Assembly (NCBI GenBank): GCA_036275915.1
Contig: DASUCV010000018.1
Span: 417,054 to 481,053 of the forward strand
DNA from: Candidatus Polarisedimenticolaceae bacterium
Lineage (GTDB): Bacteria > Acidobacteriota > Polarisedimenticolia > Polarisedimenticolales > DASRJG01
Reading direction: 5' to 3'
DNA length: 64,000 nt
The notes below the pieces were generated by a model. It searched no databases and had not been told where the DNA came from. It saw only the letters and a list, made by a program, of their open reading frames with translations. How positions within the stretch are numbered: position 1 is the stretch's first letter; every line of letters begins with the position of its first letter. This document shows, in pieces, positions 1 through 64,000 of this stretch. The translations under genes were made by a program, and so were the position numbers.

Positions 1-110
1 GAAGGCGCCGTCTCGTAGCCCTCCAGGATCGCCTCGTCGACCGCCATGTTGCAGGAACCGTCCTGGCGGTCGTCCGAGAGGAGGCGCCACGTGCCGGCGC
101 CGTCGCTCAC
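1..110 (-). CDS. Lipoate-protein ligase A-like protein, N-terminal fragment
   Basis: Only the first 36 codons lie in the window; the gene runs off the left edge. The translated start contains WRLLSDD followed by NMAVDEAILEG, which matches the opening of the lipoate/octanoyl ligase (LplA/LipM, biotin-lipoate A/B ligase) family, where WRLL and NMAxDEA are usual. The family attaches lipoate or octanoate to dehydrogenase E2 or GcvH proteins. The start is a GTG at 110 that overlaps the TGA of the upstream regulator (GTGA), suggesting translational coupling. Catalytic residues are outside the window, so ligase and octanoyltransferase cannot be told apart. Confidence 0.7.
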   Translation of the reverse strand, partial: MSDGAGTWRLLSDDRQDGSCNMAVDEAILEGYETAP

Positions 111-988
111 GAAACGTCGAGCGCCGCGTGCGACTGACCGCGGAAGGTCGACGACCGGATATCGTGCTTGCGGAGGAGGCGCTGGAGAGCGGAGCGCAAC
201 ATTCCGGACGACTCGGCCGCCGCGGTGACATTGCCGCCGTGCCGCTTGAGCAGGTCCGAGAGGTACGACTGCTCGAACGCATCGACGACGGAGCGCTTCG
301 CCTCGCGGAAGCGCCGGTCGGCACGCACGCCGCTCGCCGCACGGCCGCGGACCGCGGCCGGCAGGTCCTTCACGCGGATCGTGCCGTCCGAGGCCAGGAT
401 GACCGCCGTCTCGACGGCGTTCCGGAGCTCCTCGGGCTTGCCGGTCCAGTCGAAGTCGGCGAGGGCGTCGAGCGCCTCCGCGGAGATCTCGATCGGCGGC
501 AAATTGTTGAGACGGCAGAGTCCTTCGACGAAGCGGCGGGCCAGGGCGGCGACGGCTTCGTGCGTGTCGAGGTCACCGTCGGCGCCGAGGTCGCCGCGCA
601 GGCGGCCGACCTCCTCGAGCAGCTCGTGCTGCGCGAGGGCGCGGGCGGTGAACGTGCCGATGCGGGTGGCGGGCACGGGACGTGGCAGCACGTCGAAGAC
701 GCCGGCGCGCATGGCCTCGGAGGCCGCCGCGTCGCCGTCGGCGTCGAGCACGGCCAGCACGGTCGTGGGCCGCAAATGACGCAGGCGCTCGACGACATCG
801 AGCGTCGCGCCTCGGGAGCCGTTCATGCCGATGACACCGACCGCCACGGGTCTGGCTCTGACCAGATCGAGCGCATCCGTTCCCGACGAGACGTCGACGA
901 CGTCCAGTCCGGCGAGGCGCATCGCATCCGCGGTTGATGAGCGAATACCTTCTTCGCTGTCCCAGACAAAGGCCAGCGGGAGACGCAT
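107..988 (-). CDS. Degenerate NtrC-family response regulator (pseudo-receiver, AAA+ lid remnant, Fis helix-turn-helix)
   Basis: The 293-residue protein has three parts. Residues 1-125 look like a receiver domain, but the beta-3 segment (residues 47-57) has no Asp and the usual Lys-Pro of beta-5 is Arg-Pro (103-104), so phosphorylation is unlikely. Residues about 143-210 match the C-terminal lid of sigma54 activator ATPases (DWTGKPEELRNAVETAVIL resembles the DWPGNVRELxN motif). Residues about 235-280 are a Fis-type helix-turn-helix (GGNVTAAAESSGMLRSALQ). The ATPase core with Walker A and GAFTGA is absent, so it should not remodel sigma54 polymerase. Start: ATG 988 with AGGAGG ten bases upstream. 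It may act as a DNA-binding regulator without phosphorylation; its targets are unknown. Confidence 0.75.
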   Translation of the reverse strand: MRLPLAFVWDSEEGIRSSTADAMRLAGLDVVDVSSGTDALDLVRARPVAVGVIGMNGSRGATLDVVERLRHLRPTTVLAVLDADGDAAASEAMRAGVFDVLPRPVPATRIGTFTARALAQHELLEEVGRLRGDLGADGDLDTHEAVAALARRFVEGLCRLNNLPPIEISAEALDALADFDWTGKPEELRNAVETAVILASDGTIRVKDLPAAVRGRAASGVRADRRFREAKRSVVDAFEQSYLSDLLKRHGGNVTAAAESSGMLRSALQRLLRKHDIRSSTFRGQSHAALDVS

Positions 989-1035
989 GTCGATCCTCCT
1001 CCTCGGCCGTCGACGGACACCCCCGTAACGCGAAG

Positions 1036-1041
1036 AGTATA
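1036..1041 (-). promoter_or_regulatory. Possible -10 box for the degenerate regulator
   Basis: TATACT lies on the minus strand about 48 bases upstream of the regulator ATG (988). No good -35 hexamer is seen at 16-18 bases (best TTTCAC). The 91-base gap 989-1079 holds nothing else recognisable, and no intrinsic terminator follows the TPR gene that ends at 1080. Confidence 0.4.
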
Positions 1042-1079
1042 GACACGAGATGTGGCGCGTGAAAACGGTAACGGGCCTA

Positions 1080-3680
1080 TCAGGGACTAAGGTTTCGCCT
1101 GATGTCCTGGACACGCCGCTCGACGTCCCGGTAGCTCGGCTCGACGGCGGCGATCTGCGTGAAAAGATCGAGCGCGCCGTGCGTGTCACCCGTTTGGAGC
1201 AAGATTTCCGCGAGGTCGTAACGTAGCCCGGAGAGCGGCGCTTCCTCGTCGCCGGGGGCCTCGAGCGCCGCGCGGTACCACTGGATGGCCGCGTCCGACT
1301 CCCCGCGCTCCCAGTGGCAAAGGCCGAGCATGCTGCACGCCTCGCGGTAAAGCTCCGGAGCGCCGCTCGCGGTGCGGAACTCCTCGATCGCGTCGTCGAC
1401 GAGCCCCATCTCTTTGTAGGCGATGCCGAGATCGTAGTGTGTGCGGAAGTCGCCGCCGTCCACCTCGGCGCGGACATGCTCCTTGAACGCCGCGAACACC
1501 TCGTCGATCGACTCCTCGGCATCGGGATCCGCGGGGCGCGCGGCGGCATCCGCGGCCGTGCCGGCGGCGCCGTACTCGGCGTCGAGCGCCGCGGCGATCG
1601 AGCTGAGCTCGTCCTCGTCGAGGCGGTCGTGACCGCCGGATTCCATCTCGATGACCGGCTCGGCCACCGGCTCGGCGGGCGCGGGTGCGGCGGCTGCGGC
1701 CGAGGCGCTCGCTTCGAGAGCGTCGAGCCGCGGCCCCCCACGACCGGCCGCGCGCGCCGCGGCGATCCGGGTGAGGGCGTCCGCGTTCATCCCCTGCCCG
1801 ATGTAGAACTCGATCTCCTCCAGCCACTCCGCGTCGCCGGCGGCCGCCGCCGGGGCGGCCGTGTCGTCGGCGTCGTCGAAGAGGATCTCGAGGTCTTCCT
1901 CCTCGGCTCGCGAGGTCGCCGGCGGGGGCGGCGGCGGAGCGGGAGCCTTCGGCTCCGGCTTCGCCTGTGCCGCCGGTGCCTTCGGCGCCGCGGCTGCTGC
2001 CTTGGGCGCGGCGACGGGAGCCGGGGTGGGTGCGGGGGCGGGTGCGGCTGCCGGTGTCGGCGCCGCGGCCGCGACCAGGGCAAGCTTCTCGAGCGCACTC
2101 CGGCTCGCAGGATCGATTCCGCCGATCGTCGCCGCCTCACCTGCCAGCCGGCGGGCGCCTTCGAGGTCGCCGGCGGCGCGTTTCGCGAAGGCGCCGCGCA
2201 CGAGGCAGTCGCGCAGGGCGCCCCGATCGGCGCGCGTGCGGAGGATCCCGATGAGTTTCTCGAGCGCCGCGACGTGGCCCGGGAAGCGCTCGACGACCTG
2301 CTGGAGCTGCTGGAGCGCCTCGTTGTGCAGGCCGTACTTCTCGAAGACTTCGGCCTCGGTGAGATGCCCGCTCACGAACTCTTCGTCGCCCGGTCCGAGC
2401 GGCACGGCCGGCGCCTCGAGCGCGAGCGGGGCGGGCGCGTCCGCACGCGGAGACGGCGCCGGAGCCGCGGCGACGGGAGCGTCCGGTACCGGGACCGGTG
2501 CCGCCGCCTTCGGAGGCGCGCTCCCCGTGGGGCGGCCCACGAAGAGGAGCGGCGAGGTCGGATCGAAGAGCTTGAGCGTGTCGAGGAGGGGCCCGAGCTT
2601 GTCGTTCGCTCCCTTCGCCTGCGACGCCCGGACGAGGCGCTCGATCGCGCGCGCGGTCGCGGCGCGGTTCCCCTCGGCCTTGCGGAGCTCGACGAGCTGC
2701 TCGAGCGCCCGCAGGTGGCCGCCTTCCTCGGTGCGGGCGAGGCGGTCGAGGAGGCTCGCGGCGCGGCCGTAGTCCCGCGCGCGGATCCAGCGGTCGAGGA
2801 GCGGCAGCAGACGCGACCAGAGGCCGCCGGCGTCGCCGCGTGCGAGGGCGCCGCGCATCGCCTGCTCGACCGCGTCCTCGGCGATCGCATCGCTCTTGGG
2901 ATGATCGAGGAGGCGGCCCGCGCGCGCGTGATCTCCCAGCGATTCGAAGAGGACGAGGAAGTCTCCCGAGACGGCCTCGGCACCGGGCTTGTCGGGCCAC
3001 GTCTCGTCGGCGATGCGCAGCGCTTCCTGGGGGCGCCCCGCGGCCGCATGGCATCGCGCGAGGCCGACCGCGGGCTCCGCACGTCCGGGCAGCAGCTCGG
3101 CCGCGCGCTTGAACGTGCGCTCCGCGTCGTCGTGGCGTCCCATGGCGAGCATACGAACGCCGACGGCGACGAGCTCGCGCCCGCCCTTGTCGGGATCGCC
3201 CTCGGCGGCGCGCGCTTCCGCGAGGCGCGCCACGTGGACGAAGTTCTCCGGCTCGGCGGCGACGAGCTTCTCGTAGACCTCGCGGGCCTTCCCGAACTCG
3301 CGCTGGCGGAGATAGCCCTCGGCGGCCTGGAGGAACCAGGTCCGCGCCTCACCCGGGAGCTTCTGCTTGAGGTTCAGCTCGCCGAGGCGCACGACCGTCT
3401 CGAGCCGCTGCGGCGCGGCCTTGACGATCTTCTTGAGGATGGCGATCGCCTTCGGATAGAAGCCCGACGCGGAGAACTGGTCCGCGATCCGGTCGTAATA
3501 CGCGATCGCGTCCGCTCCGCGGTCGGCCCGCGCCAGCAGGTCGCCGATGCGGTTCAGCATGAGCAGGTCCTTGGGCGCGTCCTCGGCGAGGCGCTGACAC
3601 TCCTTCAGCGCGTCCGAGGGCTTCCCCTGCTTCAGCAGCCGTTCGGCGTTCGCGAACGCCTTCTCGCGGTCGAGGGGCAT
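1080..3680 (-). CDS. Large TPR protein with Ala/Pro-rich linkers
   Basis: An 866-residue protein of tetratricopeptide-like helical repeats. Residues 1-350 form the first repeat array (pattern such as GDLLARADRGADAIAYYDRI). Two low-complexity Ala/Pro linkers (about 386-425 and 537-592) separate a middle segment (430-535). An acidic stretch (593-606) precedes a C-terminal TPR module (about 720-866, with THYDLGIAYKEMG). There is no signal peptide or membrane segment, so it is probably cytoplasmic and acts as a scaffold. It starts five bases after rplS, so it should be co-transcribed with the ribosomal/tRNA-modification operon. Its partner is unknown; a role in translation or secretion would be a guess from position only. 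Confidence 0.85.
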   Translation of the reverse strand: MPLDREKAFANAERLLKQGKPSDALKECQRLAEDAPKDLLMLNRIGDLLARADRGADAIAYYDRIADQFSASGFYPKAIAILKKIVKAAPQRLETVVRLGELNLKQKLPGEARTWFLQAAEGYLRQREFGKAREVYEKLVAAEPENFVHVARLAEARAAEGDPDKGGRELVAVGVRMLAMGRHDDAERTFKRAAELLPGRAEPAVGLARCHAAAGRPQEALRIADETWPDKPGAEAVSGDFLVLFESLGDHARAGRLLDHPKSDAIAEDAVEQAMRGALARGDAGGLWSRLLPLLDRWIRARDYGRAASLLDRLARTEEGGHLRALEQLVELRKAEGNRAATARAIERLVRASQAKGANDKLGPLLDTLKLFDPTSPLLFVGRPTGSAPPKAAAPVPVPDAPVAAAPAPSPRADAPAPLALEAPAVPLGPGDEEFVSGHLTEAEVFEKYGLHNEALQQLQQVVERFPGHVAALEKLIGILRTRADRGALRDCLVRGAFAKRAAGDLEGARRLAGEAATIGGIDPASRSALEKLALVAAAAPTPAAAPAPAPTPAPVAAPKAAAAAPKAPAAQAKPEPKAPAPPPPPPATSRAEEEDLEILFDDADDTAAPAAAAGDAEWLEEIEFYIGQGMNADALTRIAAARAAGRGGPRLDALEASASAAAAAPAPAEPVAEPVIEMESGGHDRLDEDELSSIAAALDAEYGAAGTAADAAARPADPDAEESIDEVFAAFKEHVRAEVDGGDFRTHYDLGIAYKEMGLVDDAIEEFRTASGAPELYREACSMLGLCHWERGESDAAIQWYRAALEAPGDEEAPLSGLRYDLAEILLQTGDTHGALDLFTQIAAVEPSYRDVERRVQDIRRNLSP

Positions 3681-3685
3681 CGTCG

Positions 3686-4036
3686 CTATCGCTTTCGAAG
3701 CTCCTGGATGCGCGCCTTCTTGCCGGTGCGATCGCGCAGGTAGTAGAGCTTCGCGCGCCGCACCTTGCCGAGGCGCGTGACCTCGATCTTCTCGACGATC
3801 GGCGAGTGCACCGGGAAGATGCGCTCGACGCCGACGCCGCCGGAGGTCTTGCGGACGGTGAAGGTCGCGCGGAGGCCGCCGCCGCTCCTGCGCCCGATGA
3901 CGTCCCCTTCGAAGACCTGGATGCGGGACTTGTCGCCTTCGACGACGCGGACGTGGACCTTGACGCGGTCGCCGGGGCGGAACTCGGGGACGTCTTTCTT
4001 GAGCCCCTCCGCTTCGATGCTACGAATCACGTTCAT
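3686..4036 (-). CDS. rplS: 50S ribosomal protein L19
   Basis: At 116 residues it is the normal length for L19, a protein at the 30S-50S interface. It has the family features [25 protein letters not shown] and [11 protein letters not shown], and the basic end [15 protein letters not shown]. The gene overlaps the end of trmD by 17 bases and sits in the classic order rpsP-khpA-rimM-trmD-rplS. Start: ATG at 4036. Confidence 0.98.
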
Positions 4037-4733
4037 GACCTACCTCGTGGGCGCGATCGATGAGATCGGGCCGCTTGCGCGCGGTGGCCGCCCGCGAGCG
4101 CTCCGCGCGCCAGCGTGCCACGGCCCCATGATCGCCGGAAAGGAGTATCGCCGGAACGTCGAATCCGCGGAACGACGCCGGGCGCGTGTAGCTCGGGTGG
4201 TCGAGGAGCCCCTCGGCGAAGCTCTCCTGAGGCGCCGACGCGTCGTTGCCGAGAACGCCGGGGACGAGGCGGGAGACCGCGTCGACGATCATCATCGCGG
4301 GGAGCTCGCCGCCGGTGAGGACGACATCCCCGACCGACAGCTCCTCGTCGGCGAGCCGCTCGGCGACCCTCTCGTCGATCCCCTCGTAACGGCCGCAGAG
4401 GAGGATGACGCGCTCGTAGCCCGCCAGGCGCCGCGCGGCCTCGTGATCGAAGCGCGCGCCCTGCGGCGAGAGGAGGACGACGCGCTCGCTCGCGGCGGGC
4501 GTGCGCTCGCGGATCCACGCGACCGCGTCGAAGAACGGCTCCGGCTTGAGCACCATCCCGGCGCCGCCGCCGAACGGTGCATCGTCGACCTGGCGCTGCG
4601 GGCCGACGCCGAACCGCCGGAGGTCGTGGAGGCGCACGCCGATCGTCCCGGCGCGCCGGGCGCGCGCGAGCACGCCGTCGTCGAGCGGTCCCTGGAACAT
4701 CCCGGGGAAGAGGGTGACGATGTCGAAGATCAT
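4020..4733 (-). CDS. trmD: tRNA (guanine-37-N1)-methyltransferase
   Basis: A 237-residue SPOUT methyltransferase that makes m1G37 in tRNAs reading CNN codons and so prevents +1 frameshifts. Recognisable segments are [12 protein letters not shown] at the start, [12 protein letters not shown], the knot region [13 protein letters not shown], and [16 protein letters not shown], which bind AdoMet in the trefoil knot. The basic C-terminal part with [11 protein letters not shown] binds tRNA. The start ATG overlaps the rimM stop (ATGA) and the end overlaps rplS by 17 bases. Length and motifs are standard. Confidence 0.98.
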
Positions 4734-5266
4734 GCCGGTCCCTCTTCCGGCGCGTTGACCTCGCGGAGGCCGTCGGGGAGCGACACCTCGATCCGTCCGC
4801 CGGCGGTGTCGACGGCGCGGACGATCGCGCTCGCGAGCGGAACGAGGATCTCGTCTCCGTTCGTCTCGCGGACGAGGAGGAGATCGGTGCCGCCGGTCTC
4901 CACGATGTCCTCGACCAGCCCCAGCGCGCCGCCGCCGGTCTCGACGACCGACAGGCCGATGAGCTGCTGCGCCCAGAACTCCCCTTCGGGGAGCGCGGGA
5001 AGATCGGAGGCCGGGACGCTGACCTCGGCGCCGCGGAGGGCCTCGGCCCCGTTCGCGTCGTCGACGCCCTGGAACTTGAGGACGAGACGGTCGCGGTAGG
5101 CGCGCGCCGAGGCGATCGCCCGGACGCCGCCGCCGACGAGCGCGCGGTGGAGATGCACCCAGCGCTCCGCGCGGCCGGAGACGACCTTGAGGGTCACCTC
5201 GCCACGGAGCCCTCGATGACCGCTGATGCGGCCGAGGAGGAGGGGTGCGATCGCCGCGCTAGTCAC
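4730..5266 (-). CDS. rimM: Ribosome maturation factor RimM
   Basis: A 178-residue protein with an N-terminal RimM beta-barrel ([19 protein letters not shown]) and a C-terminal PRC-barrel ([36 protein letters not shown]). RimM binds S19 and helps mature the 30S head. The start is a GTG at 5266 that overlaps the khpA stop by eight bases; its end overlaps trmD by ATGA. The context rpsP-khpA-rimM-trmD is conserved widely. Confidence 0.96.
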
Positions 5267-5489
5267 GGATCTCCAAAACGGCGCGTGTGTTGCGCTTCGT
5301 GCCGGCCGCCGCGACGATCGTCCTGAGCGACCGCGCGGTCCGGCCCTGCTTTCCGATCACCTTGCCGAGATCGTCCGGGGCGACGCGCAACTCGAGCACC
5401 GTGGCGCCGTCTTGCTCGACGACGTCGACGTGGACCGCCGACGGATCGTCGACGAGCGCCTTCGCGATGAGCTCCACGAGATCTTTCAT
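5259..5489 (-). CDS. khpA: KH-domain RNA-binding protein KhpA
   Basis: A 76-residue single-KH protein with the RNA-binding loop [16 protein letters not shown] (GKQG as the GxxG loop), between rpsP and rimM as in many bacteria (ylqC/khpA). KhpA binds RNA, often together with KhpB, and affects cell-wall growth in Gram-positives; its role here is inferred. I chose ATG 5489 because it follows GGGGAAGG closely and gives the usual protein start [16 protein letters not shown]. An upstream in-frame codon at 5534 would add 15 residues that look like non-coding leader. Confidence 0.93.
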
Positions 5490-5545
5490 CGCCTTCCCCG
5501 GCCGGATGAGCCGACGCGGGGTGGCCCCGCGCACGGCGTCTTATG

Positions 5546-5806
5546 TCAGACGCTGGCGCCGGCGCTCTTCGCCTTCTGGGCCTTTACCAAGAGGCTTCGC
5601 ACCGTCTCCGACGGGTGCGCGCCCTTCTTGATCCAGGCCTGGGCCTTCTCCACGTCGAGCTGCACCGTCTCGGGCTGCGTCCCCGGGTTGTACGTCCCGA
5701 GATTCTCCACGAAGCGCCCCTGCGGGGTCCTCTGGCTGTCGGACACCACGACCCGGTAGAACGGGTCCTGGCGGGACCCCATCCGTCTCAAGCGAATCTT
5801 CAGCAC
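5546..5806 (-). CDS. rpsP: 30S ribosomal protein S16
   Basis: An 86-residue S16 with the expected opening VLKIRLRRMGSRQDPFYRVV and the segments GRFVENLGTYNP and DVEKAQAWIKKGAHPSETVR. The start is a GTG at 5806 preceded by a strong AGGAGGAG. It is the first ribosomal gene downstream of ffh, 46 bases away, so it may have its own promoter in that gap, although none is clear. Confidence 0.98.
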   Translation of the reverse strand: MLKIRLRRMGSRQDPFYRVVVSDSQRTPQGRFVENLGTYNPGTQPETVQLDVEKAQAWIKKGAHPSETVRSLLVKAQKAKSAGASV

Positions 5807-5852
5807 GCGCCTCTCCTCCTGAACCCGGGACCGACAAAACTCACAATATAGC

Positions 5853-7184
5853 CTACCGGCCCAAGAAAGGGAGCTTGAACCCCGGGCGGCCCGACCGGGC
5901 GGCCTGGACCTGCTTCATGACCTTCCGCATCTGGGCGAATTGCTTGAGGAGGCGGTTGATCTCCTGGACCGGCCGGCCCGACCCCCGCGACACCCGCTTC
6001 TTCCGGCTGCCGTTCAGGATCTCAGGGCGGCGGCGCTCCTCCGGCGTCATCGAGTCGATGAGCGCCAGGACACCCTTGAGCGCCCCGTCGTCGAGGTCCG
6101 CGTTCTTGAGAGCGCCCATGCCCGGAAGCATCCCGAGGATCCCGGAGAGCGGCCCCATCTTCTGAAGGGTCCGGATCTGGTCCCGGAAATCCTGGAGCGT
6201 GAATTCGTTCTTCCGGAGCTTGCGCTCCATCTCTTTCGCCTGGGCGAGGTCGACCGCCTCCTCGGCCTTCTCGATGAGGCCGAGGATGTCGCCCATGCCG
6301 AGGATCCGCCCGACCATCCGGTCCGGGTAGAAGGCGTCGAACTCCGAGGGCCGCTCGCCGGTGCCGACGAACTTGATCGGGAGCCCGGTGACGTGGCGGA
6401 TCGACAGCGCGGCGCCGCCGCGGGCGTCGCCGTCCATCTTCGTCAGGATCACTCCGGTGAGCGCGAGCGCGCGATGGAACTCCCCCGCGGACTTGACCGC
6501 GTCCTGACCGGTCATGGCGTCGGCGACGAAGAGGATCTCCTGCGGGGAGAGCGCGGTCTTCAGCTCGGCGAGCTCGGCCATGAGCGCCGCGTCGATGTGC
6601 AGCCGGCCCGCCGTGTCGACGAGAACGGTGTCGTAGCCGCGCAGGCGCGCCTCGTCGAGCGCCTCGCGCGCGATCGGGAGCGGGCGCCGCTTGCCGTCGT
6701 GCGCGTGGACCTTGAGGCCCGCCGCCGTGCCGATCCGGACGAGCTGCTCGATCGCCGCGGGACGGTCGACGTCGGCCGGGACGAGGTAAGGGTACTTGCC
6801 CGCTTTCTTCAGCCAGAGCCCGAGCTTCGCCGCCGTCGTCGTCTTGCCGGAGCCCTGCAGTCCCACGAGGAAGATGACCGTCGGCGGCTGCGAGCGGAAC
6901 TGGAGCTGCTTCGCCTCGGGGCCGCCGAGGAGGGCCTCGAGCTCGTCACGGACGATCTTGACGACCTGCTGTCCCGGCGTGAAGCTCTTCGCGACCTCCT
7001 CGTCCTTCGCCTTGGCGCGGACGCCGTCGAGGAGCGCGCGCACGACCCCGACGTGGACGTCCGCCTCGAGGAGCGCCATGCGGATCTCGCGCAGGGTCTT
7101 GTCCAAGACCTCGTCGGTGATCCGCGTCTGGCCGCGAAGCGTGTCGAAGACGCCCTGGAGGCGCTCGGAGAGTGCGTCGAACAT
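5853..7184 (-). CDS. ffh: Signal recognition particle protein Ffh
   Basis: A 443-residue SRP54-type GTPase that binds SRP RNA and the signal peptides of nascent membrane proteins. The N domain covers residues 1-90 and the G domain has GLQGSGKTTTAAKLG (from 108) and DTAGRLHIDAALMAEL. The methionine-rich M domain (about 325-443) has MGPLSGILGMLPGMG and the RNA-binding SRGSGRPVQEINRLLKQF. It pairs functionally with FtsY, encoded about 3 kb upstream on the same strand. ATG 7184 is 13 bases after the ribBA stop, so it may belong to the rib transcript. Confidence 0.98.
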   Translation of the reverse strand: MFDALSERLQGVFDTLRGQTRITDEVLDKTLREIRMALLEADVHVGVVRALLDGVRAKAKDEEVAKSFTPGQQVVKIVRDELEALLGGPEAKQLQFRSQPPTVIFLVGLQGSGKTTTAAKLGLWLKKAGKYPYLVPADVDRPAAIEQLVRIGTAAGLKVHAHDGKRRPLPIAREALDEARLRGYDTVLVDTAGRLHIDAALMAELAELKTALSPQEILFVADAMTGQDAVKSAGEFHRALALTGVILTKMDGDARGGAALSIRHVTGLPIKFVGTGERPSEFDAFYPDRMVGRILGMGDILGLIEKAEEAVDLAQAKEMERKLRKNEFTLQDFRDQIRTLQKMGPLSGILGMLPGMGALKNADLDDGALKGVLALIDSMTPEERRRPEILNGSRKKRVSRGSGRPVQEINRLLKQFAQMRKVMKQVQAARSGRPGFKLPFLGR

Positions 7185-7197
7185 CGTGGGCGCCGCC

Positions 7198-8421
7198 TCA
7201 GACCGACTCGAGCAGGTGACCCATCTTGCGTTTCTTCGTCGAGAGGTAGCTCCGGTTCTCGTCGACCGCCGGCGTCTCGAGCGGCACGCGCTCGACGATC
7301 TCGAGCCCGTAGCCCTTGAGCGCGACGTACTTCCCCGGATTGTTCGTCATGAGGCGCAGGCGGCGGATCCCGAGGTCGTAAAGGATCTGCGCGCCGACCC
7401 CGTAGTCGCGATGGTCGGCCTGGAAGCCGAGCGCGAGATTGGCCTCGACCGTGTCCTTGTGGTGGCGATCCTGCAGCTCGTAGGCGCGGAGCTTGTTGGC
7501 GAGGCCGATCCCGCGCCCCTCCTGACGGAGGTAGAGGATGACGCCCTGGCCTTCGCGCTCGATCATCTCCATCGCGCGGTGGAGCTGGCGGCCGCAATCG
7601 CACCGTGTCGAGCCGAAGACGTCGCCGGTCAGGCATTCGGAGTGGACGCGCACGAGCGTCGGCGTGTCGGGCCCCGGATCGCCCATGACCATCGCGACGT
7701 GCGTGCGGTTCTCGATCTCGGTGTGGAACGCGTGGATCGTCCACTGGCCGTTCTCGGTCGGAAGCCTCGGGCTCGCCACGCGCGTCACGAGCCGCTCGTT
7801 GCGCATGCGGTGCCGGATGAGATCGGCGATCGTGAGGAGCTTCAAGCCGTGCGCCTCGGCGAACGGGAGGAGCTCCGCGAGCCGCGCCATCGTCCCGTCG
7901 GCGTTCATGATCTCGCAGACGACCCCGGCAGGCCGGAGGCCCGCGAGCCGGCAGAGATCGACGACCGCCTCGGTGTGCCCCGCGCGCTTGAGCACGCCGC
8001 CGGTCTTCGCGCGCAGGGGGAAGACGTGGCCCGGCCGCGCGAGGTCGTCGGGGCGCGTCTTCGGGTCGACGGCGACGCGGATCGTGCGCGCGCGGTCGGC
8101 GGCCGAGATGCCGGTCGTCACGCGCTCGCGCGCCTCGATCGAGACGCAGAACGCCGTGCCGCGCCGCGCCGTGTTCTCCTGCACCATCGGCGGGATCTGC
8201 AGCTCGTCGAGACGCTCGCCGGTCATCGGGAGGCAGATGAGGCCACGGCCGTGCGTCGCCATGAAGTTGACGATCTCGGGCGTGACGAACTCCGCGGCGC
8301 AGGCGAGGTCGCCTTCGTTCTCGCGGTCCTCGTCGTCCAGGATCACGACCATCCGGCCCTGGCGGAGCTCCGCCAGAGCCTCCTCGACGGTGGCGAATCT
8401 TGTCGGCTGGGCTTCGCTCAT
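7198..8421 (-). CDS. ribBA: Bifunctional 3,4-DHBP synthase / GTP cyclohydrolase II
   Basis: A 407-residue fusion that makes both precursors of the riboflavin pathway. The N-terminal half (about 1-200) is dihydroxybutanone phosphate synthase with [21 protein letters not shown] and HTEAVVDL. The C-terminal half (about 205-400) is GTP cyclohydrolase II with the zinc cysteines in [17 protein letters not shown] and [12 protein letters not shown] chose ATG 8421 because it overlaps the ribE stop (ATGA); an in-frame codon at 8454 would extend it by 11 residues into ribE. It follows ribD and ribE in one operon. Confidence 0.96.
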
Positions 8422-9026
8422 CGCGACCTCGACCGGGTCCGTCCCCGCATCCACGCGTCAAGATACCGCGCGATAAGGTCGGCCTCCACGTTGAGCGCGT
8501 CGCCGGGCCGGAGGCGCCCGAGCTTCGTCCTCTCGAGGGTCTCGGGGATGAGGGCCACCTCGAAGCTCCGTTTCGTCACCCCGGAGACGGTCAGCGAGAC
8601 CCCCTGGAGGGCGATCGAGCCCTTCATCGCGACGAGGCCTGCGATCGCCGCCGGGACCGAGGCCGTGAGGCGCACGTCGCCCCCGCGGCGGGACAGCGCC
8701 AGGACCTCGGCGACCGCGTCGACGTGGCCCTGGACGAGATGACCGCCGAGCCGGTCTCCCAGGGCGAGGGCGCGCTCGAGGTGCACCGCGTCGCCCGGTG
8801 CGAGCGCGCCGAGCGTCGTCTTCGAGAGGGTCTCCCGCACGACGTCGGCGTCGAAGCCGTGCGCGTGGCGCTTGGCGACGGTGAGACAGGCGCCGTCGAC
8901 CGCGATGCTCTCGCCCTCCCTGAGCGGCTCGCCTCCGAGATCGCCCTTGATCGTGACGCGCGTCAGCCCGGCGCGCCGCTCGACGCGCGCAACCTTGCCG
9001 CAGACCTCGATCAGACCGGTGAACAC
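8418..9026 (-). CDS. ribE: Riboflavin synthase, alpha subunit
   Basis: A 202-residue protein made of two lumazine-binding barrels. It begins [12 protein letters not shown], has [13 protein letters not shown] and [10 protein letters not shown] in the first barrel, and repeats the pattern with [12 protein letters not shown] in the second. It converts two 6,7-dimethyl-8-ribityllumazine molecules to riboflavin. The start is a GTG at 9026, 16 bases inside the end of ribD, so translation is probably coupled. No lumazine synthase (ribH) gene is in the window. Confidence 0.97.
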
Positions 9027-10099
9027 TCGATGCTCCCGAGGATCAGACGGTCGATGCCGAGCGGCACCGTGGCGCGCACGCGGACCGCCGCGCTCTCGTC
9101 CGGCGACGGCGCCGCGCGCAGGGCGGCGAGCGGCGTTGCTTCCGTCGCCCCGATGACGCGCGGGGCGACGAAGAGCGCGAGATCGTCGGCGAGGCCCGCC
9201 GCGAAGAAGGCGCCGATCGTCCGTCCCCCGCCCTCGACGAGGACGCTCCTCACGTCGAGCGCGGCGAGGTCGCTCAGGACCGCGGCGAGATCGACGCCCG
9301 CGTCCCGGCGTGGGACGCGCACGAGGTCCGCCACGCGGGCGAGCGCGTCGCCGCCTTTCGCATCGTCGGGAACGTACACGCGTGTCCGCGGCGTCCCATC
9401 GAAGACCGCGGCAGCCGGATCGAGATCGAGCGTCGACGCGACGACGACGCGCAGGCGCGGGGCGGCGACGCCGGGCAGGCGCACCGTGAGACGCGGATCG
9501 TCGCGGCGCACGGTCGAGGCACCGACGAGCACCGCGTCGTGACGGAGCCGGAGGCGGTGCGCGTACGTTCTCGCCGCCTCGCGGGTGATCCACGTCGCGC
9601 TCCCGTCCCGCGCCGCGATCTGACCGTCGAGGCTCTGCGCCGCCTTCACGGTGACGAACGGGCGGCGGCGCTCGTGCAGGCTGAGGAAGCCCGCGTTGAC
9701 GGCGCGGCATGCGTCCTCGAGAACACCCAGAACGACCTCGATCCCCGCGGCGCGCAGGCGCCGGACCCCTTCGCCGTTCACGAGAGGGTTCGGGTCGCCG
9801 GTCCCGGCGACGACGCGGCGGATCCCGGCGCGGATGATCGCGTCGGCGCAGGGCGGCGTACGCCCCTGGTGCGCGCACGGCTCGAGCGTGACGACGAGCG
9901 TGCCGCCGCGCGCACGGCCTCCGGCCTCGTCGAGCGCGACGGCCTCGGCGTGAGGCTCTCCCGCCGCGCGGTGGTAACCGGTGCCCACGACCTCGTCCCC
10001 CGCGAGCACGAGACAGCCCACGAGCGGATTCGGCCGCGTCGTCCCCTCGCCCAGGACGGCGAGCGCGAGCGCCTGCGCCATCGCCTCGCGCTCGGTCAC
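9011..10099 (-). CDS. ribD: Riboflavin biosynthesis deaminase/reductase RibD
   Basis: A 362-residue bifunctional enzyme. The N-terminal deaminase has the zinc motifs HAEAVALDEA and EPCAHQGRTPPC, after RPNPLVGCLVL. The C-terminal reductase has FVTVKAAQSLDGQIA, ATWITREAARTYAH and LVEGGGRTIGAFF. It deaminates and reduces the pyrimidine intermediate after GTP cyclohydrolase II. Its start overlaps the ftsY stop (ATGA) and its end overlaps ribE, giving ftsY-ribD-ribE-ribBA-ffh in one direction. I see no FMN riboswitch upstream. Confidence 0.97.
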   Translation of the reverse strand: MTEREAMAQALALAVLGEGTTRPNPLVGCLVLAGDEVVGTGYHRAAGEPHAEAVALDEAGGRARGGTLVVTLEPCAHQGRTPPCADAIIRAGIRRVVAGTGDPNPLVNGEGVRRLRAAGIEVVLGVLEDACRAVNAGFLSLHERRRPFVTVKAAQSLDGQIAARDGSATWITREAARTYAHRLRLRHDAVLVGASTVRRDDPRLTVRLPGVAAPRLRVVVASTLDLDPAAAVFDGTPRTRVYVPDDAKGGDALARVADLVRVPRRDAGVDLAAVLSDLAALDVRSVLVEGGGRTIGAFFAAGLADDLALFVAPRVIGATEATPLAALRAAPSPDESAAVRVRATVPLGIDRLILGSIECSPV

Positions 10100-11022
10100 G
10101 GCCCTTCACTTGCGACGCCGAGGAGACCGTCGACGTACGCGTCGGGATCGAAGTCGAGGAGGTCGTCGACCGCTTCCCCGACGCCCACGAAACGGACGGG
10201 AACGCCGAGGTCCTTGCGGATCGCGAGCGCGACGCCTCCCTTCGCGGTGCCGTCGAGCTTCGTGAGCACGACGCCGGTCACCGGCACCGCCTTCGTGAAC
10301 TCGCGCGCCTGCGTGAGCCCGTTCTGCCCGGTCGTGGCGTCGACGACGAGGAGGACCTCGTGCGGCGCGCCGGGCACCTCGCGGGACGCGACGCGGGCCA
10401 TCTTCTCGAGCTCGGCCATGAGCGGCGTCTTCGTGTGGAGTCGCCCCGCCGTGTCGACGAGCACCGACTCGATCCGGCGTGCGCGCGCGGCCTGCAGCGC
10501 GTCGAAGACGACCGCCGAGGGATCGGCCCCCTCGCGATGGCGCACGACCTCGACGCCGGCGCGCTCGCCCCAGCGCTCGAGCTGATCGATGGCGGCCGCG
10601 CGGAAGGTGTCGGCGGCGACGACGAGGACGCGCCGCCCGGAGGCGCGCTCGCGCGCGGCGAGCTTGCCGATCGTCGTCGTCTTGCCGCCGCCGTTGACGC
10701 CGACGATGAACGTGACGCGCGGCGGCGTGCCGGGATCGGGAGCCGCGGGCCCGTCGTCGAGGCGCGCGCGAAGGGTCTCCCTCAGGGCCTGACGCAGCCC
10801 CGCCCCGTCGAGCGTCTTGCTGCGGGCCTGACGGCGGACGGCATCGATGACCTCCGCGGTCAGCGCCGGACCGAGATCGGAGGCGAGCAGGCCGCTCTCG
10901 AGGTCGTCGAGCGTCGACTCGTCGACCTCCGCCGCGCCGAACGCTTCGCGGAGGGTCTCCGCGATCCCCTCGCGCGTGCGCGTGAGCCCGCGGACGAGCT
11001 TCTTCCACGACTCGAACGCCAT
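10096..11022 (-). CDS. ftsY: Signal recognition particle receptor FtsY
   Basis: A 308-residue SRP-type GTPase that receives SRP-ribosome complexes at the membrane. It has the NG-domain motifs FIVGVNGGGKTTTIGKLA, AADTFRAAAIDQL, DTAGRLHTKTPLMAEL and VLTKLDGTAKGG. It lacks the long acidic A domain of the E. coli protein and begins directly with the N domain, as many short FtsY proteins do. The stop overlaps ribD (ATGA). The coupling of both SRP GTPase genes with riboflavin genes is a feature of this locus. Confidence 0.97.
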   Translation of the reverse strand: MAFESWKKLVRGLTRTREGIAETLREAFGAAEVDESTLDDLESGLLASDLGPALTAEVIDAVRRQARSKTLDGAGLRQALRETLRARLDDGPAAPDPGTPPRVTFIVGVNGGGKTTTIGKLAARERASGRRVLVVAADTFRAAAIDQLERWGERAGVEVVRHREGADPSAVVFDALQAARARRIESVLVDTAGRLHTKTPLMAELEKMARVASREVPGAPHEVLLVVDATTGQNGLTQAREFTKAVPVTGVVLTKLDGTAKGGVALAIRKDLGVPVRFVGVGEAVDDLLDFDPDAYVDGLLGVASEGP

Positions 11023-11029
11023 CGTCCCC

Positions 11030-11788
11030 TCAGGGAAGCATCTTCAGGAGATCGAACGCCTTCGACGCGTTCTCGCTCCCCGGGGAGAGGTCCTCGCAGC
11101 GCTGGAGATGCTCGCGGGCCAGCGCCGGCTGGTTGAGCTTCATGTACACGAGGCCGAGCCGGTAGTGGTACTCGCCGTTGTTCCTGTAGTCCGGCACCGC
11201 GACCTCGTACTCGCGCGCGGCCTCGTCGAGCTGCCCGCCGCGGTCGAGGGCCGAGGCGAGCTCGTAGTGCCCGCGCCAGAACTTCGGGTTGATCTCGACC
11301 GCCTTGCGCAGCTCCGCGATCGACTCGGGCTGCCGCCCCTGGGAACCGTAGAGGATGCCCAGGTTCAGGTAGACCTTGTCGGGCGAGGCGTAGGTCGAGT
11401 CCTCGAGGACCTTCTTGTACTCCTTCTCGGCTTCCGCCTTGCGGCCGGTGGCGTCGTAGAGAGCGCCGAGGTTGTTCCGCGCATCGGTGAGATAGGGATC
11501 GATCTCGAGCGCCTTGTCGAACGCCTTCTCGGCCTCCGCGTTCCGTCCCGAGAGGAAGCAGATCTGGCCGTAGTAGTTCCGGAGCGGTGCGTTCGTCGGC
11601 GCCGAGTCGACCGCCTTCTGCAGGATGTTGAGCGCCTCGGTGACGCGCCCGGCGTGATAGTACGACTCGGCGAGGCGGATGTTCGTCGCGGTCTCGCTCG
11701 CCGGATCTTTCGGCTTCGCCTTCGGCGCGGCGCAGGAGAGCGCGAGGCCGGAGGCGAGAAGGACGGTCGTGACGCGGATCGGCCTCAT
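11030..11788 (-). CDS. TPR lipoprotein (PilF/PilW-like)
   Basis: A 252-residue protein with a lipoprotein-type signal ending near LLASGLALSC (Cys about residue 19); the lipobox is only approximate. It is followed by about five TPR units (NIRLAESYYHAGRVTEALNI, ARNNLGALYDATGRKAEAEK, YHYRLGLVYMKLNQPALARE). This layout resembles PilF/PilW pilotins and other outer-membrane TPR lipoproteins. ATG 11788 is the only start that leaves a normal signal peptide. It ends eight bases before ftsY. No type IV pilus genes are nearby, so a pilotin role is not supported beyond similarity of form. Confidence 0.8.
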   Translation of the reverse strand: MRPIRVTTVLLASGLALSCAAPKAKPKDPASETATNIRLAESYYHAGRVTEALNILQKAVDSAPTNAPLRNYYGQICFLSGRNAEAEKAFDKALEIDPYLTDARNNLGALYDATGRKAEAEKEYKKVLEDSTYASPDKVYLNLGILYGSQGRQPESIAELRKAVEINPKFWRGHYELASALDRGGQLDEAAREYEVAVPDYRNNGEYHYRLGLVYMKLNQPALAREHLQRCEDLSPGSENASKAFDLLKMLP

Positions 11789-11811
11789 GGGCGCGCATTG
11801 TAGTCCACGCC

Positions 11812-12771
11812 TCAGTCGGGTCCGACGCGGATCGTGGCGAGGTCTCCGATCTCCGCGCGCAAGAACTCCTTGAGGCGTGTCATGAGCCGCGCCTCCGCCT
11901 GCCGCACCGCCTCGCGGGTCGTGCCGAAGCGGTCGCCGATCGCCTGCAGGGTCGCGGGATCGTCGGAGAGGAGGCGATCGTCGAGGATCGCGCGCTCGCG
12001 CTCGCCGAGATCGACGCGGAACCGTGCGATCGCGGTCTTGACCTTGTCCTGGAGCTCGCGGCGCGCGACCTCTTCCTCGACGGTCGGCCCGGACGCCGGC
12101 AGCACGTCGCCCTGCGTCCGGTCCTCGGCACCCGCGAGCGGCGCGTCGATCCACACGTCGCGCGAGCCGAGCGCCGCTTCGACGTCCTTGACGTCTTCCT
12201 CGGAGACGCCGAAGTGCTCCGCGAGCATCTTCGGCCCGACCTCGAACCCCGCCGCTTCGAGACGGCTCTTCTCCTGCCGCAGGTTGCGCAAGAGCTTCCG
12301 GCGGGCGTTCGTCGTCCCGACGCGCACGAGGCGCACGTTGTCGAGGAGGAACTTCACGATGTAGGCGCGGACCCACCAGGCGGCGTAGGTGGGAAGGCGA
12401 ACGCCGACCTCGGGATCGAAGCGATCGATCGCCGCGAGCAGGCCGAGGTTCCCCTCCTGGATCAGATCGAGGAGGTTCTTCGCGGCGCGCCGGAACGACA
12501 GCGCGACGCGCACGACGAGCATGAGGTTCGAGGTGACGAGCCGGAAGAGCGCGTCGCGGTCGCCGGTCTCGCGGTAGCGGCGTGCCAGCTCCTGCTCTTC
12601 CTCGCGCGTGAGCGGAGGGTACTTCCGCAGCTCCGCCATGTAACGGCGGTACGGATCGACCGGGACGAGGCCCCGCTCGGCGGGAACGGGGGCGGACTGG
12701 ACCTCCTGCGTGCCCTCGAGGGGGTCGCGCAACACGTCGGGATCGAGGTCGACCGGATCGTCGGGCCCCAT
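11812..12771 (-). CDS. RNA polymerase sigma factor, RpoH-like
   Basis: A 319-residue sigma70-family factor. Region 1.2 is DPYRRYMAELRKYPPLTREE. Region 2 includes NLMLVVRVALSF, DLIQEGNLGLLAAIDRFDP and TYAAWWVRAYI, and VRVGTTNARRKLLRNLR is typical of the heat-shock sigma32 group. Region 4 has LQAIGDRFGTTREAVRQAEARLM. It probably directs a stress or envelope regulon, by analogy only. It lies between an exported M23 peptidase and a TPR lipoprotein on the same strand with gaps of about 22 bases, suggesting one operon. I leave the symbol blank because group assignment rests on motif reading. Confidence 0.88.
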   Translation of the reverse strand: MGPDDPVDLDPDVLRDPLEGTQEVQSAPVPAERGLVPVDPYRRYMAELRKYPPLTREEEQELARRYRETGDRDALFRLVTSNLMLVVRVALSFRRAAKNLLDLIQEGNLGLLAAIDRFDPEVGVRLPTYAAWWVRAYIVKFLLDNVRLVRVGTTNARRKLLRNLRQEKSRLEAAGFEVGPKMLAEHFGVSEEDVKDVEAALGSRDVWIDAPLAGAEDRTQGDVLPASGPTVEEEVARRELQDKVKTAIARFRVDLGERERAILDDRLLSDDPATLQAIGDRFGTTREAVRQAEARLMTRLKEFLRAEIGDLATIRVGPD

Positions 12772-12793
12772 CCTCCGAGGTTAGCAGCTTCGG

Positions 12794-13675
12794 CTAGAAG
12801 GTGGCTTCGCCGAGGTACTTGCGGGGATCGACCTGCGTGCCCGCGCGGAAGACCTCGTAGTGGAGGTGCGGTCCGGTCGAGCGACCGGTCGAGCCGACGT
12901 AGCCGATGATGTCGCCCCGCTTCACGCGCTGGCCCGGGACGACGACGATCCGGCTCATGTGCCCGTAGCGCGAGCCCATGCCGTAGCCGTGAGCGAGCTG
13001 GACCATCGAGCCGTACCCCGCCGTGCGCCCGGCGGCCGTGACGAGGCCGTCGGCGGCCGCGCGCACCGCGGTCCCGGTGGGCGCCACGATGTCGACGCCC
13101 TTGTGGAACTCGCGCGAGCCGTCGATCGGGTCGCGGCGCCAGCCGTAGCCGTCGGAGAAGAACCCGCTGACCGGCGCCAGGGACGGCGTCGATGCGAGGA
13201 CCTTCAGCCGGTCGCTCCACGCCGACTCGAGACGGTCGAACGAGGCGTCGAGATTGTCCATGCGCTTGCCGACGGCGGCGCTCTCCTCGGGGAAGATCTC
13301 GCCGCGTCCGCCGAGCGACGCCGGGAGGCTCGCGCCGCCGGCCGGGTGCTCCGAGGGAAGGTCCTTGAGGCCGACGGCCGTCGCCAGCTTGCCCGCCATC
13401 ACCTCGATCGCGGCGAGGTGCTCGCCCATCTGCGCCAGCGACGCCTCGTACCGGACCTTGTCGTCGCGCAGCTTCTGGTTCTCGGCCTCGATCGCCGCCG
13501 CACGATCGGCGAGCGCACGCGAGCGGAAGAAGAGGTGCGGGGCGAACGCGGCCGACATCGACACGGCCGCGCCGAGCACCGCGATCGCGAGGACGAAGTT
13601 CCTGGAGACGTGGAGCTTCCGGAACCGCGCGTGCGCGTGGGGAAGGATGAAGATCGTGTAGAACTTCCTCGGCAT
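12794..13675 (-). CDS. M23 family metallopeptidase with membrane anchor and coiled coil
   Basis: A 293-residue cell-wall hydrolase or hydrolase activator. A transmembrane anchor lies at about 27-47, followed by a coiled coil (about 55-90, AIEAENQKLRDDKVRYEASL). The C-terminal LytM/M23 domain has FHKGVDIVAPTGT (H and D zinc ligands) and GPHLHYEVF (HxH ligand). Both ligand motifs are intact, so peptidase activity on peptidoglycan cross-links is expected. I chose ATG 13675 with GGGAGG upstream; a longer frame to 13816 would run through the promoter. A sigma70-type promoter is proposed at 13788-13816. Confidence 0.93.
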   Translation of the reverse strand: MPRKFYTIFILPHAHARFRKLHVSRNFVLAIAVLGAAVSMSAAFAPHLFFRSRALADRAAAIEAENQKLRDDKVRYEASLAQMGEHLAAIEVMAGKLATAVGLKDLPSEHPAGGASLPASLGGRGEIFPEESAAVGKRMDNLDASFDRLESAWSDRLKVLASTPSLAPVSGFFSDGYGWRRDPIDGSREFHKGVDIVAPTGTAVRAAADGLVTAAGRTAGYGSMVQLAHGYGMGSRYGHMSRIVVVPGQRVKRGDIIGYVGSTGRSTGPHLHYEVFRAGTQVDPRKYLGEATF

Positions 13676-13787
13676 GTCCGAGCCTCCCTGCCGCGCCCTT
13701 CCCCCGGCGCGTGCCGGAACCGATATCAAGGAGGAGAGACGACCCGAAGTAGTGCTCGATCGTTCAGGCGCCCCGCTGAGCCGCCGA

Positions 13788-13816
13788 ACGCTACCATGCA
13801 CCCCCGGGAGCGTCAA
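13788..13816 (-). promoter_or_regulatory. Probable promoter of the M23 peptidase-sigma factor operon
   Basis: On the minus strand TTGACG (13816-13811) and TAGCGT (13793-13788) are separated by exactly 17 bases. Transcription would begin near 13781, about 105 bases before the peptidase ATG. Confidence 0.5.
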
Positions 13817-13870
13817 CCCTCCGGCGCCTCACGACTGCAAGATGTATTCCGGCGAGAAGACGCGCAAATA

Positions 13871-13899
13871 CGATCACGCGCAGTACGAAAACGTGATCG
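13871..13899. repeat. Inverted repeat, possible operator
   Basis: CGATCACG at 13871-13878 and CGTGATCG at 13892-13899 are perfect inverted copies with 13 bases between them, giving 21 bases centre to centre (two helical turns). The site is 55 bases upstream of the proposed -35 of the M23 promoter and 36 bases from the end of purC. The spacing suits a dimeric regulator on one DNA face. No T-run follows, so it is not an intrinsic terminator. Confidence 0.4.
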
Positions 13900-13935
13900 C
13901 ACGACGGGCGGTGTCAGTGGGGGCGACGCCGCGTG

Positions 13936-14829
13936 TCAACGCTCGAGGTCGCGCCCCACGAGCCTGCGGAAGATCTCGAGGTACCGGCCCCTCAAACCCT
14001 CGATGATCTCTGCCGGAAGGCGCGGCGCCGGGGGTTTCTGATTCCACCCCAGGCTCAGGACGTGATCGCGGACGAACTGCTTGTCGAGCGAGGGCTGAGG
14101 CCCGCCGGCGCGGTAGGTCTCCGCGGGCCAGAAGCGTGAGGAATCCGGAGTGAGCATCTCGTCGGCGATGACGAGATCGTCACCGTCGAATCCGAATTCG
14201 AACTTCGTGTCGGCGACGAGTATGCCGCGGGCCGCCGCATGAGCCGCCGCGTCGCGGTAGGCGGCGAGGGTCAGCTCGCGCAGGCGCTCGGCGGTCGTCC
14301 GTCCGATCCGCGCCGCCATCTCGTCGAACGAGATGTTCACGTCGTGCCCGCTGTCGGCCTTCGTCGCCGGGGTGAAGATCGGCTCCGGGAGCGCCGCCGA
14401 CTCGGCGAGGCCGGGCGGCAGAGGGATCCCGCAGATGGTGCCCTGCGCTTGGTACTCGTTCCATCCCGATCCGGCGAGGTAGCCCCGGGCGACGCACTCG
14501 ATCGGAACCATCCTGAGCTTCCGCGCAAGCGTCGCCCGCCCGGCGAGGGTGTCGGCGTACGCACGGAGGGAGGCGGGAAACGCGGCGACGTCCGTGGCGA
14601 CGACGTGATTCGGGAGCCACGCCGAGGAGCGCGCGAACCAGAACGCGGAGATCTGGTTCAGGACCTTTCCCTTGTCCGGGATCGGGTCCGGGAAGACGCA
14701 GTCGAAGGCGGAGAGACGGTCGGTCGAGACGATGAGGAGCGTCTCCCCGAGATCGTAGATGTCGCGCACCTTGCCGCGCGCGGTGAGACGGAGTCCCGAA
14801 AGCTCCGTGGAATAGACCGATGTCGTCAT
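13936..14829 (-). CDS. purC: SAICAR synthase
   Basis: A 297-residue phosphoribosylaminoimidazole-succinocarboxamide synthase (purine step 8: CAIR + Asp + ATP). It has GKVRDIYDLGETLLIVSTDR, DRLSAFDCVFPDPIPDKG, IECVARGYLAGSGW, TPATKADSGHDVNIS and TKFEFGFDG. Its length matches the longer, yeast-like PurC group. I used ATG 14829; ATG 14844 would add five residues, and neither has a clear ribosome-binding site. It is the last gene of pyrR-pyrB-pyrC-kinase-purC, so a purine gene may share transcription with pyrimidine genes. Confidence 0.96.
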   Translation of the reverse strand: MTTSVYSTELSGLRLTARGKVRDIYDLGETLLIVSTDRLSAFDCVFPDPIPDKGKVLNQISAFWFARSSAWLPNHVVATDVAAFPASLRAYADTLAGRATLARKLRMVPIECVARGYLAGSGWNEYQAQGTICGIPLPPGLAESAALPEPIFTPATKADSGHDVNISFDEMAARIGRTTAERLRELTLAAYRDAAAHAAARGILVADTKFEFGFDGDDLVIADEMLTPDSSRFWPAETYRAGGPQPSLDKQFVRDHVLSLGWNQKPPAPRLPAEIIEGLRGRYLEIFRRLVGRDLER

Positions 14830-14846
14830 GGCCCGAGTGTACATCG

Positions 14847-15752
14847 TCAAACGGGCCGGGTGCGCGCGAGGACGAGCGGCCGGTCCGAGATCCGGAGGGT
14901 GACGGGCAGGACCCCGGCGAGCTCGCCGTCGAGATGATAAGGAACGTCGTCGACCGGCGACACGACCCGCACCTCCCGCGTCCGCGCGACGAGCGCCCCG
15001 GGAGCGCCCGCGTGCGCGCCCGACCACATGCGGGACAGGATCGCCATGAGCCGCGCCGGACCGCCGTCGAGCGCGCAGACCTCGAGGACCGGCTCGTCGA
15101 GCCGGGCGCCGGGGGTCGGCCGGAGGAAGCCGCCGTACAGCGGCGACCGGCCGACGATGACCGAGTGCGCTTTGCGCTCGCGACTCTCCCACGCGACGCG
15201 GAGCTCGGGGAACGGGAAGGTGCGAAGACCCGCGAGCGCGCCGCGCGCGTAGTCGGCGAAGCCGATCTTCCCGCGGACGGTCCGGAGCAGCTCCCGGAGC
15301 ACCCACGCGTCGAACCCGGCGCCCGCCATGAGCACGAAGATCCGCCCGTCGGCGTCGCCGGGATGCACCGTCCACGGATGGAATCCTGCCGCGAGCGCTC
15401 CCGCGGCCTCCGCGGGGTGGAGAGGCGTGCCGAGGACCCGTGCGAGGAGATTCATCGTGCCGGCCGGGGCGACGCCGAGCGCCGTGTTCGAGCCCGCGAG
15501 CCCGCCCGCGGCCTCGTGCGCGGTGCCGTCGCCTCCCGCGGCGAGCACGAGGTCGTAGCCTTCCTCGGCCGCGGCGGCGGCGCGCGTGCGTGCGTCGCCG
15601 GGACCGCGCGTCAGGTGGAGATCGACGGCGACCCCGGCCCGCGCGGCCGCCGCGGCCGCGCGCTCGCCCGCCGCCTTTCCGCCGCGCAGGAGCCCGGCGT
15701 TCGGGTTCGCGATGACGAGCACGCGCCGCGGACGCCGCTTGGGCGCCGGCAC
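14847..15752 (-). CDS. Diacylglycerol kinase-family lipid kinase
   Basis: A 301-residue protein of the DAGK catalytic family, with VLVIANPNAGLLRGG at the start, the nucleotide-binding GGDGTAHEA, and GVAPAGTMNLLARVLG. The C-terminal part (DDVPYHLDGELAG) is the usual second domain of YegS/BmrU-like kinases. It phosphorylates a lipid such as diacylglycerol or a related lipid; the substrate cannot be read. The GTG start at 15752 is chosen because it lies just after the pyrC stop and before the first conserved strand; it lacks a strong ribosome-binding site. It is sandwiched between pyrC and purC. Confidence 0.85.
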   Translation of the reverse strand: MPAPKRRPRRVLVIANPNAGLLRGGKAAGERAAAAAARAGVAVDLHLTRGPGDARTRAAAAAEEGYDLVLAAGGDGTAHEAAGGLAGSNTALGVAPAGTMNLLARVLGTPLHPAEAAGALAAGFHPWTVHPGDADGRIFVLMAGAGFDAWVLRELLRTVRGKIGFADYARGALAGLRTFPFPELRVAWESRERKAHSVIVGRSPLYGGFLRPTPGARLDEPVLEVCALDGGPARLMAILSRMWSGAHAGAPGALVARTREVRVVSPVDDVPYHLDGELAGVLPVTLRISDRPLVLARTRPV

Positions 15753-15763
15753 CGGGGCGGCGC

Positions 15764-17015
15764 CTAGCGGGCGTCGTGGACGACGTGGCCGCCGACGATC
15801 GTCATCACGGCGGCCCCGCGCAGCGTCCATCCGCGGAACGGGGTGTTCGAGCTCTTCGACGCGAAGCGACCGGCATCGACCTTCACCTCGCGGTCGAGGT
15901 CGAGGACGGTGACGTCGGCGTCCGATCCCGGCTTGAGCGATCCCTTGGCGAGCCGCAGGACGCGCGCGGGCCCCGCCGAGAGCAGCTCGACGAGGCGCGC
16001 GAGAGGCACGATCCCGCCGTGGACCAGGCGGTCGAGGCAGATCGACACCGCCGTCTCGAGCCCGACGACCCCGAACGGCGCGCGCGAGAACTCCACGCAC
16101 TTCTCGTCGGCGTGATGCGGTGCGTGGTCGGTGGCGATCGCGTCGACCGTCCCGTCGGCGATCGCGGCGAGGAGCGCCTCGCGGTCGGTCGGCCGCCGGA
16201 GCGGCGGATTCATCTTGGCGTCGGCGTCATAACCGAGGACCGCCTCGTCGGTGAGGGCGATGTGGTGCGGGGTGACCTCGCAGGTGACGCGGATGCCCGA
16301 CGCCTTCGCACTCCGCACGAGGCCGGCGGCGCGCCCCGTCGACATGTGCGCGATGTGGACGGCGCCGCCGGTCGCCTCCGCGAGGAGGATGTCGCGGGAA
16401 ACCATGATGTCCTCGGCGACGCCCGGCCATCCGGCGAGGCCGAGGCGCGTCGAGATCTCCCCTTCGTGGACGACGCCCCCCTTGACGAGCGTCGGCTCCT
16501 CGCAGTGGTCGATGACCGGGAGGTCGAAGATCTGCGCGTACTCGAGAGCGCGTCGCATGAGCCCCGCCGAGGCGACCGGCTTGCCGTCGTCGGAGAACCC
16601 GCGCGCGCCGGCGAGCGCCATGTCCCCCATCTCGGCGAGCTCCTCGCCCTTCTGTGCCTTCGAGACGCACCCGATCGGATAGACCGGCACGACGCCGTGG
16701 AGGCGCGCCTGCGCGAGGACGAACTCGACGACCGAGCGCGAGTCGATCGGCGGCTCGGTGTTCGGCATGCAGGCAACGCCGGTGAACCCTCCCGCCGCCG
16801 CCGCGCGTGTCCCGGTGGCGATCGTCTCCTTCCATTCCTGCCCGGGCTCGCGGAGGTGGACGTGCATGTCGATGAATCCGGGGCACACGACGAGACCGCC
16901 GAGGTCGATCTCCTTCGCTCCGTCCGGGGCGATCGTCTTCGCGACCCGCGTCACGCGGCCGCCGTCGATGAGCACGTCGCCGGGGCCGTCCCACCCCGCC
17001 TCCGGGTCGACGAGC

Positions 17016-17041
<26 letters not shown>
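15764..17041 (-). CDS. pyrC: Dihydroorotase
   Basis: A 425-residue amidohydrolase of the class I dihydroorotase type. The metal ligands are in [10 protein letters not shown] (His60, His62), and the enzyme has [17 protein letters not shown] and the catalytic Asp segment [10 protein letters not shown]. It closes carbamoyl-aspartate to dihydroorotate. It overlaps the end of pyrB by 26 bases, so pyrB-pyrC translation is coupled. The length and intact ligands argue for an active enzyme rather than the inactive PyrC' partner found with some PyrB proteins. Confidence 0.96.
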
Positions 17042-18565
<1,524 letters not shown>

Positions 18566-18593
18566 TCAAGGAACGCGTTTCGGGGAGCGCGCG

Positions 18594-18605
18594 CATGCTA
18601 GCATG
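18594..18605. promoter_or_regulatory. 12-base palindrome and extended -10 element at the pyrK start
   Basis: CATGCTAGCATG is a perfect palindrome directly upstream of, and overlapping, the first pyrK start codon. On the plus strand it contains TGC-TAGCAT, which fits an extended -10 box (TGn plus a hexamer with 4 of 6 matches). Transcription would then begin near 18611, just before the second in-frame ATG (18615). Operator and promoter readings are both possible. Confidence 0.4.
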
Positions 18606-19427
18606 GCGCACCGGATGCCCAGAGACGTCGTCACACTGGTCCTTCGTAACGTCGATCTCGGTCATGGCAATTGGCTCCTCGAGTTCGACGCCGAGGGCGC
18701 CGCGGCCGGCATGCGTCCCGGACAGTTCTTCATGATCGGCGTTCCGGGCTCCGACGTCCTCCTGCGCCGTCCATTCTCCGTCTGCGGCCTTCCCGGAACC
18801 TTCGCCGACGGCGCCCCGGGAGCGGTCCAGGTCCTCTATCGGGTCTACGGCCGCGGGACCGCGCTCCTCGCCTCGCTCGGGCGCGGTGCGCGCCTGAGCG
18901 TGCTCGGCCCGCTCGGTCACGGCTTCACGCCGCCTCGCGCGCAGGGCGCGATCCCGCTCTTCGTCGCCGGCGGGATCGGCTCCGCACCGTTCCCCGCGTT
19001 CGCGGCCGAGCTGCGCGCCCTGGGCTTCGCCCCCGAGATGCACTACGGCGCGAGGACGGCGACCGAGCTGCCGCTCCTCGATTGGTTCGCCTCGTCGTGC
19101 GCTCCGCTCGCGGTCGCGACGCAGGACGGAACCTCGGGCACGCGCGGGCTCGTGACCGTTCCGCTCGAAGAGCGCCTCGCCGCCGCCGACCGCGCCCGGC
19201 TCCACCTCTACGCGTGCGGTCCCACGCCGATGCTCAAGGCGGTGGGGCGCCTCGCCCTCCGCTCCGGGGTCGTCTGCGATCTGGCGCTCGAGGCGCCGAT
19301 GGCCTGCGGTTTCGGCGTCTGTCTCGGCTGCGTTCTCCCGACGCACGGTCCGGGGCCGAACGAGGTGCGCTACGAGCGCGTCTGCATCGACGGCCCGGTG
19401 ATGCGCGCGGAGCGGATGGCATGGTGA
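18603..19427 (+). CDS. pyrK: Dihydroorotate dehydrogenase electron-transfer subunit
   Basis: A 274-residue FAD and [2Fe-2S] protein that passes electrons from PyrD to NAD+. It has the FAD motif RRPFSVCGL, the NAD-binding [13 protein letters not shown] and, near the end, the iron-sulfur cysteines in [14 protein letters not shown] plus a fourth in [10 protein letters not shown]. The first ATG is at 18603; the second (18615) would give a protein starting [10 protein letters not shown] and may be the true start if the extended -10 at 18599 is used. It overlaps pyrD by seven bases and diverges from pyrR across 67 bases. Confidence 0.95.
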
Positions 19428-20362
19428 GCCCCGATCTGTCGGTCGCCGTCGGCTCGGTGCGCCTCAAGAACCCGGTGCTGACCGCCTCGGGAACGTTCGG
19501 CTACGGTCTCGAGTTCCTCCCGTTCCTCGATCTCGCCGAGCTCGGCGGTCTCGTCACGAAGGGGCTCTCTCCGAAGCCGCGACGCGGCAACCCGCCCGAG
19601 CGTATCGTCGAGACCCCCGCGGGCATGCTCAACGCGATCGGCCTCCAGAACGTCGGGGTCGACGCCTTCATCGCGGAGAAGCTCCCGCTCCTGCGGCCCC
19701 ACGACACCGCCGTCGTCGCGAACGTCTTCGGCGAGACGGAGGGAGAGTACGTCGAGGTCCTGGAGAAGCTCGACGGCGCGGCCGGCATCGCGGCGGTCGA
19801 GCTCAACGTCTCGTGCCCCAACGTCGAGGCCGGCGGCATGATCTTCGGGAACGACCCGAAGGCGCTGGCGCAGGTCGTCCGTGTCTGTCGCCGCGCGACG
19901 AGGCTCCCGCTCTGGGTCAAGCTGTCGCCGAACGTCACCGACATCCGCGAGACCGCGCGCGCCGCCGAGGCGGAGGGCGCCGACGCGATCTCTCTCGTCA
20001 ACACGTTCGTCGGGATGGCGGTCAACGTGGAGAAGCGAAGGCCGGTCCTTGCCAACGGCAGCGGCGGGCTTTCCGGCCCCGCGATCCGGCCTCTGGCCGT
20101 ATGGCTCACCTGGCAGGTGCGGCGCGCGGTCAAGATCCCGATCGTCGGCATGGGCGGGATCATGACGGGCCGCGACGCGGTCGAGTTCCTCCTCGCCGGA
20201 GCGTCGGCGGTGCAGGTCGGGACGGCGAACTTCGTCACCCCGCGCGCCGCGGTCGACGTGATCGACGGCCTGAGGGCGTGGCTCGCCGAGCGCGGCATCA
20301 AGGCCGCGGCGGAGCTGACGGGCGCGCTCAAGTCCGCCGAAGCGGCATCGGTGCCGGCATGA
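19421..20362 (+). CDS. pyrD: Dihydroorotate dehydrogenase, class 1B catalytic subunit
   Basis: A 313-residue FMN enzyme with [13 protein letters not shown], the active-site cysteine segment [10 protein letters not shown] (Cys as base, typical of class 1), [11 protein letters not shown] and [20 protein letters not shown] for FMN phosphate. With PyrK it forms the NAD-linked 1B complex in the cytoplasm. The ATG is inside the end of pyrK (seven-base overlap) and its stop overlaps pyrF (ATGA). Confidence 0.97.
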
Positions 20363-21060
20363 CCCCTCGCGACCGCGTGTTCGTCGCCCTCGACACGCCC
20401 GACCGGGCAGAGGCGCTCGCGCTGGCGCGGCGTCTCGCCGGGAAGGTCGGCGGCTTCAAGATCGGGCTCCAGGCGTTCGTCGCGTGCGGCCCTCCGCTCG
20501 TCCTCGAGATCCGGGAGATGGGTCACGAGGTCTTCCTCGACCTCAAGCTGCACGACATCCCGAACACGGTCCTCGGCGCGGCGGCTGCCGCGGCGGCGCT
20601 CGACGTCCAGTTCCTCACCGTCCACGCCCTCGGCGGCGGCGCGATGATCGAGCGCGCCGTCTCCGCCTGCGGGGAGCGGACGATCGTCCTCGCGGTGACG
20701 ATCCTGACGAGCCACGACGACGCGGCGCTCGCGACGATCGGGATCGAAGGTCCGGCGTCCTCCGCGGTGCCGCGTCTGGCCGCGATCGCGCGCGACGCCG
20801 GGGCGGGCGGCGTCGTCTGTTCGCCGCTCGAGATCGCGGCGGCGCGCGCCGCACATCCGCGCGGGGTCATCGTCGTCCCCGGCATCCGGCCCGCGGGCCC
20901 GCGCGCACCCGACGATCAGGCGCGCGTGGCGACGCCCGCTTCCGCCCTCGCCGCCGGCGCCGACCGGCTCGTCATCGGCCGGCCGATCACCGCCGCCGCC
21001 GATCCCGTTGCCGCGGCCGACGCCATCGCCGAGGAGATCGCCGACGTCGCGAGGCGGTGA
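20359..21060 (+). CDS. pyrF: Orotidine 5'-phosphate decarboxylase
   Basis: A 233-residue TIM barrel. The catalytic Lys-Asp array is in EVFLDLKLHDIPNTV (DxKxxD), with FKIGLQAF at the start and the phosphate loop segments VVPGIRP and LVIGRPIT near the end. It makes UMP from OMP. Translation is coupled to pyrD by ATGA. PyrE is not in the window, so the pathway is completed elsewhere. Confidence 0.97.
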   Translation: MTPRDRVFVALDTPDRAEALALARRLAGKVGGFKIGLQAFVACGPPLVLEIREMGHEVFLDLKLHDIPNTVLGAAAAAAALDVQFLTVHALGGGAMIERAVSACGERTIVLAVTILTSHDDAALATIGIEGPASSAVPRLAAIARDAGAGGVVCSPLEIAAARAAHPRGVIVVPGIRPAGPRAPDDQARVATPASALAAGADRLVIGRPITAAADPVAAADAIAEEIADVARR

Positions 21061-21066
21061 GCGCCG

Positions 21067-21828
21067 GTGCGCGTCACGTTTCTCGGCACGGGCACCTCGA
21101 CCGGCGTTCCGGTCCCGACATGCGGCTGCAAGGTGTGCCGCTCGTCCGACAAGCGTGATCGCCGGCTCCGCCCGTCGGTCCTCCTCGCGTGGGATGGGAC
21201 GAACGCCCTCGTCGACACCTCGACCGATCTTCGCGAGCAAGCGCTGACCCAGGGGCTCGCCCATCTCGAGGCGGTCCTCTACACGCACGCGCACGCCGAC
21301 CACATCTTCGGGCTCGACGACCTCAGGATGTACAACTGGGTGCGCGGCGGACCGATCCCGGCGTACGGCTCGGCGGCGACCCTCGCCGCGATCCGCCGGA
21401 GCTTCTGGTACGCGTTCGAGGAGGTCGAGGCCGGCGGCGGCAAGCCGTCGGTCGATCTCCACCCGGTCGAAGGGCCGTTCACGGTCGCAGGGCGTACGAT
21501 CGTCCCCGTGCCGCTCCTCCACGGCCGGCTCCCGATCCTCGGCTACCGCACGGGCGGCTTCGCCTACTTGACCGACGTGAGCGCGATCCCCGAGGCGAGC
21601 TATCCGCTCCTCGAGGGGCTCGACGTGCTCGTCCTGAGCGCGCTCCGGCTACGTCCCCATCCGACGCACATGCACCTCGCCCGCTCGCTCGAGGAAGCGG
21701 CGCGGATCGGCGCGCGCCGCACCTTCTTCACTCACATCGCCCACGAGATGGCGCACGCCGAGATCGCGCCGACACTTCCCCCCGGAATCGAGCTCGCCTA
21801 CGACGGCCTCAGCGTGGAGGTCGCATGA
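21067..21828 (+). CDS. Metallo-beta-lactamase-fold hydrolase (PhnP/RNase Z-like)
   Basis: A 253-residue MBL-fold protein with the dinuclear metal motif YTHAHADHIFGLDDLR (HxHxDH), a preceding cysteine cluster CGCKVC (as in PhnP-type cyclic phosphodiesterases) and later ligands in VPLLHGRLP, YLTDVS and FFTHIAHEM. Family members cleave phosphodiesters, for example 1,2-cyclic ribosyl phosphates; the substrate here is not known. It starts with GTG six bases after pyrF and its stop overlaps the next gene (ATGA), so it is part of the pyrKDF transcript. Confidence 0.88.
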   Translation: MRVTFLGTGTSTGVPVPTCGCKVCRSSDKRDRRLRPSVLLAWDGTNALVDTSTDLREQALTQGLAHLEAVLYTHAHADHIFGLDDLRMYNWVRGGPIPAYGSAATLAAIRRSFWYAFEEVEAGGGKPSVDLHPVEGPFTVAGRTIVPVPLLHGRLPILGYRTGGFAYLTDVSAIPEASYPLLEGLDVLVLSALRLRPHPTHMHLARSLEEAARIGARRTFFTHIAHEMAHAEIAPTLPPGIELAYDGLSVEVA

Positions 21829-22607
21829 CCTGGCTCCTTGCCGTCGCGCTGCTCCTCGCGCCGGCCGAGACGGCGCCGATGACGAACGAGGACGTCGTGC
21901 GGATGGTCGCGGCCGGGGCGGCCGAAGCGGCGATCCTGGACGAGGTGCGATCGCGGCCGGCGGCGTTCGACGTCTCCGACGACATGGTCGACGAGCTGAA
22001 AGTCGCGGGGGTGCCGCCCGCGGTGATCACCGCGATGAAGGCACGCGCGAGGGAGGCGGCGCCGCCGCCTCCGCCACCGCCGGTGCGGCCTCCGCGCGGC
22101 ACGGTGCATCTCGTCGTCGCCGTCAACGGACGCTCGCCGAAGACGCTGAAGGCCCCGGCGTTCGCCGACGAGGAGCTCAAGCACCGGCTCCAGCTCGCCA
22201 AGGAGAACGAGGAGCGCGAGGTCAAGGATCTCGCGGTGTTCCTCGCCTGCACGACCGCCGAGCACGTCCCCGACCAGTGGCGGCAGAAGTCGCCTTTGGG
22301 ACGCGACATGACGAACGCCTTCCGTCACGAGATGCTCGCCTTCGTCCCCGGCGACACGCCCGCGGGCAAGAAGCCGAAGCTCACGCTCCCGGAGACGCTC
22401 GAGGCCGACGTCGACGACGTCGAGCCTCACGCGCTCGTCGTCGGCGTCGCCGCGCGGATCGGCGACCGCTGGATGGTCCTCGCCCTCAGCACGCCGGTCA
22501 AGGTGACGCCGGAGAAGGACGCGGCACCGCTCGACGCGACGATCGGGGGCGCCGGCGCCGACTTCGCGTTCAAGGCCGCGCTCGCGGCGAAGAAGACGAA
22601 GGGCTAG
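21825..22607 (+). CDS. Exported protein of unknown function
   Basis: A 260-residue protein with a short hydrophobic N-terminus (MTWLLAVALLLAPAETA) that looks like a signal peptide. Residues about 19-75 (TNEDVVRMVAAGAAEAAILD ... LKVAGVPPAVITAMKAR) form a small helical module that I recognise as frequent in exported acidobacterial proteins but cannot name. A run of seven prolines follows, then an unassigned domain (about 95-260). It is the last gene of the pyrK-pyrD-pyrF-MBL set and its end overlaps the convergent smc gene by four bases. No function can be offered. Confidence 0.75.
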   Translation: MTWLLAVALLLAPAETAPMTNEDVVRMVAAGAAEAAILDEVRSRPAAFDVSDDMVDELKVAGVPPAVITAMKARAREAAPPPPPPPVRPPRGTVHLVVAVNGRSPKTLKAPAFADEELKHRLQLAKENEEREVKDLAVFLACTTAEHVPDQWRQKSPLGRDMTNAFRHEMLAFVPGDTPAGKKPKLTLPETLEADVDDVEPHALVVGVAARIGDRWMVLALSTPVKVTPEKDAAPLDATIGGAGADFAFKAALAAKKTKG

Positions 22608-25600
22608 AGGCGCAGCGAGACGAGCTTCGAGACGCCCGGCTCTTCCATCGTCACCCCGTAGAGAAGGTTCGCCGACTCCATCGAGCGCTTGTTGTGGGTG
22701 ATGAGGATGAACTGCGTGTTGTGCGCGTACTCGCCGAGCATGCGCGTGAAGCGCCCCACGTTGAGGTCGTCGAGCGCGGCGTCGACCTCGTCCAGGAGGC
22801 AGAACGGCGACGGCTGGTACCGGAAGATCGCGAAGAGGAGGGCGAGCGCGGCCATCGACTTCTCGCCGCCCGACATGAGCGAGACGTGCCCCAGGCGCTT
22901 GCCCGGCGGCTGGACGATCATCTCGATGCCGCACTCGAGGACGTCTTCTCCTTCCTCGAGGACGAGATCGGCGCGCCCGCCGCCGAAGAGGACCTTGAAA
23001 ATCTCGACGTAGTGCGCCCGGATCGTCTCGAACGCCTCGAGGAAGCGGTCGCGCGAGTTCCGATTGATCCGCTTGATCGACTCGCGGAGCGACGCCATCG
23101 ACTCCTCGAGATCCTTCTGCTGCGTGCTCAGCGTCGCGTGGCGCTCCTCGAGCGCTTGGAACTCCTCGATCGCCATGAGATTGACCGGGCCGATCGCATC
23201 GACCTTCGCCTTGATCTCCGCGATCTCGGCGGCCAGCGTCTCTTCGTCGGCGGCGGCGAGCGCCTCCTCGCCCACGAGGGCGGCGGCTTCGCCGGCGGCG
23301 ATCCCCAGCTCCTGTCGGCACAGATCGTCAAGATAGCCGCGGTCCGCCTCGAGGCGCGCGCGCCTCATCTCGGCTTCGCGTCCGCGCTCGCGGACGCCCT
23401 CGAGCTCCGCGCGGACGGTCCGGAGCGAGCCGTCGGCGGCCGAGAGGCGCTCGCGCTCCTCCGCGAGGCGATCCTCACGGGCGGCCGCCTCGCGCGTCTT
23501 CTGGCTACGCGCCTCGATCTGGACGGCCAGCTCGGTCTCCGTTGCGGCGCGCGTCGCCGACGCGTCCCGGGCACGTTCCGCGGTCTCGGCGCTCTCCCGC
23601 TCGGCGGCCGTGTCGCGTGCGGCGATCTCGGCGAGCACCTCGGCGAAGCGCAGCGCCTCGCGCCGCGCACCTTCGAGACGCTCGGCGCGTGAGGCGGCCT
23701 CGGCCCGCGCCGCCGCCTCGTCGTCCAGGGCTCGCCTGAGCGCCGCGTCGTCGCCGTCCAGTCCCGTGGCCTCGAGATCGACCTCGCGCTCGACGGCCGC
23801 ATGGGAAGCCTCGGCCTCCGCGGCCGTGAGGTCGTGCGCCGCGCGGTCCCCGGCGAGCCGCTCGTCGTCGGCTCCCGCGACGTCGAGCTCGCGTGCGAGG
23901 ACGTCGAGCTGGCGCGCAAGGCGCTCCCGCTCGTCGTCGGTGCGACGCGCCTGCAGCTCGAGCTCGGCGCCGCGCCGGCCCTCGTCCTCGAGAGCCCGCC
24001 GCGCTCCCGCGAGCCCGGTCTCGGCCTGGGCCGTGGCGACGTGCACCGCCTCGAGCGCCGCCTGCGCGGCGGCCGACTCCGCCGCCGCTTCGGCGAGAGC
24101 GGTGCGCGCCTCCCCCGTCTTGCGGTGATGCGCGAGGAGGCCGCGGTCGCCGCTCGCGCGCCCTCCGGCGGCGATGACGCCCGAGGCGTAGACGACGTCG
24201 CCGGTCGGCGCGATGTAGTCGACCCCGGGGTAGTCGCGGTGCAGGGCGAGCGCCGAGTCGAGCGAGTCGACAAGGACGGCGTCGCCGATCCGCGAGCTGA
24301 CGAAACCGTCGCCCTGGCGGAGCCGCAGACGGTCCTTCAAACGTCCGATCACGCGCGGGTCGTCGCGCATCGATTCGGGAATCGGCACGTGGCCGTTCGA
24401 CGGGACGCCGACGGCGAGCGCGCCCGAAGGCTGGGTCTTGCAGAGCACGATCGTGCGACCCGCGGACTGCGCGCGGATGAGGCCGGCGGCGCGGCTCGCG
24501 TCGCCGTCGTCCTCGACGACGACCGCGGGCAGGAGTCCCTGGAGGTACGCCTCGGCGGCGCTCTCGACGTCGCGGCTCGCCTCGACGAAGTCCGCGACCA
24601 CGCCGCCGGTGCGGACGCCGGCGCTCGCCCCCGCGGTCAGGAGAAGGCGCACGCCGTCGGATTCGCCCGCGAACCTCGTGGCCACGTCTTCGAGGGTCCG
24701 GAGCGCGGCGGCCGCCGCGGTCTCCCGCTCACGCGCCGCCGCGAAGGCCGCCTGGGTCTCCGTCTGCCGCACGCGGAGGCTCTGCAGCTCGGCCTCGCCG
24801 AGGGCGACCGACGCGCGCAGCTCCTCGACGCTGCGCTTCGCGCTGGCGGATCGCTCGCCGTGGGTCGCGGCGTCGGCGACCCGGACCACGTGGTCGGCCG
24901 CCGCGGCATCGCGCTCTCGCGTCAGACGCCCGCGTTGAGCCGCGAGCCGTGCCGCTTCGTCGGCGAGCGCCTGGCGGCGATTCCGATGGGCCGCGAGAGC
25001 GTTCATCGACTCGAAGAGCGTGCGCCTCAGCGTCTCGACGCGCGCGCGGCGCGCGTCCCGCGCCGCCTGTGCGTTCGACACGGCCTCGCGGCACGCGGTG
25101 AGCCGCGCCTCGGCCGCGGCCAGCGCCGCCTCCTCGGCGGAGAGGGCGTCGGCGTGGGCCGCTGCGTCGGCGGAGGTGGCTTCGCGGCGTGCCGCGAGCG
25201 CCGCGCGCTCGTCGGCGAGCTGCCGCGCGGTCTCTTCCGCCTGGGCGATGCGCTCGCGGCACGAGGCGACGCGCGCCTCGTTGCGGTCGATCTCGATCTC
25301 GAGCCGGTGGAGCGCCTCGGCCTCGGTGCGCGCCGTGCGCTCGGATTCGTCGAGCGCCGCGCGGAACGCGACGACCTCGGCCTCGAGCGAGCCCAAGCGC
25401 GCCGCGGCGGCGGCTTCCTGATCCCGAACCGCGGACTCGGCCTCCCGCGCTTCGGCGAGCAGCGTCTCGACCCGGCGCGCCTTCGCCGCGAACCGGACCG
25501 ACTCCTTCGCGCGGAGCTCCTCCCGCAGGCGTCCGTAGCGGCGCGCCTTCGCCGCCTGACGCTTGAGCGCATTGATCTGCCGCGCGACCTCGACGACGAT

Positions 25601-26179
25601 GTCGTTGACCCGGAGCAGGTTCGCGTGCGTCGCCTCGAGCTTCAGCTCGGCGAGGCGCCGCTTGTGCTTGAACCCGGCGACTCCGGCGGCCTCCTCGATG
25701 ATGAGGCGCCGCTCCTTCGGCTTCGCGTTCAGGATCTGGTCGATCCGGCCCTGCTCGATCGTGGCGTAGGTCTGGGCGCCGACTCTCTCGTCGCGGAGGA
25801 GATCCTGGATGTCGCGCAGGCGGGTCTTCGCCCCATTCAGGAGGTAGTCGCTCTCGCCGCTCCGGAACAGGCGCCGGGTGATCGCAATGCGCGGCTTCTC
25901 GCCCTCGCCGTTGGTCTTCCCCGCGAGGTGGAGGGAGACCTCGGCCATCCCCTGCGCCTTCCGGCCCTCGCTGCCGTTGAAGATGACGTCCTGCATGCTC
26001 GAGCCGCGCAGCATCTTCGCGCTCTGTTCGCCGAGCACCCAATTGATCGCGTCGCCGATGTTCGACTTGCCGCAGCCGTTCGGCCCGACGACCGCCGTGA
26101 TCCCTTCGGGGAAGACGACCTCGGTCGTGTCCGAGAACGACTTGAACCCCGAAATCTGCATCTTTTCGATCTTCAGCAT
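22604..26179 (-). CDS. smc: Chromosome segregation protein SMC
   Basis: An 1191-residue SMC ATPase with Walker A GPNGCGKSN (32-40), long coiled coils, a hinge (about residues 520-660, near VVADFVEASRDVESAAEAYL), the signature LMSGGEKSMAALALL and Walker B PFCLLDEVDAALDD. It condenses and organises the chromosome with ScpA/ScpB, which are not in the window. I chose ATG 26179 (MLKIEKMQISGFKSF, the family start); an upstream in-frame codon at 26212 would add 11 unrelated residues. A -10-like TATAGT lies just upstream, without a good -35. Confidence 0.97.
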   Translation of the reverse strand: MLKIEKMQISGFKSFSDTTEVVFPEGITAVVGPNGCGKSNIGDAINWVLGEQSAKMLRGSSMQDVIFNGSEGRKAQGMAEVSLHLAGKTNGEGEKPRIAITRRLFRSGESDYLLNGAKTRLRDIQDLLRDERVGAQTYATIEQGRIDQILNAKPKERRLIIEEAAGVAGFKHKRRLAELKLEATHANLLRVNDIVVEVARQINALKRQAAKARRYGRLREELRAKESVRFAAKARRVETLLAEAREAESAVRDQEAAAAARLGSLEAEVVAFRAALDESERTARTEAEALHRLEIEIDRNEARVASCRERIAQAEETARQLADERAALAARREATSADAAAHADALSAEEAALAAAEARLTACREAVSNAQAARDARRARVETLRRTLFESMNALAAHRNRRQALADEAARLAAQRGRLTRERDAAAADHVVRVADAATHGERSASAKRSVEELRASVALGEAELQSLRVRQTETQAAFAAARERETAAAAALRTLEDVATRFAGESDGVRLLLTAGASAGVRTGGVVADFVEASRDVESAAEAYLQGLLPAVVVEDDGDASRAAGLIRAQSAGRTIVLCKTQPSGALAVGVPSNGHVPIPESMRDDPRVIGRLKDRLRLRQGDGFVSSRIGDAVLVDSLDSALALHRDYPGVDYIAPTGDVVYASGVIAAGGRASGDRGLLAHHRKTGEARTALAEAAAESAAAQAALEAVHVATAQAETGLAGARRALEDEGRRGAELELQARRTDDERERLARQLDVLARELDVAGADDERLAGDRAAHDLTAAEAEASHAAVEREVDLEATGLDGDDAALRRALDDEAAARAEAASRAERLEGARREALRFAEVLAEIAARDTAAERESAETAERARDASATRAATETELAVQIEARSQKTREAAAREDRLAEERERLSAADGSLRTVRAELEGVRERGREAEMRRARLEADRGYLDDLCRQELGIAAGEAAALVGEEALAAADEETLAAEIAEIKAKVDAIGPVNLMAIEEFQALEERHATLSTQQKDLEESMASLRESIKRINRNSRDRFLEAFETIRAHYVEIFKVLFGGGRADLVLEEGEDVLECGIEMIVQPPGKRLGHVSLMSGGEKSMAALALLFAIFRYQPSPFCLLDEVDAALDDLNVGRFTRMLGEYAHNTQFILITHNKRSMESANLLYGVTMEEPGVSKLVSLRL

Positions 26180-26278
26180 CGTGTTACCCGCCGTTGCGTT
26201 GAAACTATACAACGCGACCGCAATATTGAGGGGCGCAATTCGACGCCCTCCCCCATATCTTGTGGAGCCGCGGACGCT

Positions 26279-27304
26279 TCAGCGGTTGCGCGCGATCAGA
26301 AGATCCGGGACCGCCGCCAGAGCCCGCTTCGCCGGCCCGTCGGAGAACCCGCCGAGGCGCGACACCGCGAGCGCCGCGTGCTCCCGCGCGCGGGACGCCG
26401 CACGGTCGAGCGCCCCCGTGGAGCGGAGGAGCGCCGTGAGCTCGTCCCGCTCCTCGGATCCCGCCTCGCCGCTCACGATGCGCGCTGCGAGCTCGTACCC
26501 GCGCTTCGAGCCGCTCGCGAGGAGATCCAGGACGGGGAGGGTCGCCTTCCCTTCCCTGAGATCGCTCGCGATCGGCTTCCCCATGACCTCGGTGCTTCCG
26601 GTGAAGTCGAGGATGTCGTCGACGATCTGGAAGGCGAGGCCGATGTGCAGGCCGTAATCGCGGAGCGCGTCTTCCGCGGCCTCGTCGACGCCAGAGAGGA
26701 TCCCGGCGAGCTCGCAACACCCGCCGAAGAGCACCGCCGTCTTTCTCTCGATCAGGTCGAGGTACTCGGGCATCGTGAGATCGAGCCGGCCGGCGTAGCG
26801 CGTCTGGATCATCTCGCCTTCGGTCATCCGGAGCGTGATCCAGGCGAGGCGCTCCATGACCCTGAGGCTTCCCGCCGACAGCGCCATCTCCATCGCCTTC
26901 GCATAGAGATAGTCGCCGAAGAGCACGGTGACGGTGTTGCCCCAGCGGTGATGGACCGAGGGACGGCCGCGGCGGGTCTCCGCGGCGTCGATGACGTCGT
27001 CGTGGATGAGCGTCGCGGAGTGGATGAACTCGAGCACGGTCGCGAGCACGACGTCGTGCGCCCCCCGGTAGCCGCAGAGGTCGGCGCTCAGGAGGTGGAG
27101 GATCGGCCGGACCCGCTTGCCGCCGCCCGTTTTGACGAAATCGCCGATCTCGTCGACGATCGCGACCGGCGACGCCAGGGAATCGCGGAAGAGCATCTCG
27201 ACGCGGTCGAGGCGCGCCGACACCCCGGAGACGATGTCCTCCGCCGAGACGGGCTCGTGGGTCGCGCGCTCCTTCAGGCTGAACAACCCGGCGGCCCTGC
27301 TCAC
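26279..27304 (-). CDS. Polyprenyl diphosphate synthase
   Basis: A 341-residue trans-prenyltransferase. The first Asp-rich motif is HDDVIDAAETRRGRPSVH (DDxxD at 102-106) and the second is QIVDDILDFTGS; GGGKRVRPILHLL is also typical. It makes a C35-C50 prenyl chain, probably for respiratory quinones; the chain length cannot be read from sequence alone. It lies downstream of lolA and upstream of smc on the same strand. Confidence 0.93.
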   Translation of the reverse strand: MSRAAGLFSLKERATHEPVSAEDIVSGVSARLDRVEMLFRDSLASPVAIVDEIGDFVKTGGGKRVRPILHLLSADLCGYRGAHDVVLATVLEFIHSATLIHDDVIDAAETRRGRPSVHHRWGNTVTVLFGDYLYAKAMEMALSAGSLRVMERLAWITLRMTEGEMIQTRYAGRLDLTMPEYLDLIERKTAVLFGGCCELAGILSGVDEAAEDALRDYGLHIGLAFQIVDDILDFTGSTEVMGKPIASDLREGKATLPVLDLLASGSKRGYELAARIVSGEAGSEERDELTALLRSTGALDRAASRAREHAALAVSRLGGFSDGPAKRALAAVPDLLIARNR

Positions 27305-27338
27305 GTCTCCTCCGAAATTGGGCGGGATGGTAGCACTG

Positions 27339-27995
27339 TCACGGGTCGGCGACGATTTCCGTCCCAGGCGGCGGCTCGAACGCGAAGATGCCGTCCGGCA
27401 GCTTGCCGTTGCGCTTCGCTTGGGAGAAGACGTAGCTCGTGCGGTTGCCCATCTCGTCGAGGACGATCGCGCCCGCGATCGCGCAGTCCCCGCGGTGAAG
27501 GCTGAGGACCACCTCCGACACCGCCGCCGCCGCGCCGCGGGGAATCAGCTTGAGGGCCAGATCCCCCGGCGCCTCCTGAGGCGGCGGCACGAGCGTCGCT
27601 TCGAACAGTTCGACGAGCCGCCCGTTCCCCGCGAGCAGCTTCGGAAAGAGACCCGCCTCGTCGCTCAGGACCCCGCGCCGGAGCTGGCGATCATCCTCGA
27701 GGTAGAGCTCGGTGGAGCGTCCGACGAGGAGCGCGATCTTCCGGTCGGGGTCGAGGTAATCCCATCGGATCTTGCCCGGCCGCTCGAGGTAGAGACGCCC
27801 GGTCTCGGTCGTCTGGGCCCCGAGCGCCCCCGACAGTAGCGACTGGCGGAAGCGCGCCTCGAACGTCTTGGTGCCGTCGAGCCACGCCTGCAGGCCGCGA
27901 ACGGCGGTGGGGAGGTCGGCGGGCGGCGCTGCGGCATGCACGGCCGCGAAAACGAGCATCGCGATCGGAACGACGATTCGGGCGGCGCCGCGCAT
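27339..27995 (-). CDS. lolA: Outer-membrane lipoprotein carrier LolA
   Basis: A 218-residue periplasmic protein. The signal peptide is about 21 residues (ending FAAVHA), followed by the LolA-type sequence FEARFRQSLLSG, TETGRLYLERPGKIRWDYLDPD and a C-terminal GIFAFEPPPGTEIV. LolA carries outer-membrane lipoproteins from LolCDE to LolB. Its presence fits the two lipoproteins in the window (11030-11788 and 38825-40561). Its promoter lies in or next to the heptamer repeat (28003-28054). Confidence 0.9.
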   Translation of the reverse strand: MRGAARIVVPIAMLVFAAVHAAAPPADLPTAVRGLQAWLDGTKTFEARFRQSLLSGALGAQTTETGRLYLERPGKIRWDYLDPDRKIALLVGRSTELYLEDDRQLRRGVLSDEAGLFPKLLAGNGRLVELFEATLVPPPQEAPGDLALKLIPRGAAAAVSEVVLSLHRGDCAIAGAIVLDEMGNRTSYVFSQAKRNGKLPDGIFAFEPPPGTEIVADP

Positions 27996-28002
27996 GGCTC
28001 GA

Positions 28003-28054
28003 CAGTTTACAGTTCACAGTTCACGGTTCACAGTTCACAGTTCACAGGTCACAG
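28003..28054. repeat. Seven-base tandem repeat in a divergent promoter region
   Basis: Seven units of CAGTTCA plus a partial eighth (CAG) run head to tail. The units in order are cagttta, cagttca, cagttca, cggttca, cagttca, cagttca and caggtca. The 52-base array fills most of the 74 bases between the divergent lolA and TPR genes. Read on the minus strand it is TGTGAAC repeated and ends seven bases from the lolA ATG. Slippage would change spacing in units of seven, not the reading of either gene. It could also be a multi-site operator. Confidence 0.9.
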
Positions 28055-28069
28055 CCGGAGGAGGCCGCG

Positions 28070-29197
28070 ATGCCGCTCGGAGCCGTGCTTCTGTTCCTCG
28101 CCGCAGCGCCGAAAGCCGCGCCGCCGAAGAACGACCTCGACCCGGTCGTCGTGGAGGCCGTTCGCCTCTACGACCAGGGAAACTACGAGGACGCCAAGCG
28201 CGATCTGGAAGGGCTCGACGCCGCCGGCGCCGCCGATGGGCCCCTCCTCTATCGCCTCTTCTTCTGCCAGCGCGCGACGGGAAACGAAGAGGCGGCCCAA
28301 GCCGCTCTCAAGCGCGCCGCGACCGCGCTCGAGGCCGAACTGCCGCACGCGACGAGCCTCGACACGCCGTTCTACCTCGCGAATGCCTACGCGAACCTCA
28401 ACCGGACGGCCGAGGCCGGGAACGTCGCGCGGTCCGCGATCGACAGCGTCGAGAAGAAGAAGCTCAAGGTTCCCGAGACGCCGATCGGCCTCTTCCAGCT
28501 CGGCAAGCTCTATCAGGACGCGGGGCGCGCCGGCGACGCCTCGAGCTACTACACGAAGGCGCTCGCGGGCTTCGACCTCAAGGACGGACGGTACGCCGGG
28601 AACGCGCGCTGGGCCCTGCGCTACGTCGGCAACACCGCGTTCGCGCGCGGCGACTTCAAGGCGTCCGAGGATGCGTTCGCGAAGCTCACCGCGATGGGAG
28701 GTGCGCTCCCCGCGGACTGGAGCGCGCTCGCGACCGCGCGCGTCCGCTCGGGCCGGTATGCCGATGCGTCCGTGGCGTGGAAGTCGGCGGTGAAGCTCGA
28801 CCCGGCCAACGCGGACGACGCCAACTACAGCGGCCGTCTCGCCGACGTCGCGTCGAGGATCGGTCCCCTTCCCGCCGCGGACGGCACGGGCGCCGCGTTC
28901 GCCGGCATGCCGCAGACCGGCCTCGAGGCGGTCTTGAAGGATCAGGCCGCGGCGGCGCGGGCGCTCCGGACCCAGGCCGACGGCGCGATGCATGCCGGCG
29001 GCGCCGCGAAGCCGCTCGACAAGAAGCTGCGCGCCGAGCTGGACGGCAAGCTCCTCGCCGCGCGGAAGATCTTCGTCGCCGCGGGGCTCGAGTACAGCGT
29101 GCGGCACCTGCCGATCCGGGAAACGGCGTTCCGCGAGGGGTACGCGGTGCTCATCTTCCAGGACAGCGAGTGGACGCTCCCGGCCGACCCGTCATAG
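28070..29197 (+). CDS. TPR-repeat exported protein
   Basis: A 375-residue protein with a short hydrophobic leader (MPLGAVLLFLAAAPKAA) and several TPR-like helical pairs (VVEAVRLYDQGNYEDAKRDL, LFQLGKLYQDAGRAGDASSY, VGNTAFARGDFKASEDAFAK). The C-terminal 90 residues have no recognised domain. The ATG is preceded by a strong GGAGGAGG. It diverges from lolA, with the heptamer repeat between them, and its stop overlaps the DUF4870-like gene by six bases. Function unknown. Confidence 0.8.
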   Translation: MPLGAVLLFLAAAPKAAPPKNDLDPVVVEAVRLYDQGNYEDAKRDLEGLDAAGAADGPLLYRLFFCQRATGNEEAAQAALKRAATALEAELPHATSLDTPFYLANAYANLNRTAEAGNVARSAIDSVEKKKLKVPETPIGLFQLGKLYQDAGRAGDASSYYTKALAGFDLKDGRYAGNARWALRYVGNTAFARGDFKASEDAFAKLTAMGGALPADWSALATARVRSGRYADASVAWKSAVKLDPANADDANYSGRLADVASRIGPLPAADGTGAAFAGMPQTGLEAVLKDQAAAARALRTQADGAMHAGGAAKPLDKKLRAELDGKLLAARKIFVAAGLEYSVRHLPIRETAFREGYAVLIFQDSEWTLPADPS

Positions 29198-29551
29198 CTC
29201 GTCGGCGAGATCGCCCAGGAGCGGCACCTTGAACCGCTCCCCTTCGAGCGCGCGGACGATGCAGAGGAAGACGACGAGCACGACGCCGAGACCGGTCAAC
29301 GCGGCGGTCCCCTCGAAGAGAGCGCCGAGCAGCGCCCACAGCTTCGCGCGAATGAGCAGATAGATCCCCCGCGCGACGATCCAGAGCCCCGCCACGGTGA
29401 GGGAGAGCAGCACGCCCTGCTTCGCGTGCCATTTGACGAACTCCTTGCGCCCCGCGACGAGGGAGAAGAGTCCGAGCGGCCCGAGGTAGGCGAACACGAG
29501 CAGCAGCCGGTCCTGATCGGTCAATTCCTGCGTCAGATGCGTCTGCTCCAC
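29192..29551 (-). CDS. DUF4870-like small membrane protein
   Basis: A 119-residue protein with three predicted membrane helices (around FAYLGPLGLFSLVAG, GVLLSLTVAGLWIVARGIYL and ALTGLGVVLVVFLCIV) and the sequence KEFVKWHAKQGVLLSL, typical of the DUF4870/Tic20-like family. The GTG at 29551 is chosen because TG-T-TATAAA lies only seven bases upstream, which predicts an almost leaderless transcript. It converges on the TPR gene (six-base overlap) and diverges from mutS. Function unknown. Confidence 0.8.
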   Translation of the reverse strand: MEQTHLTQELTDQDRLLLVFAYLGPLGLFSLVAGRKEFVKWHAKQGVLLSLTVAGLWIVARGIYLLIRAKLWALLGALFEGTAALTGLGVVLVVFLCIVRALEGERFKVPLLGDLADEL

Positions 29552-29557
29552 GCCCGG

Positions 29558-29583
29558 GTTTATAACACGCCGGCCTGTATACT
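29558..29583. promoter_or_regulatory. Back-to-back -10 elements for mutS and the DUF4870-like gene
   Basis: Plus strand: TATACT at 29578-29583 lies ten bases before the mutS ATG (29594). Minus strand: an extended -10, TGTTATAAA, ends seven bases before the GTG at 29551. Neither has a convincing -35. If used, both transcripts begin within a few bases of their start codons. Confidence 0.45.
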
Positions 29584-29593
29584 TCGCGCGCCC

Positions 29594-32245
29594 ATGCAGG
29601 ACGCGGCGACCGTCACCCCGATGTTCCGGCAGTACCGCGCGCTCAAGGGGGAGAACCCCGGCGCGATCCTCCTGTTCCGCATGGGCGATTTCTACGAGAT
29701 GTTCTTCGAGGACGCGGAGGTCGCGTCCAAGACCCTCGAGCTGACGCTCACCGCGCGCGGCAAGGGGACCGCGAACGTCGCTCCGATGTGCGGCTTCCCG
29801 CATCACCAGCTCGACGGCTACGCGGCGCGGCTCGTGCGCTCGGGACATCGCGTGGCGGTCTGCGAGCAGGTCGAGGACCCCAAGACGGCGAAGGGGCTCG
29901 TCCGCCGCGAGGTGGTGCGCGTCGTCACACCGGGGACGATCGACGACCCGGGCGTGGTCCCGCCTCACGCCAACGTCTGGATCGCGGCCACCGCGGCGTT
30001 CGACCGGCGCGTCGGCGCGGCGTTCCTCGACGCGTCGACCGGGGAGTTCCTCGCCTGGGAAGCCGACGGTCCCGGCGCATGGGAGGCGTGGCGCGAGCGC
30101 ATGGAGGCGTTCGGCCCGCGAGAGATCGTCCGGCCCGACGACCTCGCGTGGCCGGAGAACGCGCGCGGTGCCGTCGACTGCCCCGACTCTCCGATCGACG
30201 CGTACCCATTCGGACCGTCGGTCGCGGGGGAGATCCTCAAGCGGCATTTCAGCGTCGCCTCGCTCGACGGCTACGGCCTGAGCGCGAAGCCCGCCGCTAC
30301 CGCGGCGGCAGGCGGCCTCCTCACCTACGTGCGCGACACGATGCGCAGCGGCCTCGCGCACGTCGACGGTCTCGCCTACCACGACCCCGCGCTCCATCTC
30401 GTCATCGACGCCGCGAGCGCGCGCAACCTCGAGATCGAGCGCAGCCTGCGGGACGGGGCGCGCGCCGGTTCGCTCGTGGGAGCGGTCGATCGCACCGTCA
30501 CCGCTCCCGGTGCGCGGCTCCTCCGGAGCTGGCTCGCAGCACCGCTCCGCGATCCGGCAGCGATCCGGGAACGGCACGAGGCGGTCGAGGAGCTGGCCGT
30601 GCACCCGCGCCTGCGCGCCGAAGTCCGGTCGGCGCTCGACGGGACGCACGACATCGAGCGCCTGCTCGCCCGCGCCGTCGCCGGGACGGCGGGTGCCCGC
30701 GATCTCCTGGCGCTCGCCGCGTCGCTCGAGCGCCTGCCGGCGCTCGTCGGCGCGTTGGCGCCGGCGTCGTCGCCGCTCCTTCGGGAGATCGCGGCCGCCG
30801 ATCCCTGCGCCGCCATCGCCCTTCGCCTTCGCTCGGGTCTCGCCGACGACCCGCCCGCGGGCTTGCGTGAAGGCGGCCTCATCAAGGACGGACACGACGT
30901 GGAGCTCGACGAGCTGCGCGCGATCCGCCGCGACGGGCGCGAGAGCATCGCGGCGATCGAGACCCAAGAGCGCGAGGCCTCCGGGATCGCATCGCTCAAG
31001 GTGCGCTACAACCGGATCTTCGGCTACTCGATCGAGGTCTCGAAGGCCAACCTCCACCTCGTCCCGCCCCACTACGAGCGCAAGCAGACGATCGCCGGAG
31101 GCGAGCGCTTCGTGACGGCCGATCTCAAGAGCTACGAGGCGAAGGTCCTCGGCGCGCAGGAGCGGATCGAGGGGCTCGAGTACGAGCTGTTCGTCGCGCT
31201 ACGCCAGGAGGCGGCCGCCGCCGCGCATCCGCAGAAGGCCGCAGCGCGGGCCGCCGCGCGGGCCGACGCGATCGCCTCGTTCGCCGAGCTCGCGGTCGAA
31301 CGCGATTACCGCCGGCCGCGGCTCGTCACCGGTCCGTCCCTCACGATCGTCGGCGGCCGGCACCCGGTCGTCGAGCAGACGCTCATGGACGGCCCGTTCA
31401 CACCGAACGACACGCGCCTCGAGGAGGGCGGAGGCGCGATCGCGATCCTGACCGGCCCGAACATGGGCGGGAAATCGACCTACCTACGCCAGGTCGCGCT
31501 CATCGTGCTCCTCGCGCAGTCGGGCTCGTTCGTGCCGGCCGAGGACGCCGAGATCGGCCTCGTCGACCGGATCTTCTGCCGCGTCGGCGCCTCGGACAAC
31601 CTCGCCGAGGGGCAGAGCACGTTCATGGTCGAGATGGCCGAGACGGCGAACATCCTCCACCACGCGGGCCCGGGTAGCCTCGTGCTCTTGGACGAGATTG
31701 GACGCGGCACCGCGACCTTCGACGGGCTCGCGATCGCGTGGTCGGTCGTCGAGCATCTCCGGCAGATCCCGGGCGGCGCCCCCCGAACCTTATTCGCGAC
31801 GCACTACCACGAGCTCACCGAGCTGGCCTCGCTCTTCCCCGACGTCGTCAACTTGCGCATGGCGGTGCGCGATTGGGGCGAACGCGTGCTCTTCACGCAC
31901 CGGGTCGAGAGCGGAGCGGCCGACCGTTCCTACGGGATCCACGTCGCCCGCCTCGCGGGCGTGCCGCGCCCCGTCGTCGAGCGGGCGGCCGAGATCCTCG
32001 CGAGCCTGGATGACGACGGGGCCGGGGCCGCGCGCGCGCCGAAGAGCACGCGGGCTTCGTGGCAGAACGCGGCCGCCGCGCGCAGGAAGGGGCCCCGCCT
32101 CTTCCCCGTCGAGCCGGAGGTGGGAGCGCGGGATGAGGACGCGGCCGAGATCCTGGAAGCCCTGCGCCTTCAGGACGCTTCGCGGCTCACGCCGCTCGAG
32201 GCGCTCGGCCTCATCGACGCATGGAGCCGGAAGCTTCGCCGCTGA
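29594..32245 (+). CDS. mutS: DNA mismatch repair protein MutS
   Basis: An 883-residue mismatch-recognition ATPase. The mismatch-binding Phe-X-Glu is in RMGDFYEMFFEDA (near residue 30). The ATPase has Walker A GPNMGGKSTYLRQ (about 622), then LAEGQSTFMVEMAE, Walker B LVLLDEIGRGTATFDG and FATHYHEL. The usual STFDG after Walker B is ATFDG, a mild change. It works with MutL, which is absent here. The ATG at 29594 follows a -10-like TATACT by ten bases, so the leader may be only about four bases long. Confidence 0.97.
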   Translation: MQDAATVTPMFRQYRALKGENPGAILLFRMGDFYEMFFEDAEVASKTLELTLTARGKGTANVAPMCGFPHHQLDGYAARLVRSGHRVAVCEQVEDPKTAKGLVRREVVRVVTPGTIDDPGVVPPHANVWIAATAAFDRRVGAAFLDASTGEFLAWEADGPGAWEAWRERMEAFGPREIVRPDDLAWPENARGAVDCPDSPIDAYPFGPSVAGEILKRHFSVASLDGYGLSAKPAATAAAGGLLTYVRDTMRSGLAHVDGLAYHDPALHLVIDAASARNLEIERSLRDGARAGSLVGAVDRTVTAPGARLLRSWLAAPLRDPAAIRERHEAVEELAVHPRLRAEVRSALDGTHDIERLLARAVAGTAGARDLLALAASLERLPALVGALAPASSPLLREIAAADPCAAIALRLRSGLADDPPAGLREGGLIKDGHDVELDELRAIRRDGRESIAAIETQEREASGIASLKVRYNRIFGYSIEVSKANLHLVPPHYERKQTIAGGERFVTADLKSYEAKVLGAQERIEGLEYELFVALRQEAAAAAHPQKAAARAAARADAIASFAELAVERDYRRPRLVTGPSLTIVGGRHPVVEQTLMDGPFTPNDTRLEEGGGAIAILTGPNMGGKSTYLRQVALIVLLAQSGSFVPAEDAEIGLVDRIFCRVGASDNLAEGQSTFMVEMAETANILHHAGPGSLVLLDEIGRGTATFDGLAIAWSVVEHLRQIPGGAPRTLFATHYHELTELASLFPDVVNLRMAVRDWGERVLFTHRVESGAADRSYGIHVARLAGVPRPVVERAAEILASLDDDGAGAARAPKSTRASWQNAAAARRKGPRLFPVEPEVGARDEDAAEILEALRLQDASRLTPLEALGLIDAWSRKLRR

Positions 32246-32252
32246 TCCGGAC

Positions 32253-32588
32253 TCAGTAGGACGCGATGGCCGGCTGCTCCTCCGAGAAGATCTCGAACAC
32301 CTCCCAGAGCTTCGTGAGCTGGAGGAGATCCTCGACCTTACCCGAGGGGCGCAGCAGCTTGACCGTCCCGCCCTTTTCTCTCGCGCGCTTGAAGCACGCG
32401 ACGAGCTCGCCGATCCCCGCCGAGTCCATGTAGGAGACTTTCTCGAGGTTGAGAAGGATCTTCTTGTGTCCGGCCTCGAGAAGCTCGTGGACCTTGTCCC
32501 GGAGCACCACGTCCCCTTCGCCGATCGTGATCTTGCCCGAGAGATCGACCACGGAGATCTGGCCGACCGTGCGCACCGTCGTCTTCAT
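32253..32588 (-). CDS. STAS-domain anti-sigma factor antagonist
   Basis: A 111-residue single STAS domain with the phosphorylatable serine in YMDSAGIGELVACFKRAREK (Ser56), as in SpoIIAA/RsbV. Such proteins, when unphosphorylated, bind an anti-sigma kinase and free its sigma factor. The start overlaps the stop of the kinase-like gene (ATGA), so the two form a two-gene operon. No RsbU-type phosphatase and no sigma factor of that type is adjacent. The only other sigma factor here (11812-12771) is of a different group. Confidence 0.9.
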   Translation of the reverse strand: MKTTVRTVGQISVVDLSGKITIGEGDVVLRDKVHELLEAGHKKILLNLEKVSYMDSAGIGELVACFKRAREKGGTVKLLRPSGKVEDLLQLTKLWEVFEIFSEEQPAIASY

Positions 32589-33037
32589 CGCTCGCTTCCT
32601 CCGTTGACCTTCGCCCTTCGACCGTGCTTCTTCGTGAGCGTCACTTCCATCCCGCGCCCTTCGCGATACTTGAAATCGACGTTGTCGACGAACGCCCGGA
32701 TCAGCAGGATCCCGCGGCCCGACGTCTGGAGCAAATTGCTCTCGGCCGTCGGGTCGGGCGTCGCCTGAGGGTCGAAGCCGGTTCCCTCGTCGCGGACGCG
32801 CGCGACGATCGACGCCGGCTTCGCGCGGAGCAGCACGTCGACCTTCCGGGTGGCGTCCATGCGGTTGCCGTGGCGGATCGCGTTGATGACCGCCTCGCGC
32901 ACCGCGATCCCGACGTTCAACGCGTCGTCCTCCTCGAACCCGGCGACCCCCGCCATGTGCTCGGAGGCCGCGTGCACGATATCGACAAGCCGGACTTCGC
33001 TCGAAAGCACGAGTCGCACCGTGGTCGCTGCCGCCAT
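32585..33037 (-). CDS. Anti-sigma regulatory factor (RsbW-type serine kinase)
   Basis: A 150-residue GHKL ATPase-domain protein with the N-box VREAVINAIRHGNRMD, the G1 box VRDEGTGFDP and the G2 segment TSGRGILLIRAF. It should phosphorylate the STAS partner and bind a sigma factor or another target. I chose ATG 33037 because it gives the normal family length; a TTG at 33118 would add 27 residues without homology. No ribosome-binding site is strong for either. Confidence 0.88.
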   Translation of the reverse strand: MAAATTVRLVLSSEVRLVDIVHAASEHMAGVAGFEEDDALNVGIAVREAVINAIRHGNRMDATRKVDVLLRAKPASIVARVRDEGTGFDPQATPDPTAESNLLQTSGRGILLIRAFVDNVDFKYREGRGMEVTLTKKHGRRAKVNGGSER

Positions 33038-33146
33038 CACCGGTCCCGGGAAGTCGTTCCGTCTGTTCGAGCGCCGTTCAAGACGTGGCAGGATAGCCAC
33101 GCCGCCCGTCTCCGTCAACGTGAAGAAAGCGGAGAATCCGCCGCAA

Positions 33147-34142
33147 TTACACCCAGCGGAGGACCGTGGAGGCCCACGTCAGGCCCGCGCCGAACCCTGT
33201 CATGAGGACGTTCATCCCCGATGAGATACGGCCGTCCTTGACCGCCTCGTCGAGGGCGATCGGGATCGTCGCCGCGGCGGTGTTCGCGAACCGGTCGAGG
33301 GTCACGAGCGTGCGATCCCTCGGGATGCCGAGGCGCTCGAGGCCCGCGTCGATGATCCGCAGGTTCGCCTGGTGCGGGATGAAGAGATCGACCTCCTCGA
33401 TCGGGAGGCCCGCCTGGGCGAGCGCATGGCGCGACGCCTGGACCATCGCGTCGACGCCGAACCGGAAGAGGCTCGGGCCGTCCATCTTGATGTAGTGCTC
33501 GCGCGCCTCGACCGTCTCGAACGTCGCGGGCCGCTTGCTGCCGCCGGCCGGCATGAAGAACAGCGGTCCGCCGCCGCCGTCGGCCCCCATGTGGAAGCCG
33601 AGGAGCCCCGCCCCGTGGTTGACGCGGCCGACGACGACGGCGCCGGCTCCATCGCCGAAGAGCGGCGTCACCTTCTGGTCCTTCGGGTCGACGATGGTCG
33701 AGTTGACGTCCGACGCGACGACGAGGGCGTGGCGGATTCCGCCTCCCGCGACGAACTGCGCGGCGGTGACGAGCGCGTAGACGAACCCCGAGCAGGCGGC
33801 CTGGAGGTCGAACGCCGCCGCCGGCTTCGCGCCGATCCGGTCCTGGATGAGACACGCGGTCGACGGAAAGGCCATGTCCGGGGTGTAGGTCGCGCAGATG
33901 ATGAGATCGATGTCCTTCGCCGCGAGCCCCGCCGCCTCGAGGGCGCGCAGGGCCGCCACGACGCCGAGGTCGGAAGCGCCGGTGCCCGGCTCGGCGAACC
34001 GCCGCTCGCGGATCCCGGTGCGCGTGAGGATCCATTCCTCGGAGCATCCGAAGCGGTCGGCGAGCTCCTTGTTGTCCAGCACGCGCTCGGGGAGGAACGC
34101 ACCGGTTCCCAAGACTCCGGCCCGGCTCGGTCCTTCGGTCAA
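33147..34142 (-). CDS. fabH: Beta-ketoacyl-ACP synthase III
   Basis: A 331-residue initiating condensing enzyme of fatty-acid synthesis. The catalytic triad is present: Cys117 in LQAACSGFVYAL, His257 in FIPHQANLRII and Asn287 in DRFANTAAATIP. It joins an acyl-CoA primer to malonyl-ACP. The likely start is a TTG at 34142 with GGGGAGA about ten bases upstream. No other fab or plsX gene is adjacent; its neighbours are the secreted FG-GAP genes upstream and the anti-sigma pair downstream. Confidence 0.93.
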   Translation of the reverse strand: MTEGPSRAGVLGTGAFLPERVLDNKELADRFGCSEEWILTRTGIRERRFAEPGTGASDLGVVAALRALEAAGLAAKDIDLIICATYTPDMAFPSTACLIQDRIGAKPAAAFDLQAACSGFVYALVTAAQFVAGGGIRHALVVASDVNSTIVDPKDQKVTPLFGDGAGAVVVGRVNHGAGLLGFHMGADGGGGPLFFMPAGGSKRPATFETVEAREHYIKMDGPSLFRFGVDAMVQASRHALAQAGLPIEEVDLFIPHQANLRIIDAGLERLGIPRDRTLVTLDRFANTAAATIPIALDEAVKDGRISSGMNVLMTGFGAGLTWASTVLRWV

Positions 34143-34165
34143 CGTCCGTCTCCCCGCGAAAGCGC

Positions 34166-35707
34166 CTACTTGTAGCGGATGGGCTCCGCCGACGCAAGGG
34201 AGGCGCCGCCGGCCTTGCGGAATCGCACGATCGTCGCGCGTCCCCCGCCCCCGGCGTTTCCGACGAAGAGCATTTCCGCTTGCCCGTCCCCATCGAGATC
34301 CGCCGGGCGCGGCGCCCCGTAGCCGGGCTCGCCGTGGAAGACACGGAGCCCGCCGAGCGAGAAATCGACCTCGGTCGCGTTCGCTCCCGGCCGGTTCTCT
34401 TGCAGGCTGACGCGGCGCGATGGAGTCGAGGCGACGGGACGCTTCATCGGCTCGGCGGTCCCCGGGTAGACGAGGATGGATGTCTTCGTCAGCACGGCGA
34501 GGTCGGGACGCCCGTCACCGTCGAGGTCGCGGCCGAACGAGAGTACGCCCTCGTCGGCGTCCTCGACGGTGATCTCGGTCGTCCGCCTCTTGCCCAGGCC
34601 GCCCGTACCGTCGCCCGGATAGACCTCGAGCGCCGCGATCGAGTGCGTGAGCCCCTTCCAGTACCCGATCACGAGATCGTCCTTCCCGTCGCGGTCGAGG
34701 TCGGTGACGACCGGATAGGCGAACTGCCAGATGTTGAGCCCCGTCGTGAGCGCGATGCGCGGCGAGGCGCCGACGCGCGTGCGGTCCGCGGCGAGATCGA
34801 AGACGCGGAGCGTCTTCTCCGCGAAGAGGCTCAGCTTCTCGGCCGACATCGTGAGCGCGATCCACACGACCCGGCCGTCCATGAGCGCGAAGGTGTTGTC
34901 GAGGACGCGCTCCGGCCCCGGGAGCTGCGCCCAGCACTCGAGCGGGTCCGTGGCCGGCTCGAGCAGCGTCGTGCGGACGCGCGTGCTTCCGGCCGGCTCG
35001 GGCTCGGTCGCGAACGACCGGCCGATCGCATGGACCGCCGGCGTCTCGATCCGGGTCGAGCGTGGGCCCGGAACGATGCGCACGGGGAGCGCCGACGACG
35101 CGGCGATGCGCCAGGCTCCGGTCTCGCCGCGCCCGTACGTGCGAAGCTCGCCGGGGAGCACGACCCGGAGACGATCGTCCGGCGCATCCGCGTCGGCACC
35201 TTGCCGCGCGTTGCCCAGCGTCCAGGTGACGTCCGCGTCGGCGATGAGCGGCGTCACCCTGCCGTCGTTGCCGAGTGCGTCGATGCCGCCGTCCCGCACG
35301 AGGACGAGGCGCTCGACGCCGTCGAGGAGAACGGCCTCGAGACGGCCCTGCGGCAGACCCGAGGCGACGAGATCGAGGCGACCTTGCGCCGTCTCGCGCC
35401 ACCGGAAGAGACGCGCCTCGTTCTTCGGCACGCGCGCGGCGGCCTCGTCGACGGTGCACGCCGTCTTCGCGTCGCCGGACTTGGGGCCGATGAGCGTGTA
35501 GAGCGTGCGATGCCCGTCGGCGTCCTTCGGGATCGCCCAGCCGAGGAGCGGCCCGTCCCACGTGAGGTCGACACGGGTTCCGTCGGCCTCGGGGACGACG
35601 GTGGCCGTCACCGATGGAGGCGCCGGCGGCGGCTTGGGCGCCGGTGGCGGCTTCTTCGCCGAAGCAGCCGTCGCCGCGAACAGGACCGCGCACGCGACGC
35701 GCCTCAC
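34166..35707 (-). CDS. Secreted FG-GAP/VCBS repeat protein (second of a pair)
   Basis: A 513-residue exported protein. The signal peptide is about 20 residues (VRRVACAVLFAATAASA), followed by a Pro-rich stretch and an Ig-like start. Calcium-type FG-GAP motifs occur late: DLDRDGKDD, DLDGDGRPD and DLDGDGQAE. Family repeats form beta-propellers, often on the cell surface or periplasm. The GTG at 35707 overlaps the stop of the upstream paralog-like gene (GTGA), so the pair is co-translated. Ligand and function are unknown. Confidence 0.83.
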   Translation of the reverse strand: MRRVACAVLFAATAASAKKPPPAPKPPPAPPSVTATVVPEADGTRVDLTWDGPLLGWAIPKDADGHRTLYTLIGPKSGDAKTACTVDEAAARVPKNEARLFRWRETAQGRLDLVASGLPQGRLEAVLLDGVERLVLVRDGGIDALGNDGRVTPLIADADVTWTLGNARQGADADAPDDRLRVVLPGELRTYGRGETGAWRIAASSALPVRIVPGPRSTRIETPAVHAIGRSFATEPEPAGSTRVRTTLLEPATDPLECWAQLPGPERVLDNTFALMDGRVVWIALTMSAEKLSLFAEKTLRVFDLAADRTRVGASPRIALTTGLNIWQFAYPVVTDLDRDGKDDLVIGYWKGLTHSIAALEVYPGDGTGGLGKRRTTEITVEDADEGVLSFGRDLDGDGRPDLAVLTKTSILVYPGTAEPMKRPVASTPSRRVSLQENRPGANATEVDFSLGGLRVFHGEPGYGAPRPADLDGDGQAEMLFVGNAGGGGRATIVRFRKAGGASLASAEPIRYK

Positions 35708-37266
35708 TTCGGCGTCCCCGAGAGGTAGAGCTCGATCTTCGCGCGCGCCGAGGCGCCCGCCTCGGGGGAATCGAGCGTGCGAGTCACCGCGATGTCGGAG
35801 CGTCCGTCGCCGTCGAAGTCGCGGACGCGCACGAGCATGACGTCCTCGGGCTCGTCCTGGAGCTCGATCGCGAGGTCGGGCTTCTCGGGGTAGCGTCCGC
35901 CGGGCTCGCCGCGGTGGATCGTGATCGTCTTCCCCTTCCCGAGATGGACGAAGTCGATCCGCCCGTCCCCGTCGAAGTCCCCCTGGAACTGCCCGAGCCG
36001 CGAGATCTCGAACCGGTTGAGGTCGAGGTTGAGCTTCTCGTGCAGGACCTGATCGGGCACGAGGTGGAAGCCGCCCTGCGCGTCCTGCGCATAGACGCGG
36101 AAGTCGAGCCCGATCCCGATCTTCTTCGACGTCAGCGCGCGGAGCATCTGCCACATCCCGACGTCGACCGTCACCGTGACGAGATCGCGCCGGCCGTCAC
36201 CGTCGAGGTCGATGAACTGGAGATCGACGCCGTCTTCGAAGGCGCCGGTGAACGCATACCCCTCGGCGTCGAACGTCGTCGCCGCCTGCGCCGGCACGGC
36301 GAGATCGGCGCCGATCGTGTGGACGCCGTAACGCATCTGCGGCTTCATCGCTTCCTTGCGGTCGCTCTTCCCGGTCTCGAGCTGCTCGCGCGTCACGAAC
36401 GACGGCCGGGCTCCCGGTGCGAGCTCGCCGAACCACGCCGCACGGCGTTTCTTGTCGGAAAGGCACCAGACGGTCACCGTTCGGGGCGCGGCGAAGCGCG
36501 CGCCGCCTTCTCCGCGCGCGATGCTCACCTGTCCGGGCCACCCGTCGAGTCCATCCGAGACGAGATCGAGCTTGCCGTCACCGTCGACATCCAGGAACTT
36601 CACGACCGGAACGTTGCGGCGCCCGCCCACGACGACGTCTTCCGGCAAGCGCAAGCGCGTTGCGGCCTTCGCCTCGAACGATCCGTCCTTCGTTCCGCGG
36701 TGGATCGCGATCCCGTCGCGCGCGGGCACGATCGCATCGAGCACGCCGTCCCCGTCGGCGTCCTGCAGGAACTCGAAGCTCGAAAGAAACGTCCGCGCGC
36801 CCTCGAACGCCGACGGTTCGTCGATGAGGCGCGCCGAAGTGAGCGTTCCGTCCGCGGATCCGTCGAGCGCCTCGAGGCCGTCGTCGGTCAGCGCGATCGC
36901 CGCGTGCGGACCGCTTCCCGCGGCGAGCGCGATCCACGATTTAGGCATGTCGAACGCAGGACCGGCCCTGTAGGTCCCATCGGGGCGTGCGAGGAACGGA
37001 AGGATCTTCCGCTCGTCGAAGAGCGCGGGCACGACCTCCGTGACGGCGACCGCGTTCTCGACGCGATCCTTCGCGATCGATCCCCACTGCGTGTACGCGG
37101 TGACGACGAGGAGGTCCTTCCGGCCGTCGCCGTCGAGATCGACGGGGAGGATGAGCGACGGCGGACCGGGAAGGTCGAGATCGACGCGGCGAAGGCTCAG
37201 CTCCTGCGGGCGCGCCGCAACGACGGAGACGGCGAAGAGAGTCGCGGCGAGCGATGCGACGCGCAC
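35704..37266 (-). CDS. Secreted FG-GAP/VCBS repeat protein (first of a pair)
   Basis: A 520-residue exported protein that starts at a GTG (37266) with a signal peptide of about 18 residues (VRVASLAATLFAVSVVAA). Six DxDGDGxxD motifs are visible: DLDGDGRKD, DADGDGVLD, DVDGDGKLD, DLDGDGRRD, DFDGDGRID and DFDGDGRSD. They fit a calcium-binding beta-propeller. It is followed directly by a second FG-GAP protein (GTGA overlap) and preceded by comM nine bases away. The two probably act together outside the cytoplasm; the ligand is unknown. Confidence 0.85.
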   Translation of the reverse strand: MRVASLAATLFAVSVVAARPQELSLRRVDLDLPGPPSLILPVDLDGDGRKDLLVVTAYTQWGSIAKDRVENAVAVTEVVPALFDERKILPFLARPDGTYRAGPAFDMPKSWIALAAGSGPHAAIALTDDGLEALDGSADGTLTSARLIDEPSAFEGARTFLSSFEFLQDADGDGVLDAIVPARDGIAIHRGTKDGSFEAKAATRLRLPEDVVVGGRRNVPVVKFLDVDGDGKLDLVSDGLDGWPGQVSIARGEGGARFAAPRTVTVWCLSDKKRRAAWFGELAPGARPSFVTREQLETGKSDRKEAMKPQMRYGVHTIGADLAVPAQAATTFDAEGYAFTGAFEDGVDLQFIDLDGDGRRDLVTVTVDVGMWQMLRALTSKKIGIGLDFRVYAQDAQGGFHLVPDQVLHEKLNLDLNRFEISRLGQFQGDFDGDGRIDFVHLGKGKTITIHRGEPGGRYPEKPDLAIELQDEPEDVMLVRVRDFDGDGRSDIAVTRTLDSPEAGASARAKIELYLSGTPK

Positions 37267-37275
37267 CGCGGCACC

Positions 37276-38784
37276 CTACGACGGCGAGAGCGCCGGGTCA
37301 ACGTCGCGGTAGTGCACCGCCTCGGCCACGTGCTCCTGCGCGATGGCGTCGGCGCCTTCGAGGTCGGCGATCGTCCGCGCGGTCCGGCGGATCCGGTCGA
37401 AGGCGCGCGCCGTCAGGCCGAGGTGCCGGCACGCGCTGACGAGAAGACGGCGGCCCGCATCGTCGAGCGGAGCGTGGCGCTCGAGATCGGCGCGGCCCAT
37501 GTGCGCGTTGCAGCCGCCGAATCTCCCGTGTTGCCGCTCCCGCGCCGCGACGACCCGCGCGCGCACCGCGGACGACGGCTCCCCCGCCTTCGCCGCCGCG
37601 AGGTCGCCGGGATCGACCGCCGGCACGTTCACGGTGAGATCGATCCGGTCGAGGAGCGGCCCCGACAGCTTGGCGAGATAGCGATGCACCTCGTTCGGCG
37701 TGCAGCGGCAGCGGCCGCGCGGGTCGCGCGCCCAGCCGCAGGGGCAGGGGTTCATCGATGCCGCGAGCAGGAACCGCGCGGGGAAGACGGCGCGCGCGTG
37801 CAAGCGGACGACGGCGACGTCGCCGCTCTCGAGCGGTCCTCGCAAGGCCTCGAGCGCATCGCGGCGGAACTCGGGAAGCTCGTCCAAGTAGAGAACCCCG
37901 CCGTGCGCGAGCGCGATCTCACCGGGCTTGAGCGCGAGACCGCCGCCGACGAGGCCGGCGAGCGAGATGCCGTGATGCGGAGCGCGGAACGGGCGGCGGG
38001 CGACGAGCCCGGAGGCGAGGCCCGCGGCGCTCCAGATCTGCGTGACCTCGAGCGCCTCCTCGTGCGTGAGCTCGGGCATGATCCCCGCGAGCCGGCGCGC
38101 GAGCATCGTCTTGCCGGTGCCGGGCGGCCCGCACAACAGGACGTGATGACCTCCTGCCGCCGCGATCTCGAGCGCACGTCGCGCGGTCTTCTGGCCGCGC
38201 ACGTCGGCGAGATCCTCGTAGACCGCGGGTGCCTCGGCCTCCGGAACGCGCCGCGGCGCTTCCGGCACGAGCGCCGGGTGCTTCAAGAGCGCCACCGCGT
38301 CGGCGAGGCGCGCGACCCCCCACACGCGAAGGCCGTCGACGAGTTGCGCCTCGGGCACGTTCGACGCGGGCACGACGAGCCCCGTGCGCCCCGCCGCGCG
38401 CGCCGCGAGCGCGATCCCGAGGACTCCGCGTACGGGCCGGACGGCGCCGTCGAGCGCCAGCTCGCCGGCGAGCACCACGTCCGTGAACGGCCGCTCGCCG
38501 AGGCGCCCGTCGGCGCCGAGGATCGCGGCGGCGATCGGCAGGTCGAGCGCCGCCCCCTCCTTCCTCACGTCCGCGGGGGCGAGGCTGACGGTCACCCGCC
38601 GCTGCGGGAGCTTGAACCCTGCGTGCTGAAGCGCGGCGCGAATCCGATCGATCCCTTCGCGCACGCTGCTCTGCGCGAGGCCGACCGCGGCGATGTTGGG
38701 GAGGCCGCCTCCGAGATGAACCTCGACGTCCACGAGACGTGCGTGGACGCCGACGAGAACCGCACCGGCGGCTCGTCCGAGCAT
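37276..38784 (-). CDS. comM: ComM/YifB-family Mg-chelatase-like AAA+ ATPase
   Basis: A 502-residue protein. The N-terminal Lon-substrate-like domain has VDVEVHLGGGLPNIAAVGL. The AAA+ core has LLCGPPGTGKTMLARRL and VLYLDELPEF, with ASMNPCPCGW and a zinc-like cysteine cluster (CRCTPNEVHRYLAKLSGPLL). ComM is a helicase that helps branch migration during natural transformation, and YifB is its broader family name. Other competence genes are not here. The start is ATG 38784. Confidence 0.93.
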   Translation of the reverse strand: MLGRAAGAVLVGVHARLVDVEVHLGGGLPNIAAVGLAQSSVREGIDRIRAALQHAGFKLPQRRVTVSLAPADVRKEGAALDLPIAAAILGADGRLGERPFTDVVLAGELALDGAVRPVRGVLGIALAARAAGRTGLVVPASNVPEAQLVDGLRVWGVARLADAVALLKHPALVPEAPRRVPEAEAPAVYEDLADVRGQKTARRALEIAAAGGHHVLLCGPPGTGKTMLARRLAGIMPELTHEEALEVTQIWSAAGLASGLVARRPFRAPHHGISLAGLVGGGLALKPGEIALAHGGVLYLDELPEFRRDALEALRGPLESGDVAVVRLHARAVFPARFLLAASMNPCPCGWARDPRGRCRCTPNEVHRYLAKLSGPLLDRIDLTVNVPAVDPGDLAAAKAGEPSSAVRARVVAARERQHGRFGGCNAHMGRADLERHAPLDDAGRRLLVSACRHLGLTARAFDRIRRTARTIADLEGADAIAQEHVAEAVHYRDVDPALSPS

Positions 38785-38824
38785 GAGGACCCGACCCGAG
38801 GAGGCTTCGAGGGGACCGGCGGGA

Positions 38825-40561
38825 TCAGTTCGTGCGGATCGTGAGGCGCGTGCCCGGGTAGAGCACGCCGTTCGGCGCGATCTTGTTCAGGGCGCAGATC
38901 GTATCGACCGAGACCTGATACTTGTCGGCGATGCGGTAGAGCGTTTCGCCGCGCTGCACCGTGTGGACGACCGTCTTCTCGGGAGCGCTCTTCGCCCCAC
39001 CCTTGCGCCCGGCCGTCGTCGAGCCGGACGCCGGGTGCGCGTTCGACGCGATCACGGTCTTCGTGCCGCGCCCGGGGACGACGAGCTTCTGGCCCACGCG
39101 GAGCGGCGACTTCGTGCTCATGCCGTTCGCCTCGGCCAGGGCCGCCACCGACGTCCGGTACCGGCTCGCGATCCGCCCGAGAGTGTCGCCGCGCTGCACG
39201 CGATAGGACGCGGGGCGCGTGCCGTCGTCCACGAAGCTGCCGGTCGACACGACCGCGGGAATGACGAGATCCTGTCCGGGCTTGAGCGACGCCTTCATGC
39301 TCATCCCGTTCGCATGCGCGATCGCGCTCGACGTCACGCCGTAGTTCTTCGCGATCGCAGCGAGCGACTCGCCCTTGCCGACCTGGTGACGCGCGAGGAC
39401 GAGACGGTCGGACGCCGGCAGCGCCGCGTACGCCTGGGACGCTTGCGCACCGGTTCCCACGGGGAAGCGCACGTCGGTCGTCGCACCGGGCGGCGTCGCA
39501 CCGCGGCGGAGCTGCGGATTGAGCTGCTTGAGCACGTCGGGATCGACGTCGGCGAGGCGGGCGAGGACGCGCAGGTCGGTCTGCCCTTCGATCGGCACGA
39601 CGTCCGTCTCGAGCACCTTCGCGGGCGTTACCTCGAACCCGTACTTGGCCGGCTGCTTCGCGATGAGCGTCGCCGCCAGGATCGCGGGGACGTAGTCACG
39701 CGTCTCGCGGCGGAGATACTTCGTCGAGGCGAGCGACCAGAAATCGTTCTTCCCGGTCTTCGCGATCGACCGCTGGATCTTTCCCTCGCCCGCGTTGTAC
39801 GCCGCGAGGGCGAGATACCAGTCGCCGAACATGTCGTGGAGATCCTTGAGATACGCCGCCGCGGCGCGCGCCGACTTCTCGGGATCGGAGCGCTCGTCGA
39901 TCCAGTTGTCGATGCGCAGGCCGTACCGCCGTCCCGTCTCCGAGATGAACTGGAAGATGCCCTTCGCGCGGGCGCGCGAGTACGCGTTCGTCTTGAACGC
40001 GCTCTCGACGTGCGCCATGAAGACGAGGTCCTTCGGGATCCCGGCCTGCTCGAAGATGCGCTGGAACGTATCGACGTATTGGGTCGAGCGGTCCAGGCCG
40101 AGTCCGAACAGCTCCTTGTGCCGCGTGGTGAAGTAATCGACGTACGCGACCACGCGGTCGTTCAGGATCATCGGGATGTCAAAGCCGGGGAACGCCTCCT
40201 GGACCAGGTTCTTCTCGCGCTGAAGATCGCCGGCGGTGGCCTCGGGGTTCTCGGGGAGCTCGTCCAGGGGCGACGGCTCGACCTCTTCGATCTGCTGCGC
40301 TTCGTCGTCGGCCTCGGGGGTTTGCGCGTCGGTCTCGGCGGCGAGGTTGGCCTCGTCCGACTCGGCCGTGGGGCGCTCCGCCGTGGCGGCCGGCGTCGGC
40401 TCCGGTGTCGAAGGCACCGATGCCGTCGGCTGGCCGGAGGCGCTCGGAATCGTGTGGACCGGTTTCGTCGACGCGCACGACGCCAGACCGAGCCCGAGGA
40501 TCAGGACGCCGAGATAAGAGAGATACAAGAGCGTACGCCGCGCGTTTGAACGGTTCTTCAA
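38825..40561 (-). CDS. LysM-containing lytic transglycosylase lipoprotein (MltD-like)
   Basis: A 578-residue outer-membrane lipoprotein. The lipobox GLGLASC puts the lipid Cys at residue 29. A low-complexity stretch (about 30-100) follows, then an SLT domain with catalytic Glu in [19 protein letters not shown] and [10 protein letters not shown], and then three LysM repeats ([45 protein letters not shown]). It cleaves peptidoglycan. I start it at TTG 40561 because GGGGAAG lies just upstream and the -10 box lies at 40627. The longer ATG (40672) would precede the promoter. Confidence 0.92.
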
Positions 40562-40621
40562 CAGCTTCCCCTTCCGCCGACGGCGTCCGGGCCCACCACG
40601 AGGGCCGACAAGTCGTGATAA

Positions 40622-40650
40622 AGCATAGGTACCGAGCGTTTTGATGTCAA
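40622..40650 (-). promoter_or_regulatory. Promoter of the LysM lytic transglycosylase gene
   Basis: TTGACA (40650-40645) and TATGCT (40627-40622) on the minus strand are separated by 17 bases, a near-consensus sigma70 promoter. Transcription would begin near 40615, about 54 bases before the TTG start. This excludes the longer ATG at 40672. Confidence 0.75.
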
Positions 40651-40703
40651 CCGAGCCGATCTTCAACCCCATCAGAACGCTAGGGTTAGAGCCTCCCCAA
40701 CTC

Positions 40704-40733
40704 TTGACAATTCGATCGGCTTTCGCCTAACCT
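40704..40733 (+). promoter_or_regulatory. recA promoter
   Basis: TTGACA (40704-40709) and TAACCT (40728-40733) are separated by 18 bases; the start of transcription is expected near 40740, 50 bases before the recA ATG. The -10 lies inside a 14-base block, TTCGCCTAACCTCC (40722-40735), that recurs with one change at the lexA promoter. Confidence 0.6.
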
Positions 40734-40789
40734 CCGCGTGTCCTCGAAGCCGGGTCCCCCGGTCACTCGCCTCCCACGGAGATCTCCCA

Positions 40790-41911
40790 ATGTCGGTGGA
40801 ATCCAAGGAACGCACGAAAGCGGTGGAGAACGCGGTCTCCCAGATCGAGCGTCAATTCGGCAAGGGCTCGATCATGAAGCTCGGCGATCGGCAGGGGCTC
40901 GACGTCCCCGTCATCCCGACCTCCTCCCTCTCGGTCGACTTCGCCCTCGGCGTCGGCGGTATCCCCCGCGGCCGCGTCGTCGAGATCTTCGGGCCGGAGT
41001 CCTCGGGCAAAACCACCTTCGCCCTTCACGTCATCGCGGAGGCGCAGCGCCTCGGCGGGCTCGCGGCGTTCATCGACGCCGAGCACGCGCTCGACCCCGA
41101 GTACGCGAAGAAGCTCGGCTGCGACGTCGACAACCTCATGGTCTCGCAGCCCGACTCCGGCGAGCAGGCACTCGAGATTACCGAGATCCTGATCCGCTCC
41201 GGCGCCGTCGACATCGTCGTCGTCGACTCCGTCGCGGCGCTCGTCCCCAAGGCCGAGCTCGACGGCGAGATGGGCGACGCCCACGTCGGCCTCCAGGCGC
41301 GCCTCATGTCGCAAGCGCTCCGCAAGCTCACCGGCATCGTCGCCAAGAGCAAGACCGCCCTCCTCTTCATCAACCAGATCCGCGACAAGATCGGCGTCAT
41401 GTTCGGCAGCCCCGAGACGACCACCGGCGGCCGCGCCCTCAAGTTCTACGCCTCGATGCGCATCGACATCCGCCGCATCGGCGCCATCAAGGAAGGCGAA
41501 GAGACGACCGGCAGCCGCACGCGCCTGCGCGTCGTGAAGAACAAGGTCGCACCTCCGTTCCGCTCCGCGGAGTTCGACATCCTCTACGGCGAGGGCATCT
41601 CGAAGGAGGGCGACCTCTTGGACCTCGGCATCGCGCACCGCATCGTCGAGAAGTCCGGCTCGTGGTTCTCCTACGGCGAGATCCGCCTCGGCCAGGGCCG
41701 CGAGAACGCGCGCGTCTTCTTGAAGGACAACCCCGACCTCACCGCCGAGATCGACAAGAAGGTCCGCGCCGCCCTCGGCCTCATGAAGGGCGCGTCGAAC
41801 GGCGAGACCGCGGCTGCCTCCCCCGCCCCCACCGAGCCCGCACGCCCCGTGGCCGTCTCCGAACCGGCGCCGCGCCCGCGGCCCCGCCCCGAGGCCGTCC
41901 GCACGTCTTGA
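40790..41911 (+). CDS. recA: Recombinase RecA
   Basis: A 373-residue recombinase with Walker [10 protein letters not shown] (68-76), the L1-region sequence [18 protein letters not shown] and [21 protein letters not shown]. The last 50 residues are Ala/Pro-rich and variable. RecA forms filaments on single-stranded DNA, drives strand exchange and triggers LexA self-cleavage; lexA is about 3 kb away in this window. The ATG at 40790 has GGAGATC upstream. It is followed by a hairpin and then tRNA-Phe on the same strand. Confidence 0.99.
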
Positions 41912-41916
41912 AATCC

Positions 41917-41952
41917 GCGGGAACGAGTGCCAGAATCCGCGCTCGTTCCCGC
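41917..41952 (+). terminator. Hairpin between recA and tRNA-Phe
   Basis: GCGGGAACGAG (41917-41927) and CTCGTTCCCGC (41942-41952) are perfect 11-base inverted copies around a 14-base loop. No T-run follows, so it is not a classic intrinsic terminator. It may stop recA transcripts weakly, protect the recA 3' end or mark a processing point, since the tRNA begins seven bases later (41960). Confidence 0.5.
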
Positions 41953-41959
41953 CATTTCC

Positions 41960-42035
41960 GGCTCGGTAGCTCAGTTGGTAGAGCGAGGGACTGAAAATCC
42001 CTGCGTCGGGGGTTCAATTCCCTCCCGAGCCACCA
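41960..42035 (+). tRNA. tRNA-Phe (GAA)
   Basis: A 76-base cloverleaf. The acceptor stem is GGCTCGG paired with CCGAGCC, the D arm is TAGCTCAGTTGGTAGAGC, the anticodon loop CTGAAAA has anticodon GAA, and the T arm has GGTTCAATTCC. The discriminator is A and CCA is encoded (42033-42035). No separate promoter is evident, and it may depend on the recA transcript or on a weak one. Confidence 0.97.
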
Positions 42036-42078
42036 CCCGTACGCAAGAAAACGCCGACTCTCATCGGCCGCCGTTAAG

Positions 42079-42099
42079 GCGTTGTCACGCAGACAATGC
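42079..42099. repeat. Imperfect inverted repeat between tRNA-Phe and a membrane gene
   Basis: GCGTTGTC and GACAATGC form eight-base arms with one mismatch around five bases (ACGCA). The site is within the 137-base gap 42036-42172 and upstream of a weak promoter-like pair (TTGCCA 42117, TACGAA 42140, 17 bases apart). It could be an operator for the next gene. The rest of the gap shows nothing recognisable. Confidence 0.3.
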
Positions 42100-42172
42100 C
42101 GACACCGCCTGAACACTTGCCAATGCGGTCCGACCGCCGTACGAAAAGCGCGCATTCGTGTGGGGGCACGAG

Positions 42173-42667
42173 ATGGTCGAGACCGTCAGTCTTCCTTGTC
42201 CGTCCTGCGCCGTCAGGCTCGAGATCGAGTCCGACATCGAGCGCTTCGCTTGTCTCTCTTGCGGCTCGGAAGTCACCGTCCGTCATGGCGGCGGCACGGT
42301 CAGCTTGACCCTTGCGGCTGCCAACGTGACGCGGATCGAGCGCGGCACCGATCCGTCGCTCGCGATCCGGCGCCTCGAGGGCGAGATGCTGCGCTTGCGC
42401 AGTCCGCTCCAGCAGCACTACACCGAGAAGAGCAACATCGAGGCGCTGTTCCTGTTCGCGTGCATCCTCACCGTCATGGGGGCCGGGCTGTCGTTCATCC
42501 AGTGGTGGGTGGGCGGCGCGGTGGTCGCGCTCGGCGGCGCGCTCGTTCTGCTCACGTGGCGCAGCCGCACGCGGTTGATCGGGCTGCTCCGGAGCGACGA
42601 GTCGGCGATCGCGCAATGTGCGGCCGAAATCCAGAGGTTGCGGGAGCTCGGACGGTTGGCCTCTTAG
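42173..42667 (+). CDS. Zinc-ribbon membrane protein of unknown function
   Basis: A 164-residue protein. The N-terminus has paired cysteines (CPSC and CLSCGSE) like a zinc ribbon, a middle part with TRIERG and SLAIRRLEGEMLRL, two adjacent membrane helices (about residues 90-133, ALFLFACILTVMGAGL and VGGAVVALGGALVLLTW), and a short helical tail. I chose ATG 42173; a GTG at 42158 would add five residues. It is followed by convergent genes with a four-base overlap. I do not recognise a family. Confidence 0.7.
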   Translation: MVETVSLPCPSCAVRLEIESDIERFACLSCGSEVTVRHGGGTVSLTLAAANVTRIERGTDPSLAIRRLEGEMLRLRSPLQQHYTEKSNIEALFLFACILTVMGAGLSFIQWWVGGAVVALGGALVLLTWRSRTRLIGLLRSDESAIAQCAAEIQRLRELGRLAS

Positions 42668-42813
42668 AGGATCGGTCCGCTCTCCCGGATCGGATCTTGT
42701 GCGGCGGCGCCGCGCGAGCGCCAGAGTCCGTAGACGAGCACGGCCGCGACCCACGCGGCGAGCACGATCTTCGCGACGCGCACATCGAGCATCCAGTGTC
42801 CCGTTTCATGCAT
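42664..42813 (-). CDS. Small single-helix membrane protein coupled to pabC
   Basis: A 49-residue protein with one hydrophobic helix (about residues 13-30, AKIVLAAWVAAVLVYGLW) and a basic then polar end. Its ATG (42813) lies inside the last codons of pabC (eight-base overlap ATGCATGA), and its codons follow the GC-rich bias of the neighbours. It could be real and translated by re-initiation at the end of lexA-pabB-pabC, but no homology is recognised. A second ATG eight codons in would give a 42-residue form. Confidence 0.5.
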   Translation of the reverse strand: MHETGHWMLDVRVAKIVLAAWVAAVLVYGLWRSRGAAAQDPIRESGPIL

Positions 42814-43621
42814 GGTGACCGACCTCGCGAGCGCCGAGGCGCTCTGCAATCTGCTTCGTGATCGGGCCGGGCTTTCCGCCGCGCACGTCGCTCGCGTCGA
42901 TCCGGACGACGGGACGCACGCCGAGGAGGCTCGAGGTGAGGAACACCTCGTCGGCGTGCTGCAGCGCGAGGACGCGGAGCTTCCCCTGCCGTACCGAGAG
43001 GCCGAGCGTGCGGAGCGACTCGATCGCGCGGGCACGAGTCACACCGTCGCGCGCGCCGTCGGAGAGCGCGGGCGTGAGCGCCGCGCGCCCGCGGACGATG
43101 AAGACGTTGGCGGTGCAGGCCTCGACGACGTGGCCGCGGTCGTTGAGGAACAACCCCTCGTCCGCGCCGCGGCGGCGGGCCTCTTCGAGCCCGAGGATGG
43201 ACGCGGCGTAGGCGAGCGATTTCGTCCCGGCGAGCGGATCGTGCCGGTGACGACGCCACGGAAGGATGACGGCCGAGCAGGCGCGGCCTTCGTTCTCGGG
43301 CTCGCTCGTGCCCGCGAAGGCGGCCCAGTGGCCCGAGCGCGAGACGAGGACCTTCGCCCAGCCATGGCCGTGCGCGACGGCGGCGAGCGCGCGCCCGATC
43401 TCCTTCTCGTCGGGGAGCGGTATCGAGAGCTTGGCCGCCGCCGCGACGAGCCGCGCGTGGTGCAGCTCGACATGGACCGGACGGCCGTCGCGCACCGCGA
43501 TCGTCTCGAAGACGCCGAGCCCCCACTGCGCCGCGGGGTCGGTCCACGCGAGCGCGAGGCTTCCGGGCTCGACGATGGCGCCGTCGAGGACGGCGCGTCC
43601 CGACGGTGTGCGATCGATCAC
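42806..43621 (-). CDS. pabC: Aminodeoxychorismate lyase-like class IV aminotransferase
   Basis: A 271-residue PLP enzyme of fold type IV. It has GLGVFETIAVRDGRPVHVEL at the start, the PLP lysine in LAGTKSLAYAASI, and DEGLFLNDRGHVVEACTANV for phosphate and substrate. Next to pabB it most probably makes 4-aminobenzoate from aminodeoxychorismate; branched-chain or D-amino acid aminotransferase is the alternative. The GTG at 43621 overlaps the pabB stop (GTGA) with GAGGAGG upstream. Confidence 0.85.
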   Translation of the reverse strand: MIDRTPSGRAVLDGAIVEPGSLALAWTDPAAQWGLGVFETIAVRDGRPVHVELHHARLVAAAAKLSIPLPDEKEIGRALAAVAHGHGWAKVLVSRSGHWAAFAGTSEPENEGRACSAVILPWRRHRHDPLAGTKSLAYAASILGLEEARRRGADEGLFLNDRGHVVEACTANVFIVRGRAALTPALSDGARDGVTRARAIESLRTLGLSVRQGKLRVLALQHADEVFLTSSLLGVRPVVRIDASDVRGGKPGPITKQIAERLGAREVGHHA

Positions 43622-44841
43622 GAAGCCTCCTCGGGCATGAAGCCGAGCGCGCCGGTGAGGGCGCGCGCCTTGTCGTTCGCCTCGGCCCACTCGGCTTCGG
43701 GGTCGGAGTCGGCGAGGATGCCGCCGCCGGCGCCGACGCTCGCGAGACCGCGCGACACGACGATCGATCGTATCAAGATGGAGGAGAGCGTGCTGCCGTC
43801 GTCGTCGAACCAGAAGAGGCTTCCGGTGTAGAGGCCGCGCGGGACCGGCTCGAGCGACCGCAGGATCTCCCGCGCGCGCTCCTTCGGGGCCCCGACGATC
43901 GATCCGCCCGGGAAGACGGCGCGGATCAGCGCGGCGGCGGTCCGATCCTCGAGCTCGGCCGTCACCCGCGCGACGAGATGGTGAACGGTCGGGTACGACT
44001 TGAGGGCGAGCAGCTCGGGGACGCGCACGGTTCCCGTGCGCGCGAGGCGCCCGAGATCGTTGCGCTCGAGGTCGACGATCATGACGAGCTCCGCACGGTC
44101 CTTCGCGGAAGCGAGGAGATCCTCGGCGGCGCGGCGGTCGAGATCCGGAGCCTCGTGGCGGCGACGGGTCCCCTTGATCGGCCGCGTCTCGGCGAGCCCG
44201 CCGCTCGTGACGTCGACGAAGACCTCCGGCGAGATCGAGAGGAGCGCCCCGTTCCGTGCCTCGACGAAGGCCGATCTCGGCGCCGGCCACTGCGACGCGA
44301 GGGTCTCGTAGAGCGGCCAGGGATCGCCTTCGATCGAGCGCGAGAGCGTCTGCGTGAGGTTCGCCTGGTAGATGTCGCCGCGGCGGATGTGGTCCTGGAT
44401 GCGGCGGACGGCGGCGAGATACCGTTCGCGCGGAAGGCTCGTGTCGGGGGCGCCGGATGCGTGCGGCGCCGTGAGGCCGGGTGGCTCGCGGTCAAGACGG
44501 CGCTCGGCGTCGTCGAGAAGCGCGCGGTCCCCGGCACCCGTCGTCCCGCCGCTCTCGAACGTCAGCGAGGCGTCGGACTCCCATGCGGTGAAGCCGCCCT
44601 CGTAGCGGAATGCCGCGGCGACACCCGTGCCGCCCGGACCCCCGCGCTCGCGGCGGCCCTGGATGAGAACGGACAGCGCGTCCAGGCCCTGGACGGTGGA
44701 GAGGCGCGGCTGCAACAGGAGCCGGCAGGGCCAGCTTCCGTCGTGGCCGCCGCGGCCGTCGAAGAAGATCGCCGGCTCTCCGGGGCGGCGCAGCGCCGGG
44801 ACCGCGTGCTCGGGCGCCACGGCGGCAGCGAGCCTCGGCAT
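43618..44841 (-). CDS. pabB: Aminodeoxychorismate synthase component I
   Basis: A 407-residue chorismate-binding enzyme. It has GDIYQANLTQTLS (PabB-type start of the core), the conserved RPIKGTRRR, VDLERNDLGR and FPGGSIVGAPKERAREI. It aminates chorismate using ammonia from PabA, which is not in the window. The gene begins two bases after the lexA stop, so it is expected to be transcribed with lexA. The N-terminal 130 residues are less conserved. Confidence 0.92.
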   Translation of the reverse strand: MPRLAAAVAPEHAVPALRRPGEPAIFFDGRGGHDGSWPCRLLLQPRLSTVQGLDALSVLIQGRRERGGPGGTGVAAAFRYEGGFTAWESDASLTFESGGTTGAGDRALLDDAERRLDREPPGLTAPHASGAPDTSLPRERYLAAVRRIQDHIRRGDIYQANLTQTLSRSIEGDPWPLYETLASQWPAPRSAFVEARNGALLSISPEVFVDVTSGGLAETRPIKGTRRRHEAPDLDRRAAEDLLASAKDRAELVMIVDLERNDLGRLARTGTVRVPELLALKSYPTVHHLVARVTAELEDRTAAALIRAVFPGGSIVGAPKERAREILRSLEPVPRGLYTGSLFWFDDDGSTLSSILIRSIVVSRGLASVGAGGGILADSDPEAEWAEANDKARALTGALGFMPEEAS

Positions 44842-44843
44842 CG

Positions 44844-45446
44844 TCAGTACTTGCGGATGAGGCCGACGACGACCCCTTGGATCTGGACGCGGTCGGCGGT
44901 GACGAGGATCGGCGGCATCGTCGGGTGCGACGGCTGCAGGCGCACCATCGGCCCCTCGCGGTAGAAGCGCTTGAGCGTGGCGTCGCTGCCGTCGACGAGC
45001 GCGACGACCGTCTCGCCTTCGCGCGCGATGTTCCGCTCTTCGATGATGACGTAGTCGCCCTCGCGGATGTGCTCGCCGACCATCGAGTCGCCCTGGATCT
45101 TGAGGACGAAGGTGCGGCCGCGGCCCGAGACCATGTCGGCGGGCACCGTGATCGTCTCGGTCGTCGGGACCGCTTCGAGCGGAAGGCCCGCGGCGATCGT
45201 TCCGACGAGCGGAAGCTCGATCGCGCGCCCGGACGACTCGCGCACGAGGTCGATCGAGCGGTTCTGATTCCAGACGCGCCGGACGAGACCCTTCTCGACG
45301 AGGTGGGTCACGTGCTTGTGCACGGTCGCGACCGAGGAGAGCCCGAGGGTGCCGCCGATCTCTTCGAGACTGGGCGAGTAGCCGTTGGTGTCGATGAAGC
45401 CCTGGATGACGTCGAGCACTTCGCGTTGCCGGCGGGTCAGTGCCAT
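44844..45446 (-). CDS. lexA: SOS-response repressor LexA
   Basis: A 200-residue repressor. The winged helix has GYSPSLEEIGGTLGLSSVAT. The self-cleavage site is Ala86-Gly87 in VGTIAAGLPLEA, with catalytic Ser121 (GDSMVGEHI) and Lys159 (DATLKRF). It should repress SOS genes until RecA filaments promote cleavage. ATG 45446 has GGGAGG upstream. It is the first gene of lexA-pabB-pabC. The promoter (TTGAGT-17-TAATCT) overlaps a 14-base block shared with recA, a candidate LexA operator in this lineage. Confidence 0.97.
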   Translation of the reverse strand: MALTRRQREVLDVIQGFIDTNGYSPSLEEIGGTLGLSSVATVHKHVTHLVEKGLVRRVWNQNRSIDLVRESSGRAIELPLVGTIAAGLPLEAVPTTETITVPADMVSGRGRTFVLKIQGDSMVGEHIREGDYVIIEERNIAREGETVVALVDGSDATLKRFYREGPMVRLQPSHPTMPPILVTADRVQIQGVVVGLIRKY

Positions 45447-45463
45447 GCGAACCTCCCGGGCCA

Positions 45464-45494
45464 GGAGATTAGGCGAAGACGGGACGAAACTCAA
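45464..45494 (-). promoter_or_regulatory. lexA promoter with block shared with recA
   Basis: On the minus strand TTGAGT (45494-45489) and TAATCT (45471-45466) are 17 bases apart, so the leader is only about 13 bases. The -10 region reads TTCGCCTAATCTCC (45477-45464) and matches 13 of 14 bases of the recA -10 region. It is a candidate for LexA control, although it is not an obvious palindrome. Confidence 0.55.
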
Positions 45495-45510
45495 TCCCCG
45501 ATGGGGACTT

Positions 45511-45539
45511 TTGCGGCTGGGTCGGGACCGCCGTATAGT
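45511..45539 (+). promoter_or_regulatory. Promoter of the exported HEAT-repeat gene
   Basis: TTGCGG (45511-45516) and TATAGT (45534-45539) are 17 bases apart; the start of transcription is expected near 45546, about 22 bases before the GTG at 45568. It diverges from the lexA promoter and lies 17 bases away from it. Confidence 0.6.
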
Positions 45540-45567
45540 CGTCGTTCGACTTTCTAGGGGTGCCCGC

Positions 45568-47562
45568 GTGATCCGTTTGCTCGTCAACCTTACGGTGTCG
45601 TGGGCCCTCTCCGCGGCCGCCCTCGCCGCTCCTGCGATCCCCACGACCACGCCTCCCACCCCGGAGCAGCTCGCCGCACGGGAGAAGATCCGCCCCAAGG
45701 TCGAGGCGATCTGGACGGACTGCCGGGGGACGGCCGACCCCGACAAGGATTACGTGCGGTATTTCTGGGAGATCACCGACCGGCTCATCGCGCTCGGACC
45801 CGACGTCATCCCGTTCCTCACCTCGGAAGTCGATCTCGCCGACCCGGCGACCTACCACTTCGCGGCCTACGCGCTCGGCCACTTCCCCGGTCCCGAATCC
45901 GAGGCGGCGCTCAAGAAGGCGATCCGCTCCGCCGACGCGCGCGGCGGCCGGTACGGCGAGGCGTGCAAGCGGTTCGCGACCTTCAGCCTCGCGCTCCTCG
46001 GCGACGCGAGCGTCCTGGATTCGCTCCAGAACGGTCTCGAGATCCAGGACGGCAACATGGTCCCCGATCTCATCCTCATCGAGCACCTCGCCGCCATCCT
46101 CGGCCCGGCGGGGACACCGGTCCTCACGCAGCAGCTCGCCACGTACCAGGACGATCCGGAAGCGATCGAGAAGCTCGAGTTCACGATCCTCGCGCTCGGA
46201 CGCACCGGCGACACGTCGCTCGTTCCCAAGCTCGTCCCGTATCTCAAGAACCCCGTCGCGGACGTGCGCGCGCAGGCCGCCGAGGCGGTGTCGCGGCTCG
46301 GCGGCGCCTCCGCCTGCCAGGAGTTCGTGCCGTTGATCGCGAGCTCCAACCGGCGCGAGGCGTACGCCGCGATGGACGCCATCGTCCGCACGAAGCCGGA
46401 GGCGTGCTACAAGGCGCTCGTCGCCCGCCTCGAGGTCGAGGAGAACATCGAGATCCGGTCGTCGCTCTACGGCGTCGTCGTGGCGCTCGGCGGCGAGAAC
46501 GCTCTCGAGATCCTGCGGGCGGGAGTCCAATCGAAGAGCTACGTCGAGCGTTCGATCGTGGCCGACATGATCGGCCGCGTCGGCAGCAAGAAGGGCCTCA
46601 ACCTCCTCCGCGCCCTCGTCCAGGACCCCAACGAAGGGGTCGCGGACCGCGCCGTCGGCGCGCTCGAGGGGATCGGCGGCGAAGGGGCCACCGATACGCT
46701 GGTGGCGTTGACCGCCGACCGGCGCCGGATGGTCTCGCTCACCGCCTGCGCGGTCCTCACGCAGATGAACGTGACGGCGGCCGCGCCTCGCGTCGCGAGC
46801 GTGCTCATGGAGCTCGTGCGAGAGCCGATCGGCGACCTCGAGCTGCGCGCCCAGGTCGCCCAGCTCACCGACGCGCTCGTCTCGCTCCGTTACACCGATC
46901 CGATCGAAGACTTGAAGAAGGCGATCGACATCCAGACCGACAAGGAGATCAAGGACTCGCTCGCGTCGTGCGTCAAGCGCCTCTCGCTCCTGGCGAAGAA
47001 CGGGAACGACCCGGCGCCGTGGACCGAGGCGCTCGCGTCGAGCGACGAGGCGGTGCGGCGGCTCGCCGCGCGCCGTCTCGCCGAGATCGGCGCCCCGCCC
47101 GCCGTCGCGGCGATCGAAGCGCGCCTCGCGAAGCCCGATCTCGGCAACGACGAGCGCACCGAGATCTTCCGCAGCATCGCCGAGGCGAAGACTCAGAACG
47201 CCGCGAGCCTCGTCGAGCGCGCGCTCGCGGACCCCGCCGACGACACATGGGAACGCCGGGACGCGCGCGGCGAGGAAGCGTGGGCCGCCAGGCGGATCGG
47301 CGGCGATCGCATGGCGAAGGCGCTCCGGGCGTCCGCGCTCCGCCGCGAAGGGCGCGACTGGCCGACCATCGTCTACCTCGCGATCATGGAGAAGAGCGCT
47401 GCGTCGGACACGCTGAAGACGCTCTCGCGGACGCGCCTGCGCCGTCCCGAGAATCGGATCGGCCGCGAGGACAAGCAGATCACGGAGATCCTCGCCGACC
47501 TCGCCGCGGGCCGGACCCCGTCACTGTACGACGTTCCCCCCGACGCGCTCGAGCGCGAGTGA
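45568..47562 (+). CDS. Exported HEAT-repeat protein
   Basis: A 664-residue protein with a signal peptide of about 20 residues (ends SAAALAAP) and many HEAT-like helical pairs (VPKLVPYLKNPVADVRAQAA, LNLLRALVQDPNEGVADRAV, VRRLAARRLAEIGAPPAVAA). It is probably a periplasmic or outer-membrane scaffold; no catalytic domain is visible. The GTG at 45568 has AGGGG upstream. It diverges from lexA, and its last 42 bases overlap the HD-GYP gene in the opposite direction. Function unknown. Confidence 0.8.
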   Translation: MIRLLVNLTVSWALSAAALAAPAIPTTTPPTPEQLAAREKIRPKVEAIWTDCRGTADPDKDYVRYFWEITDRLIALGPDVIPFLTSEVDLADPATYHFAAYALGHFPGPESEAALKKAIRSADARGGRYGEACKRFATFSLALLGDASVLDSLQNGLEIQDGNMVPDLILIEHLAAILGPAGTPVLTQQLATYQDDPEAIEKLEFTILALGRTGDTSLVPKLVPYLKNPVADVRAQAAEAVSRLGGASACQEFVPLIASSNRREAYAAMDAIVRTKPEACYKALVARLEVEENIEIRSSLYGVVVALGGENALEILRAGVQSKSYVERSIVADMIGRVGSKKGLNLLRALVQDPNEGVADRAVGALEGIGGEGATDTLVALTADRRRMVSLTACAVLTQMNVTAAAPRVASVLMELVREPIGDLELRAQVAQLTDALVSLRYTDPIEDLKKAIDIQTDKEIKDSLASCVKRLSLLAKNGNDPAPWTEALASSDEAVRRLAARRLAEIGAPPAVAAIEARLAKPDLGNDERTEIFRSIAEAKTQNAASLVERALADPADDTWERRDARGEEAWAARRIGGDRMAKALRASALRREGRDWPTIVYLAIMEKSAASDTLKTLSRTRLRRPENRIGREDKQITEILADLAAGRTPSLYDVPPDALERE

Positions 47563-49353
47563 GATCTCTCGCTCCGCGTCGGCCTGCGGCGAGATCGACG
47601 GCCTCGCGTCCTTGCGGAACTCCCCGGCCTGATAGGCGCGGTTGAACGACGCGACGATTCGCTCGTCGAACGCCGTGCCCTTGAGCTCGTTGACACGCGC
47701 GACCGCGGCCTCGAAGGTCATCCCCTTCTGATAGGGGCGGTCGGTCGTCATCGCGTCGAAGCTGTCCGCGACCGCGATGATCCGCGCCATGAGCGGGATG
47801 GCGTCGCCCGCGAGGGCGTCGGGGTAACCCGCGCCCGCCCACCGCTCGTGGTGGTTGCGCAGTCCCGGGAGGAGACGCTTCATCTGGCGGATCGGCGACA
47901 TGATCGTCGCCCCGATGACCGTGTGCATCTTCATGATCTCGAACTCGGCGGGCGTCAGCTTGCCGGGCTTCTTCAGGATCGCGTCGTCGACGCCGATCTT
48001 CCCCACGTCATGGAGGAGCGAGGCGACGTGGATGTCGCGGATCTCCTGCTCGGCGAGGCCGTGGTAGCGGGCGAGGATGACCGAGTAGCGGTTGACCCGG
48101 ACCGAGTGGCCGCGCGTGTACGGGTCCTTCGCGTCGATCGCGGAGGCGAGCGCCCGGGCGGTGCCGAGGAACAGCTCGTTGTTCTCCTCGGCGGCCTGCC
48201 TCAAGCGGCGGATGAACTCCTCGAGGTCGGCCGCCATGTGGTTGAAGGTCTCCGCCAGCTCCGCGACCTCGGTGATCGAGCGCGCGGCCACGCGCGTGCC
48301 GAACTCGCCGCGGGCGAAGGCGCGCGACGCCTCGGCGAGGTGCTTGATCGGCTCCGAGAGCACCCGCGCGAACACCGCCGCCGCGAGGAGTGCGCAAGCG
48401 AGGGCGAGCATCCCCCACTGGAGCGTGCGGTCAATCATCTGGGAGACCGGCATGTAGAACTGCCGCTCCGTCGCCTGGACGAAGATTCCCCACCCTTCGC
48501 GGCTGACCTCGTACGAGCCGAGGTACTTCTCGCGCGACCACGAGAACGGCATCGTCTCGGTGACGTGACCCGGGTTGTCGCGGAACCGCTCGACGATCGG
48601 CGAGGACGACATGTCGGCGCCGAGATCGATCGCCGGGAGGTCGGTCGAGGCGAACAGGCGTCCGTGCGTATCGACCGCGAAGACCGCGTGGCCCGTCCGG
48701 TGTCCGGCGACGACCGCGTCCCAGACGGCGCGGAGATCGACGAGCTCGGAGACGACGCCGCGGAACTGCCCCGCGCTCACGACCGGAGCGGACATCACGA
48801 TCGCGGCGCGTGCCGGATCTCCGGCGAGCAGGAGCGGATCGCTGAGGACGGCGTCTTGGGCTTCGATCTCGGACCGTCCCTCGAGGGTCTCCGCCGCCTC
48901 GCGGAAGCCGGCGAGGAAGAGCGGCTCGAGCGTGCTCGGCCGGGCCACCGCTCCGGGCACGTCGACGACCCGCCCGCGCACGTCGGTGAAACGCACGTAA
49001 AGCACGCGGTCGTCCGAGACACCGCCCAGCACCGAGCGCGCGGACACGTCCACGCCCTCTCCATTCCCCGCGAGCGCCGCACCGAGCGCGCGCGACGACC
49101 CCGCGAGCTGGCCGCGCAGCCCTTCGACGTAGATGTCGACGCCGCGCGAGACGGTCGACGCGAGGAGGAGCTGATACTCCTGCTGGGAGGTCTTGAGCGC
49201 CTCGCGGTTCGTCGCGATGAGCTTCCACGCGACCGTGCCGAGCGGGGCCAGGGCGACGAACGAGAACACCGCGAGAAGGAGGTAGACCATCCGGGCGCGC
49301 GGACGCCAGGCGAACCGCCCTTCCGTGCGGCGCTCAGTTGAAGTTCCGGTCAT
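47521..49353 (-). CDS. HD-GYP domain signalling protein with sensor and HAMP
   Basis: A 610-residue membrane protein. TM1 is at 22-45, an extracytoplasmic Cache-like sensor at about 50-310, TM2 at about 313-333, HAMP at about 333-385 and HD-GYP at 388-575. The HD pair is in ASLLHDVGKIGVDDAIL (His448-Asp449). The second motif is HHERWAGAGYPDA (501-513), in which the usual Asp before the Gly is Ala. The family degrades cyclic di-GMP; activity may be altered by that change. ATG 49353 follows GGGGAG. Its 3' end overlaps the HEAT-repeat gene by 42 bases. Confidence 0.9.
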   Translation of the reverse strand: MTGTSTERRTEGRFAWRPRARMVYLLLAVFSFVALAPLGTVAWKLIATNREALKTSQQEYQLLLASTVSRGVDIYVEGLRGQLAGSSRALGAALAGNGEGVDVSARSVLGGVSDDRVLYVRFTDVRGRVVDVPGAVARPSTLEPLFLAGFREAAETLEGRSEIEAQDAVLSDPLLLAGDPARAAIVMSAPVVSAGQFRGVVSELVDLRAVWDAVVAGHRTGHAVFAVDTHGRLFASTDLPAIDLGADMSSSPIVERFRDNPGHVTETMPFSWSREKYLGSYEVSREGWGIFVQATERQFYMPVSQMIDRTLQWGMLALACALLAAAVFARVLSEPIKHLAEASRAFARGEFGTRVAARSITEVAELAETFNHMAADLEEFIRRLRQAAEENNELFLGTARALASAIDAKDPYTRGHSVRVNRYSVILARYHGLAEQEIRDIHVASLLHDVGKIGVDDAILKKPGKLTPAEFEIMKMHTVIGATIMSPIRQMKRLLPGLRNHHERWAGAGYPDALAGDAIPLMARIIAVADSFDAMTTDRPYQKGMTFEAAVARVNELKGTAFDERIVASFNRAYQAGEFRKDARPSISPQADAEREISLALERVGGNVVQ

Positions 49354-49430
49354 CGAGCCACTCCCCTCGGGACCGGGGTCGAATATAGGGTTCGGCTTCG
49401 GCCACGGCCACGGCACCAAAAAGGTGCGAC

Positions 49431-49440
49431 CTGATAGACT
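49431..49440 (+). promoter_or_regulatory. Extended -10 element before waaA
   Basis: CTGATAGACT gives TGA-TAGACT, an extended -10 with 4 of 6 matches, 12 bases before the waaA ATG (49453); no -35 is seen. A short hairpin GCACC-AAAAA-GGTGC (49413-49427) precedes it. If used, the leader is about six bases. Confidence 0.35.
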
Positions 49441-49452
49441 TCCCGCGCCGCG

Positions 49453-50706
49453 ATGAGACGCCTTTACAACGCCGCGCTGCTGCCTCTCGCGGCCGCGGCG
49501 TTCGCGTACGGACGCTGGCCGCGGCGCACCGAAGGCGCCCGTCTCGAGCGCGATCAGCGGCTGGGACGGCACCTGCCCGCCGTCGCCCCCGGCGCGATCT
49601 GGATCCACGGCGCATCGGTCGGGGAAGCACGGCTGGCCAAGTCGCTCGCGACCCGTCTGCGGGAGGCGGTACCGGGCCGCCCGCTCGCGGTCTCCGCGGT
49701 GACGCCGACCGGCCGGGCGATCCTCCCGGGGCCGCCCCTCGCCGACGCGGCGTTCTATTTCCCACTCGATTTCCCCTCGGTCCAAAGGCGGGCGTTCGAC
49801 GCCCTCGCCCCCGGGCTTCTCCTCCTCATCGAGACCGAGCTGTGGCCGAACACGCTCGCGGAGGCGCGAGACCGCGGCGTCCCCGTCGTGCTCGCGAACG
49901 CGCGCCTGGCCCCCGAGCGCTTCGGTCGCTACCGCCGGTTGCGCGCCCTCTACGCCCCGATGCTCGCCTCCCTCGCCGGGGTCGCGGTCCCCGACGAGGC
50001 CGAGGCGGAACGCTTCGCCGCGCTCGGCGTTCCGCGCGGGACGCTCCGGATCACCGGCAATCTCAAGTTCGAGGTGCCGCTGCCGGAGGTCAGCCCCGAC
50101 ACGCTCCGTGCGCGCCTCCGTCTCGACCCCGCCCGGCCGGTCGTCGCCGCGGGGTCGACCGGCGCCGGCGAGGACACGCTCGTCCTGGACGCCTACGAGG
50201 CGGCGCGGAGCCGTGTGCCGTCGCTTGCGCTCCTCCTCGCACCGCGTCACCCCGCGCGCTTCGAGGAGGCGGCGACGGCGGCGGCCGCCCGCGGCCTCGC
50301 TGTGGCGCGCGCGTCACGTGCGGAGCCGCTCGAAGGCGCCGATGTCCTCGTCGTCGACACGATCGGGGATCTCGCCGGACTCTACGGGATCGCGTGGGCG
50401 GCGTTCGTCGGCGGGACGCTCGTCCCGGTCGGCGGGCACAACCTGCTCGAGCCGATCGCCGCGGGGTGCACCGTCCTCTTCGGACCCGAGACGGGCCACG
50501 TTGAGGAGATGGCGCGGACGCTGCTCGCGGCGGGGGCGGCCGAGCGCGTTCCCGACGCCGCGTCGCTCGGTGCGGCCTGGGTGCGCCTGATCGAGGACGG
50601 CGCCCTGCGGCAGCGCCGCCTCGACGCGGGCCGCGGGCTCCTCCTCGCGCATCGCGGCGCGCTCGCGCGGACGGTCGATCTCGTGCGCGAGGTCCTCGCG
50701 GCATGA
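49453..50706 (+). CDS. waaA: 3-deoxy-D-manno-octulosonic acid transferase
   Basis: A 417-residue GT30 glycosyltransferase. It has AIWIHGASVGEARLAKSLA, the segment LIETELWPNTLAEARDRGVP, GNLKFEVPLPE, and FVGGTLVPVGGHNLLEPIAAGC. It adds Kdo to lipid A precursors at the cytoplasmic face of the inner membrane. It leads the LPS operon and overlaps lpxK (ATGA). I see no strong ribosome-binding site, so initiation may be near-leaderless. Confidence 0.95.
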   Translation: MRRLYNAALLPLAAAAFAYGRWPRRTEGARLERDQRLGRHLPAVAPGAIWIHGASVGEARLAKSLATRLREAVPGRPLAVSAVTPTGRAILPGPPLADAAFYFPLDFPSVQRRAFDALAPGLLLLIETELWPNTLAEARDRGVPVVLANARLAPERFGRYRRLRALYAPMLASLAGVAVPDEAEAERFAALGVPRGTLRITGNLKFEVPLPEVSPDTLRARLRLDPARPVVAAGSTGAGEDTLVLDAYEAARSRVPSLALLLAPRHPARFEEAATAAAARGLAVARASRAEPLEGADVLVVDTIGDLAGLYGIAWAAFVGGTLVPVGGHNLLEPIAAGCTVLFGPETGHVEEMARTLLAAGAAERVPDAASLGAAWVRLIEDGALRQRRLDAGRGLLLAHRGALARTVDLVREVLAA

Positions 50707-51719
50707 GGGCGGCGTCGCTTCTCGCCCCGCTGTCGGCCGTGTACGGACTGGCGATCCGCGCGCGGAACGCGATCCTCGATCGCAAGGCGCCGGTCAACGT
50801 CGACGGGATCCCGGTCGTGAGCATCGGCAATCTCGCCGTCGGCGGCACGGGCAAGACGCCGCTCGCGGCCTGGGTGGCGCGCCGCCTCGTCCAAGAGCGC
50901 AAGCTCCCCGCGATCGTCTCGCGCGGCTACGGCGGCTCCGCGGGTCCCGGCCCCGTCGTCGTCTCGACCGGCGAGGGCCCGCGCGTCGATGCGCGCGTCT
51001 GCGGTGACGAGCCGTATCTCCTCGCCAAGACCCTTCCCGGCACGATCGTCGTTGTCGGCTCCGACCGTGTCGCCGGCGTTCGTGCCGCGGCCGCGGCGGG
51101 AGCGCACTGCGTCGTCCTCGACGACGGCTTCCAGCACCGGAGGCTCCATCGCGATCTCGACGTCGTTCTCCTGGACGGGCGGGACCCGTTCGACGGTGGG
51201 CTCCTCCCCGCGGGAAAGCTGCGCGAGCCGCCGGGCGCTCTCGCGCGCGCCGGGCTCGTCGTCCTCACGCGGCTCGGCGCGAGCGACCGTGCCGCCGAGG
51301 CCGAGGCCGCGGTGCGCGCCGCCGGGTTCCGCGGGCCGATCGTCCGCGCGGGGCACCGGGCGGTCGGGTTCTTCGGCGCCGCGGGTGAAGCGCGACCCGT
51401 TCCGCCGCGCGCGCTCGCGTTCTGCGGCATCGGCGACCCGGGACTCTTCGCGGACGACCTGGCGGCGGCGGGGGTCCGGGTCGAGCGCCTCCGCGCCTTC
51501 CGGGACCACCACGCGTACAGCGCCGCACGCTGGCTCGCGCTCCGGGCCGAGGCGGAGGCGATCGGGATTCCTCTCGTGACGACCGAGAAGGACCTCTCGC
51601 GCCTGGAGTCGGTCGCCGGAGAGTCGCTTCTCGACGCCCCTCTCCTCGTGCTGCGCGTCGAGGCGGTCGTCTGGAACGAGGGTCCGCTCCTCGCCGCGCT
51701 CCGCAAGGCCGTCCCATGA
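50703..51719 (+). CDS. lpxK: Tetraacyldisaccharide 4'-kinase
   Basis: A 338-residue kinase with the P-loop VGGTGKTPLAAWVA (about residues 46-59), then VSRGYGG, VCGDEPYLLAK, VLDDGFQHRRL and a typical HHAYSAARW and VTTEKD near the end. It phosphorylates the lipid A disaccharide at the 4' position. Start and stop overlap the neighbours (ATGA on both sides). Confidence 0.96.
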   Translation: MRAASLLAPLSAVYGLAIRARNAILDRKAPVNVDGIPVVSIGNLAVGGTGKTPLAAWVARRLVQERKLPAIVSRGYGGSAGPGPVVVSTGEGPRVDARVCGDEPYLLAKTLPGTIVVVGSDRVAGVRAAAAAGAHCVVLDDGFQHRRLHRDLDVVLLDGRDPFDGGLLPAGKLREPPGALARAGLVVLTRLGASDRAAEAEAAVRAAGFRGPIVRAGHRAVGFFGAAGEARPVPPRALAFCGIGDPGLFADDLAAAGVRVERLRAFRDHHAYSAARWLALRAEAEAIGIPLVTTEKDLSRLESVAGESLLDAPLLVLRVEAVVWNEGPLLAALRKAVP

Positions 51720-52615
51720 ACCGCGCCCGCCAGCTCGTCGAGGCGGCGGCGGTCGAGACGGCGTTCCGTCTCGCGCGGGTCCTCCCGCGCCGCGCGCTCC
51801 TCGGGCTCGGTGCCGCGGCGGGCGCCCTCCTCGGCCGCATCGACCTCCGGCACACGCGGATCGCGCGGGAGAACCTCGCGCGCGCTTACGGGGATACCGT
51901 CCCCGCGCCGGAGCGCGAGCGGATCCTCAGGCGCTGCTGGCGGCATTTCGGAAGGATCGGGCTCGACGTGCTCTATTTCCCGCGGCTGGGCCGCGACGAT
52001 CTCGGCGGCGTTCTCGCGATCGAGGGCGCGGAACACCTGCGTCAGGCGTTGACACTCGGCCGAGGCGCCCTGGTCTTCTCGGCGCACTACGGGCACTGGG
52101 AGGCGGGCGCCTACGCGATGGGACTCCTCGAGATCCCGTTCGCCGTGATCGGGCGGCCCCTCGACAACCCGCTCCTCGAGCGCCGCCTGCTGGCGCTGCG
52201 CGGCGGGACCGGGAACGCGGTCATCCCGAAGCGCCGCGCGGTCCGCGAGACGATGAAGGCGCTCGCCGCCGGAACCGCCGTCGCCATCCTCATCGACCAG
52301 GACGCCCGCGACGACGGCGTCTTCGTGCCGTTCTTCGGCCGACCGGCGTCCACGACGCCGACGCTCGCGCTCCTGGCTCTCAGGACCGGAGCCCCGGTCG
52401 TTCCCGTCTTCGCGCGCGTGGCCGCGGACGGTACAATCGGCGTTCACGTCCAGCCCGCGGTTCCGATCGAGGCGACCGGCGATCGCGACGCCGATGTCCT
52501 CCGCGTGACCGCGGCCTGCACGGCGGTCGTCGAGACGTGGGTCCGGCGCGATCCCGAGCAGTGGCTCTGGATGCACCGGCGATGGAAAACGGTGCCGCGT
52601 GGCGGGAGCGAATAG
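51716..52615 (+). CDS. Lipid A late acyltransferase (LpxL/HtrB-like)
   Basis: A 299-residue lysophospholipid acyltransferase-type protein. The catalytic HxxxxE is in VFSAHYGHWEAGAYAMG; FVPFFGRPASTTPTLALLAL and the DQDARDDG segment are also typical. It should add a secondary acyl chain to Kdo-lipid A. LpxL and LpxM cannot be separated here. It overlaps lpxK by ATGA. Confidence 0.9.
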   Translation: MNRARQLVEAAAVETAFRLARVLPRRALLGLGAAAGALLGRIDLRHTRIARENLARAYGDTVPAPERERILRRCWRHFGRIGLDVLYFPRLGRDDLGGVLAIEGAEHLRQALTLGRGALVFSAHYGHWEAGAYAMGLLEIPFAVIGRPLDNPLLERRLLALRGGTGNAVIPKRRAVRETMKALAAGTAVAILIDQDARDDGVFVPFFGRPASTTPTLALLALRTGAPVVPVFARVAADGTIGVHVQPAVPIEATGDRDADVLRVTAACTAVVETWVRRDPEQWLWMHRRWKTVPRGGSE

Positions 52616-52616
52616 C

Positions 52617-53201
52617 TTGGGACGTCGAGCGATCATCATGGACCGTGACGGGACCGTCTGCGAGGAGGTCGGCTACGTGAACCACCTCTCGCGCATACGC
52701 CTGCTCGCACGCAGCGCCGAGGCGATCCGCCGGGCGAACGACGCCGGATTCCAGACCGTCGTCGTGACGAACCAGGCCGGCGTCGCGCGCGGGTATTTCG
52801 ACGAACACCTCGTCGACGAGGTGCACGACCGCGTGCGCGAGATGCTCGGCGAGGGCGGCGCGCGGCTGGACGGTCTCTACTACTGCCCTCATCACCCGGA
52901 GGTCGGGCCGCCGCCGTACCGGAAGGCGTGCGATTGCCGCAAGCCGCGTCCCGGCATGCTGCTCCGCGCCCGCGACGAGATGGGGATCGATCTCGTTCGC
53001 TCGTACATGATCGGCGACAGCGTCCGCGACATCGAGGCGGGCCACCGCGCGGGGGCGACGACCGTCCTCGTCCTCACCGGCTACGGCCGCGGCGAGCTCG
53101 AGTACCAATCGCCGGGCTGGACGGTCAAGCCCGCGCACGTCGCCGACGATCTCCTGGACGCGGTGTCCTGGATCCTCGCGCGCGAGGCTCAGGCCCCGTG
53201 A
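52617..53201 (+). CDS. gmhB: D-glycero-beta-D-manno-heptose-1,7-bisphosphate 7-phosphatase
   Basis: A 194-residue HAD phosphatase with the nucleophile motif IIMDRDGTVCEEVGYV, VVVTNQAGVARGYF and the zinc loop CPHHPEVG...KACDCRKPRPG that marks GmhB. It removes the 7-phosphate on the way to ADP-heptose. I chose TTG 52617 because GGGAG precedes it by eight bases and the protein then begins close to the HAD strand, as usual. A GTG at 52599 would overlap lpxL by 17 bases and is the alternative. Its end overlaps hldA (GTGA). Confidence 0.92.
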   Translation: MGRRAIIMDRDGTVCEEVGYVNHLSRIRLLARSAEAIRRANDAGFQTVVVTNQAGVARGYFDEHLVDEVHDRVREMLGEGGARLDGLYYCPHHPEVGPPPYRKACDCRKPRPGMLLRARDEMGIDLVRSYMIGDSVRDIEAGHRAGATTVLVLTGYGRGELEYQSPGWTVKPAHVADDLLDAVSWILAREAQAP

Positions 53202-54199
53202 CCAAGGACGACGCCGCGCGCCTCCTCGCCGTCGTCCGCGGCTTCCGCGGACTTCGGGTCGCGGTTCTCGCCGACCTCGTCTGCGACGAGTTCGTCCACG
53301 GCGACATCGCGCGGATCTCCCGCGAGGCGCCGGTCCTCATCCTCGAGCACACGAAGACGGAAACGGTCGCCGGTGGCGGCGGCAACGCCGCCGCCAACCT
53401 CCGCGCCCTCGGTGCCGTGCCCCTTCCGGTCGGTGTCGTCGGCCGCGACGAGGCGGGCGCCGGCCTGCTGCGCCTCTTCCGCCGCCTCGGGATCGCGACG
53501 AGCGGGATCGCCGTCGTGCGGGGCTACCGCACACCGACGAAGAGCCGCGTCCTCGCCGGGGGCGTGCACACGCGGCGCCAGCAGATCGTCCGCATCGACC
53601 GCGGGGAGAAGCCCGGAGACCTCCCCCGGGGGGTCGCGTCGCGGGTCGCGTCGGCCTTGAGACGCCAGCTCGCTCGCGCCGACGGGCTCCTCGTCGCGGA
53701 CTACGGCTACGGCGCCGCCGTCCCCTCGCTCGTCGAGGCGACGCGCCGCTCGTGGCGTGAGAAGGTCGTCACCGTCGACTCGCGGCACAGGATCCTCGAC
53801 TATCGCGGCGTCACCGCGATCACGCCGAACCAGGAGGAGGTCGAGCGCGCGCTCGGCCTTCCGGGGATTCCCTCCGCTGCCGCGCTCGCGTCGGCCGGAG
53901 CCCGCCTCCTCGCCAGGACCGGGGACACGCACGTCCTCGTCACGCGCGGCGCTGCGGGCATGGTCCTCTTCGACAAGCGCGCGAAGCCGCTCGCGATCCC
54001 GGCGTTCGGCTCGGGCGAGGTCGCCGACGTCACCGGCGCCGGCGACACGGTCGTCGCGACGTTCACGCTCGCCCTCCTCGCGGGCGCCGCTCCGGCCGAC
54101 GCCGCGACGCTCGCGAACGTCACCGCCGGGCTCGCCGTCATGAAGTACGGGACCGCGACGATCCGCCCCCCCGAGATCGCGGCGGCCCTGCGCCGATGA
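53198..54199 (+). CDS. hldA: D-glycero-beta-D-manno-heptose-7-phosphate kinase (HldE N-domain type)
   Basis: A 333-residue PfkB-family kinase corresponding to the first half of fused HldE. It has VLADLVCDEFVHGDI, VAGGGGNAAANLRALGA, ITPNQEEVERAL and the catalytic VTGAGDTVVATFTLAL. It makes heptose-1,7-bisphosphate, the substrate of GmhB encoded just upstream. The start is a GTG (53198) overlapping gmhB. The kinase and nucleotidyltransferase are separate genes here, joined only by an ATGA overlap. Confidence 0.92.
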   Translation: MTKDDAARLLAVVRGFRGLRVAVLADLVCDEFVHGDIARISREAPVLILEHTKTETVAGGGGNAAANLRALGAVPLPVGVVGRDEAGAGLLRLFRRLGIATSGIAVVRGYRTPTKSRVLAGGVHTRRQQIVRIDRGEKPGDLPRGVASRVASALRRQLARADGLLVADYGYGAAVPSLVEATRRSWREKVVTVDSRHRILDYRGVTAITPNQEEVERALGLPGIPSAAALASAGARLLARTGDTHVLVTRGAAGMVLFDKRAKPLAIPAFGSGEVADVTGAGDTVVATFTLALLAGAAPADAATLANVTAGLAVMKYGTATIRPPEIAAALRR

Positions 54200-54660
54200 A
54201 GGTCGCCTCTCGCGCAGAGCTCCTCGACCGGGCCGCGGCATGGCGGTCGGAAGGGCGCACGATCGCGCTCGCGAACGGCCTCTTCGACCTCCTCCATGTC
54301 GGCCACCTTCGCTACCTCGAGGCGGCTTCGCGCGAGGCCGACCGCCTCGTCGTCGCGGTGAACGCCGACGCGTCGGCGCGGGCGCTCAAGGGGCCGGATC
54401 GCCCGATCGTCCCGGAGGGAGAGCGGGCGGAGCTGATCGCGGGCTTCGCCTGCGTCGCGCTCGTGACGATCTTCGCCGAGACGAGCGTCGCGGCGCTTCT
54501 CCGCGCACTCCGGCCCGACGTCCACTGCAAGGGGACCGACTACACCTCGGACACCGTCCCCGAGCGCGAGATCGCGAGGGCCCTCGGGATCCGGGTCGCC
54601 ATCACCGGCGACCCGAAGGACCACGCGACGCGGGATCTGATCTCGCGGATCAGAAGTTGA
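54196..54660 (+). CDS. hldC: D-glycero-beta-D-manno-heptose 1-phosphate adenylyltransferase (HldE C-domain type)
   Basis: A 154-residue cytidylyltransferase-like protein. It has the nucleotide motif ANGLFDLLHVGHLRYLEAA (HxGH) and the segment CKGTDYTSDTVPE. It activates heptose 1-phosphate with ATP to ADP-heptose. It corresponds to the second half of HldE. It is the last gene of the LPS operon and its final 11 bases overlap the convergent DUF481 gene. Confidence 0.93.
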   Translation: MKVASRAELLDRAAAWRSEGRTIALANGLFDLLHVGHLRYLEAASREADRLVVAVNADASARALKGPDRPIVPEGERAELIAGFACVALVTIFAETSVAALLRALRPDVHCKGTDYTSDTVPEREIARALGIRVAITGDPKDHATRDLISRIRS

Positions 54661-55459
54661 TGACAAGCGCCGCGGTCAGGATCGTGTCGGTCTTCTCGAA
54701 GGTGTAGATCACGTCGGGAAAGCCCGCCGCCGAAATCGGCTTCGTCGGGGGCTCGTTCTGGTAGATCACCGTGTAGCTGAACTTGAGCGCCAGCCACTCG
54801 TTCATCGAGGCCGTGATCGCGGTGATCGAGTTCGCGCGCCAGGCGCTCGTCGTGTCGAGGTTCTCGACGGCGTTCAAGTCTTCCGTGAGCTTCGATTTCT
54901 CGCCGAACTTGAATTCGTAGTTCACCGTCCCTCGGAGCGCGGCGTAGTCGGTCGAGTCGGTGAACACGGGCTCCTCGTGCGTGCCGTCGAACCCGATCTC
55001 CCCCTTGAGCAGGTGGCGGGGACTCTTGATGAAGGTGTAACCGATGCCGCCGCTGACGAGATAGCGCTGGTCGATGCCGGCGAACACGTTCCGGTACCAG
55101 CCCGCACCGACGTACCAGTAGAGCCGGTCGGTGATGTTGCGGCTGTACTTCGCGCCGAAGACGTAGTTCTCGGCCGTCACCGTGGTCGTGTCCGTGACCA
55201 CCAGGACGCCGCCGACGTTTTCGATGTCGCGGTTGCGGCTCTCGGTACGCAGCGCGGCGAGGTCACACGTGAACTCGGCCTTCGTCCAGGTGTACTTGAA
55301 CTTGTTCGAGAGGGCGAAGTTCGTGCCCTCGGAGTTGCCGCTCGTCATGACGAGGCCGAACTCGGCGGCATCGGACCACGGCTTCTTCGGCGCCTCCTCG
55401 GCGCGGACGAAGGTGACGGCGAGCAGACCACAGGCGAGCGGAATGAGCATCGATCGCAT
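54650..55459 (-). CDS. DUF481 family outer-membrane protein
   Basis: A 269-residue protein with a signal peptide of about 20 residues (MRSMLIPLACGLLAVTFVRA). Alternating aromatic strands then build a beta-barrel (GLVMTSGNSEGTNFALSNKF, LYWYVGAGWYRNVF, LVSGGIGYTFIKSPRHLLKG) and it ends in an aromatic residue (ALVINF). DUF481 proteins are YdiY-like salt- or acid-induced outer-membrane proteins of unclear function. ATG 55459 follows GAGGGGGAA. It lies 11 bases downstream of carB. Confidence 0.87.
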   Translation of the reverse strand: MRSMLIPLACGLLAVTFVRAEEAPKKPWSDAAEFGLVMTSGNSEGTNFALSNKFKYTWTKAEFTCDLAALRTESRNRDIENVGGVLVVTDTTTVTAENYVFGAKYSRNITDRLYWYVGAGWYRNVFAGIDQRYLVSGGIGYTFIKSPRHLLKGEIGFDGTHEEPVFTDSTDYAALRGTVNYEFKFGEKSKLTEDLNAVENLDTTSAWRANSITAITASMNEWLALKFSYTVIYQNEPPTKPISAAGFPDVIYTFEKTDTILTAALVINF

Positions 55460-55470
55460 CGAATTCCCCC

Positions 55471-58686
<3,216 letters not shown>

Positions 58687-58696
58687 GGCTTCACCC

Positions 58697-58726
58697 AAAA
58701 AAAAGAGGGAGCGCCGCCGCTCCCTC
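58697..58726 (-). terminator. Intrinsic terminator after rplQ, next to the carB start
   Basis: On the minus strand GAGGGAGCG and CGCTCCCTC form a nine-base GC-rich stem around a four-base loop, followed by eight T residues (58704-58697). It ends the alpha/spc ribosomal transcript 27 bases past the rplQ stop. The carB GTG (58686) follows the T-tract by only ten bases, so carB either depends on read-through or uses a promoter inside rplQ or the stem. Confidence 0.9.
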
Positions 58727-58752
58727 GGGATTTTGCCACGGGGTCATCGGCG

Positions 58753-59331
58753 TCACGACCCCGATTTCCCCACCTTGCGGGTCGCGGCGGAGGACTTCGC
58801 CTTCCCCTTCGACTCCGTCTTGGGCTTCGCCGCGCTCTTGGTACGGGCGCCCTTCTTCGGAGCCGCGTCGTCCTTCGCAGGCTTGGCGGCCTTCTCCGGC
58901 CGCTCCTTCTTCGCCTTCGCGGGCTTCGCCTTGGCTTCGGCCGGAGCGGCTTCCTTCTCCGCGGCCTTCGCCGTCTCGGCGTCGACGAGCTCGATGAGCG
59001 CCATCTCGGCGTTGTCGCCGCGACGCGGACCGAGCTTCACGATCCGCGTGTAGCCTCCCGGGCGCTGCGCGAACCGCGACGAGATCGTGTCGAACATCTT
59101 CGAGACGACCTCCGCATCGTGGATGTCCCGCAGGACGAGACGCCGCGCGTGGAGGGTCTCGCGCTTCGACAGCGTGATGAGCTTCTCGGCGAACGGCCGG
59201 AGCTCCTTCGCCTTCATGAGGGTCGTCCGGATCCGCTCGTGCCGGAAGAGCTCCGTCGAGAGGTTCCGGAGCACCGCCACCCGGTGCATCGCGGTGCGGC
59301 CGAGCTTGCGGCCCGCGACTCTGTGTTTCAT
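58753..59331 (-). CDS. rplQ: 50S ribosomal protein L17 with Ala/Lys-rich extension
   Basis: A 192-residue protein; the first about 120 residues are a normal L17 ([49 protein letters not shown]). The last about 70 residues are Ala, Lys, Glu and Pro rich ([20 protein letters not shown]), an extension not needed for folding and variable among bacteria. It is the last gene of the alpha operon before the terminator. Confidence 0.97.
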
Positions 59332-59353
59332 CGCACGATCTCCGTTCCCCGGA

Positions 59354-60334
59354 CTAGGTGCGCGCCTTGATCTTCCGGGCGTCGATGTTCATGCCGAGCG
59401 AGAGGCCCATCTCGGCGAGGATGTCCTTGATCTCGTTGAGCGACTTGCGCCCGAAGTTCTTGGTCTTGAGCATCTCCGCCTCGGTCTTCGTCACGAGGTC
59501 GTAGATCGTCTTGATGTTGGCGTTCTTGAGGCAGTTGTACGAGCGGACCGACAGCTCGAGCTCGTCGACGGAACGGTTGAGCTGCTCGAGGACGCGCTCG
59601 TCCTCGGTCGACGGGAAGTCGAGGACCTCTTCCGACGACTCCTCGAAGTTGATGAAGATCGTCATGTGGTCCTTGAGGATCTTCGCGGAGATGGCGACGG
59701 CGTCCTGCGGGGTGACGGCGCCGTTGGTCCACACCTCGAGGGTGAGCCGGTCGTAGTCGGTCTTCTGGCCGAGCCGGGCGTCCTCGACGATGAAGTTGAC
59801 CTTGCGCACCGGCGAGTGGATCGAGTCGACCGGGATGTAGCCGATCCCGAGGTCGTCGTCGAAGTTACGGTCGGCCGAAACGTACCCGCGGCCCTTCCGG
59901 AGGCGCATCTCCATCGAGAGCTTGCCCTCTTCCGACAGCGTCGCGATGACCGCCTCGGGGTCGAGGATCTCCACGTTCGCGCCGGCCTGGATGTCCCCCG
60001 CCTTGACCGTCTTCGGCCCGACGGCATGGAGGACGAGCGTCTCCGCGTGGTCCGAATGGCAGCGGAACGGGATCTGCTTCAGGTTGAGGATGATGTCCGT
60101 CGTGTCCTCGACGACGCCGGGGACCGACGAGAACTCGTGGAGCACGCCGTCGATCCTGACCGCCGTGATCGCGGCCCCCTCCACCGAGGAGAGGAGGATG
60201 CGGCGCAGGGCGTTGCCGATCGTCGTGCCGAACCCGCGCTCGAACGGCTGGGCCGAGAACCGCCCGAACGTGTTGGTCAGCGTCTCCCGCTCGACCTCGA
60301 GGCGCTTGGGCCTCTGAAAACCCTTCCAGAGCAT
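59354..60334 (-). CDS. rpoA: RNA polymerase alpha subunit
   Basis: A 326-residue subunit. The N-terminal dimerisation domain has [20 protein letters not shown], the central part has [15 protein letters not shown], and the C-terminal domain has [17 protein letters not shown] and [19 protein letters not shown], which contact UP elements and activators. ATG 60334 has GGAGGTGG upstream; an upstream in-frame codon at 60367 was rejected because it gives a non-homologous 11-residue extension. Confidence 0.98.
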
Positions 60335-60371
60335 GTCCACCTCCACGGGGCCCGAGGGGCCCCGCACGCGT

Positions 60372-60998
60372 CTACTTCGAGTACAGCTCGACGATGAGCT
60401 GCTCCTGGATCGGGAGGACGATGTCCTCCCGGTTCGGCAGCTGCTTGACCGTTCCCTGGAACCGGTCGGCGTCGAGATCGAGCCACGCCGGGACGCCGCG
60501 TCCCTTCGCGGTGTCCAGCGAGATCTTGATGAGATCGTTGTTGCGCGAGTCTTCTTTGAGCGAGATGACCGCCCCCGCCTTCACGAGCGACGACGGGACG
60601 TCGACCTTGCGGCCGTTCACGCGGATGTGGCCGTGGGCGACGAGCTGCCGGGCCGCGGCGCGCGAGAACGCGAAGCCGAGGCGGTAGACGACGTTGTCCA
60701 GCCGGCACTCGAGCATCTGGAGCAGGTTCGAACCGGTGATCCCCTTCGCGCTGGAGGCCTTCGCGAAGTAGTTCCGGAACTGCCGCTCGAGCACCCCGTA
60801 GATCCGCTTGACCTTCTGCTTCTCGCGCAGCTGGATCCCGTAGCCCTGGATCTTCGTGCGGCGGCGTCCGTGCTGGCCGGGAGCGTAGCCCCGCCTCTCG
60901 AACGCGCACTTCTCCTTGAAGCAGCGGTCGCCCTTGAGGAACAGCTTCATCCCCTCGCGGCGGCACAGCCTGCAGACCGATTCGGTATGTCTGGCCAC
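60372..60998 (-). CDS. rpsD: 30S ribosomal protein S4
   Basis: A 208-residue S4 with four cysteines ([12 protein letters not shown] and DRCFKEKC) that make the zinc-binding form, GYAPGQHG, and the S4 RNA-binding domain [19 protein letters not shown] with [15 protein letters not shown]4 starts 30S assembly and often represses the alpha operon. The start is a GTG at 60998. Confidence 0.98.
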
Positions 60999-61014
60999 GG
61001 TGTCTCCCTCTTCC

Positions 61015-61416
61015 TCAGACTCGGCGCCGCTTCGGCGGCCGGCAACCGTTGTGCGGGATCGGCGTCACGTCCTTGATCGACTTGACGTCCATCCCCGCGG
61101 TCTGGAGCGCGCGGATCGAAGATTCCCGCCCCGCGCCCGGCCCCTTGACGCGAACGTCGAGCGAGCGGACCCCGTGCTCCTTCGCCGCGTTCCCCGCCGC
61201 CTGGGCCGCCATCTGCGCGGCGAACGGCGTGCCCTTGCGCGAGCCCTTGAAGGCCTGCACGCCCGCGGACGACCACGACAGAACGTTCCCTCGCGGGTCG
61301 GTGATCGTCACGATCGTGTTGTTGAACGACGCGTGGATGTGCGCGACCCCGTGGGGGACGTTCTTCTTTTCTTTCTTTCCGCCCTTCTTGCCGGGCGCCT
61401 TCGCTGCTTTCGCCAT
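61015..61416 (-). CDS. rpsK: 30S ribosomal protein S11
   Basis: A 133-residue S11 with a Lys-rich start, [50 protein letters not shown] and the usual [11 protein letters not shown] end. It forms the platform of the 30S subunit. It lies between rpsM and rpsD in standard order. Confidence 0.98.
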
Positions 61417-61422
61417 CGATCC

Positions 61423-61809
61423 TTACCCCTTCTTCCCGACGGTCTTCTTCTTGCCGGCGATCGCGCGACGCGGGCCGCGGCGCGTTCTCGCGTTCGTGTG
61501 CGTGCGCTGGCCGCGCGCCGGCAGGTTGCGCCGGTGACGCATGCCGCGGTACGAGCCGATCTCGATCAGCCGCTTGATGTCGAGGCCGACGCTCTTCCGG
61601 AGGTCCCCTTCGACGCGGCCCTCCTGGTTGATGACGCGCGTGATCCTCAAGACCTCGTCTTCCGAGAGGTCCTTCACCCTCACGCTCACCTTGACTCCGG
61701 CCTTGTCCAAGATCATGAGCGCGCGACTGCGCCCGATCCCGTAGATGTACGTGAGGCCGATCTCGACCCTCTTGGAGGGCGGCAGGTCCACACCCGCGAT
61801 ACGTGCCAC
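61423..61809 (-). CDS. rpsM: 30S ribosomal protein S13
   Basis: A 128-residue S13 with [34 protein letters not shown] and the basic C-terminus [20 protein letters not shown]. It contacts the P-site tRNA and the 50S subunit. The start is a GTG (61809). Confidence 0.98.
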
Positions 61810-61819
61810 GGAATCCTCC

Positions 61820-61933
61820 TCAGCCCTGGCGCTGCTTGTGCTTCGGGTTGTCGCAGACGACCCGCACGACCCGCTTGCGTTTCACGATCTTGCACTTGTC
61901 GCAGATTTTCTTCACCGACGTCCGGACCTTCAT
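61820..61933 (-). CDS. rpmJ: 50S ribosomal protein L36
   Basis: A 37-residue protein, [20 protein letters not shown] followed by [16 protein letters not shown]. The zinc ligands CxxC, C and H are all kept, so this is the zinc-binding (C+) form. It sits between infA and rpsM as in most bacteria. ATG 61933. Confidence 0.97.
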
Positions 61934-61949
61934 CGCTTCCTCTCCCCCG

Positions 61950-62168
61950 TCACTTGTACCGGTAGACGATCCGGCCCCGGGTCAGGTCGTACGGGGACAG
62001 CTCGACGAGCACGCGATCCCCGGGGAGGATCCGGATGAAGTGCTTCCGCATCTTCCCCGAGATGTGGGCCAGCACACGGTGCTTGTTCTCGAGCTCGACG
62101 CGGAACATCGCGTTCGGCAGCGGCTCGACCACCGTGGCTTCCACCTGGATCGCCTCTTCCTTCGACAT
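61950..62168 (-). CDS. infA: Translation initiation factor IF-1
   Basis: A 72-residue OB-fold protein with [37 protein letters not shown]-like core (here [20 protein letters not shown]) and [16 protein letters not shown]. It blocks the A site during initiation. ATG 62168 has GAGGAGA upstream; a longer frame to 62288 lies inside map. Confidence 0.98.
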
Positions 62169-62176
62169 TCGTCTCC

Positions 62177-62968
62177 TCAGGCCGCCACGGCGATCGGATC
62201 GCCGAGGACGCGCGGCCCCCGCTCCATGATCGCAACCGACAGCTCGAAGTGAGCCGACAGGCTGCCGTCCTTCGTCCGCGCCGTCCAACCGTCATCGGCG
62301 GACAGCACGACCTCCGGCCCTCCCGCGTTCACCATCGGCTCGATGGCGAGGACCATCCCCGGAGCCAGGCGCACGCCGTGGCCGGGCTGGCCGAAGTTCG
62401 GGATCTGCGGCTCCTCGTGCAGGCTCGAGCCGATCCCGTGGCCGACGAACTCGCGCACCACGGAGAACCCGGCGGCCTCGACGTGCGACTGCACCGCATG
62501 GCCGATGTCCGACACGCGGTTACCCGGCCGCGCCTCCGCGACCGCGAGCCGGAGGGCCTCGCGGGTCACGTCGAGGAGGCGCTGGGCCTCCGTGTCGATG
62601 GCGCCGACCGCGAACGTCTCGGCTGCGTCGCCGTAGTAGCCCTTGTAGAGGATCCCCAGATCGACCGAGAGGATGTCCCCCTCGTTCAGGATCGTCGCCG
62701 CCCGCGGCACGCCGTGGACGATCTCATCGTTGACCGAGGCGCAGATCGTGCCCGGGAAGTCCCTGCCGTCGTTCCGGTGCGGGTACCCCTTGAACGCGGC
62801 GATCCCGTTCGCGGCGGCGATCCGCTCGGCGGCGAACGCGTCGACCTCGAGGGTCGAGATCCCCGGCCGCACGATTCCACGGAGGTCCGTGAGGATCGCG
62901 CGAATGATCCGGTTCGCCTCGTCCATGAGGGCGATCTCGCCGGCGGACTTCAAGGTGGTGCGCGTCAT
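62177..62968 (-). CDS. map: Methionine aminopeptidase, type I
   Basis: A 263-residue metalloprotease with [20 protein letters not shown], the metal Asp in [21 protein letters not shown], the His in [19 protein letters not shown] and the Glu in VLAIEPMVN. It removes the initiator Met. The ATG overlaps the adk stop (ATGA). Confidence 0.97.
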
Positions 62969-63621
62969 GCCGGCTGCGTCCGTCCTAGCCCGGCCTTGAG
63001 GCGGACGCCCACCTCGGCGACGTCGCCGAGGCCGTCGACCTCCGCAAGGAGACCCTTCGTCCGGTAGGCCGCGGCCACCGGGATCGTCTGGGTCGCGTAG
63101 ATGTTGAGTCGCTCGCGGATCACGTCTTCCGTATCGTCCTTTCGCTGCACGAGCGCGGACCCGCAGTTGTCGCAGATCCCGGCCGCCTTCGGCGGCCGGC
63201 TCTCCAGGTGGAAGACCGAGCCGCATTTCGGGCACGAGCGGCGCCCCGAGAGGCGCCGCACGATCTCCGATTCCGGGACCGTCAGAATGAGCACACGATC
63301 CAGCGGACGGCCGAGCCGGTCGAGGACGGAGTCCAAGATCGTCACCTGCGGCAGCGTCCGCGGAAAACCGTCGAGCACGAACCCTCGCGCGGCGTCGTGA
63401 CGGGCGAGACGCTCGGCGATCAGATCGCCCATGAGCTCGTCCGGCACGAGATGGCCGCTCTCCACGAAATCCTTGACCTTTTTGCCCAGCGGGGACCCCT
63501 CGTTCATCGAGGCCCGGAGGATGTCCCCCGTGGACACGTGCGGCACGCCCAGCAGCGATTTGAGCGCGGCCGCCTGAGTCCCCTTCCCGACGCCGGGCGG
63601 GCCCATCAAGACGACATTCAT
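62965..63621 (-). CDS. adk: Adenylate kinase
   Basis: A 218-residue kinase with the P-loop MNVVLMGPPGVGKGTQAAAL, STGDILRASMNEGSPLG, FVLDGFPRTLPQ and a LID zinc site (CPKCGSVF and CDNCGSA). It balances AMP, ADP and ATP. ATG 63621 is about 50 bases after the secY stop; a TGC-TAGCAT sequence lies about 18 bases upstream and may be a weak internal promoter. Confidence 0.97.
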   Translation of the reverse strand: MNVVLMGPPGVGKGTQAAALKSLLGVPHVSTGDILRASMNEGSPLGKKVKDFVESGHLVPDELMGDLIAERLARHDAARGFVLDGFPRTLPQVTILDSVLDRLGRPLDRVLILTVPESEIVRRLSGRRSCPKCGSVFHLESRPPKAAGICDNCGSALVQRKDDTEDVIRERLNIYATQTIPVAAAYRTKGLLAEVDGLGDVAEVGVRLKAGLGRTQPA

Positions 63622-63672
63622 CGCCGCAAACCGCTCATGCTAGCAGACCCTTTTCCGCATTCCCACACGGCG

Positions 63673-64000
63673 TCAGCTCCTGCGGCCCTTCATCCTGGTC
63701 CCCTTCATGAACCCCTCGTAGTGCCGCATGATCAGCTGCGACTCGATCTGCTGGACGGTGTCCATCGCCACGCCGACGACGATGAGGAGCGAGGTGCCGC
63801 CGAAGAAGAACTTGACGTTCAGCCCCTCGGTCAAGAACCGGGGCAGGATCGCGTCCAGGGTCGGCCCGATCCACGGGAGCTGCTGGACCTGGAGGCCGCT
63901 GATCAGGAGGACCGGCAGGACGGAGATCGCCGCCAGGTAGACGGCGCCCCCGAAGGTGAGCCGGGTCAGGATCGCGTCGATGTACTCGGCCGTCCTCTTG
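63673..64000 (-). CDS. secY: Protein translocase subunit SecY, C-terminal fragment
   Basis: The last 108 residues of SecY; the rest lies beyond the right edge. It shows the final membrane segments ([38 protein letters not shown]) and the conserved end [17 protein letters not shown] followed by a basic tail. SecY is the channel of the Sec translocon. The gene order secY-adk-map-infA-rpmJ-rpsM is the standard spc/alpha order. Confidence 0.97.

Follow-up and report, generated by a model that had tools for sequence, protein, structure and literature searches.

A predicted direct-repeat LexA operator within the lexA and recA promoters of a Candidatus Polarisedimenticolaceae bacterium

The 14-nt block shared by the recA and lexA promoters of this bacterium is very probably a composite, in which TTCGC, the downstream half of a LexA operator built as a direct repeat, runs into a −10 box of the standard sigma-70 type. 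Judged from comparison of sequences, we are highly confident that the repeat itself, TTCGY-N6-TTCGC (period 11), is the predicted operator of LexA1 at both promoters. Within the window (the whole 64,000-nt stretch of DNA that was analyzed), the first-pass annotation had located the block correctly, as TTCGCCTAACCTCC at recA (40722-40735, +) and TTCGCCTAATCTCC at lexA (45477-45464, −), with 13 of 14 positions identical. As it had also proposed, both copies lie over the −10 box of a good promoter, namely TTGACA-N18-TAACCT for recA (spanning 40704-40733, +) and TTGAGT-N17-TAATCT for lexA (spanning 45494-45466, −). Its two suggested explanations, a LexA operator or a shared promoter type, each hold for one half of the block: TTCGC is the predicted operator half-site, and CTAAYCT is the shared −10 type. 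The features of the two loci are as follows.

40704-40709, + strand: recA −35 hexamer, TTGACA
40711-40715, + strand: upstream half of the predicted recA operator, TTCGA, at a distance of 11 nt from the second half-site
40722-40726, + strand: predicted recA operator, downstream half-site TTCGC, the first 5 bases of the block
40728-40733, + strand: recA −10 hexamer, TAACCT, in the 3′ part of the block; CTANNNT is the usual −10 context
40790-41911, + strand: recA (TIGR02012, 564 bits, cut-off 325)
41960-42032, + strand: tRNA gene, between recA and the next gene
44844-45446, − strand: lexA, encoding LexA1 (200 aa; TIGR00498, 191 bits, cut-off 111)
45466-45471, − strand: lexA −10 hexamer, TAATCT
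45473-45477, − strand: predicted lexA operator, downstream half-site TTCGC, the first 5 bases of the block
45484-45488, − strand: predicted lexA operator, upstream half-site TTCGT
45489-45494, − strand: lexA −35 hexamer, TTGAGT, in a TTGA-N1-3-TTCG-N6-7-TTCGC pattern

Apart from the tRNA, an Rfam search of the window returned no RNA elements. Back to back with recA is a good divergent promoter, TTGACATCAAAACGCTCGGTACCTATGCT (40650-40622, −), upstream of a lytic-transglycosylase-like gene.

Between the −35 and −10 boxes, both lexA (TTTCGtcccgtcTTCGC) and recA (ATTCGatcggctTTCGC) carry a direct repeat, TTCG-N7-TTCG, with a period of exactly 11. The block does contain one TTCGC, but it does not coincide with the predicted operator, which is the repeat at 40711-40726 (+) and 45488-45473 (−); the conserved unit, TTCG(A/T)-N6-TTCGC, reaches further upstream than had been drawn, and the 3′ part of the block is common −10 context. 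The direct repeat also accounts for the earlier remark that the block is not an obvious palindrome, and inspection of the recA and lexA promoters revealed no inverted repeat of the known LexA types.

The block was rejected as a self-standing motif, because its two halves behave differently. Across the whole 4,526,912-base assembly, TTCGCCTAAYCTCC has perfect matches only at recA and lexA, together with two sites at one mismatch (one directly upstream of an ECF-type sigma gene, the other by an unrelated secreted-protein gene) and 19 at two mismatches; the summed count of 23 is not far above the 16 obtained with a reversed-pattern control. Within the window, seven sites with up to three mismatches compare with 7.8 expected by chance, which is no excess, and the signal therefore comes from the perfect matches and where they lie.

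The case for a LexA operator is strong at lexA. Across the phylum, the lexA upstream regions of relatives carry TTCGC-N6-TTCGC between TTGAC and the −10 box, as in G005 (TTGACTTTCGCAGGCCTTTCGCCTAGCCT) and G007 (TTGACTTTCGCGGATCTTTCGCCTAGTGT). TTCG pairs spaced 11 nt apart occur in 23 of the 49 relatives' lexA upstream regions (shuffle mean 0.1, maximum 2; next spacing, 8), where the shuffles preserve base composition only and the related genomes are not independent, though they span dozens of families; with the relaxed TTYG, the count rises to 35 of 49, and no other spacing comes close. We then scored the window with a 17-position matrix built from 36 relatives' lexA sites. The own genome was excluded from it and its sites were unused, and since the training sites (scoring 16.4 to 28.1 bits) were chosen by a TTYR-N7-TTYR pattern, the matrix presumes the repeat. 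Among 127,968 window positions, the lexA 17-mer TTTCGTCCCGTCTTCGC (45489-45473, −) ranked first at 19.1 bits and the recA 17-mer ATTCGATCGGCTTTCGC (40710-40726, +) ranked second at 16.9 bits. The exact form TTCG-N7-TTCGCCTA has two occurrences genome-wide, one at recA and one at lexA, and the degenerate WTTCG-N7-TTCGC was found at 15 sites, with most of the 12 further ones lying inside coding sequence. The fourth-best score in the window, 12.4 bits, falls at recA 40721-40737 (+; TTTCGCCTAACCTCCGC), and recA may have a third, degenerate half-site another 11 nt downstream.

The 3′ part of the block belongs to the ordinary promoter of the lineage. The genome has 46 matches to TTGACA-N16-18-TANNNT versus seven to the reversed pattern, which indicates that most of the 46 are real promoters. 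A C precedes TANNNT in 29 of these and YCTA is present in 23, so that CTAAYCT is an ordinary −10 of the lineage. On these counts, the block might be a shared promoter type only, the −10 context of strong promoters, with no repressor involved; likewise, CGCCTA(A/C)YCT is kept at recA of G001, G002, and G004, where the repeat and the TTCGC halves are both missing. We consider this reading very unlikely, given that TTCGC precedes the −10 box in just one of the 46 promoters, that of recA, and that the repeat is reversed at imuA and sits upstream of the −35 at mraZ, and so is not part of the promoter. The refuting condition named in the first-pass annotation, a general −10 context, thus applies to CTAAYCT and fails for TTCGC: at TTGACA promoters of genes without an SOS function, CTANNNT is frequent, whereas the whole block is not common.

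For recA, the reading as a LexA operator rests on the site in this genome and on similar sites, spaced 10 nt apart, in three genera of one neighboring family (G003, G007, and G009), where the sequence is TTCG-N6-TTCGCC. Among the other relatives, only the downstream half-site is kept in G005, G006, and G008. G001, which lacks the repeat at recA as G002 and G004 do, is the only relative from the same family. Because the repeat is absent in these three, control of recA is not conserved; LexA control of this gene would come and go among relatives, with the −10 part persisting, and it is this persistence beside a varying repeat that made the block look like one unit. Such losses and half-losses, together with the weaker form of the upstream half-site at the own recA (TTCGA), are what one would expect if the lexA repeat were a LexA operator and the recA copy a decayed site or a chance match, with recA independent of LexA here. 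In Acidobacterium capsulatum, whose LexA box is said to read GTTC-N7-GTTC, recA is reportedly inducible from a promoter that has no LexA box, unlike the recA promoter here with its predicted site. We nevertheless regard LexA-independent recA as unlikely, because the recA repeat is the second-best site in the window, with the exact 11-nt spacing and in the same place as in lexA; the chance of a TTCG at one fixed position, as for its upstream half-site, is ∼0.0027.

The motif search suggested in the first-pass annotation, upstream of SOS genes in this genome and its relatives, gave a conserved site at lexA, a patchy one at recA, and one at dnaE2 in G064 (TTGATTTTCGCTTTTTCTTCGCCTACAAT). Besides the own recA and this dnaE2, the core SOS genes that carry the repeat include imuA in relatives. 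In a set of imuA upstream regions from 16 relatives, found as weak RecA matches, nine have TTCG-N7-TTCG (shuffle mean 0.19, maximum 3); seven relatives have a reverse-strand copy, and since both orientations occur, the repeat cannot be a promoter part there. Read by eye, the lexA and imuA sites of G067 and G079 have drifted together, to halves of the TTGCCGCC/TTACCGCC type. In G049, a site at gyrA conforms to the pattern, yet it scored only 3.2 bits and was rejected.

The repeat is also found outside the SOS set. The best of the 15 WTTCG-N7-TTCGC sites found in the own genome, TTTCGTTCTGTTTTCGC (G000:C11:114380-114396, 25.4 bits), lies upstream of mraZ, ∼45 nt upstream of the −35 (loci L127, L195, and L309). 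Similar sites are present in G001, G006, G007, G008, and G017. In all, seven of 28 genomes have the repeat upstream of mraZ, with a mode spacing of 11; it further occurs upstream of parA in two genomes (G009, L133; G001, L135) and upstream of XRE-type regulator genes in G005 (L138) and G007 (L141). These occurrences count against the LexA reading, as SOS control is not expected at such genes. Instead, the repeat could be recognized by a different regulator, such as a member of the XRE-type family whose genes are found near mraZ in this class, with lexA and recA among its targets. This is highly improbable in our view: conservation is best and widest at lexA and then at imuA and dnaE2, which are the core SOS set, and autoregulation is the rule for LexA. 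Downstream of the −10, the own mraZ promoter has GTGG repeats resembling MraZ boxes. In two distant families (G007, L130; G016, L225), the repeat precedes genes of apparently related secreted proteins, DUF1579-like by eye.

With LexA1 as the preferred regulator, the arrangement suggests how it might act. In our alignment, LexA1 has its helix-turn-helix, the Ala-Gly cleavage site, and the Ser/Lys dyad intact. The predicted operator would fill the spacer between the −35 and −10 boxes of lexA and recA, with a period of 11 nt, or about one helical turn; a LexA1 dimer would most likely occupy both half-sites, arranged in tandem on the same face of the helix. We infer from this layout that bound LexA1 would block RNA polymerase at both promoters, repressing lexA and recA, and that upon DNA damage, RecA filaments would trigger LexA1 self-cleavage and so induce both genes.

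Direct-repeat LexA boxes are already known in related bacteria, and what is new here is a predicted instance in this lineage. The alphaproteobacterial box is GTTC-N7-GTTC (PMC3323433, PMC8565304), and our positive control, the upstream region of a plasmid lexA of Cereibacter azotoformans, has GAAC-N7-GAAC-N7-GAAC, with three copies 11 nt apart. The repeat described here resembles that box in having two half-sites in direct orientation with a period of 11 over the lexA promoter. It differs in the half-site, which is (T/A)TTCGC with a conserved GC after TTC, mostly TTTCGC or ATTCGC; G is at the first position in ∼9% of the training sites. Since the half-site is not exactly GTTC, this is not the alphaproteobacterial box, but belongs to the wider kind of period-11 direct-repeat LexA operators. 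Outside the Alphaproteobacteria, the LexA motif of Balneolaeota is a direct repeat as well (PMC7739468), although its half-site and spacing (TTACACATATTTTWTACATA) differ from those here; among direct-repeat cases, the same paper cites the LexA box of Acidobacterium capsulatum, probably a member of the phylum to which the window belongs (Mazon et al. 2006, Microbiology 152:1109, doi 10.1099/mic.0.28376-0). The half-site TTTCG also resembles the GTTCG of the Gram-positive box GAAC-N4-GTTC, but that box and the Escherichia coli box CTGT-N8-ACAG are palindromes, and the repeat here is not.

On contig 10 (G000:C10:79600-88500, L087), a second LexA gene, lexA2 (TIGR00498, 165 bits), is the first gene of a cassette; behind it come genes for a protein matching ImuA weakly, a Y-family protein resembling ImuB, and DnaE2 (NF004225, 1332 bits). 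In place of the direct repeat, the cassette promoter has a palindrome, ACCATACAAATGTACGGTA, and relatives have palindromes of the CAGACATTTGTCTG type. In our alignment, the recognition region of LexA2 (FRSPQTAREHLDAL) is closer to that of E. coli LexA (FRSPNAAEEHLKAL) than is that of LexA1 (SSVATVHKHVTHL). From the two recognition regions and the two types of promoter site, the two paralogs appear to be served by different operators in one genome, LexA1 by a direct repeat and LexA2 by a palindrome.

These analyses provide a concrete predicted SOS operator in a lineage that has received little study, separate operator from promoter inside one block, and explain a non-palindromic motif. They also extend, by many lexA promoters, what is on record about LexA sites changing while their half-sites stay similar, and the predicted sites indicate that two LexA paralogs of one genome differ in the symmetry of their sites. 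Alongside an apparent split in which LexA2 would govern the mutagenesis cassette through its palindrome, the mraZ repeat may, as a tentative and rather doubtful suggestion, connect the cell-division gene cluster with LexA1 or with some other regulator that reads the LexA1 site; if true, this would amount to a link from SOS to division without a SulA-type inhibitor.
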